This document shows positions 1 through 41,409 of a stretch of DNA of 41,409 nucleotides, one piece after another; the stretch's first letter is position 1; each line of letters opens with the position of its first letter. The DNA lies in assembly GCA_903925005.1 (NCBI GenBank), contig CAIYDX010000247.1:1-41409 (forward strand). Reading direction: 5' to 3'. The DNA comes from an uncultured Geobacteraceae bacterium (GTDB lineage Bacteria > Desulfobacterota > Desulfuromonadia > Geobacterales > Pseudopelobacteraceae). The notes beneath the pieces were generated by a model, which was given only the letters and a program-made list of their open reading frames with translations, did not search any database and was not told the DNA's origin. A program made the translations under genes and the position numbers.

Positions 1-123
1 GTAATAAAACCATTTTTGATATATACACGGATCGTGAAATGAATTCAACAAAATATGTGAGGACGGAATATTTGAGAGTCAATTTCTTTGCTGGACATTT
101 AAAAATCGGTATGGTAAATCAAA

Positions 124-147
124 TTAGCTTACCGTCAGGTGAGCTAA
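124..147 (+). promoter_or_regulatory. Hairpin in the ferredoxin leader
   Basis: TTAGCTTACC and GGTGAGCTAA form a 10-bp stem (one G-T pair) closed by a 4-base loop, ending 6 bases before the AAGGAGG ribosome-binding site of the ferredoxin gene. It has no T-run, so it is not a terminator. It could be an operator or an mRNA-stabilising 5' stem. A poor sigma-70-like pair (TTGCTG at 88, TATGGT at 110) lies upstream. The remaining bases 1-123 show no gene. The function is inferred only from position. Confidence 0.35.
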
Positions 148-167
148 TCTAACAAGGAGGTGAAATT

Positions 168-335
168 GTGTCCCATACTATTACTGATGATTGCACAAAC
201 TGTGCAGCATGTGAGGACTCCTGTCCCGTTAACGCTATCAGCGAACAGAGTTCAAAGCGTGTTATCGACGCCGATACCTGCATCGACTGCGGAGCGTGTG
301 TTGATACCTGTCCAGTAAGCGCTATCCATGCCTAA
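168..335 (+). CDS. 2[4Fe-4S] ferredoxin, 55 aa
   Basis: Small bacterial-type ferredoxin, a soluble low-potential electron carrier in the cytoplasm. Two complete CxxCxxCxxxCP motifs are visible (Cys 9, 12, 15, 19 and Cys 38, 41, 44, 48), each binding one [4Fe-4S] cluster. The length and the internal two-fold symmetry are those of clostridial-type ferredoxins. Translation starts at GTG 168, fixed by AAGGAGG at 154-160 with 7-base spacing. The gene is monocistronic: a leader hairpin lies just upstream and a strong terminator follows 25 bases after the stop. It converges on queH, whose epoxyqueuosine reduction needs electrons, but nothing in the sequence links the two. The redox partner cannot be told. 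Confidence 0.93.
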   Translation: MSHTITDDCTNCAACEDSCPVNAISEQSSKRVIDADTCIDCGACVDTCPVSAIHA

Positions 336-360
336 TTAGAGACATAGATCGCTTGCACAA

Positions 361-391
361 AAAAAGCCCGTGGCAGCACGGGCTTTTTTTG
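361..391. terminator. Bidirectional Rho-independent terminator
   Basis: A perfect 12-bp stem, 361-372 with 377-388, around the loop GCAG, has an A-run on the left and a T-run on the right. It can therefore stop transcription of the ferredoxin (+) and of the queH-ending operon (-), which converge here. Confidence 0.9.
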
Positions 392-437
392 TCTATTTTC
401 TAAACAGCCGGAAGAGAACAGATGAGAGATGATTAAA

Positions 438-998
438 TCAAACCTTCATCCATTTTTCCCTCATCCCGGTCTTCGGCATATACCTCTCCTTCTCGCTGTA
501 AATACAGCCACAGTACTGCTGGCGGTACAGCCCCAGCTCCTTTGAAAGCCGGATTCCTTCCTGCCATCCAGGTCGAAAATCCTGGTAGTAAAACGCCACC
601 CCGTATTCACTCTCGAGCTGTTCTCCAATGGCCTTAATTTCATCATGTTTCTGATATCTGCTGTAGAGCAGCGCTGCGCTGAACGCCTCGAACCCCCCTT
701 CGGCAGCCGCCTGTGCGGTTGCCTGCAGGCGCGATGAATAGCAATAGCTGCAGCGCTTGTCCGGATCAGCGGCAACATTTGCCAGAAAACCTTTCAGATC
801 GTAGTCATCGCGCACAATTAGAGGCATTGCTTCGTGCTCCGCCATTTGCATAGCGGTATCGCGCCGTCTGACATACTCCTGATAAGGGTGAATATTATGG
901 TTATAGAAAAAGCCGGTCACGTCGTGACCGGCCGTTCGCAGCTGCCGCAGCGGGAAGAGGGTGCAAGGGCCGCAGCAGGTGTGCAGAAGTATTTTCAT
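438..998 (-). CDS. queH: Epoxyqueuosine reductase QueH
   Basis: QueH (formerly DUF208) performs the last step of queuosine synthesis, reducing epoxyqueuosine to queuosine in the anticodon of GUN tRNAs. It is the non-homologous replacement of QueG. The 186-residue protein has the family hallmarks: CCGPC near the N-terminus (Cys 8, 9, 12), RCSYCY (Cys 83, 86) and YCGC (Cys 163, 165), which in the family bind a [4Fe-4S] cluster and an adjacent metal. The ATG overlaps the ribBA stop by one base (TAATG), so it is translationally coupled as the last gene of the riboflavin operon. It ends about 45 bases before the shared terminator. No other queuosine gene is in the window. The link to ribBA may simply be co-transcription, although both pathways draw on GTP. 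Confidence 0.92.
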   Translation of the reverse strand: MKILLHTCCGPCTLFPLRQLRTAGHDVTGFFYNHNIHPYQEYVRRRDTAMQMAEHEAMPLIVRDDYDLKGFLANVAADPDKRCSYCYSSRLQATAQAAAEGGFEAFSAALLYSRYQKHDEIKAIGEQLESEYGVAFYYQDFRPGWQEGIRLSKELGLYRQQYCGCIYSEKERYMPKTGMREKWMKV

Positions 999-2203
999 TA
1001 CAGGTTCTCCAGCAGATGCCCCATCTTTTCGCGTTTAGTCTCAAGATAGTCCCGGTTGGTATCGGTCGGTTCCGACTCAATAGAAACCCGCTCAACTATA
1101 TCGATACCGTACCCTTGCAGGCCGATCAGTTTTTTCGGGTTATTGGTCAGCAGGCGGATCTTGGTGATGCCAAGAGCCAGCAGAATCTGGGCGCCGATCC
1201 CGTAGTCGCGCAGATCGGCCTTGAAGCCGAGCTCAATATTGGCTTCCACCGTGTCACGCCCGTGATCCTGCAGTTCATAAGCCTTCAGTTTGTTGACCAG
1301 TCCGATGCCGCGTCCCTCCTGCCGCATGTACAGTATTACTCCGCACCCTTCGGCGGCGATCTGTTCCATGGCCTTATGCAGCTGTGCTCCGCAGTCGCAG
1401 CGCTGGCTGCCGAGGACATCTCCGGTCAGGCATTCCGAATGTACCCGGACCAGAACCGGCTGATCCTTTTTCAGCTCCCCTTTTACCAGGGCAATATGTT
1501 CAAGATGGTCGATTTCGTTCTCAAAGCCGATGGCCCGCCATTCACCTCCGAAAGAGGACGGAAGGCGTGCTTCGGCGACCGTGCGCACCAGCCGTTCGTT
1601 CTTGAGGCGATATGCCACCAGATCGGCAATTGTGCAGATTTTTATGTTGTGCTCTTTTGCGAAAACTTTCAGTTCCGGCATGCGGGCCATGGTGCCGTCG
1701 TCGTTCATGATTTCGCAGATGACTCCGGCCGGTTTCAGACCTGCAAGGCGGGCCAGATCGACGGAGCCTTCGGTCTGGCCGAGACGCACGAGTACGCCCC
1801 CTTTGCGGGCTCTTAGCGGGAAAATATGGCCCGGGCTGACCAGGTCATTGGCTGAGGCACCATCAGCAACGGCTGTCACAATAGTGAGGGCCCGGTCGGC
1901 GGCCGAAATGCCGGTGGTCACGCCGTGCTTCGCCTCAATCGACACGGTGAAAGCGGTCTCAAAAGGCGAGGTGTTATCGCGCACCATCGGGCGCAGCCCC
2001 AGCTCATCGCATTTTTCCGGCGTAAGAGTCAGGCAGATCAGCCCGCGGCCGTATTTTGCCATGAAATTGATGTTCTCCGGCGTGGCTGCTTCGGCGGCCA
2101 GTGTCAGATCACCTTCGTTCTCACGATCCTCATCGTCGACCAGGATGACCATCTTGCCAAGTCGGATGTCTTCGATTGCTTCTTCAATAGTTGATACGGA
2201 CAT
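998..2203 (-). CDS. ribBA: Bifunctional DHBP synthase / GTP cyclohydrolase II
   Basis: Makes both precursors of riboflavin: 3,4-dihydroxy-2-butanone 4-phosphate from ribulose 5-phosphate (RibB half, about residues 1-200) and the pyrimidine precursor from GTP (RibA half, about 205-401). The RibB half has the acidic loop [10 protein letters not shown] (23-32) and GHIFPLRA. The RibA half has the zinc cysteines 258, 269 and 271 in [15 protein letters not shown] and the [10 protein letters not shown] loop. At 401 residues it has the normal length of the fusion, and both sets of catalytic residues look intact. AAAGG sits 5 to 10 bases before the ATG. The 90-base gap from ribE is filled almost wholly by a heptamer repeat element, the only non-overlapping junction in this operon apart from nrdR-ribD. 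ribH does not follow. Confidence 0.96.
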
Positions 2204-2223
2204 GTGTTTTCCTTTCTAAAATC

Positions 2224-2291
2224 AGGGTCAAGGGGCAAGGGGCAAGGTTTAAAGCCTTTACTTGACCCTTGACCCTTGACCCTTGCCCCTG
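2224..2291. repeat. Heptamer inverted-repeat element between ribE and ribBA
   Basis: One arm holds tandem GGGTCAA/GGGGCAA words (2224-2247), the other TTGACCC/TTGCCCC words (2261-2290), and the centre is AAAGCCTTT-like. It begins 3 bases from the ribE stop and ends 20 bases from the ribBA start. It can fold into a long imperfect stem in RNA or DNA. There is no T-run, so a simple terminator is unlikely. Confidence 0.85.
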
Positions 2292-2293
2292 TG

Positions 2294-2935
2294 TTAAATA
2301 AATCCATTCTCTGCAAGTGTTTTCATGCTCAAGCCGCCTTCGGACTTCCAGGGGGAGGTCAGGCGTTCCACATACTTTCCGATGATATCGGTTTCAATAT
2401 TGACCTGTTCTCCTACCCGCAAATATTTCAGCGTTGTGCTGTCGTAAGTGAGCGGAATGATGTTGACCGAGAAGCCGTCCCTGGTGACCGCATTGACCGT
2501 CAGGCTGATGCCGTCGATTGTTACCGAACCCTTTTCCACCAGATAGCGGGCGTGGTCAGGAGGCAGGGTAAACTGCAGCTGGTGGTTGCCGGAACGGTTT
2601 TCGGAGCGGATCAGCTGTCCCGCGCAGTCAATGTGCCCGCTGACGATATGTCCTCCCAGCCGGTCTCCCAGCCTGAGGGCCCGCTCCAGATTCACGCGGC
2701 TGCCGCTCGTGAGCTTTCCGATGGTTGTGCGGGAGAGGCTTTCCGGAGAAACGTCGAAGGTAAGGGCATGGTCGCTCTTCGCGGTTACGGTCAGGCAGGC
2801 GCCGTTGACGGCGACTGAATCGCCGATGGCGATATCGGCGGTTGGCAGGGCCGTATCCACGGTCAGCAGACCGGCCTCGCTCTTGCGGTGAAATGCGGCC
2901 ACTTGGCCGGTATCTTCAATCAGTCCGGTAAACAT
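2294..2935 (-). CDS. ribE: Riboflavin synthase alpha subunit
   Basis: Catalyses dismutation of two 6,7-dimethyl-8-ribityllumazine molecules to riboflavin and the pyrimidine precursor. The 213-residue protein has the classic N-terminus MFTGLIEDTGQV and two lumazine-binding barrels. The first covers about residues 1-95 (with VNGACLTV). The second starts near SGHIDCAGQ and includes a second SLTVNAV motif. Length and both halves are normal for the family. The ATG at 2935 lies inside the 3' end of ribD (16-base overlap) and is preceded by GGAG 6 bases upstream, so translation is coupled. Its substrate needs lumazine synthase (ribH), which must be encoded elsewhere. Some bacteria call this gene ribC. 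Confidence 0.95.
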   Translation of the reverse strand: MFTGLIEDTGQVAAFHRKSEAGLLTVDTALPTADIAIGDSVAVNGACLTVTAKSDHALTFDVSPESLSRTTIGKLTSGSRVNLERALRLGDRLGGHIVSGHIDCAGQLIRSENRSGNHQLQFTLPPDHARYLVEKGSVTIDGISLTVNAVTRDGFSVNIIPLTYDSTTLKYLRVGEQVNIETDIIGKYVERLTSPWKSEGGLSMKTLAENGFI

Positions 2936-4023
2936 ATATTCTCCGGGCGCGCGGTGACCATCAGATCGGTGCCGACGCGCCGAACATCAAGATTGCGAAA
3001 CGGTATTGAGTGTGCCATGTCGGTGGTGCCGGTGATGGCAAAGGGAGAAAAACCGTCGCTCCCTAACACCTTGGGGGCATAAAAGAACACACATTCATCA
3101 ATCAATCCTAGTCTGAGGGCCTCTCCAGCCAGATGGCTTCCCCCTTCGAGCAGCAGCGATTGGATGCCGAGGCTGCCCAATTTGCTCCAGAGGTCATGCA
3201 GATTTACCCTGCCGTTATCGGAACTGCAGACCAATATCCTGGCGCCGCTTTTCAGGTAGCGGGCATGAACCCTCGGGTTGGTTTCGGTGGTTGCAATCAT
3301 GGTTCCCTGAGCCAGACCTCCGCTTAATACGGCAACACTCTCCGGTGTGCGGAGGCGGCTGTCCACGACTACCCTGAGAGGATTGCTCCCCTTGACATGG
3401 CGAACGGTCAGCTGTGGGTTGTCGGAAATAATCGTATCAACTCCGACCATGATCGCGTTGCTGGCGGCACGCATCCGGTGCACGGTTTTGCGCGACGCTT
3501 CACAGCTGATCCAGCGGGATTCGCCGGTGACGCTGGCAATCTTGCCGTCCAGAGTCATCGCGCATTTATAGGTGGCGTACGGCAGTCCGGTCGTTATGAA
3601 TTTCAAAAAGGGGCGATTGATGGCGCGGCACTCCTCTTCCATTATTCCGCAGAACGTCTCGATCCCGGCCTGTTGCAGAGCCTTTAATCCACCGCCATTT
3701 ACCTGCGGGTTCGGATCGCTCATGCCGGCCACAACCTTTTTGACCCCTGCCCGTATCAGCGCTTCGCTGCATGGAGGGGTCTTGCCGGTATGGCTGCATG
3801 GCTCCAGCGTCACATAAACGTCCGCTCCCCGCGCCTTATCGCCAGCCATTTCCAGGGCATGAATCTCGGCATGGTGTCCACCGGCCCGTTTATGCCACCC
3901 CTCGCCGATAACGGTCCCATTTTTAACAATGACGCAGCCGACTGCCGGGTTCGGGAATGTTTTTCCGATACCTTTTTTTGCCAGTGTCAAGGCGCGTTTC
4001 ATGTATGTGATGTCGTTTGACAT
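2920..4023 (-). CDS. ribD: Bifunctional deaminase / reductase RibD
   Basis: Second and third steps of the GTP branch of riboflavin synthesis: an N-terminal zinc deaminase and a C-terminal NADPH-dependent reductase. The deaminase zinc site is HAE (51-53) with PCSHTGKTPPC (Cys 76 and 85). The reductase half begins near residue 145 and has TLDGKIA, SRWIS and the late LLEGGSHLAG motif. I place the start at ATG 4023, giving 367 residues, because AGAGG lies 6 bases upstream and MSNDITYMKRAL matches a normal family N-terminus. The in-frame TTG at 4044 lies inside a repeat and would add seven repeat-derived residues. It overlaps ribE by 16 bases. Upstream is the repeat that separates it from nrdR. 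Confidence 0.95.
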   Translation of the reverse strand: MSNDITYMKRALTLAKKGIGKTFPNPAVGCVIVKNGTVIGEGWHKRAGGHHAEIHALEMAGDKARGADVYVTLEPCSHTGKTPPCSEALIRAGVKKVVAGMSDPNPQVNGGGLKALQQAGIETFCGIMEEECRAINRPFLKFITTGLPYATYKCAMTLDGKIASVTGESRWISCEASRKTVHRMRAASNAIMVGVDTIISDNPQLTVRHVKGSNPLRVVVDSRLRTPESVAVLSGGLAQGTMIATTETNPRVHARYLKSGARILVCSSDNGRVNLHDLWSKLGSLGIQSLLLEGGSHLAGEALRLGLIDECVFFYAPKVLGSDGFSPFAITGTTDMAHSIPFRNLDVRRVGTDLMVTARPENICLPD

Positions 4024-4036
4024 GGAACCTCTTTTG

Positions 4037-4134
4037 AGGGGCAAGGGTCAAAACCAGGGTCAAGGGTCAAGGGTCAAGGGTCAAGAAAAAGCCTTTGAAT
4101 TACTTGGCCCTGGCCCCTGGCCCCTTGACCCTGA
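4037..4134. repeat. Heptamer inverted-repeat element overlapping the nrdR 3' end
   Basis: About 98 bases, among the longest of the series. Tandem GGGTCAA words occupy 4055-4084, a centre near GCCTTTGAATTAC follows, and then TTGGCCC/TGGCCCC/TTGACCC words run to 4134. It overlaps the last 18 or so codons of nrdR and provides its stop codon. On the other side it ends about 14 bases before the ribD start codon. Confidence 0.87.
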
Positions 4135-4581
4135 TTTAACAAGATCCTGCAGTTCCTGCATAAATTCGCCGATGTCGCGAAACGAGCGGTAGACCGAGGC
4201 GAAACGTACGTAGGCCACCTCATCCATGCCGTGCAGCTCCTTCATGATCCATTCACCGATAGCGGTTGTCGATATCTCTTTATCCGTCGATTCCTGAAGG
4301 CGCGTTTCCAGGCGATCGACCATCTGCTCGATATCCTCGACCGGAATGGGGCGTTTTTCGCAGGCCTTTTTGATGCCGGAGATGATTTTCATGCGGTCGA
4401 ACGGTTCACGGCGGCCATCTTTTTTGCAGACCTGAGGCAGCATCTCTTCCACTCGTTCGTGGGTGGTGAAACGCTTGGTGCACTCTTCGCATTCCCGCCG
4501 GCGACGGATGGCGGTACCCCCTTTGTCGGGTCTTGAATCGATTACCTTGCTGTCCGGATTGCCGCAGAAGGGACATTTCAT
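4081..4581 (-). CDS. nrdR: Transcriptional repressor NrdR with repeat-encoded tail
   Basis: NrdR senses ATP/dATP and represses ribonucleotide reductase genes. The zinc ribbon has Cys 3, 6, 31 and 34 (CPFCG and CEEC) with the basic RRRR patch before the second pair. The ATP-cone domain covers about residues 47-140 ([24 protein letters not shown]). At 166 residues it is slightly long. The extra C-terminus, about residues 149-166, is translated from the heptamer repeat at 4037-4134 and rich in Gly, Pro and Ser, so it is unlikely to be conserved. The start overlaps the dCMP deaminase stop in ATGA (4578-4581). Pairing of a dNTP regulator with a dCMP deaminase gene makes functional sense. No NrdR-box was identified in the window. 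Confidence 0.95.
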
Positions 4582-5057
4582 GGCGTTTCGCCTTTATCTT
4601 GCGCGGAAAAATGAACCACTTCGATGTTCGCCTCGGCGATCATTTCGCGCGCCAGCTCATCGGCATACCCTTCGCCGTAGATCACTCTGATTATACCGGC
4701 GTTGATAATCATCTTTGTGCAGATAATACAGGGCATGGTGTTGCAGTACAGGGTGGCGCCGTCGATATTGGTGCCGTGCTTGGCGGCCTGAATTATGGCG
4801 TTCTGCTCGGCGTGCAGACCACGGCAGAGTTCGTGCCGCTCCCCGGACGGGACCCCGAGCCGCTCGCGCAGGCAGCCGGCTGCTTCACAGTGGGTAATCC
4901 CGGTCGGAACGCCGTTGTAACCGGTGGCCAGAATGTTGCGATCCTTGACCAATACAGCTCCCACCTGGCGGCGCAGACAGGAGGAACGGGTCGCCACAAG
5001 GCGGGTTATGTCCATAAAATACTGATCCCATGATGGGCGTTTCATAGCGGAATGCAT
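4578..5057 (-). CDS. Deoxycytidylate (dCMP) deaminase, ComEB type
   Basis: Zinc enzyme converting dCMP to dUMP, the precursor of dTMP. The catalytic HAEQNAI motif (His 82, Glu 84) and PCIIC (Cys 110, 113) are intact, and the family-typical [13 protein letters not shown] and TGYNG segments are present. It has 159 residues from ATG 5057. A start at ATG 5045 is also plausible because the protein would then begin [11 protein letters not shown], which looks like a normal family N-terminus; AAGGAAGG lies directly before the first ATG and 12 bases before the second. It is first gene of the operon with nrdR, ribD, ribE, ribBA and queH, and overlaps nrdR by four bases. A good promoter lies at 5084-5112. 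Confidence 0.93.
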
Positions 5058-5083
5058 CCTTCCTTTTGGTCAATCTGTGTCAT

Positions 5084-5112
5084 AAAGTACCTTACTCTGA
5101 AGGTCAGGTCAA
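5084..5112 (-). promoter_or_regulatory. Sigma-70-like promoter of the dCMP deaminase-rib operon
   Basis: On the - strand, TTGACC (5112-5107), a 17-base spacer and TACTTT (5089-5084), 27 bases before the first possible start codon. It lies in the divergent gap between this operon and the signalling genes. Confidence 0.55.
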
Positions 5113-5117
5113 TATTG

Positions 5118-5146
5118 TTGCGGATTATTCAATTTAATTCTATTGC
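5118..5146 (+). promoter_or_regulatory. Possible sigma-70-like promoter of the PAS kinase gene
   Basis: TTGCGG (5118-5123), 17 bases, TATTGC (5141-5146) in an AT-rich stretch. Transcription from here would give a leader of about 55 bases before ATG 5210. The -10 match is only fair. Confidence 0.35.
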
Positions 5147-5209
5147 GAAGTGCTGAAAATGTACTATATTCCAAGGCTGTCAACCGCAGAACCTGATTAT
5201 GGAGCAGTC

Positions 5210-6742
5210 ATGAACGTTAAACAGCAAAAAATGCATGAAGAGCTGCAGCAGAGTGAAAAACGGTATCGAATGCTGTTTCAATGCATGCAAAGCGGTTTCG
5301 CTCTTCATGAAATAATTTGCGATGATCAGGGGGAACCGTCCGATTACCGCTTTCTGGAAATTAATCCTGCATTCGAGGCATTAACCGGTTTGCGGGGTGA
5401 TGACATAATCGGCAAAAGGGTGCGGGAAGTACTTCCTGCGATAGAGCAGTATTGGATCGATCTGTACGGCGCCGTGGCGTTAACCGGAAAATCGGTACAT
5501 TTCGAGAATTATTCCGTCGATCTGTTGCGCCATTTTGAGATTGATGCCTACTCTCCGCAACCGGGACAATTTGCCACCATTTTTACCGATATTACCAGCC
5601 GCAAGGAAGCCGAAGATGAGTTTCGATTAAGCGTGGCCCGATTTCGCACGGTGCTCGAAAATGCCGCCGATGCCGTATTTGTCACAAACCCTCAAGGCTG
5701 CCTGATTTATGTAAACGAGAGAGCATGCGAACTGGTCGGTTTAAACCGCGATAATCTGCTTGGCGCGAATTTTACCGAACTTGTCCCGGCACCGTTGAAG
5801 AAAAGAGCGCAGCTCATTTTCAAGAGGGCGCTTAAGGGGAAAAGTGTCCTCGATGAAGCATCATTCGTACACAACAATAGTACTCAAATATCGGTTGATC
5901 TTAATGTGGTGCTACTTCCCGACGGCAATGTGTACGGCTCCTGCCGAGATATTACGAGTCGCAAGCTGGCGGAAAGACAGCTTCAGGCCATGGAAAAGCA
6001 GTTTCAGCAGACTCAGAAGCTGGAAAGCCTGGGCGTTCTTGCCGGCGGCATTGCTCACGATTTTAACAATATTCTGACGATCATTCTCGGACATTGCTAC
6101 ATAAGCAAGGAAAATATCGATGCCGGTATGAGCCATACCGCACATGTCCAGCAGATTGAAACAGCGGCGAACCGCGCAGCCGATCTTTGTCGTCAGATGT
6201 TGGCTTATGCCGGACAGAGCGAACAGATCAAAATAAAAATAAAATTGTGGCTGGCCGTGGATGAGATCGTGAAAATGCTTCTCTCGGCCATTAAAAAGAA
6301 TGTCTCTTTTGATCTGCATCTCAGGTCCGACATCCCTGAAATAGTCGGGGACAGTAGCCAGATCCAGCAGATTATCATGAATCTCATTACTAATGCCGCC
6401 GAGGCGATCGGAGATGATTTAGGAACAATAACCGTCAGGTTGAACAGAACAACCGTTGAAACAGAGGATTTTGATTCCGGTTTTATCGGAGGAGACATTC
6501 CGCATGGCGAATACGCGTGTCTTGAAGTGACCGATACCGGATGTGGAATGGATGAAGATACGCAGCGGCGGGTGTTTGAACCGTTTTATACAACAAAATT
6601 CGCCGGTCGCGGATTGGGGATGTCAGCCGTGCTTGGTATTGTCAAGTCGCATGGCGGAGGCATACAACTGTCAAGCAGCCTGAACGTCGGCACGACCTTC
6701 AAGGCTTACTTTCCACTTTATTCCGATATGACAGCGAGGTGA
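5210..6742 (+). CDS. PAS-PAS sensor histidine kinase, NtrB-like core
   Basis: Soluble two-component kinase of about 510 residues with no membrane segment. The order is a PAS domain (about 20-130), a second PAS (about 140-255), the DHp helix pair with LAGGIAHDFNNIL carrying the phosphoacceptor His, and a catalytic domain with N box NLITNAAEAI, G1 DTGCGMD and G2 GRGLGMSAV. The start at ATG 5210 is chosen because GGAG lies 6 bases upstream; an in-frame GTG at 5150 and ATG at 5159 have weaker sites. The next gene, a sigma-54 type response regulator, starts 6 bases after the stop, so the two are very likely an NtrB/NtrC-like pair. The PAS ligand cannot be read from sequence. Confidence 0.92.
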   Translation: MNVKQQKMHEELQQSEKRYRMLFQCMQSGFALHEIICDDQGEPSDYRFLEINPAFEALTGLRGDDIIGKRVREVLPAIEQYWIDLYGAVALTGKSVHFENYSVDLLRHFEIDAYSPQPGQFATIFTDITSRKEAEDEFRLSVARFRTVLENAADAVFVTNPQGCLIYVNERACELVGLNRDNLLGANFTELVPAPLKKRAQLIFKRALKGKSVLDEASFVHNNSTQISVDLNVVLLPDGNVYGSCRDITSRKLAERQLQAMEKQFQQTQKLESLGVLAGGIAHDFNNILTIILGHCYISKENIDAGMSHTAHVQQIETAANRAADLCRQMLAYAGQSEQIKIKIKLWLAVDEIVKMLLSAIKKNVSFDLHLRSDIPEIVGDSSQIQQIIMNLITNAAEAIGDDLGTITVRLNRTTVETEDFDSGFIGGDIPHGEYACLEVTDTGCGMDEDTQRRVFEPFYTTKFAGRGLGMSAVLGIVKSHGGGIQLSSSLNVGTTFKAYFPLYSDMTAR

Positions 6743-6748
6743 CAATCA

Positions 6749-8454
6749 GTGCCGATGCAGCAACCGCAACAACGCATAATGCTTATCGATGATGAAGAGG
6801 GGATCTGCTTTACTCTTGGAACGCTTCTGAAAAAGGAGGGGTATCATGTCGAGTCAACATCCTGTTTTGAAAATGGCCGGGAGCTGATTCGGAGTTCCCG
6901 TTACGATCTGGCGTTTATCGACATCATGCTGGCCGGTGAGAGCGGGCTTGACCTGCTTCGCGAGATAAAGGAGGCCGTGCCGGCTACACAGGTGGTCATG
7001 TTTACCGGTTCCCCGAAATTGGAATCGGCCGTAGAGGCGGTGCGGCTGGGAGCGTTCGATTACATTACCAAACCGGTGCGCTACGAAACGCTGATCGCGG
7101 TTACGCGTCACGCCCTGAACGCGAAGGCGCTCAGTGACGAACGGGAGAGGTATCGCGCCAACCTCGACGCCATCTTCCGGACGGTTTCCGACAGCATCAT
7201 CATGGTTGATCAAAATGGCCGCCTGGCGCAGTTCAATTCGACGGCAGAGCGGGTCTGCGGATACCATCATGATCTGATAGGCAACGATGCCGCGGATTTT
7301 CATTCCGGATGTGGCGGTGAGTGCCAGGCTGTTCTGCTTGAAGCGCTTGGCGGCAAAGCCCCCCGTGAAATGCGGCGCATCGAGTGCCGCGGCTCTGGCG
7401 GTAAAATTCGTGTAGTGAGTGTCACGGCAACGCCGGTGGCCGAGTCAGACGGTACGATCAGCGGCGCCGTGGCGGTTATCCGTGATGAATCCGCGCTGGT
7501 GGAGTTGGAGCGTACGCTGCAAAAGCGGGGGAGGTATCACGGCATTATCGGAGCTTCCGGAGCTATGCAGCGGGTTTATTCAATGATTGAATCACTCGCC
7601 GACCTGCCGACCACGGTACTGATCTTTGGCGAAAGCGGCACCGGAAAGAGCTGGTCGCTGCGGCGCTGCATGAAAGTGGAGCGCGCTCGAAGGGGCCGTT
7701 TGTAAAGGTCAACTGCTCGGCGTTGTCGGAGCATCTTCTTGAAAGCGAACTGTTCGGTCATGTGCGCGGTGCCTTTACCGGCGCCATTTCGGATAAAATC
7801 GGCCGTTTTCAAAAAGCGCATGGCGGCACACTATTTCTTGACGAAATCGGCGATATCTCGCTTGCGGTTCAGATGCGCCTTTTGCGCGTACTGCAGGAAA
7901 GCGAATTCGAGCGGGTAGGCGAGTCGAATTCTATCAAGGTGGATGTTCGCATTATTGCCGCGACCAACCAGAGTCTGGCAGAAAAGGTCAGCCAGGGGAC
8001 TTTCAGGCAGGATCTGTACTATCGCCTGAATGTCGTGCGCCTCGATCTGCCGCCATTAAGGAGCCGTCTTGACGATCTCGATCTGTTGATCGCTCACTTT
8101 ATCGTCAAATTCAACACCATATTTTCCAAGGCGGTCTCCTCGGTTTCGCATGATGTGATGACCCTTTTTAGCTCCTACGGCTGGCCCGGCAATGTTCGTG
8201 AGCTGGAACATGCCGTCGAACATGCCTGTATCCTCTGCAAATCCTCAGTTATAGCGGTAAGCGATCTGCCGCAGGATCTGCTGGACAGTGTGCCGCTTAT
8301 TCCGGCATCCGTAAAAAATGCGGCAATCTCTCCAGCCGCTTCTGCCGATAAAATGTCTCTCGAAGAAGCGCTGACCGCATCCGGCGGCAACAAGGCTCGC
8401 GCCGCACGCCTGCTCGGTATCAGTCGCATGACACTCTACCGGCAGCTGGGGTAA
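6749..8454 (+). pseudogene. Sigma-54-dependent response regulator, frameshifted at Walker A
   Basis: NtrC-type activator: receiver (Asp 58), PAS (about 130-250, with a Cys pair near 188-192), AAA+ ATPase and C-terminal Fis-type helix-turn-helix ending in TLYRQLG. The reading frame breaks at GESGTGK (residues 294-300). After the lysine codon at 7646-7648, frame 1 runs on to a stop at 7705, whereas the expected [12 protein letters not shown] continuation is in the -1 frame from 7648. The ATPase then continues intact through the sigma-54 contact loop GAFTGA (7768-7785) and the Walker B FLDEIGD. A single missing base near 7645-7650 explains it. GTG 6749 follows GAGGTG. As read, the product is a truncated REC-PAS protein. 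It could be a recent null allele, an assembly error or, less likely, a -1 slip on AAAG. Confidence 0.88.
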
Positions 8455-8548
8455 AGATGATTTTGAGTGTTACTAAATATTTTCGTTGAACTATTTCAGA
8501 AAATGCTGTGATTGCCGATAAATACAGTAAGTTATCAGGGAGGATTTC

Positions 8549-9997
8549 ATGACTGATCAGCTCGAACCGGCGCATTCTGGCGATACACCCGCCGTCGGAG
8601 GCAGTGAAATCAAAAAGCTCGGCTACAGCCTGTATCTGCGGATACCGGATGATCGCCTGGAGTGCCGCTGCAGCTATATCCCGCGTAACCTGGGTTCAAT
8701 GATGACCCGTGACGAACTGTCCGCCTTTCTCAATCAGTACAACGTCCGGGAAGGGATCGATCAGCATGCTTTCGATGAATTTACCGTCAAGGCCGCTGCC
8801 GGTCAACAGCAGATCGATATGCTGCTGGCCTTCGGAACGCCGCCGGTGAACGGCGACGATGAGTGCATCTCTTTATCCCTGCAGCCGTCAGTTGTAGTAG
8901 ATGAAGGCGACGACGGTGAGACCAGCATTGACATGCACATCGTACAAACATTTATCAACGTATCCTCCGGCGATGAAATTGGCCGCATCATTCCGGCCGG
9001 GCTCGGCACACCGGGCAGAAACATCATGGGTTTGCCGATTCCTGCTCAGCCGGGCAAGCCGATGCATGTGACCATCGGCAAAAATATTATTGTCGGAGAG
9101 GATGGCATCGCTCTGGTTGCCTCTGCTACCGGACGCTTCTGCCAGGCGGCAGGAGAGATCTCCGTCGAGGAAGAATATCTCGTCAAGGGGGATGTCAATT
9201 TCAGAATCGGCTCGATCAATTTCAAAGGCGTTGTCGAAGTGCGCGGCGATGTGCTGGACAATTTCGATATTACGGCGACCAAAGGGTTAAAGGTCAGCGG
9301 TAACATCGGCGTATGCAAAATTATCAGTGATGGCGATATCTCTTTCTGCGGCATGGATGGCCAGGGGAAAGGCACCATCGTCTGCGGCGGGACGCTACAG
9401 GCCAATTTTATTCACGATGTGGTTGTGGAGTGCGCCGGTGACGTTATTGTTGGAGTGGAAATCCATGACTGTACCATCAGATCGCTCGGGAAAATCGTAG
9501 TGGACAAAGGGGCTATCTCCGGCGGTACCTATATTGCTCTTGGCGGCATAGAGGCCAAAAAGCTCGGCTCGGCATCGTCACAGCATACAAAGCTGCATGC
9601 CGGTGTCGATTATCGTGATCTTGAAGAAATGGAACAGTTGTCAGTCGAGCTGGCTGAAACGCAGAGCAAAATCAAGCTGACTCAGACGCTGTCGGAAATC
9701 ATCGAGTATCGGAAGAAGGGCGCCGAGTTGACTGACCGCATCATGGCGATTCGTGGCAAGGCCGATGATGCCGCCAATGCCAAGATCAACGCAAAGACGG
9801 TCCTGTATGAAAATGTACAGCTGACGGTTGGCGGTGTCACGGAAACAATAAACGAGCAGAAAGACGGAGCGCATAGTATGATTGAAAACAGCATCGAAGG
9901 GGGGTTCCGTTACCTGTCGATGACCGGCCTGAATGTAAAGGCATCCGATATCGAGATGGCTTTTGTCCGGGAACATAAAATGTCGTTTCGCCCCTAG
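8549..9997 (+). CDS. FapA-family (DUF342) protein
   Basis: A 482-residue soluble protein of the FapA/DUF342 family, whose members form a right-handed beta-helix and have been linked to flagellar assembly or polar and cell-surface functions. Visible are the N-terminal mixed domain, the characteristic ISVEEEYLVKGDVNF entry to the beta-helix (about 215-335, with regularly spaced Gly and hydrophobics such as VRGDVLDNFDITATKG), then a charged coiled coil (about 355-415) and a beta-rich C-terminus. GGAGG lies 7 bases before the ATG. It lies between the sigma-54 regulator and the first chemoreceptor, all codirectional, which suggests a role near the chemosensory array. No flagellar genes are present, so a flagellar role is not supported here. 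Confidence 0.82.
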   Translation: MTDQLEPAHSGDTPAVGGSEIKKLGYSLYLRIPDDRLECRCSYIPRNLGSMMTRDELSAFLNQYNVREGIDQHAFDEFTVKAAAGQQQIDMLLAFGTPPVNGDDECISLSLQPSVVVDEGDDGETSIDMHIVQTFINVSSGDEIGRIIPAGLGTPGRNIMGLPIPAQPGKPMHVTIGKNIIVGEDGIALVASATGRFCQAAGEISVEEEYLVKGDVNFRIGSINFKGVVEVRGDVLDNFDITATKGLKVSGNIGVCKIISDGDISFCGMDGQGKGTIVCGGTLQANFIHDVVVECAGDVIVGVEIHDCTIRSLGKIVVDKGAISGGTYIALGGIEAKKLGSASSQHTKLHAGVDYRDLEEMEQLSVELAETQSKIKLTQTLSEIIEYRKKGAELTDRIMAIRGKADDAANAKINAKTVLYENVQLTVGGVTETINEQKDGAHSMIENSIEGGFRYLSMTGLNVKASDIEMAFVREHKMSFRP

Positions 9998-10069
9998 AAA
10001 GATTCTCTGTAGAGGTGCGGTTTGTGACCGTACCCATGCGGAATAGGATTTAATTTCCGAAGCATTCTT

Positions 10070-10135
10070 GTAACATGCAACACTATTAGGTGTAACATGT
10101 AACTCGTAATGGCGTAACATGTTACATGTATCCAT
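10070..10135 (+). repeat. Three GTAACATG repeats at an exact 22-base period
   Basis: GTAACATG begins at 10070, 10092 and 10114. The second and third copies extend to GTAACATGTAAC and GTAACATGTTAC, the last nearly palindromic. The period is two helical turns, so a protein would contact the same DNA face three times. The set lies about 100-150 bp upstream of the receptor promoter at 10215-10244, a distance usual for activator sites. It could also be a diverged member of the heptamer-type intergenic repeats. Confidence 0.6.
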
Positions 10136-10214
10136 GCCAACCAATAAGATTCAATCCTCTGTATAATTCGCGTAACCCCCCATGAAATAACCTTTGCTCT
10201 TTGTCGCTTGACCC

Positions 10215-10244
10215 TTGATTCTTTCTTGGTACACTCCTTGTAAT
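10215..10244 (+). promoter_or_regulatory. Candidate promoter of the first chemoreceptor
   Basis: TTGATT (10215-10220), 18 bases, TGTAAT (10239-10244), giving a leader of only about 17 bases ahead of AAAGGAGG (10253-10260). Overlapping it, TGGTAC at 10227-10232 and TTGTA at 10238-10242 match a sigma-54 -24/-12 site with GG and GT ten bases apart (consensus ends in GC). The two readings cannot be separated by eye. Confidence 0.35.
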
Positions 10245-10268
10245 ACAAATCTAAAGGAGGGTAATTAA

Positions 10269-12551
10269 ATGGGCTTTAACAATATGACAGTTGGCAGAAA
10301 ACTGAGTATAGGCTTCGGCGCGGTCATACTGTTGCTCATACTGGTTGCTCTAAGCGGTTTGTACGGACTTAGGAAAGTGAGCGCCGGAGCTGAGAAATTG
10401 GATAAACATCAGGGCATGATTGTGGAGTTGGCCCAGCGCTCGCGGGCCAACGTCAACATGCTGCGCAGATACGAGAAAGATGCTTTTATCAATATCGACT
10501 CCTCCGCAAAGGTTGATGATTACGCGAAAAAATGGAGCGATACTCTGGAGCATTGCACAAAACGTCTGATCGAGATTGATACGATTCTTGCCGCAATGGA
10601 AAAGGGTGAAGAATCAGAGAGACAATTCTCGGTCAAGGCGAAGGAGATCACAACGTCGATTCGAGCCGAGTTGGCGCATTACTCGGCAGCCTTTCCCAAG
10701 GTAATCGAGAAAATCAAAGCCGGAAAAATCAAGACCACCAGTGAGGCAAACGTCGCCATAAATGAATCGAAGGAAGCAATCCATAAAATGGAGTCCCAGG
10801 TACAGAAAATTGCCGAGGATGCGGACAAGTCGAAGGATGCGATGTTGGTGGCGGTCGATAAAATTAACCGCAGCATGACTGTAATCATTATTGTTCTGGC
10901 CGCAATCGCGTTGTTGGTCGGGATAAGTCTCGGATTTATGATCGTTCGCTCGGTTGGCAAAACATTGACAGCCTTGATTGGAGAAGCCGCCCGTCTGACC
11001 GAAGCCGCCATTCAGGGCAAGTTGGCTACTCGTGGAAATGTCGAAATTGTGCCGGCCGAGTTTCAGCCGATCATTCACGGAATGAATGCGACCCTGGATG
11101 CCGTGATCGGTCCGCTCAATGTCTCCGCCGAATATGTGGATCGTATCTCCAAAGGCGACATCCCTCCGAGAATCACCGACGACTACAAGGGGGACTTCAA
11201 CGAAATCAAAAACAACCTCAACGTTTGTATTGATGCTGTCAACGCGCTGGTTGCCGATGCCGATATGCTTTCAAAGGCTGCCGTGGAAGGCAAGCTTGCT
11301 GCTCGTGCGGATGCCGGCAAACACCAGGGCGACTTCCGGAAGATAATTGCCGGTGTCAATGACACCCTTGACGCAGTAATCGGGCCGCTGAACGTTGCCG
11401 CAGAATACGTCGACCGTATCAGCAAGGGCGACATGCCCAAGATCATCAGCGATAACTACAATGGCGACTTTAACGGCATCAAAAACAACCTCAATTTTCT
11501 GATAGAAGCGACTAACGGCATTACCGAAAATGCCAGAAAAGTATCTCAGGGCAACCTGATGGTGGAACTCAAGAAACGGAGCGACGCCGACGGCTTGATG
11601 GAATCTCTGGCCGCCATGGTAGCCAAGTTGAAAGAGGTCGTTATGGAAGTCCAGGTTGCTGCCGATAACGTCGCATCCGGCGGTCAGGAGATGTCCTCCA
11701 CCGCTCAGCAGATGTCTCAGGGTGCGACAGAACAGGCGGCATCCGCCGAGGAAGTCTCATCCAGCATGGAAGAGATGGCTTCCAGCATTCGTCAGAATAC
11801 CGATAATGCCATGCAGACCGAAAAAATAGCGATGAAGTCCGCAGTGGATGCCAAAGAGGGGGGGAAAGCGGTCATTGAAACCGTAGCCGCCATGAAGCAG
11901 ATTGCCACAAAGATCTCAATTATCGAGGAAATTGCCAGACAGACAAATCTTCTTGCCTTAAACGCCGCCATAGAAGCGGCCAGGGCCGGTGAGCATGGCA
12001 AAGGTTTTGCGGTTGTTGCCTCCGAAGTTAGAAAACTTGCCGAGCGGAGCCAGTCTGCCGCCGGCGAAATCAGCCAACTCTCAACCAGCAGCGTAGCCAT
12101 TGCCGAGAAAGCCGGTGACATGCTCGGCAAGATGCTGCCGGACATCCAGAGAACCGCCGAACTGGTGCAGGAGATCAGCGCTTCCAGCAAAGAGCAGGAT
12201 AGCGGTGCGGAACAGATCAATAAGGCGATCCAGCAGCTTGACATGGTTATCCAGCAGAATGCCAGCGCTGCCGAAGAGATGGCCTCCACTACTGAGGAGC
12301 TTTCCGGTTTGGCCGAACAGCTGAAAGCGACCATAGCATTTTTTACACTTGATGCCGGACAGCAGAAAGCCTTGCCGGCGCCGCGCCAGGCGGTGCCAAA
12401 ACAAATTGCATCAAGCCGTCAAACAGCGGATCAATCGACGTATCGCAAAACAGGAAAAACAGCCAAAGGTGCCGGGAAAATCGGCGGAGTCCACATTAAT
12501 CTCGGACACGTCGGGGCTGATGACTTGGATGAAGCGTTTGAAAAATATTAG
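10269..12551 (+). CDS. Methyl-accepting chemotaxis protein with tandem HAMP units
   Basis: Transmembrane chemoreceptor of 760 residues. TM1 is about 13-34, a mainly helical periplasmic domain 35-203, TM2 204-226. The HAMP region is then followed by a duplicated block of about 92 residues (237-330 and 331-421), both copies with [21 protein letters not shown] and GIKNNLN-like segments: a poly-HAMP array. The signalling domain has the invariant tip [18 protein letters not shown] and ends near residue 690. A low-complexity linker leads to a C-terminal tail beginning GGVHINLG and ending LDEAFEKY, shared with the other receptor at 20408. AAAGGAGG precedes the ATG. Ligand unknown; the long poly-HAMP suggests extended signal relay from membrane to tip. 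Confidence 0.95.
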
Positions 12552-12558
12552 AAAAAAA

Positions 12559-12645
12559 AGGGGCAAGGGGCAAGGGGCAAGTAAAGGCAGTATCATTGAC
12601 CCACGACCCATGACCCTTGACCCTTGACCCTTGACCCTTGACCCT
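12559..12645. repeat. Heptamer inverted-repeat element after the first receptor
   Basis: Three GGGGCAA words (12559-12580), a centre with GTAAAGGCAGTATCA, then a run of TTGACCC words, the last five perfect in tandem (12612-12645). It begins 8 bases after the receptor stop and ends 9 bases before the next ATG, leaving that gene without a recognisable ribosome-binding site. Confidence 0.87.
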
Positions 12646-12654
12646 GAAAAAGCC

Positions 12655-12990
12655 ATGAAAAAATCACGCAAAAAACGTACAACCCATCCGAAAATACCGG
12701 AATCAATGGCCGCTCTGGCTGGCGGGATGGCGGATGATTTCAACAATATCCTGACCACGGTTATGGGGGCCTGCTCGTTGATCGACAGAGATGATCCCGG
12801 CAATGGCGAACTCTTGCAATGTGTGGCTCTGATACGCGCTTCAGCCGAACATGCGGCGGCTCTGTCGGACCAGTTGGCGCGTGCCGGCATGCAGGAAAAA
12901 GTGAATGGCGATACAGGTGGCTGCCCCCATGATTCCGATTCTGCCTCGGCATCGGTACGTGACAAAAAGGATAATAATAGTATAGAATAA
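12655..12990 (+). CDS. DHp-like small protein lacking the phosphoacceptor His
   Basis: A 111-residue protein whose residues 17-75 match the dimerisation/phosphotransfer helix of NtrB-like kinases: LAGGMADDFNNIL corresponds to LAGGIAHDFNNIL of the kinase at 5210. The histidine is replaced by Asp 27, a change reachable by one base (CAT to GAT). There is no ATP-binding domain; the C-terminus (about 85-111) is charged and low complexity. ATG 12655 is the first start after the repeat, but no Shine-Dalgarno is visible, so expression is likely weak. It could be a decaying kinase remnant or a DHp-only protein that docks on a receiver without phosphorylating it. Neighbours are the receptor upstream and the P460-like protein downstream. 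Confidence 0.6.
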   Translation: MKKSRKKRTTHPKIPESMAALAGGMADDFNNILTTVMGACSLIDRDDPGNGELLQCVALIRASAEHAAALSDQLARAGMQEKVNGDTGGCPHDSDSASASVRDKKDNNSIE

Positions 12991-13019
12991 GCTCAAATAA
13001 TTCACTACGGAGCTTCATT

Positions 13020-13484
13020 ATGAAATCTGCTGTTTTACTGATGTCCCTTCTGTTTTTGTGCCTTGCCGCCTCCTCTGAAGCGGCTTCTCCGGCGCTTCCC
13101 AAGGGGTATGCCGCCTGGAAGAAAAGCGAGCGCAAGGTAGTCACCGACAAAAACTCGCTCTTTTATGGAATTCATTACATATACGCCGACAAAAAGGCTC
13201 AGAGCGGATATCTTGCCGATAACAGATTTGCCGAGGGGAGCCGCATCGTTGTTGAATTTTTCACAATCAAGAAAGATTCTTCCGTTGACGGTCCCAAAAA
13301 TATGGTTGTGCTGATGCAGAAGGACAAACGGCATACGGAAACCGGCGGCTGGTTGTTTGCCGGTTTTGGCGCCGATGGCAAGTCGAGCGGTCTTGATCCG
13401 GTTTCCACCTGTTTTGGCTGCCATCAGCAGGAAGCTGCCAAAAGGGATTTTGTGATATCGACGAAGAAAGATTTCAAGCTGTAA
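13020..13484 (+). CDS. Periplasmic cytochrome P460-family haem protein
   Basis: A 154-residue exported protein. A signal peptide is clear (positive start, hydrophobic core LLMSLLFLCLA, cleavage near residues 20-22). The mature part fits the cytochrome P460 family of small beta-rich haem c proteins, with the haem-binding CFGCH at 131-135 near the C-terminus. Characterised P460 proteins oxidise hydroxylamine or bind NO, but many relatives have no assigned role, and the family's lysine cross-link cannot be judged by eye. It is a single redox protein among two-component genes, 15 bases ahead of a REC-kinase gene, which makes a sensing or redox-input role conceivable (inference). GGAG precedes the ATG. 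Confidence 0.82.
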   Translation: MKSAVLLMSLLFLCLAASSEAASPALPKGYAAWKKSERKVVTDKNSLFYGIHYIYADKKAQSGYLADNRFAEGSRIVVEFFTIKKDSSVDGPKNMVVLMQKDKRHTETGGWLFAGFGADGKSSGLDPVSTCFGCHQQEAAKRDFVISTKKDFKL

Positions 13485-13499
13485 CAAAGAGGTTTCGCC

Positions 13500-14738
13500 A
13501 TGTCCATAGAAGAGTCACAACCCATTGAAGTCGAACAACCGGCAGAGCCGCAGATGCCGCATGTTCTGGTTGTGGACGACGAGCCAGAAATACGACAGAT
13601 GGTTTCACTCTGTCTCAGGAAGTACAATTTCCGCGTCACCTGTGCCGAGGATGTGGCGGAAGCCTGCAAAATTTTGGTGATGGAACAGTTTGACGCCATT
13701 ATCAGCGATGTCATGATGCCGGGAGAGGATGGAATCGTCTTTTTAGCGCGGGTTCACGAATCCTTGCCGGATATTCCGGTTATCCTGATGACCGGTCATG
13801 CACAGCTGCAAATGGCCGTCAATGCCATCAAAAACGGCGCTTTCGATTTTATCTGCAAGCCGTTCGATTTCGACCATCTGCGCAAAATAGTTCTGCGGGC
13901 GGTTAACTATTCAAAACTGCAGAGGATGGAAAAGAATTATCGTACCGAACTGGAAGAGACGGTAATCAAGCGGACAGCCGAACTTAAAGAGTCGATGGTC
14001 GAACTCGATTATACGAGAGCGGCGCTTCAGCAGGCCGCTATCTCCAAGAGCACATTCATGTCCACTGTTTCTCACGAAATGCGTACTCCGATGAACGGCG
14101 TTATCGGTTCACTTGAACTGCTTGCAGACAATGGGTTGACCGGCGCGGCCGCGGAGTATCTTTCCATGGCGCGCCAATCGGCGGACAGCATGATGGTGTT
14201 GATCAATCAGTTGCTGACGTTCAATGCCGCAAATGCTCAAGGTGGCGGAACACTTCTTCATGATCTGGTGGACCCGCAAGTTCTCCTGCGGACAATCATC
14301 GACAACCAGCGTCCCCTCTTTGTCAGGAAGGGGCTTGCGCTTGATCTGCAATTAGCCGATGACCTGCCGCGACAGATCTGGACCGACCGTGAAAAAATGT
14401 GCCGTATTTTTGAAATCCTGCTCGGCAATGCGCTCAAGTTTACCGAACGTGGCGCGGTCTCCCTGGCGGTTTCGCGTATCTGTACGGAGAGTGGGGAGGA
14501 TCTGCTCCTTTGTACGGTAATAGATAGCGGAATAGGAATTCCGGCCGGCATGATCGAACAGATCTTTGAGCCGTTTGTGCAGGGGGACGGCACCTACACC
14601 CGTCGCCATGAAGGAGTGGGACTGGGACTTGCCATCGCCCGTCAGAATGCTGCGCTGCTGAATGGCCGAGTCTGGGCCGAGAGTACTGCTACCGGCGGCA
14701 GTTGTTTCAATGTAACCATCAAAATCAGTACTCCATGA
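13500..14738 (+). CDS. Receiver-histidine kinase (REC-HisKA-HATPase)
   Basis: A 412-residue soluble kinase with an N-terminal receiver (about 20-135, VVDDE and phospho-Asp 70 in SDVMMPG, Lys 120 in CKPF), a coiled-coil linker (140-182), HisKA with SHEMRTPMNG (His 192) and a catalytic domain with N box, G1 IDSGIGIP and G2 GVGLGLAIA. Such REC-first kinases take phosphate or docking from an upstream kinase, then phosphorylate another receiver. The single-domain receiver that follows 16 bases later is the obvious candidate. GAGG lies about 10 bases before the ATG. It sits inside the chemosensory cluster, so crosstalk with CheA is possible but not shown. Confidence 0.93.
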   Translation: MSIEESQPIEVEQPAEPQMPHVLVVDDEPEIRQMVSLCLRKYNFRVTCAEDVAEACKILVMEQFDAIISDVMMPGEDGIVFLARVHESLPDIPVILMTGHAQLQMAVNAIKNGAFDFICKPFDFDHLRKIVLRAVNYSKLQRMEKNYRTELEETVIKRTAELKESMVELDYTRAALQQAAISKSTFMSTVSHEMRTPMNGVIGSLELLADNGLTGAAAEYLSMARQSADSMMVLINQLLTFNAANAQGGGTLLHDLVDPQVLLRTIIDNQRPLFVRKGLALDLQLADDLPRQIWTDREKMCRIFEILLGNALKFTERGAVSLAVSRICTESGEDLLLCTVIDSGIGIPAGMIEQIFEPFVQGDGTYTRRHEGVGLGLAIARQNAALLNGRVWAESTATGGSCFNVTIKISTP

Positions 14739-14754
14739 TAGAAGGAGAGCGCCC

Positions 14755-15153
14755 GTGAAATGTCTGATTGCCGAAGATCATCTGTTGTCCCGTCGCATAC
14801 TTAAAGAGCTGCTTTCTCCGGAGGGTGACTGCGATATCGCCGTGAACGGCCAGGAAGCGATAGATTCGTTTAGTCTGGCCCATGAATCAAAGCGTCCGTA
14901 CGATGTGATTTTCATGGACATAATGATGCCGGAAGTTGACGGAATGGAGGCGCTGCAGTGCATTCGCGCCCTGGAGAGGAAGATGGGCATCCCCGCCAAT
15001 CTTGCGGTAAAGGTTATCATGACTACGGCCTTGGATGACCCGCACACTGTTATCAAGTCCTTCAATACATGCGAAGCGGATGCCTTCATCGTCAAGCCGC
15101 TCAGCAAACAGAAACTGATCAAGGAACTGCGGGCGCTCAAACTGGTTAAGTGA
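14755..15153 (+). CDS. Single-domain response regulator
   Basis: A 132-residue stand-alone receiver: acidic pair Glu 7/Asp 8, phospho-Asp 55 in FMDIMMPEVDG, Thr near 96 in MTTA and the conserved Lys in IVKPLS. No output domain. It is longer than CheY between alpha-1 and beta-3, like receivers paired with hybrid kinases. The GTG start at 14755 follows AAGGAGAG. It lies directly after the REC-kinase and 11 bases before the receptor-like gene, so it may link the kinase to that protein. Confidence 0.93.
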   Translation: MKCLIAEDHLLSRRILKELLSPEGDCDIAVNGQEAIDSFSLAHESKRPYDVIFMDIMMPEVDGMEALQCIRALERKMGIPANLAVKVIMTTALDDPHTVIKSFNTCEADAFIVKPLSKQKLIKELRALKLVK

Positions 15154-15164
15154 AGGGAACCTCT

Positions 15165-17003
15165 ATGTCATACCCGGAAACTTTACAATTTTCATCCTCC
15201 AACGTGGCCGCCGGCGCCGAAGTCCTCGCAGCTTGGCGGGATGCTCTCTCGCCGGAAATAGAAACGTTGCGGCGGATGGCCGGCACTACGGAAGACGAGT
15301 TTCTACAGATCGGCTCGCAGATGCAGTCGTTTTATCAACGTTCGACGGAAATTTCCGGGATGTCGAACCAGTTGGTGGCGGTTGTCTCCGGCGACACCGT
15401 ACAGTCGCTGACCGGACGTCTGCAGCAGATGGTGACCGACATGGAGGCTTATCTGACTGAGGCCCGCACCCGCAGCTCGGATAGCTGCGGTACCCTGGAA
15501 CGGGTTAATGGCCTGTTGGATGATCTGTATGAACCGCTGGAAGGCTTTCAGAAGATGAACAAGGCCCTCCGGATGCTGAGCATCTCCACCAAGATCGAAA
15601 GCGCCCGCCTGGGCGAGATGGGGAGCGGTTTCGTAAATCTTGCCATGGATGTTGAAAAACTTTCCCATCAGGTCAACGACAAGTCGGCGGCCATACTGGC
15701 CCATCGTCAACTGCTGGCAACAACGATCAACTCCAGTCTTGCCGGCGTGCGTTCTTCAGAGACCGCCCAGGATGCCACGGTCGCTTCCTCACTTACCAGC
15801 ACCGCTTCAAGTCTGCACGAACTGATGTCGCTTAATGGACGCTGCACGCAATTCGGTGTCACGGTTTCAGCAATATCGGCCGATGTTACCAATTACATCA
15901 GCGAAGTGGTCGCGTCGATGCAGATGCATGACATGACCCGTCAGCAGGTGGAGCATGTTGTCGAAGCGCTGGACAGGCTGTTAAAAGATCTGGCCGGTTC
16001 CGGAGCCGCCGCGAACGATGAAAAGCGGCGTATGGCGCTGATAGTTGAGTCCGGCGATGTTTGTGAACTTCAGGAAGCCCAGCTCCGCTTTGCTTCAGGC
16101 GAACTGTATACCGCTGTCCGTACGATTGTGGACAATCTGCGCGATGTTGCCTGCAAACAGTCCCAGATGGCGGATGAAACCCGCAATGTCGCCGGCGTGG
16201 CGGACTCGTCCGGCACCTCCTTTGTGGATGTAATGAGTCAGGGGATGACCGCGATAACCGCAGCGCTCTCCACATGCGCTTGGGCGGATCGGGATATGTC
16301 CGACACGATGAAAAAGGTTGCTCAAACAATCGGCGAGATAGCCGCCTTTGTTACGGATATCGAAGCGATCGGCTCCGAAATTGAGCTGATCGCCCTTAAT
16401 GCCCAGGTCAAGGCCGCCCATACCGGACCGGAAGGCGCAGCTCTAGGGGTGCTGGCCGAAGCGATCAAACGTCTTTCCGACGAAGCGGTAAGGCAGACCG
16501 ACTCCGTTGCCGTGACTCTGAAGAATATTAATACCGCTACCGAACATCTGTCTCTGGATGCCGAAAACGAAGAGGAACAGCTAGGCAGCAGGGTTATGTC
16601 GATGCAGGGAGAGGCATCCGAGATTCTTCGGGCCCTGGCCGGCATGAACAAAGATCTTTTTTCGATCCTATCAGGTTTGAATGGCCGGGTTGTCTCTCTG
16701 ACCGACGATGTCGAGAAGGTGACCTCTGGAATCGATGTGCATGAACGGACCAAAGAGATGTCAGGCGGTGTGTTGGCGGCCCTTGATCAGATTGTCGCCC
16801 AGGCTCGTCGGATAGTTCCGGCCAGCACCGAGTTCAAGGAAAATTTACGCTACATGGAAAAGCGCTATACGATGGAGAGCGAACGGCATATTCACGAGGC
16901 TCTTGCCCGCAAGCGGAGCGGACAGAGTGCCGATGTCGCAGAGAGTGCGGCAAAGAGCAGTTCGGATGATTCGGAATTCGGGGATAATGTCGATATGTTT
17001 TAA
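15165..17003 (+). CDS. Soluble receptor-like protein with two degenerate tips and a CheZ-like DxxxQ motif
   Basis: A 612-residue, mostly helical cytoplasmic protein without membrane segments. Two stretches resemble the hairpin tip of chemoreceptors: residues 137-170 (MLSISTKIESARLGEMGSGF) and 404-441 (IELIALNAQVKAAHTGPEG), compared with [20 protein letters not shown] in the true receptors. Both have lost several invariant residues. Between them SMQMHDMTRQQVEHVVEAL (251-269) contains Asp 256-x3-Gln 260, like the DxxxQ active motif of the CheY phosphatase CheZ (QDLTGQ). The protein ends in an acidic peptide FGDNVDMF, reminiscent of CheY-binding C-terminal peptides. ATG 15165 is chosen over the GTG at 15150 because GAAGGGA lies 7 bases upstream. 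It precedes STAS and CheY genes. The phosphatase role is inference. Confidence 0.75.
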   Translation: MSYPETLQFSSSNVAAGAEVLAAWRDALSPEIETLRRMAGTTEDEFLQIGSQMQSFYQRSTEISGMSNQLVAVVSGDTVQSLTGRLQQMVTDMEAYLTEARTRSSDSCGTLERVNGLLDDLYEPLEGFQKMNKALRMLSISTKIESARLGEMGSGFVNLAMDVEKLSHQVNDKSAAILAHRQLLATTINSSLAGVRSSETAQDATVASSLTSTASSLHELMSLNGRCTQFGVTVSAISADVTNYISEVVASMQMHDMTRQQVEHVVEALDRLLKDLAGSGAAANDEKRRMALIVESGDVCELQEAQLRFASGELYTAVRTIVDNLRDVACKQSQMADETRNVAGVADSSGTSFVDVMSQGMTAITAALSTCAWADRDMSDTMKKVAQTIGEIAAFVTDIEAIGSEIELIALNAQVKAAHTGPEGAALGVLAEAIKRLSDEAVRQTDSVAVTLKNINTATEHLSLDAENEEEQLGSRVMSMQGEASEILRALAGMNKDLFSILSGLNGRVVSLTDDVEKVTSGIDVHERTKEMSGGVLAALDQIVAQARRIVPASTEFKENLRYMEKRYTMESERHIHEALARKRSGQSADVAESAAKSSSDDSEFGDNVDMF

Positions 17004-17014
17004 AGGAGTTCACC

Positions 17015-17362
17015 ATGCCACTCAACAGTTCAGTTCGCGAAAACGGCGAAATAATAATCACCAGCGGTGATCGCCTGACGATTGAAACCGCCGGTGAATT
17101 TTCGCGCATCATGACAGATGCGCTGGCAGCATCCAAAAATGTTGCGATCGAGTTTGACCCCGAAGTTGAAATGGACATCACCGGTGTGCAGATTCTCTGT
17201 TCAGCCTGCAAGAGCGCCGCTCGGAGCGGCAAGACTTTTTCATATCACGGCCTGCAGCCGCAGGCTCTGGCAAACATTATAATCAGCAGCGGCGCGGAAC
17301 GGCGTTCGGTCTGCAAGTATAACAACGATTCTACCTGTATATGGTTTGGAGGAACCAACTAA
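17015..17362 (+). CDS. STAS-domain protein
   Basis: A 115-residue single STAS domain, the fold of anti-sigma-factor antagonists such as SpoIIAA. The fold pattern is clear: an initial beta strand pair (IIITSGDRLTIETA), a helix, FDPEVEMDITGVQIL at the functional loop and a C-terminal helix-strand. In SpoIIAA-like proteins a Ser follows the Asp of this loop and is phosphorylated. Here it is Asp 54-Ile 55-Thr 56-Gly 57, so the usual phosphosite is not Ser or Thr, though Thr 56 is adjacent. No anti-sigma kinase is nearby. STAS genes next to cheY and cheA are known in chemosensory clusters of this bacterial group. It overlaps the cheY start by one base (TAATG). AAAGGAG precedes the ATG. Confidence 0.88.
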   Translation: MPLNSSVRENGEIIITSGDRLTIETAGEFSRIMTDALAASKNVAIEFDPEVEMDITGVQILCSACKSAARSGKTFSYHGLQPQALANIIISSGAERRSVCKYNNDSTCIWFGGTN

Positions 17363-17727
17363 TGGCAAAATTGATCATGACGGCCGATGACTCGGCAAGT
17401 GTTCGGCAGATGGTGGCATTTACCCTAAAACAGAACGGCTATGATGTAGTCGAGGCGGTTGACGGCAAGGACGCCCTCAATAAACTGACTACCCAGAAGG
17501 TCGATATGCTGTTGACAGACCTTAACATGCCCAACATGGACGGCATCGGTCTCATCAAAGGGGTCCGTGCCGGAACTTTGAACAAGTTCATTCCGATAGT
17601 CATGCTGACGACCGAATCGAACGACAGTAAAAAGGGTGAGGGGAAAGCAGCCGGCGCCACCGGCTGGATCGTCAAGCCATTCAAGCCCGAGCAGTTGATT
17701 GCGGTGGTAAAAAAAGTGCTGGGGTGA
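17362..17727 (+). CDS. cheY: CheY-like response regulator
   Basis: A 121-residue stand-alone receiver of the CheY class: acidic residues at Asp 9/Asp 10, phospho-Asp 53 in LTDLNMPNMDG, Thr in MLTTES and Lys in WIVKPFKPEQL. It closely matches CheY proteins encoded next to cheA. The start at ATG 17362 overlaps the STAS stop and is preceded by GGAGG with 8-base spacing. It is probably a CheA target; the neighbouring protein at 15165 may dephosphorylate it. Three genes of the cluster (STAS, CheY, CheA) would be contiguous except for the four-helix-bundle gene and its flanking repeats. Confidence 0.93.
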   Translation: MAKLIMTADDSASVRQMVAFTLKQNGYDVVEAVDGKDALNKLTTQKVDMLLTDLNMPNMDGIGLIKGVRAGTLNKFIPIVMLTTESNDSKKGEGKAAGATGWIVKPFKPEQLIAVVKKVLG

Positions 17728-17733
17728 GAAAGG

Positions 17734-17815
17734 CAGGGTCAAGGGTCCAGGGAAAAACAAAATCTTTGATTCTACTTGACCCTGGCCCCTGGACCCTAGA
17801 TTGCCCTTGGCCCCT
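17734..17815. repeat. Heptamer inverted-repeat element, left of the four-helix-bundle gene
   Basis: GGGTCAAGGGTCCAGGG on the left, a centre AAAATCTTTGATTCTAC, then TTGACCC/TGGCCCC/TGGACCC words on the right. It starts 6 bases after the cheY stop and ends 16 bases before the next ATG. Confidence 0.83.
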
Positions 17816-17831
17816 CAAAAAAGAGGCAATT

Positions 17832-18191
17832 ATGAGCGGGTTTAAAAAACTTGGTGTTTGGCAGAAAAGTTATGACCTGACTCTTGGTGTTTACCGGTTG
17901 ACCAACAAATTTCCACAAGATGAACGTTATGGCATTACGTCGCAGTTGCGACGGGCAGCGTCTTCAGTGCCGGCAAATATTTCAGAAGGCTATGAACGCA
18001 ACCATCGCAAGGAGTATCTGCAGTTTCTCTATATTGCAAAAGGTTCTTTAGGTGAGATAGAGACATTTCTAATGCTTAGTCGCGATTTGGGATACCTGTC
18101 AGTAGATGAATATTCAATACTGGAACTTGAACGGGCTGAAATCGGCAAAATGCTCATGGGATTAATTAGTTCGCTTTCCAAAAACCCTTGA
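17832..18191 (+). CDS. Four-helix-bundle protein (23S rRNA intervening-sequence family)
   Basis: A 119-residue protein of the small four-helix-bundle family first seen in 23S rRNA intervening sequences and related to Avd accessory proteins of diversity-generating retroelements. Family features: the opening LGVWQKSYDL, then FPQDERYGITSQLRRAASSVPANISEG and the late LGEIETFL...LGY segment. The biochemical role of stand-alone members is unknown; they are basic and may bind nucleic acid. The start ATG 17832 follows AAGAGG. The stop codon TGA (18189-18191) comes from the TTGACCC repeat downstream. It splits cheY from cheA and is bracketed by repeats on both sides, which suggests an inserted cassette. 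No retroelement or rRNA is nearby. Confidence 0.85.
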   Translation: MSGFKKLGVWQKSYDLTLGVYRLTNKFPQDERYGITSQLRRAASSVPANISEGYERNHRKEYLQFLYIAKGSLGEIETFLMLSRDLGYLSVDEYSILELERAEIGKMLMGLISSLSKNP

Positions 18192-18224
18192 CCCTTGACC
18201 CTTGACCCTGGCCCCTTGACCCTG
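18185..18224 (+). repeat. Half heptamer element between the four-helix-bundle gene and cheA
   Basis: Only the TTGACCC orientation is present (three perfect tandem words, then TGGCCCC TTGACCC). It supplies the upstream stop codon. The cheA ribosome-binding site GAGG (18224-18227) starts at its last base. There is no matching left arm next to it; the nearest GGGTCAA arm is at 17734, across the gene. Confidence 0.85.
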
Positions 18225-18234
18225 AGGTGTTAAT

Positions 18235-20361
18235 ATGATGGAACAAGCAATTGCAACGTATCGCGAAGAAGCCGGCGAGCTGCTGGCCGAGCTGGAAACG
18301 TCCCTGCTCGACCTCGAGGAAACGCCGGATGACAACGACCTGATCAATCGCGTCTTCCGGGCCATGCACACCATCAAGGGGTCCGGAGCGATGTTTGGCT
18401 TCGACGAAATAGCTTCTTTCACGCATGAGGTCGAAACGGTATTCGATATGGCGCGCAACGGCAAGATGACCGTTACCAAGCGCCTGCTCGACCTGACGCT
18501 CAAATCGCGTGATCATATCTGCTATCTGCTCAGTATGCCGATCGGCGAAGAGGTTGACCGGAGCGCAGGGGACGAAATAATCGCCGGCCTGCGCCAACTG
18601 GTGCCGCAACCGGAACCTTCTGATAAATGGTCCGACGCTGCTCCAGCCATACAGCTCCCTGAATTGTCTGGCGATGAACTGGCGGAGGAGAGTACCTGGC
18701 GCATCCGTTTTCGTCCCGCCCCCAATATCCTGATGTGCGGCACCAATCCGATCTCGCTGATCAACGAACTGCGCGAACTGGGGACCGCTCATGTGGTTGC
18801 CCAGTTCGACGAAATACCGACGCTTGACGATCTGGTCGGCGAAAACTGTTATATTTACTGGGACGTCATTCTGACGACGACCCGTGGCGAGGATGCCATC
18901 AAGGACGTTTTCATCTTTGTAGATGACGACTGCGACGTAAAGATTGAGCTGATTGACAGTAGCGGCTTGATCGACCGCGAACAGGGGTACAAAAAGCTGG
19001 GGGACATCCTGGTTGAACGGGGTGATCTCTCGCCGGTCGAGATGCAGAAAGTCCTGATGCTGAAGAAACGTTTCGGTGAGCTGCTGGTGGAGCAGGGGAT
19101 TGTCTCGCCGGAAAAGGTCCAATCGGCACTGGTCGAACAGCAGCATGTCAAAAGCGTCCGGAAGGAGCGTGGTGAAGCCCCGCCGCCGCAGGAAGCGGCC
19201 GCCAGTATCCGTGTTCCGGCCGAACGGCTGGATCAGCTGATCAACCTGGTCGGCGAGATGGTCACGGTTCAGGCGCACCTGACACAGGTTTCCATGGCTG
19301 GAGGCGATGCGACCTATATTGCGATCTCCGAAGAGGTGGAACGCCTGACCAACGAACTGCGCGACACCGCCCTCAATATCCGCATGCTCCCGATCGGCAG
19401 CACCTTCAGTAAGTTCAAGCGCCTGGTGCGCGATCTCTCCAGCGAACTGGGCAAAGAGATCGAAATGGAAACATTTGGCGCTGATACCGAACTTGACAAG
19501 ACCGTAATCGAGAAGTTGAACGATCCGCTGGTACACATTATACGGAACAGCATCGACCACGGCATTGAAATGCCGGAAGCGCGGCGGGCTGCCGGCAAAT
19601 CATCCGTCGGCACGGTCTATCTTGGTGCGGAGCATTCCGGAGATTCGGTTCTGGTTACCATCCGTGATGACGGCGGCGGACTCGACCGTGACGCCATCCG
19701 CGCCAAGGCTGTCGAGAATGGGCTGATTTCGGCTAGCGCCGAGCTTCCCGACAAGGAAATATATGCCCAGATTTTTGCCCCCGGCTTTTCCACCGCGGCA
19801 AAAGTGACCAGCGTATCCGGGCGCGGCGTCGGGATGGACGTCGTCAAGCGCGGCATCGAAGGGTTGCGGGGCACGATCAGCGTGGACAGTGTGCGCGGCA
19901 CCGGGACGACCATCACCCTCAAGATTCCGTTGACCCTGGCGATCATCGACAGCCTCCTGGTAAAGATCGGCAAAGACCATTATGTATTGCCGCTGGCGGC
20001 GGTCGAGGAGTGCGTTGAATTGACCCGCGAGGATATCAAAAACTCGCATGGCCGCAATCTTGCCAATGTCCGCGGTGTCATAGTCCCCTACATTCCGCTG
20101 CGGGAACATTTCTGCATCACCGAGCAGTGTCCCGAGGTCGAACAGATCGTCATTGCCGATATTCATGGCACCAAGGTCGGTTTTGTGGTGGACAGCGTGG
20201 TGGGTCAACACCAGACCGTCATCAAGTCCCTCGGCAAGATGTACCGTGATGTGCGGGGGGTCTCCGGCGCCACCATCCTGGGGGACGGCACCGTGGCGCT
20301 GATTCTGGATATGGGAGTCCTGTTACAGTCGATCGAACAGTTGGAGTTGCAGGCTGTGTAG
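18235..20361 (+). CDS. cheA: Chemotaxis histidine kinase CheA with added helical repeats
   Basis: Central kinase of the chemosensory array, 708 residues. P1 phosphotransfer domain 1-105 with AMHTIKGSG (His 45); a P2-like receiver-docking segment about 155-240; then an unusual pair of helical repeats 252-303 (LGDILVERGDLSP, GELLVEQGIVSP) resembling the N-terminal repeat of GspE/MshE ATPases; P3 dimerisation about 325-390; P4 ATPase with N box IIRNSIDHGIE, G1 RDDGGGLD and G2 GRGVGMDVV; and the CheW-like P5 to the end. All catalytic motifs are intact. Two ATGs (18235, 18238) are possible; GAGG lies 7 bases before the first. It is followed by receptor, cheW, cheR, cheD and cheB in the usual order. 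Flagellar or other output cannot be inferred. Confidence 0.97.
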   Translation: MMEQAIATYREEAGELLAELETSLLDLEETPDDNDLINRVFRAMHTIKGSGAMFGFDEIASFTHEVETVFDMARNGKMTVTKRLLDLTLKSRDHICYLLSMPIGEEVDRSAGDEIIAGLRQLVPQPEPSDKWSDAAPAIQLPELSGDELAEESTWRIRFRPAPNILMCGTNPISLINELRELGTAHVVAQFDEIPTLDDLVGENCYIYWDVILTTTRGEDAIKDVFIFVDDDCDVKIELIDSSGLIDREQGYKKLGDILVERGDLSPVEMQKVLMLKKRFGELLVEQGIVSPEKVQSALVEQQHVKSVRKERGEAPPPQEAAASIRVPAERLDQLINLVGEMVTVQAHLTQVSMAGGDATYIAISEEVERLTNELRDTALNIRMLPIGSTFSKFKRLVRDLSSELGKEIEMETFGADTELDKTVIEKLNDPLVHIIRNSIDHGIEMPEARRAAGKSSVGTVYLGAEHSGDSVLVTIRDDGGGLDRDAIRAKAVENGLISASAELPDKEIYAQIFAPGFSTAAKVTSVSGRGVGMDVVKRGIEGLRGTISVDSVRGTGTTITLKIPLTLAIIDSLLVKIGKDHYVLPLAAVEECVELTREDIKNSHGRNLANVRGVIVPYIPLREHFCITEQCPEVEQIVIADIHGTKVGFVVDSVVGQHQTVIKSLGKMYRDVRGVSGATILGDGTVALILDMGVLLQSIEQLELQAV

Positions 20362-20407
20362 ATAGTTTGAAACCGTTGCATCATCTCAAGTAAAAAAAGG
20401 AGGATGT

Positions 20408-22090
20408 ATGAACTGGTTCAATGACAGGAAGATTGGTACACGTCTGGCTTTGGGATTCGGTCTGGTTCTGATTCTGACGGTAACATTGGCGATAATCGGC
20501 ATTATGAACATGGCGGCGATCAAAAAAGATTTTAACACGGTTGTCAAGGCCAACAACGTCAAGATCGCGATGGCGAACGGCATGCGGGGTAATTTAAATA
20601 TCGTGGCCCGTTCCGTGCGCAACCTGATCATCCAGACCGATGCCGCTTTTCAACAGAAACAAAAGGACCGGATTGCCGAGGCGCGCAAAACTTCGGACGA
20701 ATTGACGAGCAAGCTCAGCGCGCTGGTTGTTACGGAGAAGGCTAAAAAACTGATGGATGAAATCAACTCGGCACGGGACACGACCCGGCCGCTCTTCAAT
20801 AAAACCATCGAACTGGCCGTGGCGGGCAGGCATGCCGAAGCGGCGAAGTTTCTGCTGGATGACGTCCAGGGGCCGCAGGATAAATGGTTTGCCGCACTCC
20901 AGGCGATGATCGAACTGCAGGAGACACAAAACCAGCAGTTGGTCGAAACATCGGATAAAGCCTACAACAGCGCCTTCCAGCTCATGCTGGCCATGTCGGT
21001 CGTCTCGGTCCTGCTCGGCGTGATCTTCGGCTTTGTGGTCACTCGCTCCGTCACCCGTCCAATCAATGAGGCCGTAGCCGTGGCCAACGCCCTTGCACAG
21101 GGGGACCTGACCGTCACGGTGGAAGCCAAATCCAAGGATGAAACCGGCGTGATGATGGCAGCCATTGCCACGATGGTCGAAAAACTGAAACAGGTGGTCG
21201 GCGATGTCATGGGGGCCGCCGACAACGTCGCCTCAGGCAGTCAGCAGCTTTCTTCCACCGCGCAGCAGATGTCGCAGGGGGCCACTGAACAGGCCGCCTC
21301 CGCCGAAGAGATATCCTCCAGCATGGAGGAGATGGCTTCCAGCATCCGCCAGAATACCGACAACGCGATGCAGACCGAAAAGATTTCCATCAAGAGTTCC
21401 ACCGATGCCAAGGATGGTGGCAAGGCCGTTATTGAAACGGTTGCCGCGATGAAGGAAATTGCCACGAAGATCTCGATCATCGAGGAAATCGCCCGCCAGA
21501 CCAACCTGCTGGCGCTGAACGCCGCCATTGAAGCGGCCAGGGCCGGAGAGCACGGCAAAGGGTTCGCGGTGGTCGCCTCCGAAGTCCGCAAGCTGGCCGA
21601 ACGGAGCCAGTCGGCTGCCGGCGAGATTTCCGGTCTTTCCACCCGCAGTGTGGCGATTGCCGAACAGGCCGGTGAAATGCTGACCCGCATGGTGCCCGAC
21701 ATTCAGCGCACCGCCGAACTGGTGCAGGAAATCACCGCCTCCAGCAAGGAACAGGATACCGGCGCCGAGCAGATCAACAAGGCTATCCAGCAGCTCGATC
21801 AGGTCATTCAGCAGAATGCTTCGGCAAGCGAGGAAATGGCTTCAACATCGGAAGAGCTTTCCGGTCAGGCAGAGCAGTTGCAGGATTCGATCAGCTTTTT
21901 CAATATCGGCAATCAAGGAGGCAGACGCGCTGCGGTGACGGTAGCTCGTAAGCCTGCCAAGAAGGTCCAGATTGCCCACTCAAAAAGCTCTAATGCGCAA
22001 CTGTCGCCCAAACGCGCTTCCGGCGGCGTAAACCTGCAGCTTGGCCAGGCCGGTCCGGACCATTTGGATGATGATTTTGAGAAATTTTAA
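20408..22090 (+). CDS. Methyl-accepting chemotaxis protein, 4-helix sensor
   Basis: A 560-residue transmembrane receptor encoded between cheA and cheW. TM1 about 12-33, a short helical periplasmic domain of the four-helix-bundle type (34-188), TM2 about 189-212, one HAMP, then the signalling domain with tip [18 protein letters not shown]. From about residue 285 the signalling domain is nearly the same as that of the receptor at 10269, but the DNA differs at many third positions, so the match reflects selection rather than a recent copy. The C-terminal tail begins GGVNLQLG and ends LDDDFEKF, also shared. AAAAAGGAGG precedes the ATG. The tail may tether CheR, CheB or CheD (inference). Confidence 0.96.
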
Positions 22091-22097
22091 TAAAATT

Positions 22098-22178
22098 GGC
22101 GAGTAGTGAGTAGCTAGTGGCAAGTAAAAACTTTTATCTGTTGTTCAACTACTTGCTACTAGCTACTTGCCATTAGCC
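22098..22178. repeat. Inverted-repeat element of the TAGCTAG type
   Basis: A 16-base arm TAGCTAGTGGCAAGTA (22111-22126) pairs with 22150-22165 with one G-T; the outer parts are built from related 7-base words (GAGTAGT, GAGTAGC, TAGTGGC). Layout and position, between a stop codon and the cheW ribosome-binding site, match the GGGTCAA elements, but the sequence is different. Confidence 0.75.
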
Positions 22179-22197
22179 ATATAAAGGAGCCATTGCC

Positions 22198-22674
22198 ATG
22201 AGCGTAACGGGAATAACCGAAACTGTGCAATATCTGACATTCAAATTATCCGACGAGGTCTTCGCTCTGGATGTTGCCAAGGTGCGCGAGATCCTCGAAA
22301 TAACCAACATAACCAAGGTCCCGCAAACTCCGGATTATATGCGGGGCGTCATCAACCTGCGTGGCAGCGTGGTCCCGGTCATTGATATGCGACTCAAGTT
22401 CGGAATGTCTGCTACCGAGCAGACCATCAACACCTGTATTATTGTGGTGGAGATCAACATGGATGGTGATTCCATCGTATTGGGAGCACTGGCCGATTCG
22501 GTGCAGGAGGTGGTCGAAATGGAGCCGGAAAGCATCGAGGCCGCTCCGCATATCGGCACCAAGCTGAACACGGAATTTATCAAGGGAATGGGCAAGATCG
22601 ACAGCCACTTTGTTATGATCCTTGATATCGATAAAGTGTTTTCTACGAATGAACTGGCCGAGCTGGGGCAGTGA
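22198..22674 (+). CDS. cheW: Chemotaxis coupling protein CheW
   Basis: Scaffold that couples receptors to CheA at the cytoplasmic membrane; 158 residues, two SH3-like barrels. Typical segments: QYLTFKLSDEVFALDVAKVREIL at the start, TPDYMRGVINLRGSVVPVIDMR in the receptor/CheA interface and LGALADSVQEVVEM. The length is normal. GGAG lies 9 bases before the ATG. It is flanked on both sides by repeat elements of different types, which separate it from the receptor upstream and from cheR downstream; the cluster may therefore be translated or processed in separate segments. Confidence 0.96.
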   Translation: MSVTGITETVQYLTFKLSDEVFALDVAKVREILEITNITKVPQTPDYMRGVINLRGSVVPVIDMRLKFGMSATEQTINTCIIVVEINMDGDSIVLGALADSVQEVVEMEPESIEAAPHIGTKLNTEFIKGMGKIDSHFVMILDIDKVFSTNELAELGQ

Positions 22675-22717
22675 TAGGCATTTGAATTTGATACATTAAT
22701 TAATCTAAGTATGACGA

Positions 22718-22865
22718 ATCTCCCGCTATGGCAACTTACACAATCCCCTCTCCATGAGGGAGAGGGTTAGGGTGAGGGGGGAAATGTTGGTGTAATGGCG
22801 CTGTTTGTCCCCTCATCCGGCCTTTGGCCACCTTCTCCCTCAGGGAGAAGGGAGGAACGGGAGAT
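22718..22865. repeat. MITE-like 148-bp element with 8-bp terminal inverted repeats
   Basis: Bounded by ATCTCCCG (22718-22725) and CGGGAGAT (22858-22865). Inside are two stems built on CCCTCTCC/GGAGAGGG (22745-22767) and CTTCTCCCT/AGGGAGAAG (22832-22851), the common GAGGGAGAGGG-type intergenic palindrome. No transposase and no clear target-site duplication are seen. It fills most of the 241-bp gap between cheW and cheR, which holds no gene. Confidence 0.7.
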
Positions 22866-22915
22866 CAGTACTATTCAAGTCAATTAATCAGTATTTCGAC
22901 TGAAAGGACGGCGCG

Positions 22916-23785
22916 GTGACAAACCTCAATGACAGTATGATCCCCCGTCTGCCGGCAAGCTTGTCTGATCGACAATTTCAGCGATTCAGTGCTTTTATTT
23001 ACGATCATACCGGCATTAAAATGCCGCCTGCCAAGAAAATAATGCTTGAAGCGCGTATGCAGAAGCGGCTGAAGGCCAATTCTATTGCCACGTTCGAGGA
23101 GTATGGCGACTTTGTCTTCAGTCAGGACGGGCGGGCGGCTGAACTAATACATCTGATTGATGTTGTAACCACCAATAAAACCGATTTTTTCCGTGAACCG
23201 AGCCATTTTGATTTTCTTGTCAAGACGGCATTGCCCACCATCCTTCAGGTGCGCGGGGATGTAATGCACGACCCGGTACGGATCTGGAGCGCCGGCTGCT
23301 CAACCGGTGAAGAACCTTATACCATGGCGATGGTACTGTCCGAGTTTGCTGCCGGCCGCCCCGGTTTTCGGGCCGCCATCACCGCCTCTGACATCTGTAC
23401 CCAGGTTTTGCAGACAGCAAAAACGGCAATATATCCTGAGGAAAGAACGGATCCGATTCCGTTGAACCTGAAAAAAAAATACCTGATGCGCAGCCGCGAG
23501 AAATCGAAATCCCTGGTGCGTATCTCTCCTAAGCTGCGTTCAATGGTCACCTTTCGGCGGATCAATTTTATGGACGATGACCTTGGTATCGCCGAAAAGA
23601 TGGACATAATTTTCTGTCGCAATGTCGTAATCTATTTCGACAAGCCGACTCAGCAAGCTCTCATGCAAAAATTTCATCGCCAACTACGCCCTGGCGGCTA
23701 CCTGTTTATCGGACATTCCGAAACACTGGGCGGACTGGACGTGGATTTCAAGCCGGTAGCATCGACGGTGTACCGGAAGGGATAG
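22916..23785 (+). CDS. cheR: Chemoreceptor methyltransferase CheR
   Basis: S-adenosylmethionine-dependent methyltransferase that modifies glutamates of the receptors for adaptation. The 289-residue protein has the N-terminal helical domain (about 15-85, with FIYDHTGIKM), the substrate segment TTNKTDFFRE, the SAM site WSAGCSTGEEPYT (124-136) and a late IFCRNVVIYFD strand. No C-terminal TPR extension is present. The GTG start at 22916 follows AAAGGA. It is the first gene after the MITE-like element and lies 31 bases before cheD. Substrates are probably the two receptors of this cluster; their shared tails could be the docking sites. Confidence 0.95.
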   Translation: MTNLNDSMIPRLPASLSDRQFQRFSAFIYDHTGIKMPPAKKIMLEARMQKRLKANSIATFEEYGDFVFSQDGRAAELIHLIDVVTTNKTDFFREPSHFDFLVKTALPTILQVRGDVMHDPVRIWSAGCSTGEEPYTMAMVLSEFAAGRPGFRAAITASDICTQVLQTAKTAIYPEERTDPIPLNLKKKYLMRSREKSKSLVRISPKLRSMVTFRRINFMDDDLGIAEKMDIIFCRNVVIYFDKPTQQALMQKFHRQLRPGGYLFIGHSETLGGLDVDFKPVASTVYRKG

Positions 23786-23816
23786 CGGCATTAGCTTCTG
23801 GTCGTAATTCACTCTT

Positions 23817-24311
23817 ATGAAAAACCTGTATGCATCAAATATGCGCAATATATATCTCAAGCCGGGCGAGGTGCTGGTGACCGGCACCCCGGCGCTCGTC
23901 TCGACGATACTGGGATCCTGCGTGGCCGTTACGATGTTTTCCGCTTCCCGCGGCTTAGGCGCAATTTGCCACGCCATGCTGCCGGTTAATTGTAGTCAGG
24001 AAACCGACTTTCGCTATGTCGATACCGCCCTGCGCTATCTGCATGCCAAGATGATGGAGCATGATGGTGGCAATGATTTGGTCGTCAAGCTTTTCGGCGG
24101 CGCACAGGTGCTAGATACCGGTGAGCCGGCGCCAGAAAAACAGACGGTGGGGGATCAAAATATAGCGCAGGCAGAGGCGGTGCTGGCCTCATTGGGGTTG
24201 GCTGTTTCTGTCTGTGATACCGGTGGTTATCGAGGGCGCAAGCTCTTTTTTTGTACACAAAACGGGGATGTTTATCTGCGTCGGATGCGCGCGCAAACAT
24301 CCAATCAATAA
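23817..24311 (+). CDS. cheD: Chemoreceptor glutamine deamidase CheD (copy 1)
   Basis: CheD deamidates receptor glutamines and, in some species, interacts with CheC. The 164-residue protein has the catalytic Cys 35 in LGSCVAV, His 52 in ICHAMLP and Ser 29/Thr 30 at the third position; Cys-His spacing is the family's 17. Next come VVKLFGGAQV and VGDQNI. ATG 23817 has no good ribosome-binding site; ATG 23841, which gives MRNIYLKPGE, is an equally natural family start. It lies between cheR and cheB. A second CheD is encoded at 26314. No CheC gene is present. Confidence 0.93.
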   Translation: MKNLYASNMRNIYLKPGEVLVTGTPALVSTILGSCVAVTMFSASRGLGAICHAMLPVNCSQETDFRYVDTALRYLHAKMMEHDGGNDLVVKLFGGAQVLDTGEPAPEKQTVGDQNIAQAEAVLASLGLAVSVCDTGGYRGRKLFFCTQNGDVYLRRMRAQTSNQ

Positions 24312-24323
24312 GGATACGCGGCC

Positions 24324-25394
24324 ATGAAAAAGATAAAAGTTCTGATAATCGATGATTCCGCCCTGGTGCGTCAGACATTGACCGACCTCCTCAACTCTGA
24401 CCCTGAAATTGAGGTGGTCGGCAGCGCTGCCGATCCGTTTCTGGCTGCCGAACGGATGAAAACGATTATTCCTGATGTGATTACGCTGGATGTCGAGATG
24501 CCCCGCATGGACGGACTTACGTTTCTGCAGAAGCTGATGAGCCAGCATCCAATTCCGGTCGTTATGTGTTCCAGTCTTGCCGAAAGCGGTAGCGATACTG
24601 TCCTTAAGGCGCTGGAATATGGCGCCGTGGATATTATCACAAAACCTAAGATGGGCACGAAGCAGTTTATCGAAGAATCCAAAATGCGCATCTGCGATGC
24701 CGTCAAAGGAGCTGCCGCGGCCCGGCTCGGCCCTCTTAAGGCGATGCGTACGATGAAAGAGGTGTCTCCGAAATACAATGCCGATGTCATCATGGAAAAG
24801 CCCAATTCGAAAGCGATGATCATGACCACCGAAAAGGTAGTCGTCGTGGGCGCCTCCACCGGCGGTACCGAGGCGCTGAAGGTGTTCCTGGAAATGCTGC
24901 CGGAAGATACCCCCGGTATAGTCATCGTCCAGCACATGCCGGAAAATTTTACCGCCGCCTTCGCCAAGAGACTTGATTCGATCTGCCGGGTAACGGTAAA
25001 GGAAGCCCAGGACAACGATACGGTCGTACGGGGGAGGGCGTTGATCGCTCCCGGAAATCATCACGCTCTGCTTAAGCGGAGCGGCGCCCGCTATTATGTC
25101 GAGATCAAGGATGGTCCGCTCGTGTCGCGCCACCGCCCGTCGGTGGATGTGCTCTTTCGTTCGGCGGCCCGTTACGCCGGTAAAAACGCCGTCGGCGTCA
25201 TCATGACCGGAATGGGGGACGACGGCGCTCACGGCATGAAGGAGATGCACGAAGCCGGTGCGGTCACGATTGCCCAGGACGAGGCGACTTGCGTGGTTTA
25301 CGGCATGCCGCACGAAGCGGTCAAATTGGGCGGCGTCAACAAAATCATGCCGCTGCAGAACATTGCGGGCGAAGTGCTGCGGCTCTGCAGTTAA
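24324..25394 (+). CDS. cheB: Chemoreceptor methylesterase/deamidase CheB
   Basis: Response-regulator esterase that removes methyl groups from receptors. The 356-residue protein has a receiver (1-120, Asp 10/Asp 11, phospho-Asp 56, Lys near 108), a linker (about 125-165) and the esterase with catalytic Ser 178 in [10 protein letters not shown], His 204 in QHMPENF and Asp 300 in GMGDDGAHG. Length and motifs are normal, so it should be phosphorylated by CheA and oppose CheR. The start lies 12 bases after cheD, which is close enough for coupled translation. The 25418 kinase-like gene begins 23 bases later. Confidence 0.96.
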
Positions 25395-25417
25395 CTGTAT
25401 ACAGTGAGGGAGTGACC

Positions 25418-26308
25418 ATGAACTTAACCGATGATGAGTTGATTCAGGAACTGTCAAAGCGTTTTGCCCAGAGCCGCAAGGCTTTTTCCGACTTGAGCGT
25501 GGTTAACCGTAAATTGCTGGAAATGAACGAACGGCTGGAGCGTTCCGAATCCCTCAAAAGCAATTTTCTGTCGAATATACGCAATGAAATTAATAATCCG
25601 CTCAACGCAATTATGGGGCTGGCCGGAGAGCTTGCGATACTTGGTGCCGGAAATGAGGAAATTGCCTCTCTCTCTTCTTTGATCGGCGCGGAAGCGAATA
25701 ATCTCGATTTTCAGCTCCGGAACATATTCATGGCGGCCGAGCTGGAGGCTGGGGAGGTCAACCCGCGCTGCGTAAAGATTCATGTAGCATCGGCACTGCG
25801 CGACATGGTGGATTCGTTTCACCATACCGCCGCGAAAAAGAATGTGTCGCTTAACCTGTTATTTCCGGAGCAGGAACATGAATTCCTGGCAGTCACCGAT
25901 TCTGAAAAATTTCAGATTATTATCTACAACCTGCTGGCAAATGCGATCGAATACAGCAACGATGAAGGTTTAGTCGAGGTCTCATGTTCGGTTGGAGCGG
26001 ATGGCTGTCTGCGGATTTCCGTTCAGGATCATGGTATCGGGATCGCTCCGGAGGACCAGCAGCGCATATTTGACCGCTTCGTCCAGCTGGATACCGGAAC
26101 CACTCGCCCGCACCTGGGACATGGTCTGGGGCTCAGCATTACCAAGGCGCTTGTGGAACTGCTGCAGGGGAGCATAAGCCTGAACAGCTCTCCCGGCGAA
26201 GGGACGCTGTTTATCGTTACTATTCCTCCCTGTTCGATTATGGACGACGAAGATTCTTTTTCCGAAGCCGGCAACCTGTTTTTCTTCGATGACTTGAAGG
26301 AGGCGTAG
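25418..26308 (+). CDS. Kinase-like protein with Asn replacing the phosphoacceptor His
   Basis: A 296-residue soluble protein laid out like a histidine kinase: short N-terminal coiled coil (1-47), DHp region and HATPase domain. At the H box, FLSNIRNEINNPLNAIMG replaces the usual FxxxxSHExRTPL, so Asn 56 stands where His should be. The ATPase domain looks intact: N box NLLANAIEYS, G1 DHGIGI and G2 GHGLGLSI. It can probably bind ATP and dimerise but cannot autophosphorylate at the usual site. It is embedded between cheB and the second cheD, so an allosteric role within the chemosensory complex is plausible. ATG 25418 follows GAGG. The acidic C-terminus ends in FFFDDLKEA. Confidence 0.88.
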   Translation: MNLTDDELIQELSKRFAQSRKAFSDLSVVNRKLLEMNERLERSESLKSNFLSNIRNEINNPLNAIMGLAGELAILGAGNEEIASLSSLIGAEANNLDFQLRNIFMAAELEAGEVNPRCVKIHVASALRDMVDSFHHTAAKKNVSLNLLFPEQEHEFLAVTDSEKFQIIIYNLLANAIEYSNDEGLVEVSCSVGADGCLRISVQDHGIGIAPEDQQRIFDRFVQLDTGTTRPHLGHGLGLSITKALVELLQGSISLNSSPGEGTLFIVTIPPCSIMDDEDSFSEAGNLFFFDDLKEA

Positions 26309-26313
26309 ATAGG

Positions 26314-26799
26314 GTGTCCAGTGAAGAAACGCTCAACAAGCATTTTCTCTACCCCGGCACTATCTTTGCCGAACCGCAGGCATACCAGATCAGTACGGTA
26401 CTTGGATCGTGTGTTGCCGTCTGTTTATGGGACCAAGTGGCCCACAGGGGGGGGATGAATCACATGATGTTGCCGCTATGGAACGGCGAGGGACTGGCGA
26501 CGCCGAAGTACGGTAACATCGCCATGGAAAAGCTGCTTGCCAAAGTTTTGGCCATGGGCTGTCATCGTGAGCATCTGGTCGCCAAGGTCTTTGGGGGAGC
26601 CAATGTTTCCGGTTCCGGTATGGAACTGTTCATGATCGGAGATCGCAATATCATGCTGGCACTGCAGATGCTGGAGGAGTTCCGGATTCCGGTTGTTGCC
26701 AAAGACATCGGCGGGCGGGGTGGCAGAAAGATCATTATGAACAGCGAAAGCGGCGTGGTTCTGGTCGGCAAGGGGAGAACGGTGACATCAGGCAAGTAG
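26314..26799 (+). CDS. cheD: Chemoreceptor glutamine deamidase CheD (copy 2)
   Basis: A second CheD, 161 residues, only moderately similar to the first. Catalytic Cys 33 (LGSCVAV), His 50 (GGMNHMMLP, 17 residues on) and Ser 27/Thr 28 are present, then KYGNIAMEKLL, VAKVFGGANV and IGDRNI. The start is GTG 26314, 5 bases after the upstream stop, with AAGGAGG at 26297-26303 inside the end of the pseudo-kinase gene, so the two are coupled. Two CheDs in one cluster may serve the two receptors separately, or one may act with the pseudo-kinase. It is the last gene of the chemosensory block; a 278-base gap with a promoter, palindrome and terminator follows. Confidence 0.93.
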   Translation: MSSEETLNKHFLYPGTIFAEPQAYQISTVLGSCVAVCLWDQVAHRGGMNHMMLPLWNGEGLATPKYGNIAMEKLLAKVLAMGCHREHLVAKVFGGANVSGSGMELFMIGDRNIMLALQMLEEFRIPVVAKDIGGRGGRKIIMNSESGVVLVGKGRTVTSGK

Positions 26800-26852
26800 C
26801 CGGGAGGCTCAAACCACCCGTTTCAAAGGTTGGGCGGAGTCGTTCATAATAT

Positions 26853-26881
26853 TTGATTCCTCGCTAAAATAGGGTTATATT
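26853..26881 (+). promoter_or_regulatory. Sigma-70-like promoter upstream of the hybrid kinase
   Basis: TTGATT (26853-26858), 17-base spacer, TATATT (26876-26881): one of the best promoter matches in the window. The predicted start near 26888 gives a leader of about 190 bases before the kinase ATG at 27078, with a palindrome and a terminator-like hairpin inside it. Confidence 0.6.
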
Positions 26882-26898
26882 AATCCTGTTTCAGAATT

Positions 26899-26914
26899 TG
26901 ATGTTTGAACATCA
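26899..26914. promoter_or_regulatory. Palindrome just downstream of the promoter, possible operator
   Basis: TGATGTT-TG-AACATCA, perfect over 7+7 bases, about 11 bases after the predicted transcription start. The location would let a bound dimer block transcription. The regulator is unknown. Confidence 0.4.
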
Positions 26915-27004
26915 GGTGCACTATGAAAGCCCTTCTGAGCAGGCAGCGGCAATCAGATACAAATTCGGGAATCTATTGTAATGATTCATATAAAACTCCT
27001 CTCG

Positions 27005-27031
27005 GCGTTACGTTTTTCGTACGCTTTTTTT
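27005..27031 (+). terminator. Terminator-like hairpin in the leader of the hybrid kinase
   Basis: GCGTTACG and CGTACGC pair (7 bp with one bulged T) around TTTTT, followed by seven T. It is 47 bases before the kinase start. It may end transcripts from the chemosensory operon or attenuate the kinase transcript. A half heptamer (27044-27058, CCCCTTGACCCTG) follows. Confidence 0.5.
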
Positions 27032-27077
27032 GTTTTTATATTTGCCCCTTGACCCTGTCAAAGAGAGCAGGTTCAGT

Positions 27078-30000
27078 ATGTTAACGCTTATAATTAACAG
27101 CGCCGGAGGGGTAAGGCGCAATCAATTGCTGCTGTTTTTTAGCACGGTTTTTATTATCTGCGTGATCGGCTATGGCTATTTTAGCGATCACAAACGGCTT
27201 ACAATCGGGCAAAAGCGGAATGAACTGGCAGCGATCGCCGACTTGAAGAGCCGCCAGATTGACCAATGGCGCAAGGAGCGGCTAGGTGAAGCTAATACGA
27301 TACACGCCAATGCAATGCTCGCCTTCCGGATCAGCGATTATCTTGGCGGCTCTGCTCCGCACACAGTTACGGGCGAACTCAAAATCTGGATGGAGATGCT
27401 CTGCAAGGAGAGCGGCTACCGCGGCGCCGCTCTCTACAGGATCGACGGCACATTGCTGGTGTCGGCCGCTGATGCCGACAAACGGATTGATCTCGATCAT
27501 AAACGCTTGGTTGAAGAGGCGGTGCGGAAGCGGGAGGTATTCTTCTCCGATTTTCACAGGGAAGCTTTGAACGGCCTGATAAACCTTAATCTGGTTGTTC
27601 CAGTCGGGTATAACGTCGGGAATGTATTTCAAACGGCAGCCGTTTTGGTGCTGGATATCGATCCGCACAATTATCTCTACCCGATGATTCAAACCTGGCC
27701 GATGCCGAGCAAAACAGCCGAGACATTACTGGTTGAACGGAGCGGCGACGATGTTCTTTTCCTGAATGAAGTGCGTCACAAAAGCGATACGGCGCTCTCC
27801 ATGCGGGTGCCGCTTGCGAAAGGAGATTTGCCAGCGGTCTGGGCTGTCCTCGGGCAGGAGGGGGGTGGCGAGGGGGTTGATTACCGTGGCGTTCCGGTGC
27901 TTGCCGTAACCCGAACTATCCCCGATTCCCCCTGGTGTCTGGTTGCCAAGGTTGATCTGTCCGAAATATACGGTCCGATCAGAACGCGGGCTTACTGGGT
28001 TGTCCTCTTCGGCATACTGTTGGCGCTTGCCGCCGGGCTCGGTATTTATAACTGGTGGCTTAAAAAACAGAGACTCTATAAGCAACAGCAGTTTGAAGAG
28101 ATAAACGAACAGGTGCTTGCCATCAATAGGGAACTTGAACTGAGGCAGCGCGAAGCTGAGGCAAACCAGAAAAAACTGCAGCAGCTCTCAAGCGCGGTAG
28201 AGAACAGTCCCGCATCTATTGTCATCACAGATCATTGGGGGCGGATCTAGTATGTTAATCCGAAATTTACCGAGATCACCGGCTACCCAATGGAAGAAGT
28301 CATTGGCAAGAATCCGAGGATACTCAACGCCGGCGGGCAGCCGAAAGAGTTGTACCGGGAACTCTGGAGTACGATCAAGGCCGGCCTTGAATGGCGCGGC
28401 GACCTCTGCAACCGTAAAAAGAACGGCGACATTTACTGGGAGCATGCCTCAATCTCTCCCTTGAGGGATGAACAGGGAAACATTACCCATTACGTTGCAA
28501 TCAAGGAAGATGTCACCGAGCAGAAGCGGATCGCTAAAGAGTTGCTGACCGCACGAGATGCGGCTCATGCCGCGAACCGTTCCAAATCCGAGTTTCTAGC
28601 CAACATGAGTCATGAGATCAGGACGCCGCTCAATGCGATCATCGGGTTTTCCGCCCTGACGATGAAGAGCAGCCTGCCGCCACGTCAACAGGACTATGTT
28701 CAGAAAATACACTCAGCCGGAAAGTTGTTGCTCAAGATTATTAACGATATTCTCGATTTTTCCAAGATAGAGGCGGGGCAGCTGGAAATGGAACTGATTC
28801 CATTCATGCTGGAACCGCTACTTGCCAATTTGCTAGACATGGTGCAGCAAAAGGCTTCGGACAAAGGTTTGAATTTACTGGTCAAACCTTTGCCGGAAGC
28901 CGCTTGTTGTCTTGTCGGCGATCCGCACCGGCTTGGCCAGATTATTATCAATCTGTTGAACAATGCCGTTAAATTCACGGCACATGGTGAGATTGTGCTT
29001 GAGGCCGCAATTGTGATGCAGCAAAGAGAGAGGGTGCAGCTCAAATTCTCGGTCCGCGACACAGGTATCGGCATCCCGGCTGAATTGATCGATAAACTCT
29101 TTCAACCATTTACCCAGGCTGACGGAACCACGACCCGCCGGTTCGGCGGCACCGGGTTGGGGTTGTCCATTTCAAAACAGCTGGCGGAGATGATGGGGGG
29201 TGAGATTTGGTGTGAGAGCATTCCGGGAGAGGGGAGCATCTTTTGCTTCACGGCATGGTTCGGCATCGGCCAGGCAAGCGATATGGAAAATTTTTCGCAA
29301 GGAGTTGATACGGCCGGCGGAGATAAGAAAGCGTACTTCGATTTTTCCGATTATCGGATCCTGCTGGTGGAAGATAACGATATCAACCGGCAGTTGGCGA
29401 TCGAGATTTTAAAGGAGACCGGCGCCGAACTGCATCTGGCCGCCGACGGCGAAATAGCGGTGACAATGGTTACCGGCGGCGAAACATCGTACGACCTAGT
29501 GCTGATGGATATACAGATGCCGGTCATGGACGGCTATGAGGCGACACGGCTCATCAGATCGGACAGCCGCTTCGCCACGCTGCCGATCATTGCGATGACG
29601 GCCCATGCCATGCTTGAAGAACAGCAGAAAATCCTGGAGGCCGGCATGGACGCCCATATTACAAAGCCGGTCGACGCCCGCACCATGCTGCGGGCCATGG
29701 CGTTTTTCCTCCGTCCGGAAGATGAGGGCACGTTACTTGGTGAAAGGGTTGAAAACGTTGGCGATTACCCTGCAATTCCGGACATCGCCGGGCTTGACGT
29801 TTCCGCTGCTCTGAGCGGCATTGACGGAGATTGGAAGTTGTACATCTGGGTACTCCGCTCGTTTGTCGAGAGTCAATCGAATGCGGCGATGGCCATGGAA
29901 GAAGCGTTGAATACGGGAGATGCAAAACTGGCTGCGCGCCGTGCCCATACAGTCAAAAGCATTGCCGGCACAATGGGCGCTACGGAGTTGCAGGCGCTGG

Positions 30001-30410
30001 CAGAAGAACTCGAAAACGCCATAGTTCAGGGTGAACCGCCCGAAAAAATCAGGAGAACTCTCGATAATTTTGCTGCCGAGCTTGGCCGGTTGGTGGCGGA
30101 TCTGACGAACCGGCTTCCGGTTGATTCGGAGCCTGATGACGACACTTTGCCGGACACGTTTGACATTGAGGTTGTTACACCGATCCTGAACAGACTGCAT
30201 GAGTATATAAAAGGGAGAGACGGCAGGGCGGAACGGTATCTGGATGATTACCGGAGAGACCTGGCCGGTTTACCCCTCCACGACATCAGCCAGATAAAGA
30301 ACCATCTGAAAAATTTCGATTTTGCAGCGGCCCATGAGGTACTGCTGGCGCTTTCAGCCAGGAATGGTATTATGCTTGCGTCCGACGACACGGGGGATTA
30401 CCGACCATGA
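27078..30410 (+). pseudogene. Hybrid kinase (sensor-PAS-HK-REC-HPt) interrupted by an amber codon
   Basis: A BarA/ArcB-like gene of 1110 codons: TM1 about 16-34, periplasmic sensor, TM2 (VVLFGILLALAAGLGIY, near 315-335), coiled coil, PAS, HisKA with NMSHEIRTPLNAIIG (His 512), HATPase, receiver (VLMDIQMPVMDG) and a C-terminal HPt with RRAHTVKSIAGTMG. Codon 391 is TAG (28248-28250), in the PAS at WGRI-stop-YVNPKFTEITGY. The same frame continues intact before and after, and the usual residue there is Glu or Val, so GAG to TAG would explain it. The first ATG after the stop (28290) has no ribosome-binding site. As read, only the membrane sensor fragment is made. It may be a fresh null mutation, a sequencing error or a suppressed codon. 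Confidence 0.9.
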
Positions 30411-31459
30411 AAACGACATCTGCTCAGGCAAGTGTACTGATAGTTGACGATACTCCGCAGAATATCAGCCTGCTCAACGCCGCGCTGATGGACGAGTACA
30501 CCACCAAAATAGCAACCAGCGGCGCTCAGGCCATCGATATCTGCCTCTCCATGCCTATCGATATCATTCTTCTGGATGTAATGATGCCGGAAATGGACGG
30601 TTTTGAAACCTGCCGGCGACTCAAGGAAAATCCGATAACCCGCAATATCCCGGTTATCTTCGTAACGGCCAGGGGTGAGATTGACGACGAATCGATGGGG
30701 TTTACCTGCGGTGCGGTCGATTACATCACCAAGCCGATTCGGGCGTCGATCGTGCGGGCACGGGTCGGAACGCACCTTGCCCTGTACAACCAGAACCGCG
30801 CTCTGGATTGTCTGGTGCAGGAGCGCACCGCGGAACTGAACGAGACCCGTCTTGAAATCCTTCATCGGCTCGGCACAGCGGGGGAATTTCGGGATAACGA
30901 GACCGGTCTGCATGTAGCCAGGGTCTGCCACTATTGCCGCATAATTGCCTTGGCTTTGGGACTCCCGGAAAGCGAAGCGGAGCTCCTCTTTAATGCAGCG
31001 GCGCTGCATGACACCGGAAAGATCGGGATACCTGACAGCATTCTCTTCAAACCTGGCAAACTGGATGACGATGAGTGGAAGATCATGCGTACACATAGCG
31101 AGATAGGCTACAAGATAATCGGGCCAAGCCAGAATAATCTGCTGAAGGCAGCGGCAACGGTCGCGTTGTCGCACCATGAACGATGGGACGGTCACGGCTA
31201 TCCGCAGAGAATCCAAGGACAAGAGATCCCACTGTTTGGAAGAATTGTTGCTATCGCCGACGTGTTTGACGCATTGACCAGTGAGCGCCCCTACAAAAAA
31301 GCCTGGCCCGTATCTGAGGCGGTCGAGGAGATCGTGCGCTGTAGCGAGCAGCAATTCGATCCGCAGATAGTCGACGCTTTTATACAAAAAATAAATGAAA
31401 TTAATTTGGTGCGGCAACAATTCTGCGAAGCGGATAGCCGTGCATTAAGAGAAAATTAA
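30407..31459 (+). CDS. Response regulator with HD-GYP c-di-GMP phosphodiesterase
   Basis: RpfG-type regulator of 350 residues: receiver 9-125 (phospho-Asp 57, Lys 109), a coiled linker, then HD-GYP. Metal and catalytic residues are intact: HDTGKIG (His 201, Asp 202), THSEIGYKII, HHERWDGHGYP (GYP at 264-266) and IADVFDALTSERPYK. It should hydrolyse cyclic di-GMP when phosphorylated. The ATG overlaps the stop of the hybrid kinase (ATGA), so that kinase is the natural phosphodonor; with the amber codon there, this regulator may currently lack its input and also coupled translation. It is the only cyclic-di-GMP enzyme in the window; no GGDEF gene was seen. Confidence 0.95.
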   Translation: MKTTSAQASVLIVDDTPQNISLLNAALMDEYTTKIATSGAQAIDICLSMPIDIILLDVMMPEMDGFETCRRLKENPITRNIPVIFVTARGEIDDESMGFTCGAVDYITKPIRASIVRARVGTHLALYNQNRALDCLVQERTAELNETRLEILHRLGTAGEFRDNETGLHVARVCHYCRIIALALGLPESEAELLFNAAALHDTGKIGIPDSILFKPGKLDDDEWKIMRTHSEIGYKIIGPSQNNLLKAAATVALSHHERWDGHGYPQRIQGQEIPLFGRIVAIADVFDALTSERPYKKAWPVSEAVEEIVRCSEQQFDPQIVDAFIQKINEINLVRQQFCEADSRALREN

Positions 31460-31504
31460 GTAGATAACTCCGCATTCTTTGATGCTAATAAAAAGGAAAT
31501 TGTC

Positions 31505-33106
31505 ATGTTGACGGATAATCCGAGCGCTCCATTAATTCTGGTTGTTGAAGACGACGAAAGCCATGCCGAACTGATGAAACGGTCTCTTCAGGGTGCGGTG
31601 GAAGATTATCGTCTGGAAATGGTCGGTACCCTGTCTGATGCCCGGGCGGTAATTGAACGTAGCTCCCCTGACATCGTTCTAACCGATTTTCGTTTGCCGG
31701 ATGGCGAAGGGAGCGAACTGGTTGAAACCGTGAAGGAACTCTGTCCGGTGATTCTCTTGACGTCCCAGGGTAATGAACTGGTGGCCGTTGGCGCCATGAA
31801 GGCCGGAGTTCAGGATTACGTGATCAAATCATCGGCGGTATTTTCCGGTATATCGCGTATCGTTCAACGCGGTTTGCGCGAATGGGGACTTGTCCAGGAG
31901 CAAAAGAGGAGTGAAGAGGAACGCCTGAGAATGGAGCGTCACTTTCTGCATCTCCAGAAACTGGAAAGCCTGGGGACCATGTCCGGCGGCATTGCCCACG
32001 ACTTCAACAACCTACTGCAGGCGGTTCTAGGCAACCCCGAACTGAGCCTGATGAAGCTTCCCGAAGATGCGCCGGCGAGCCATTTTATCTGCAAGGCGGT
32101 CACCGCTGCTGAACAGGCCGCCAAGCTGAGCGGCATGATGCTGGCCTATTCCGGCAAGGGACTCTTTGTCATCAAGGAGATGAACCTGACCGAACTGGCG
32201 GAAAAAAGTGCCGACATGCTGACGGCGGCGATCTCGAAGAGCATAACGTTCGATCAAAAGCTCGACCACGCCCTTCCACCGATCATGGCCGACGAAGACC
32301 AGATTCAACAGGTGATCATGAACCTGATCATCAATGCCTCCGAGGCGATCGGCGTTGCCAACGGCTCCATCACCCTCTCGACAGGCGTGGATGATTTTGA
32401 TCAGATAACATTGAATTGCAGCCGCCTGGAGGAAAAACTGATGCCGGGCCGTTATGTCTGGATGGAGGTCAGCGACACCGGCTGCGGCATGGAATCCGGG
32501 ACGCTGGATAAACTGTTCGATCCGTTTTTTACCACCAAGTTCACCGGCCGTGGGCTCGGGATGTCGGCTGCCCAGGGGATAATCCACGCTCATAAGGGAG
32601 CTATTCTGGTGGATAGCAGGCCGGGTGTCGGGACAATCATCCGGGTACTGTTTCCGATAGCCGCTAACGCCGATAAAGAGCAGATAAACGGCGCAACCGC
32701 GGAAGATGGTGTTGCTTCCGCCGCTGTATCGAGTGCGGGGACGATTCTGGTCGTTGACGATGAAGAGATGATTCGGGGAGTTTGCCTCGAAATGGTCGCT
32801 GCACTCGGTTTTGAGACATTGAGTGCGGAGGGGGGAGAGGAAGCGCTCAGGATCTTCCGGGAACAGGGTGACCGTATCGATCTGGTGCTGCTTGATCACA
32901 GCATGCCGGGCATGGATGGCGTTGCCGTCTTCAGGGAGTTGAGAAAAATCAGACCGGATATTCTTGTGCTGCTTGCCAGTGGTTATAGTGAAGAGGAGCT
33001 TGCGGAAAGTTTTAAAGGGCTGGGGTTGAATGGCTTTATCCAGAAGCCGTTCCGGCTCGGTCATCTTGCCGATGAGGTGACGCGAGTACTGAAAAGGCAG
33101 GGATGA
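31505..33106 (+). CDS. REC-histidine kinase-REC hybrid
   Basis: A 533-residue soluble hybrid. The N-terminal receiver (10-128, phospho-Asp 61 in LTDFRLPDGEG) is nearly the same type as that of the REC-PAS protein at 40529. It is followed by a coiled coil, an NtrB-like HisKA with SGGIAHDFNNLL (His 165), HATPase (N box NLIINASEAI, G1 DTGCGME, G2 GRGLGMSAA) and a C-terminal receiver (about 412-530, Asp 464 in LLDHSMPGMDG). No sensor domain: input probably arrives by phosphotransfer to the first receiver. AAGGA precedes the ATG. The kinase gene that follows starts after a short heptamer repeat. Confidence 0.94.
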   Translation: MLTDNPSAPLILVVEDDESHAELMKRSLQGAVEDYRLEMVGTLSDARAVIERSSPDIVLTDFRLPDGEGSELVETVKELCPVILLTSQGNELVAVGAMKAGVQDYVIKSSAVFSGISRIVQRGLREWGLVQEQKRSEEERLRMERHFLHLQKLESLGTMSGGIAHDFNNLLQAVLGNPELSLMKLPEDAPASHFICKAVTAAEQAAKLSGMMLAYSGKGLFVIKEMNLTELAEKSADMLTAAISKSITFDQKLDHALPPIMADEDQIQQVIMNLIINASEAIGVANGSITLSTGVDDFDQITLNCSRLEEKLMPGRYVWMEVSDTGCGMESGTLDKLFDPFFTTKFTGRGLGMSAAQGIIHAHKGAILVDSRPGVGTIIRVLFPIAANADKEQINGATAEDGVASAAVSSAGTILVVDDEEMIRGVCLEMVAALGFETLSAEGGEEALRIFREQGDRIDLVLLDHSMPGMDGVAVFRELRKIRPDILVLLASGYSEEELAESFKGLGLNGFIQKPFRLGHLADEVTRVLKRQG

Positions 33107-33129
33107 AAGATGAAGGATGAGGGATAAAT
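33102..33129 (+). repeat. GATGAAG-type heptamer array supplying a ribosome-binding site
   Basis: Four 7-base words in exact register, GATGAAA GATGAAG GATGAGG GATAAAT, end directly at the ATG of the next gene at 33130. The first word overlaps the upstream stop codon, and GAGG in the third word is the ribosome-binding site. Confidence 0.65.
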
Positions 33130-34953
33130 ATGTTCCGGTTGCAGTCGCTTAAGACAAAAGTAACCATCTTCACCGTGGCCATTTTTCTGATCGGCATCTG
33201 GTCGTTGGCGTTCTACGCCACCCGGCTGCTGCGCGAGGATATGCAGCGCCTGTTTGGAGACCAGCAGTACTCGACGGTGTCGCTTGTGGCGGCGCAAGTT
33301 GATCAAGAGTTGGCCGACCGGTTGAAAGCGTTGGAAAAAGTTGCCGAAAGCGTCAGTCCGGCCATGATGGCCGATACGGCGACCGTGCAGGCGCTTCTGG
33401 AACAGCGCCCGTTATTTCAGAGTCTATTTAACGGCGGTACCTTCGTTACGCGGCTTGATGGCGTTGCCATCGCCTCCATCCCGCTCTTGGCAGGACGGTT
33501 CGGCGGCAACTACTTGGAGAGAGATTTCATGATCGCCGCGCTCAAAGAGGGGAAGACGTCGATCGGTAAACCGTTTATGGACGGGAAGTCTGCAGTTCCT
33601 ACTTTAGTCATGGCAGCGCCCATTCGCGATATTCAGGGTAGGGTGATCGGCGCCCTGGCAGGGGTAACCAACCTGGGAAACACCAGTTTTCTGGATAAAC
33701 TCACGGAACACAGCTTCGGCAAGAGCGGCGGTTATCTGCTGGCCGCGCCGCAGCACCAACTGTTTGTCACCGGCACGGATAAGAGCCGCATCCTGCAGCG
33801 GCTCCCCGCACCTGGAGTTAACTCGATGCATGATCGCTATATGAAAGGATTTGACGGTTTTGGGACTGCCGTGAATTCTCGTGGTATCGAAGAGCTGTCG
33901 GCGGCGAAGCGCGTTCCGGTTGCCGGTTGGTTTGTGATCGCCGTGCTTCCCACTGGAGAAGCTTTTGCCCCGATCGGCGCCATGCAGCGGCGTATGCTGA
34001 CCGCCACAATTCTACTGACACTTTTGGTGGGTGGCCTGACCTGGTGGTTATCCTACCGGATGTTAAATAAACAGCTTTCGCCGATACTTGCTGCCGCGAA
34101 AACGTTGGTGATTCAGTCCGATACCGACCAGATTCCGCAACCATTGCCGATAGCCAGGCAAGACGAAATAGGCGAGCTGATCGGTGCATTCAACACCCTG
34201 CTGGAAACATTGGGGGAGCGGGAAACCACGCTGCGCGCGAGCGAAAAAGCGCTGCAGGATAAAAATAGCGAGTTGGAGCGTTTTACCTACACCGTTTCGC
34301 ATGACCTGAAAAGCCCCCTTATCACGATACAGGCATTTGCCGGTATGATCTCGAAGGATCTGGAATCTGGAAAGTATGCTCGCGCTCAAGGAGATCTGAA
34401 GAGGATTGAAGATGCGGCGGTAAATATGACCCTTCTGCTGAACGACCTGCTGGAGTTATCCCGTGTCGGGAGGATCATGGACCTGCCGATAAAGATAGAT
34501 ATGAACATTCTGGTAAAGAATGTCCTTGCGCAGCTGACCGGTCCGATTGACAGCAGGCGGATTGAGGTGGTCGTCCAACCGGATCTTCCCTCCATTACAG
34601 GCGATATGCGGCGGTTGTCGGCAGTGCTGCAGAATCTGATCGAGAATGCCGTAAAGTATATGGGGGAGCAGGCCGCGCCACGCATAGAGATCGGCGCAAG
34701 ACTAGATGGGGAGGAGCTGCAGTATTTTGTCCGCGACAACGGCAAAGGTGTCGAACCGCGCTTTCAGGAAAATATCTTCGGTCTGTTCAATAAGCTGGAT
34801 CCGGAAAGTGAGGGTACCGGGATCGGCTTGTCGTTGGTTAGACGCATCATCGAAGTACATGGAGGCCGAGTTTGGGTTGAGTCGGATGGGGAAGGGCATG
34901 GGGCTTGTTTTTGTTTTACTGTGCCGGAAGAAAGGAATCCTGATGAAAACTGA
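33130..34953 (+). CDS. Membrane histidine kinase with Cache-type periplasmic sensor
   Basis: A 607-residue kinase. TM1 about 10-30; a periplasmic domain (31-288) with Cache-like segments (FVTRLDGVAIASIP, RDFMIAALKEGKTSIGKPF, APIRDIQGRVIGALAG and GYLLAAPQHQLFV); TM2 289-309; HAMP 310-365; coiled coil; HisKA with YTVSHDLKSPLITIQ (His 391) of the phytochrome-like class; HATPase with GTGIGLSLVRRIIEVHGG. The catalytic core is very similar to those at 37170 and 38743, whose sensors differ. Cache domains usually bind small metabolites such as carboxylates or amino acids. The ribosome-binding site comes from the heptamer array just upstream. The next gene starts 11 bases inside this gene's end. Confidence 0.94.
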   Translation: MFRLQSLKTKVTIFTVAIFLIGIWSLAFYATRLLREDMQRLFGDQQYSTVSLVAAQVDQELADRLKALEKVAESVSPAMMADTATVQALLEQRPLFQSLFNGGTFVTRLDGVAIASIPLLAGRFGGNYLERDFMIAALKEGKTSIGKPFMDGKSAVPTLVMAAPIRDIQGRVIGALAGVTNLGNTSFLDKLTEHSFGKSGGYLLAAPQHQLFVTGTDKSRILQRLPAPGVNSMHDRYMKGFDGFGTAVNSRGIEELSAAKRVPVAGWFVIAVLPTGEAFAPIGAMQRRMLTATILLTLLVGGLTWWLSYRMLNKQLSPILAAAKTLVIQSDTDQIPQPLPIARQDEIGELIGAFNTLLETLGERETTLRASEKALQDKNSELERFTYTVSHDLKSPLITIQAFAGMISKDLESGKYARAQGDLKRIEDAAVNMTLLLNDLLELSRVGRIMDLPIKIDMNILVKNVLAQLTGPIDSRRIEVVVQPDLPSITGDMRRLSAVLQNLIENAVKYMGEQAAPRIEIGARLDGEELQYFVRDNGKGVEPRFQENIFGLFNKLDPESEGTGIGLSLVRRIIEVHGGRVWVESDGEGHGACFCFTVPEERNPDEN

Positions 34954-36046
34954 AGCCGTCATTCTCGTCGTCGATGATAACTGGGACAATCTGCAGCTGC
35001 TCAAAGATATCCTTGAGATGGAAGGGTATGGAGTCCGTCTCGCTTCAAACGGTTGCCAGGCGTTGGAACTGGCGGTTAGCGAATCGCCGGCGCTGATTCT
35101 TCTGGATATCATGATGCCCGGCATGGATGGGGTGGAGGTCTGCCGGAATCTGAAAAAAGATCCCGCGCTAAGAAAGATTCCGGTGGTTTTTCTTAGTGCT
35201 CTTGATGCGGTCAGCCAAAAATTGCAGGCTTTCAGAGAAGGCGCGGTTGACTTTATTACCAAACCGTTTCAGCTTGATGAGGTTCTGGCACGGGTACATA
35301 TACATCTGCAGCTGTCCCACGTCGAGGAGCTGGAGAAAATGGTCGTGGAACGCACCGCCCGATTGACCGAGACTAATCATGTTCTTGAGGCGTTCAGCTC
35401 TTCTGTTGCCCACGATTTGAGAACTCCGACAAGTTGTGTCGCCACTCTGTGCGAACTTCTGATGGATAAATATTCCGACCGTCTTGGCGGTGATGGAATA
35501 GAACTGGTTGGTTTTATCCAGGATTCAGTTCAGGAACTTCAGGACCGCATTCAGGCGTTGCTGAAGTTTTCGCGTTCGACACGGGGAAAAATAGCCAGTG
35601 AACAGCTTGATCTTTCCGAGATGGCCCGCAAGATTGTTGCCGGCTTAGGGCAGACCTTCTCGGACAGATCGGTAGATATAAGTATTCAGGATGGTCTGCG
35701 TGCTGTCGCCGATAAAAATCTTATCAGTCAAGTCTTGGAAAACCTGCTGGGGAATGCCTGGAAATATACATGTAAAACCGGCGTGGCACGGATAGAATTC
35801 GGCCTGGAAGAGCATGAAAGGGAGCGCGCTTTTTTTGTGCGCGATAACGGCGTCGGTTTTAACATGAAAGAAGCCGGTAGCCTGTTCGGCATGTTTTGCC
35901 GGTTACAGAGCGCGTCCGATTTCCCGGGTGACGGGATCGGTCTGGCGACGGTTCAGCGGATTATTCTTCGCCATGGGGGATGGATCCGGGCGGAATCCGA
36001 AGGAGAAGGGTTAGGGGCATGTTTTTGGTTTACGTTGCCGGAATGA
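34943..36046 (+). CDS. Receiver-histidine kinase
   Basis: A 367-residue soluble REC-kinase: receiver (6-122, Asp 11/Asp 12, phospho-Asp 55 in LLDIMMPGMDG, Lys 108), coiled coil, HisKA with SSVAHDLRTP (His 158), and HATPase with N box NLLGNAWKYT, G1 RDNGVGF and G2 GDGIGLATV. ATG 34943 is chosen because AAAGGA lies upstream and the receiver begins right after it; the open frame extends further upstream only as an overlap with the previous kinase. The two genes overlap by 11 bases, so the Cache-sensor kinase at 33130 is the likely phosphodonor. A heptamer element follows the stop. Confidence 0.92.
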   Translation: MKTEAVILVVDDNWDNLQLLKDILEMEGYGVRLASNGCQALELAVSESPALILLDIMMPGMDGVEVCRNLKKDPALRKIPVVFLSALDAVSQKLQAFREGAVDFITKPFQLDEVLARVHIHLQLSHVEELEKMVVERTARLTETNHVLEAFSSSVAHDLRTPTSCVATLCELLMDKYSDRLGGDGIELVGFIQDSVQELQDRIQALLKFSRSTRGKIASEQLDLSEMARKIVAGLGQTFSDRSVDISIQDGLRAVADKNLISQVLENLLGNAWKYTCKTGVARIEFGLEEHERERAFFVRDNGVGFNMKEAGSLFGMFCRLQSASDFPGDGIGLATVQRIILRHGGWIRAESEGEGLGACFWFTLPE

Positions 36047-36051
36047 CAAGG

Positions 36052-36128
36052 CAGGGTCAAGGGTCAAGGGGTGGATTTTGAATCTACTTGACCCTGGCCC
36101 CTTGACCCTAAATAAGCCCCTTGACACT
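36052..36128. repeat. Heptamer inverted-repeat element before the lipoprotein gene
   Basis: GGGTCAAGGGTCAAGGG on the left, centre GGATTTTGAATCTAC, then TTGACCC/TGGCCCC/TTGACCC and a last CCCCTTGACAC copy. It starts 5 bases after the stop of the REC-kinase gene. Confidence 0.85.
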
Positions 36129-36145
36129 AAAAAGTGGAGAACAAC

Positions 36146-37159
36146 ATGAATAGCCATTCAGTTGTAAAATATTGCCTGGTGATAATCCTTGTCGTACTCG
36201 GGTTGACTCTTGTTTCGGCCTGCAATAAACAGGGACCGAAGCAGATCGGGCCAAAAGAGAGCGTCACTCTGGGGGTTTCTTCAATCGTCATGTCCACGCC
36301 GATATTCGTTGCCCAGGCAAAGGGGTATTTTGAGGAGGAGGGGGTGCAAGTGACCTTAAAGCCTTATCCGACCGGCAAAAAGGCTCTCGATGGTATGTTT
36401 GCCGGCGAGAACGATGTTGCCACCGCGGCTGAGACTCCAATCATGTTCCAGGGTTTTGCGCGCCATGATTTTTTTGTCTTTGCCACATTTTTTCAAAGCT
36501 ACAACGATGCCAAGATAATTGCCCGAAAAACCGCGGGGATACTTACGCCAGCCGATTTGAAAGGGAAGAGGATCGGTACCATTGAAAAGACGTCGGCCCA
36601 TTATTTTACCTGTATGTATTTAATGGAACACCGGATTGATCCGGCCACGGTAACAATTAGTTTTTACCCTGCGCCGGAACTTCCGGAAGCGTTCAAGAAC
36701 GGCAAGGTTGACGCGGTGGTCGCCTTTGAACCATATGTATATCAATCGAGATTGTCGCTTCCGGAACAGACGGTAACACTACCCAAAAGCGAGCTTTTCA
36801 GAGAAACGTTCAATCTGGTCGCAATGATGGCATGGACGGGGCAGCATCCAGAAGCAGTGAAAAAAATGCTGCGGGCAATAGATAAGGCAATAACTTTCGT
36901 ACAAAATAACAAGCAGGAGTCTATCGAGATCCTTGTTAAAAATGCGAAGTTCAACAGTGAGATGCTGGAGACGGTGTGGGACGACTATACTTATCAGCTC
37001 TCCCTCGATAATTCGATACTGACATCATTGGAAGATGAAGCACGCTGGGCGATACGTAACAAACTTGTCGATGCGCGAACAGTTCCCAATTATCTTGATT
37101 ACTTTTATCTTAATGCATTGAAAACAGTTAAGCCGGAATCGGTTTCCATCATTAAATGA
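36146..37159 (+). CDS. Orphan substrate-binding lipoprotein (NMT1/THI5-like)
   Basis: Periplasmic binding protein of about 337 residues with a lipoprotein signal: hydrophobic stretch VIILVVLGLTLVSA followed by the lipobox Cys (about residue 26). The mature domain fits the NMT1/SsuA class of ABC-transporter binding proteins: GVSSIVMSTPIFVAQAKGYFEEEGV, the loop with AAETPIMFQG, LKGKRIGTIEKTSAH and KVDAVVAFEPY. Family members bind thiamine precursors, nitrate, sulfonates and similar. No permease or ATPase gene is adjacent; instead a membrane kinase follows 10 bases later, so a ligand-presenting role for that sensor is likely (inference). ATG 36146 follows GGAG; an in-frame GTG at 36134 is less likely. 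The ligand cannot be predicted. Confidence 0.88.
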   Translation: MNSHSVVKYCLVIILVVLGLTLVSACNKQGPKQIGPKESVTLGVSSIVMSTPIFVAQAKGYFEEEGVQVTLKPYPTGKKALDGMFAGENDVATAAETPIMFQGFARHDFFVFATFFQSYNDAKIIARKTAGILTPADLKGKRIGTIEKTSAHYFTCMYLMEHRIDPATVTISFYPAPELPEAFKNGKVDAVVAFEPYVYQSRLSLPEQTVTLPKSELFRETFNLVAMMAWTGQHPEAVKKMLRAIDKAITFVQNNKQESIEILVKNAKFNSEMLETVWDDYTYQLSLDNSILTSLEDEARWAIRNKLVDARTVPNYLDYFYLNALKTVKPESVSIIK

Positions 37160-37169
37160 GGTCTGTGGT

Positions 37170-38639
37170 ATGAAGATAAAAACCAGGTTAAAACTGATTA
37201 TTATTGCCACTATTTCCATGCTTGTCTGGATCATATGCCTGCAATTGTGGGAAAATAAACAGACCGCGCATCTTAACAGGCAGGAAGATTCAATTCGAGA
37301 ACTCAGCTTTGACATTTTTCTGAGTAATCAGATACGTGAAGAGTATTTTATTTATAAAACCGAACGGGCAAAGCAGCAATGGTTTGCGCTTGACAAGCAG
37401 ATAACAGATAAATGCAACAAAGAAATGTTACCGCTGTTTACCGAAGCCTCCGAAAAAAATGAGCTGGAATTATTCATGCGCAGGCATAAAAATATTGCCG
37501 CTCTTTTTAAGCAATTGATTTTGTATGATCAGGCCGACACCCCTGGTGGTGCTACAGATGAAATTCGCAGCATTATCATAAACCAGATGACCGGGGAGTC
37601 CCATCTCCAGTATCAGCAATGCGTTTTGTTGTCCGGCGCCATAGACAAAATGGCGGAAAAGCAGATGGCCAGTTACAGTACATTCAACTTCATGTCGCTG
37701 GGGCTGTTTGGTCTGGTTATTATTATGTTTTCCAGAATGTTGCTTCGTCGCGTGTCTGATCCGTTGTTGCAACTGAAGGAGGGAACACGGATCATTTCGG
37801 AAGGAAATTTCGGTCACAGACTGAATGTTGCCTCTTCCGATGAAATCGGCGAATTGGCACGCGATTTCGACCTGATGACGGAGCAGCTTTCCGCTATTAC
37901 CGTTTCGCGTGACGAGATGAGTGAAGAGATTGAGAATCGTAAGAAGGCCGAGCAAAAGTTGCAGGACAAAAATATCGAAATGGAACGCTTCGCCTATACC
38001 GTTTCGCATGATCTTAAGAGTCCGTTGATCACGATACAGGCATATGCCGGCATGATAATGAATAATTTGGAAGCCGGCAAACATGATTGTATCCAGGATG
38101 ACATGAAGAGGATTGAGGGCGCTGCTGCGAAGATGACCAATCTGCTAAACGATCTTCTGGAACTATCCCGCGTCGGCGTGGTGATGAGCGAACCTGCTCA
38201 AATCGATATGAACCTGTTGGTAAAAGATTGCCTGGCTCTGTTGACCGGCCCGCTTAAGCAGAAGGGGGTTGAGGTTGTCGTACAGCCAGGTCTTCCCAAG
38301 ATTAACGGCGATCGACATCGTATCACCGAGGTGCTGCAGAATCTGGTGGAGAATGCCGTCAAATACATGGGGGAGCAGGCTGCGCCACGCATATTGATAG
38401 GTACAAGGGAAAACGGCCCGGAAACGATATTTTTTGTCGCCGATAACGGCTCCGGTATCGATCCGCAGCACCATGATAAAATATTCGGTTTGTTCAATAA
38501 ACTGGATGTTAAAAGCCAAGGGACCGGTGTCGGTCTGGCGCTGGTCAAACGGATCATCGAAGTGCATGGCGGGCGGGTCTGGGTCGAGTCGGAAGGGGCG
38601 GGTAAAGGGAGCACGTTCTGTTTTACGGTGCCGGGATGA
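37170..38639 (+). CDS. Membrane histidine kinase with helical periplasmic sensor
   Basis: A 489-residue kinase: TM1 8-27, a 145-residue mostly helical periplasmic domain (28-171), TM2 172-193, HAMP 194-245, coiled coil, HisKA with YTVSHDLKSPLITIQ (His 280) and HATPase with N box NLVENAVKYM, DNGSGID and GTGVGLALVKRIIEVHGG. It is a close paralogue of the kinases at 33130 and 38743 from the coiled coil onward. The gene begins 10 bases after the binding-protein gene, with GAGG before the ATG, so the periplasmic domain probably reads the loaded lipoprotein. The domain is the size of a four-helix-bundle sensor rather than a Cache domain. Confidence 0.93.
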   Translation: MKIKTRLKLIIIATISMLVWIICLQLWENKQTAHLNRQEDSIRELSFDIFLSNQIREEYFIYKTERAKQQWFALDKQITDKCNKEMLPLFTEASEKNELELFMRRHKNIAALFKQLILYDQADTPGGATDEIRSIIINQMTGESHLQYQQCVLLSGAIDKMAEKQMASYSTFNFMSLGLFGLVIIMFSRMLLRRVSDPLLQLKEGTRIISEGNFGHRLNVASSDEIGELARDFDLMTEQLSAITVSRDEMSEEIENRKKAEQKLQDKNIEMERFAYTVSHDLKSPLITIQAYAGMIMNNLEAGKHDCIQDDMKRIEGAAAKMTNLLNDLLELSRVGVVMSEPAQIDMNLLVKDCLALLTGPLKQKGVEVVVQPGLPKINGDRHRITEVLQNLVENAVKYMGEQAAPRILIGTRENGPETIFFVADNGSGIDPQHHDKIFGLFNKLDVKSQGTGVGLALVKRIIEVHGGRVWVESEGAGKGSTFCFTVPG

Positions 38640-38643
38640 AAAG

Positions 38644-38725
38644 GCAGGGTCAAGGGGCAAGGAGAAGCAAGAGGCAAGGGAAGATCAAAGACTTTGAATT
38701 CCTTGACCCTTGACCCTTGCCCCTG
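38644..38725. repeat. Heptamer inverted-repeat element before the ethylene-receptor-like kinase
   Basis: GGGTCAAGGGGCAAGG and a diverged GGCAAGGG on the left, centre TCAAAGACTTTGAATTCC, then TTGACCC TTGACCC TTGCCCC on the right. Starts 5 bases after the upstream stop and ends 6 bases before AAAGGAG. Confidence 0.85.
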
Positions 38726-38742
38726 TTTTAAAGGAGTTATAT

Positions 38743-39849
38743 ATGAACCACAATCACAGCATGATCAGCGACTACATGGCCCATGGTTTCTGCTTTTCGT
38801 GGGAGCCGGGTCTGGTATGGCTCCATGTGGTATCGGACATTTTTTCCGGAGTGGCATATTATGCCATTGCCATTGCCATGGCATATTTTGCTTTCAAGCG
38901 AAGAGATTTCCCGTTTATGGTGGTGTTTCTCTTGTTTGTGCTCTTTATCCTGGCATGCGGCACGACCCACTTTTTTGCCGCATACACGGTCTATGTGCCG
39001 GACTACTGGCCGGAGGGGTATGTTAAAGCCTTCACCATGGTGGTCTCGGTGATTGCCGCGATACTGTTCATTCCGAAGATACCGGCAGCGCTAGAAATGC
39101 CGAGCATTGCCAAGGCGCTGGCCGATCTGAGACTGGTTAGCGCGGAACAGAAACGTACCGAAGAAGAGCTGAATTTGAAAGTTGCCGAGCTGGAGCGTTT
39201 TACCTACACCGTCTCGCACGATCTGAAAAGCCCGATCATTACCATAAAGGGTTTTACCGGTTCTCTGGAAAAGGATCTTGCGAAGGGTAATTATGAACGG
39301 ATGGCGAGTGACCTGCAGCGCGTCAGCGATGCCGCCGACAAGATGAACGATCTGTTGACGGATCTGCTGGAACTTTCAACCATCGGCCGTATAATCAATA
39401 CGCCGGAACCGGTAGATATGAATCTGCTGGTAGATGATGTGCTGGCGCAACTGGACGGGCCTTTGAATAATAGTAATCTGAAAATCGAGGTGCAGCCCGG
39501 TCTGCCGATGCTGTTCTGCGACAGGCGGCGCATGGCCGAAGTGGTGCAAAATCTGGTAGAGAATGCCATCAATTACATGGGTGATCAGCCGAAGCCGCAA
39601 ATACTGCTTGGTAGTCGGGAAGAAAATGGTATAAACGTCTTCTATGTGCAGGATAACGGTATCGGTATTGATGAAAAATACCGCCAGGTTATCTTCGGCC
39701 TGTTCAACAAACTGGATGCGAAAAGCAACGGAACCGGTATCGGTCTGGCGCTCGTCAAGCGGATCATCGAAGTGCATGGCGGTCGGGTATGGTTGGAGTC
39801 GGAAGGGTTGGGGAAGGGGAGCAGGTTTTGTTTTACGGTGCCGGAGTAA
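38743..39849 (+). CDS. Ethylene-receptor-like (ETR1-type) membrane histidine kinase
   Basis: A 368-residue kinase with an N-terminal three-helix domain: TM1 about 25-51, TM2 57-80, TM3 94-112. It carries the plant ETR1 ethylene-site residues at a constant +7 offset: Asp 32 (D25), Tyr 39 (Y32), Ile 69 (I62), Cys 72 (C65) and His 76 (H69). The last two sit in ACGTTH, the copper-binding motif (CGATH in ETR1). The ETR1 proline P36 is Ala here and no N-terminal disulfide pair is obvious. A short coiled coil leads directly to HisKA (VSHDLKSP, His 159) and HATPase (GTGIGLALVKRIIEVHGG), with no GAF domain. AAAGGAG precedes ATG 38743. Followed by an Rcp1-like receiver. Ethylene or Cu(I) binding is inference from homology. 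Confidence 0.9.
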   Translation: MNHNHSMISDYMAHGFCFSWEPGLVWLHVVSDIFSGVAYYAIAIAMAYFAFKRRDFPFMVVFLLFVLFILACGTTHFFAAYTVYVPDYWPEGYVKAFTMVVSVIAAILFIPKIPAALEMPSIAKALADLRLVSAEQKRTEEELNLKVAELERFTYTVSHDLKSPIITIKGFTGSLEKDLAKGNYERMASDLQRVSDAADKMNDLLTDLLELSTIGRIINTPEPVDMNLLVDDVLAQLDGPLNNSNLKIEVQPGLPMLFCDRRRMAEVVQNLVENAINYMGDQPKPQILLGSREENGINVFYVQDNGIGIDEKYRQVIFGLFNKLDAKSNGTGIGLALVKRIIEVHGGRVWLESEGLGKGSRFCFTVPE

Positions 39850-39850
39850 A

Positions 39851-39938
39851 GGGCAGTGGCAAGGGTCCAGGGGCAAGGGTCAAGTAGATTCAAAATCTTT
39901 TGACTTTCCTGGACCCTTGACCCTGGCCCCTTGACCCA
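39851..39938. repeat. Heptamer inverted-repeat element before the Rcp1-like receiver
   Basis: Left words GGGTCCA, GGGGCAA, GGGTCAA; centre TAGATTCAAAATCTTTTGAC; right words TGGACCC, TTGACCC, TGGCCCC, TTGACCC. Starts 2 bases after the kinase stop and ends 7 bases before the AAGGAG of the receiver. Confidence 0.85.
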
Positions 39939-39956
39939 TAAAAAAGGAGAAAAACA

Positions 39957-40397
39957 ATGGACGGTGAACCGTTGACTATTTTACTGGTTGAGGACAACCT
40001 CGATCACGCCGAGTTGGTAATGCGCAACATGGAGGATTTTCAGGTGGCAAACACCATAGTCCATGTGGAGGATGGCGAAGCGGCGCTGGATTATCTACAT
40101 GGCCGGGGCAAGTATTCGGATCGGAAACTGTTTCCTATGCCGCATCTGATGCTGCTTGATCTGCGCCTCCCCAAGATAGACGGTCTGGAAGTTCTGAAAG
40201 AGGTTAAAAACGCTGAACAGTTGCGAGCCCTGCCGGTAGTGATTCTGACTACTTCCGATGCCGAACGGGATATGGCCATGGCCTATGAATATCACGCCAA
40301 CAGCTATGTGACCAAACCGGTAAATTTTGGCGAATTCAGCACGCTTCTGAAAGATCTGGGGTTTTACTGGCTGGCCTGGAATAAATGTCCGTGGTGA
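39957..40397 (+). CDS. Rcp1-type single-domain response regulator
   Basis: A 146-residue receiver of the Rcp1 family, the partners of phytochrome-like and other SHDLKSP-class kinases. Signature features: ILLVEDNLDHAELV, the extended loop ALDYLHGRGKYSDR between helix 2 and beta 3, phospho-Asp 68 in LLDLRLPKIDGLEVL, TTSD and YVTKPVNF. No output domain. AAGGAG lies 7 bases before the ATG. The gene order kinase-receiver and the class match make the ethylene-receptor-like kinase its first-choice donor, although the paralogous kinases at 33130 and 37170 have the same phosphodonor surface type and could also use it. Confidence 0.93.
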   Translation: MDGEPLTILLVEDNLDHAELVMRNMEDFQVANTIVHVEDGEAALDYLHGRGKYSDRKLFPMPHLMLLDLRLPKIDGLEVLKEVKNAEQLRALPVVILTTSDAERDMAMAYEYHANSYVTKPVNFGEFSTLLKDLGFYWLAWNKCPW

Positions 40398-40406
40398 AAA
40401 AAAATA

Positions 40407-40502
40407 CTAACCCCCCTCAATCCCCCTTTATGCCTCAGAGGGTACTTGTTAGGGGGGAAGCCTGTCTCCTCCCCTGATAAGGGGAGGCCGGGAGGGGTTG
40501 GC
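40407..40502. repeat. C/G-rich inverted-repeat element
   Basis: Contains a perfect 7-bp stem CCTCCCC-TGATAA-GGGGAGG and outer pairing of AACCCC with GGGGTT. It belongs to the common CCCCTC-type intergenic palindromes rather than to the GGGTCAA set. It fills most of the 131-base gap after the receiver gene. Confidence 0.6.
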
Positions 40503-40528
40503 TTGATCGAATGTAAAAGGATTCTTCC

Positions 40529-41335
40529 ATGTTGACAGATAACTTTGCAGCGCCACTGATACTGGTTGTAGAAGACGACAAAAATCATGCCGAGCTGATT
40601 CAGCGCTCTTTTGAGGATGATCAGGGAGAATTTCGTCTTGAGATAGCCGGCACGATAAGCGCAGCGAATATGGCCATGGATCGGCACCCTCCAAACCTTG
40701 TTCTGACCGACTATCGACTCCCTGATGGAGAAGGGAGCGAATTGGTCGCCCTGGCTGCCGGATCGTGGCCGGTTATTATAATGACATCGCACGGCAGCGA
40801 GCAGGTTGCAGTTGAGGCGATGAAGATCGGTGCTCTGGATTATATCGTAAAGACGCCGGAGACTTTTGAAAATCTGCCCCGTAACGTCGCGTACGCATTG
40901 ATGTCCTGGGCATTGATAAGGTCGCGCCGACAGGCTGCCGATGCCGATCTGCGTGCTAAAAGAGATTGGGAGCGAACCTTCGATGCGGTTCCCGAACTGA
41001 TTTTCATCATTGACGTCCATCACACCATAACACGCGTCAACAAAGCGATGGCCGAGCGTTGCGGTCTGCCGGCGGAAGCGCTTGTCGGCCAGAAATGCTG
41101 TGATGCGGTGCATGGTCTGGAAGTCCAGCCGGAGGACTGTCCCGTTGCCGCGATGATGCAGGATGGCCTGGTGCATAACAAGGAAATTCATGAAAAAAAA
41201 TTGAACGGCATTTTTGATGTTACGGTATCACCACTTTTTGATGAAGAAGGGGTGATAACATCTTTTGTTCACCTGAATCGTTCTAAAAGAGCGCTAGTCG
41301 TAAAAACCATTCCGGACGGCATCCGGTATGCGTAG
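40529..41335 (+). CDS. REC-PAS protein
   Basis: A 268-residue protein with an N-terminal receiver (10-128, phospho-Asp 61 in LTDYRLPDGEG) and a C-terminal PAS domain (about 145-260) containing a cysteine-rich segment QKCCDAV and EDCPVA, as in PAS_4-type folds. It has no kinase or output domain. Its receiver is paralogous to the one starting the hybrid kinase at 31505: both open MLTDN-x2-APLILVVEDD. The next gene starts within its last codons, so it may be the sensory half of a split kinase whose catalytic part is encoded downstream. AAAGGA precedes the ATG. Confidence 0.88.
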   Translation: MLTDNFAAPLILVVEDDKNHAELIQRSFEDDQGEFRLEIAGTISAANMAMDRHPPNLVLTDYRLPDGEGSELVALAAGSWPVIIMTSHGSEQVAVEAMKIGALDYIVKTPETFENLPRNVAYALMSWALIRSRRQAADADLRAKRDWERTFDAVPELIFIIDVHHTITRVNKAMAERCGLPAEALVGQKCCDAVHGLEVQPEDCPVAAMMQDGLVHNKEIHEKKLNGIFDVTVSPLFDEEGVITSFVHLNRSKRALVVKTIPDGIRYA

Positions 41336-41409
41336 CAGCGTAGACCAGTCTGGTGAAGATGGCTGGCAGATTGAACCGGCGGTTAAACCGATACTGGCAC
41401 TCACCAAGA
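41328..41409 (+). CDS. Start of the next gene, cut by the window edge
   Basis: ATG 41328 overlaps the last 8 bases of the REC-PAS gene and the frame stays open for 27 codons to the edge (begins MRSSVDQSGEDG, then QIEPAVKPILAL). The overlap suggests coupled translation with the REC-PAS protein. Too short to name; a signalling protein is likely from context only. Confidence 0.45.
   Translation, partial: MRSSVDQSGEDGWQIEPAVKPILALTK

Follow-up and report, generated by a model that had tools for sequence, protein, structure and literature searches.

The window, the whole 41,409-nucleotide stretch of DNA that we analyzed, comes from an uncultured member of the Geobacteraceae and carries an array of sensor-kinase genes. 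One of these encodes a histidine kinase with an N-terminal ethylene-binding-type domain (here the EBD kinase), and it is followed by a gene for a single-domain receiver (Table 1). The EBD kinase gene starts with the ATG at 38743, with a GGAG motif a few bases upstream, and its stop codon ends at 39849. A longer frame with a TTG start is possible from 38710; the first ATG falls at the position equivalent to 38743 in three orthologues (loci L062, L064 and L065) and 7 residues earlier in a fourth (L063). Just upstream of the array, positions 30407-31459 encode a receiver-HD domain protein (HD_5), a possible c-di-GMP phosphodiesterase. The gene for the SsuA/NMT1-like protein at 36134 is directly flanked by kinase genes and not by a transporter gene, and its product is perhaps the ligand-binding partner of the kinase encoded at 37170.

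Three folded spacers of the array (from 36047, 38640 and 39850) are stable, with z values of -3.4 to -4.6. Heptad repeats (GGGTCAA, GGGGCAA and their complements) occur at 2225-2282, 4057-4131, 12614-12644, 18185-18222, 36054-36108, 38647-38716 and 39862-39937, and CCCTTGACCC is present in 24 copies in the window against 0.09 expected. A strict hairpin pattern was found at 17 distinct places in the genome, of which the window contains four (2225, 4057, 36054 and 38647), and at none when read backwards.

Table 1. Features of the sensor-kinase array, residues of the EBD kinase and the second ETR1_N receptor of the same genome
Feature	Coordinates	Strand	Basis and remarks
HATPase_c protein with two receivers, array head	31505..33106	+	Pfam; HisKA only at E 0.13
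Histidine kinase, Cache-like sensor	33130..34953	+	dCache_1 43.1 bits, just below cut-off of 45
Receiver and histidine kinase protein	34706..36046	+	Longest frame; overlaps preceding kinase
NMT1/SsuA-like solute-binding protein, probable lipoprotein	36134..37159	+	GTG start
HAMP histidine kinase	37170..38639	+	Core related to EBD kinase
EBD histidine kinase	38743..39849	+	368 aa; ETR1_N, HisKA and HATPase_c, without GAF
ETR1_N (ethylene-binding-type) domain	38812..39099	+	Residues 24-119; Pfam and AlphaFold2 model
D32 codon (ETR1 D25)	38836..38838	+	Alignment
Y39 codon (ETR1 Y32)	38857..38859	+	Alignment
A43 codon at ETR1 P36 (Never-ripe) position	38869..38871	+	Alignment
C72-G-T-T-H76, predicted Cu(I) ligands (ETR1 C65, H69)	38956..38970	+	Alignment and PMC12744750
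K95 codon (ETR1 K91, predicted D25 partner)	39025..39027	+	Alignment and PMC11819568
HisKA (DHp) domain	39190..39387	+	Residues 150-215; Pfam; acceptor H159 in SHDLKSP predicted by motif
HATPase_c catalytic domain	39520..39843	+	Residues 260-367; Pfam
Intergenic hairpin, CCCTTGACCC heptad-repeat type	39850..39956	+	Between kinase and receiver genes; -48.8 kcal/mol, z -4.6
Single-domain receiver	39957..40397	+	146 aa; phospho-acceptor D68 predicted by motif
Receiver-PAS protein	40529..41335	+	3' of receiver gene, near contig end
C171 paralogue	L142:1491-4091		867 aa; ETR1_N-GAF-PAS-HisKA-HATPase-REC, in that order

The Pfam family ETR1_N (PF25487) matches residues 24-119 of the EBD kinase with an E-value of 2.1e-28 and 98.9 bits, against a curated cut-off of 27. 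When the N-terminus was searched in isolation, ETR1_N gave an E-value of 2e-29 and the second-best family only 0.065, so the match is not due to chance and assignment to an unrelated three-helix sensor family was rejected. An earlier note on this DNA had proposed an ethylene-receptor-like domain fused to a kinase lacking a GAF domain, with a profile search as the check; the search placed the domain as proposed, and the scan of the 368-residue protein returned ETR1_N, HisKA and HATPase_c and no GAF domain. An AlphaFold2 model built from a 37-row alignment (mean pLDDT 76.8, pTM 0.46, with block pLDDT of 78-90 within the ETR1_N domain) has helices at residues 22-52, 59-84 and 88-117 and then a long helix running into the kinase, and three transmembrane helices are predicted for the sensor. 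A Foldseek comparison of the model with the PDB was uninformative on the sensor domain, the best 50 of 625 matches looking kinase-type and giving no aligned range. Among 60 of 77 PDB chains matched by sequence, none spans the sensor domain, and two reach its end (a TatB homologue from residue 100 and LvrB from residue 116). A HisKA domain with a predicted acceptor histidine, a HATPase_c domain and an adjacent receiver together point to a two-component kinase. The EBD kinase is a genuine sensor kinase of the ETR1_N family, carried by a relative of Geobacter.

As equivalents of the Cu(I)-site residues D25, C65 and H69 of ETR1, the EBD kinase has D32, C72 and H76, and its D-to-C and D-to-H spacings (40 and 44) are the same as in ETR1 by its residue numbering. 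The five residues on which the earlier note had based the likeness to ETR1 (D32, Y39, I69, C72 and H76) were borne out together with their spacing and are invariant across 26 aligned domains; the pattern used to choose the rows of this alignment itself required D, Y, C and H, which leaves I69 and K95 as the only independent observations. The list of five omits P36, which is replaced by A43 here. Wang et al. in 2006 reportedly placed P36 among seven ETR1 residues required for binding, and we take the seven to be D25, Y32, I35, P36, I62, C65 and H69. Six of these seven are kept in the EBD kinase, P36 being the one replaced; beyond the five named earlier, I35 is kept as I42 and K91 as K95.

Alanine scanning found seven residues of ETR1 to be required for ethylene binding (PMC11819568). 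C65 and H69 are given as the copper ligands of the ETR1-type site (PMC12744750), a contact between D25 and K91 of ETR1 is predicted, and AzoEtr1 of Azospirillum brasilense has D35, C75 and H79 at the spacing seen in the EBD kinase (both PMC11819568). Two further papers report that the P36L substitution in tomato ETR3 is the ethylene-insensitive Never-ripe form (PMC6727826) and describe a P36L form of squash ETR1 (PMC8012379). Given this insensitivity and the alanine at the same position, ethylene binding by the EBD kinase cannot be assumed, and the description 'same residues as ETR1' should give way to one of a retained copper site with the Never-ripe proline replaced. At three other loci (L043, L045 and L158, from genomes G044, G186 and G569), N at the D25 position occurs together with D at the K91 position in every case, with C and H kept; two residues with a predicted contact in ETR1 are thereby seen to covary in nature.

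Our survey of position 36 drew 118 domain frames from 141 loci. The pattern demanded D, an aromatic residue at Y32, C and H (K91 was not demanded) and dropped 2 frames with N at D25; the other 116 merged into 86 distinct rows. Proline occupies position 36 in 69 of these, alanine in 11, threonine in 3, glycine in 2 and serine in 1, a tally and not a census, as the genomes were scanned with a single peptide pattern and the best 80 of 108 relatives were used. The 17 rows without proline all carry small residues. Outside the tally, L156, L157 and L161 have proline, and L158 combines N at D25 with proline. All 86 distinct domains keep the equivalents of D25, Y32, C65, H69 and K91 (D, the aromatic residue, C and H being demanded by the pattern), 85 keep that of I35 and 82 that of I62.

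In a tree of the 86 rows (105 columns, the position-36 column left out, many forks open), the window domain falls in a supported clade (98/94) of nine rows, all nine without P36. Mapping the presence or absence of proline on this tree takes six changes, at least three of them forced by supported branches. In the class of the window, 25 of 277 genomes have an ETR1_N match, its own genome included. The 27 above-cut-off matches comprise 11 with proline, 14 without it and 2 with N at D25 and proline at position 36, and the copy without proline is the sole above-cut-off ETR1_N copy in 13 of the 14 class genomes that have one, the exception being the window's own. Of 395 sampled genomes from the phylum, again including its own, 6 have an ETR1_N match, which is above the cut-off in 4.

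The ETR1_N domain of the EBD kinase is under purifying selection. Between the window and four orthologues (L062-L065), the sensor domain has a dN/dS of 0.06-0.16 and the kinase one of 0.14-0.19, the sensor value being the lower every time; the ratios are rough and speak to constraint only, because dS (0.70-1.71) approaches saturation. When the five sequences are compared in all ten pairings, the sensor ratio lies below that of the kinase in eight and above it in two (L063-L064 and L064-L065). Decay of the domain is not supported by these ratios, rough as they are.

The same genome (G000; 94.88% complete, with a contamination estimate of 6.16%) holds a second ETR1_N receptor on contig C171, which keeps P36. 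The layout of the C171 paralogue is that of ETR1 with a PAS domain added, so that the plant-type arrangement with a GAF domain and a fused receiver, absent from the EBD kinase, is present in the same genome. Two LuxR-type response regulators are encoded near it. The window ETR1_N domain is 61% identical to that of C171, and the two kinase cores are only 25% identical. By ETR1_N score, AzoEtr1 (132 bits) ranks above C171 (109.8) and C171 above the window domain (98.9).

The receiver encoded at 39957, which we take to be Rcp1-like by its appearance, had been regarded as a dedicated partner of the EBD kinase. A single receiver does adjoin the kinase gene, but its dedication is weakened by paralogous receivers, 84% (contig C1) and 59% identical, beside other kinases with the same core type, and by the similarity of the kinase cores. 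The core of the EBD kinase is 58% identical to that of the kinase at 37170, 57% to that of the kinase at 33130 and 78% to that of a solute-binding-domain kinase in contig C1, where a parallel array (L144:8491-18800) contains a kinase with two receivers, a Cache kinase, two solute-binding-domain kinases and a lone receiver. From these identities, the sensor seems to have been attached to a kinase core found with several sensors. It is equally likely, judging by sequence, that the 39957 receiver is common to several kinases of the array.

A homologue of this receiver directly follows the EBD kinase at 6 of 13 loci examined (L054, L062, L065, L068, L070 and L076; L054 and L068 share one domain and were counted as one genome), lies further downstream at L066 and L069, and was not found at L063, L064, L073, L075 and L078. 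A looser, position-limited test over all loci placed a receiver frame just downstream also in L043, L060, L082 and L084. At L062, homologues of the proteins at 31505 (71% identical) and 33130 are also encoded upstream of the EBD kinase and receiver. Among the neighbor proteins scanned, we found no ethylene-related gene or clue to the ligand. The genome has a strong NifH-family match and two Cu+-ATPases above the family cut-off, which single out no ligand since both families match in 14 of 14 control genomes.

AzoEtr1, which binds 14C-ethylene and has a lone receiver gene adjoining (PMC11819568), is like the EBD kinase in its N-terminal ETR1_N domain (49% identical), its HisKA and HATPase_c domains, its adjacent lone receiver gene and its D/C/H/K residues. 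It differs in having a PAS domain and P36, neither of which is found in the EBD kinase, and its receiver is only 26% identical to the 39957 receiver over 96 residues. SynEtr1 (Slr1212) of Synechocystis is a bacterial ETR1-type receptor as well, and it signals by phosphorelay and contains a chromophore-binding GAF photosensor (PMC6508509, PMC7700396), whereas the EBD kinase has no GAF domain; its partner is the transcription-factor response regulator Slr1213 and not an Rcp1-type receiver (PMC6508509), whereas the EBD kinase adjoins a lone receiver. Plant ETR1 shares the three-helix domain and the equivalents of D25, Y32, I35, I62, C65, H69 and K91, but the EBD kinase lacks its GAF domain and fused receiver and has A43 for P36, and the C171 paralogue is closer to it in layout. 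The N-terminal CxC pair of ETR1 is absent from the EBD kinase. Cph1/Rcp1-type pairs are like the window in setting an SHDLKSP-type kinase core beside a lone receiver of ~146 residues, a likeness drawn by description; their sensor is a phytochrome, which the sensor of the EBD kinase is not.

The nearest named relatives, among the best 80 of 108, are Geobacteraceae and Desulfuromonadales MAGs, Oryzomonas japonica and Geomesophilobacter, and further ones include Nitrospirae MAGs, Azospirillum, Methylobacter, Methylobacterium and others. Judging from such relatives, the host would be an anaerobic metal reducer. The idea that this is a new setting for the domain is weakened. Our search of the open-license literature, judged mostly by title and the start of the abstract, found no ethylene-receptor paper on the Geobacter/deltaproteobacteria group, but bacterial ethylene receptors are already in print, AzoEtr1 with its lone receiver among them, and putative ones are recorded in proteobacteria and other bacterial phyla (PMC11819568). 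In the available part of a review of Geobacter signaling, ethylene is mentioned only for plant Etr1 (PMC8396549).

By analogy with characterized homologues, we lean, with modest confidence, towards the EBD kinase being a Cu(I)-site receptor for ethylene or a close ligand that signals to the 39957 receiver. Its three transmembrane helices would bind Cu(I) via C72 and H76, positioned by D32 in contact with K95. Most likely it is ethylene, among small pi-acceptor gases, that would bind the copper and shift the helices, and the shift would alter autophosphorylation of H159, with the sensor coupled directly to the HisKA helix and no GAF domain between them. The phosphate would then pass from H159 to D68 of the receiver, which may act by protein contact since it has no output domain. 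Because related cores with different sensors (Cache-like, HAMP and ETR1_N) lie in one array, several inputs may converge on this receiver.

This receptor reading is favored by the ETR1_N assignment without a rival family, the conservation of the copper site, the low sensor dN/dS, ethylene binding by AzoEtr1 with its adjacent receiver, receiver adjacency at 6 of 13 loci and the parallel array in C1, as well as by the two Cu+-ATPases, ordinary as these are. It is weakened by A43 at P36, by an ETR1_N score below those of AzoEtr1 and C171, by the five loci without a receiver homologue, by the low identity to the AzoEtr1 receiver, by the strong hairpin between the kinase and receiver genes and by the lack of an ethylene-related gene among the neighbors.

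A credible but less probable alternative is that the copper site has been kept while ethylene binding has been lost or weakened, the pocket of the P36-less clade being re-tuned to acetylene, CO or copper itself. The uniform loss of P36 in a supported clade of nine rows, with at least three forced changes on the tree and D, Y, C, H and K kept, would fit such re-tuning, as would the P36-less copy being the only one above the cut-off in 13 of the 14 class genomes that have such a copy and a separate P36-keeping receptor of ETR1-like layout in the window's own. The P36L form of tomato is insensitive (PMC6727826), but leucine differs from alanine, and this backbone may accommodate a small residue there; the tree also has few columns. 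With A, T, G or S at the position, helix 1 is left without its proline, and the restriction to such small residues fits tolerance and a re-tuned pocket alike.

It is improbable that the ETR1_N domain now serves merely as a membrane anchor and dimerization module without metal or ligand. One canonical residue has changed and similar kinase cores carry different sensors, as that reading would allow, but all copper-site residues are kept, and in 8 of 10 pairs the sensor is under stronger purifying selection than the kinase. Chance resemblance of an unrelated three-helix sensor to ETR1 is a negligible prospect, for which we found no support and against which stand the E-values of 2e-29 and 0.065 and the identities of 49% to AzoEtr1 and 61% to the C171 domain.

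Returning to the copper-site receptor, a broader proposal, speculative and in our estimate rather unlikely as a whole, is that in Geobacterales and their neighbors P36-less ETR1-family copper sensors arose more than once and report acetylene, CO or Cu(I) and not ethylene, feeding a multi-sensor array with a shared receiver and accompanied, in at least one genome, by an ETR1-shaped receptor that retains P36. The window domain presents a natural substitution at a well-known ethylene-insensitivity site and belongs to a conserved clade with the copper site retained. Comparison of the window and C171 domains would tell whether P36 is needed for ethylene binding generally or only in the plant backbone, and the window domain bears on whether copper ligands besides ethylene can be sensed by domains of the ETR1 type. 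If ethylene sensing is real here, it would be extended to the relatives of Geobacter.
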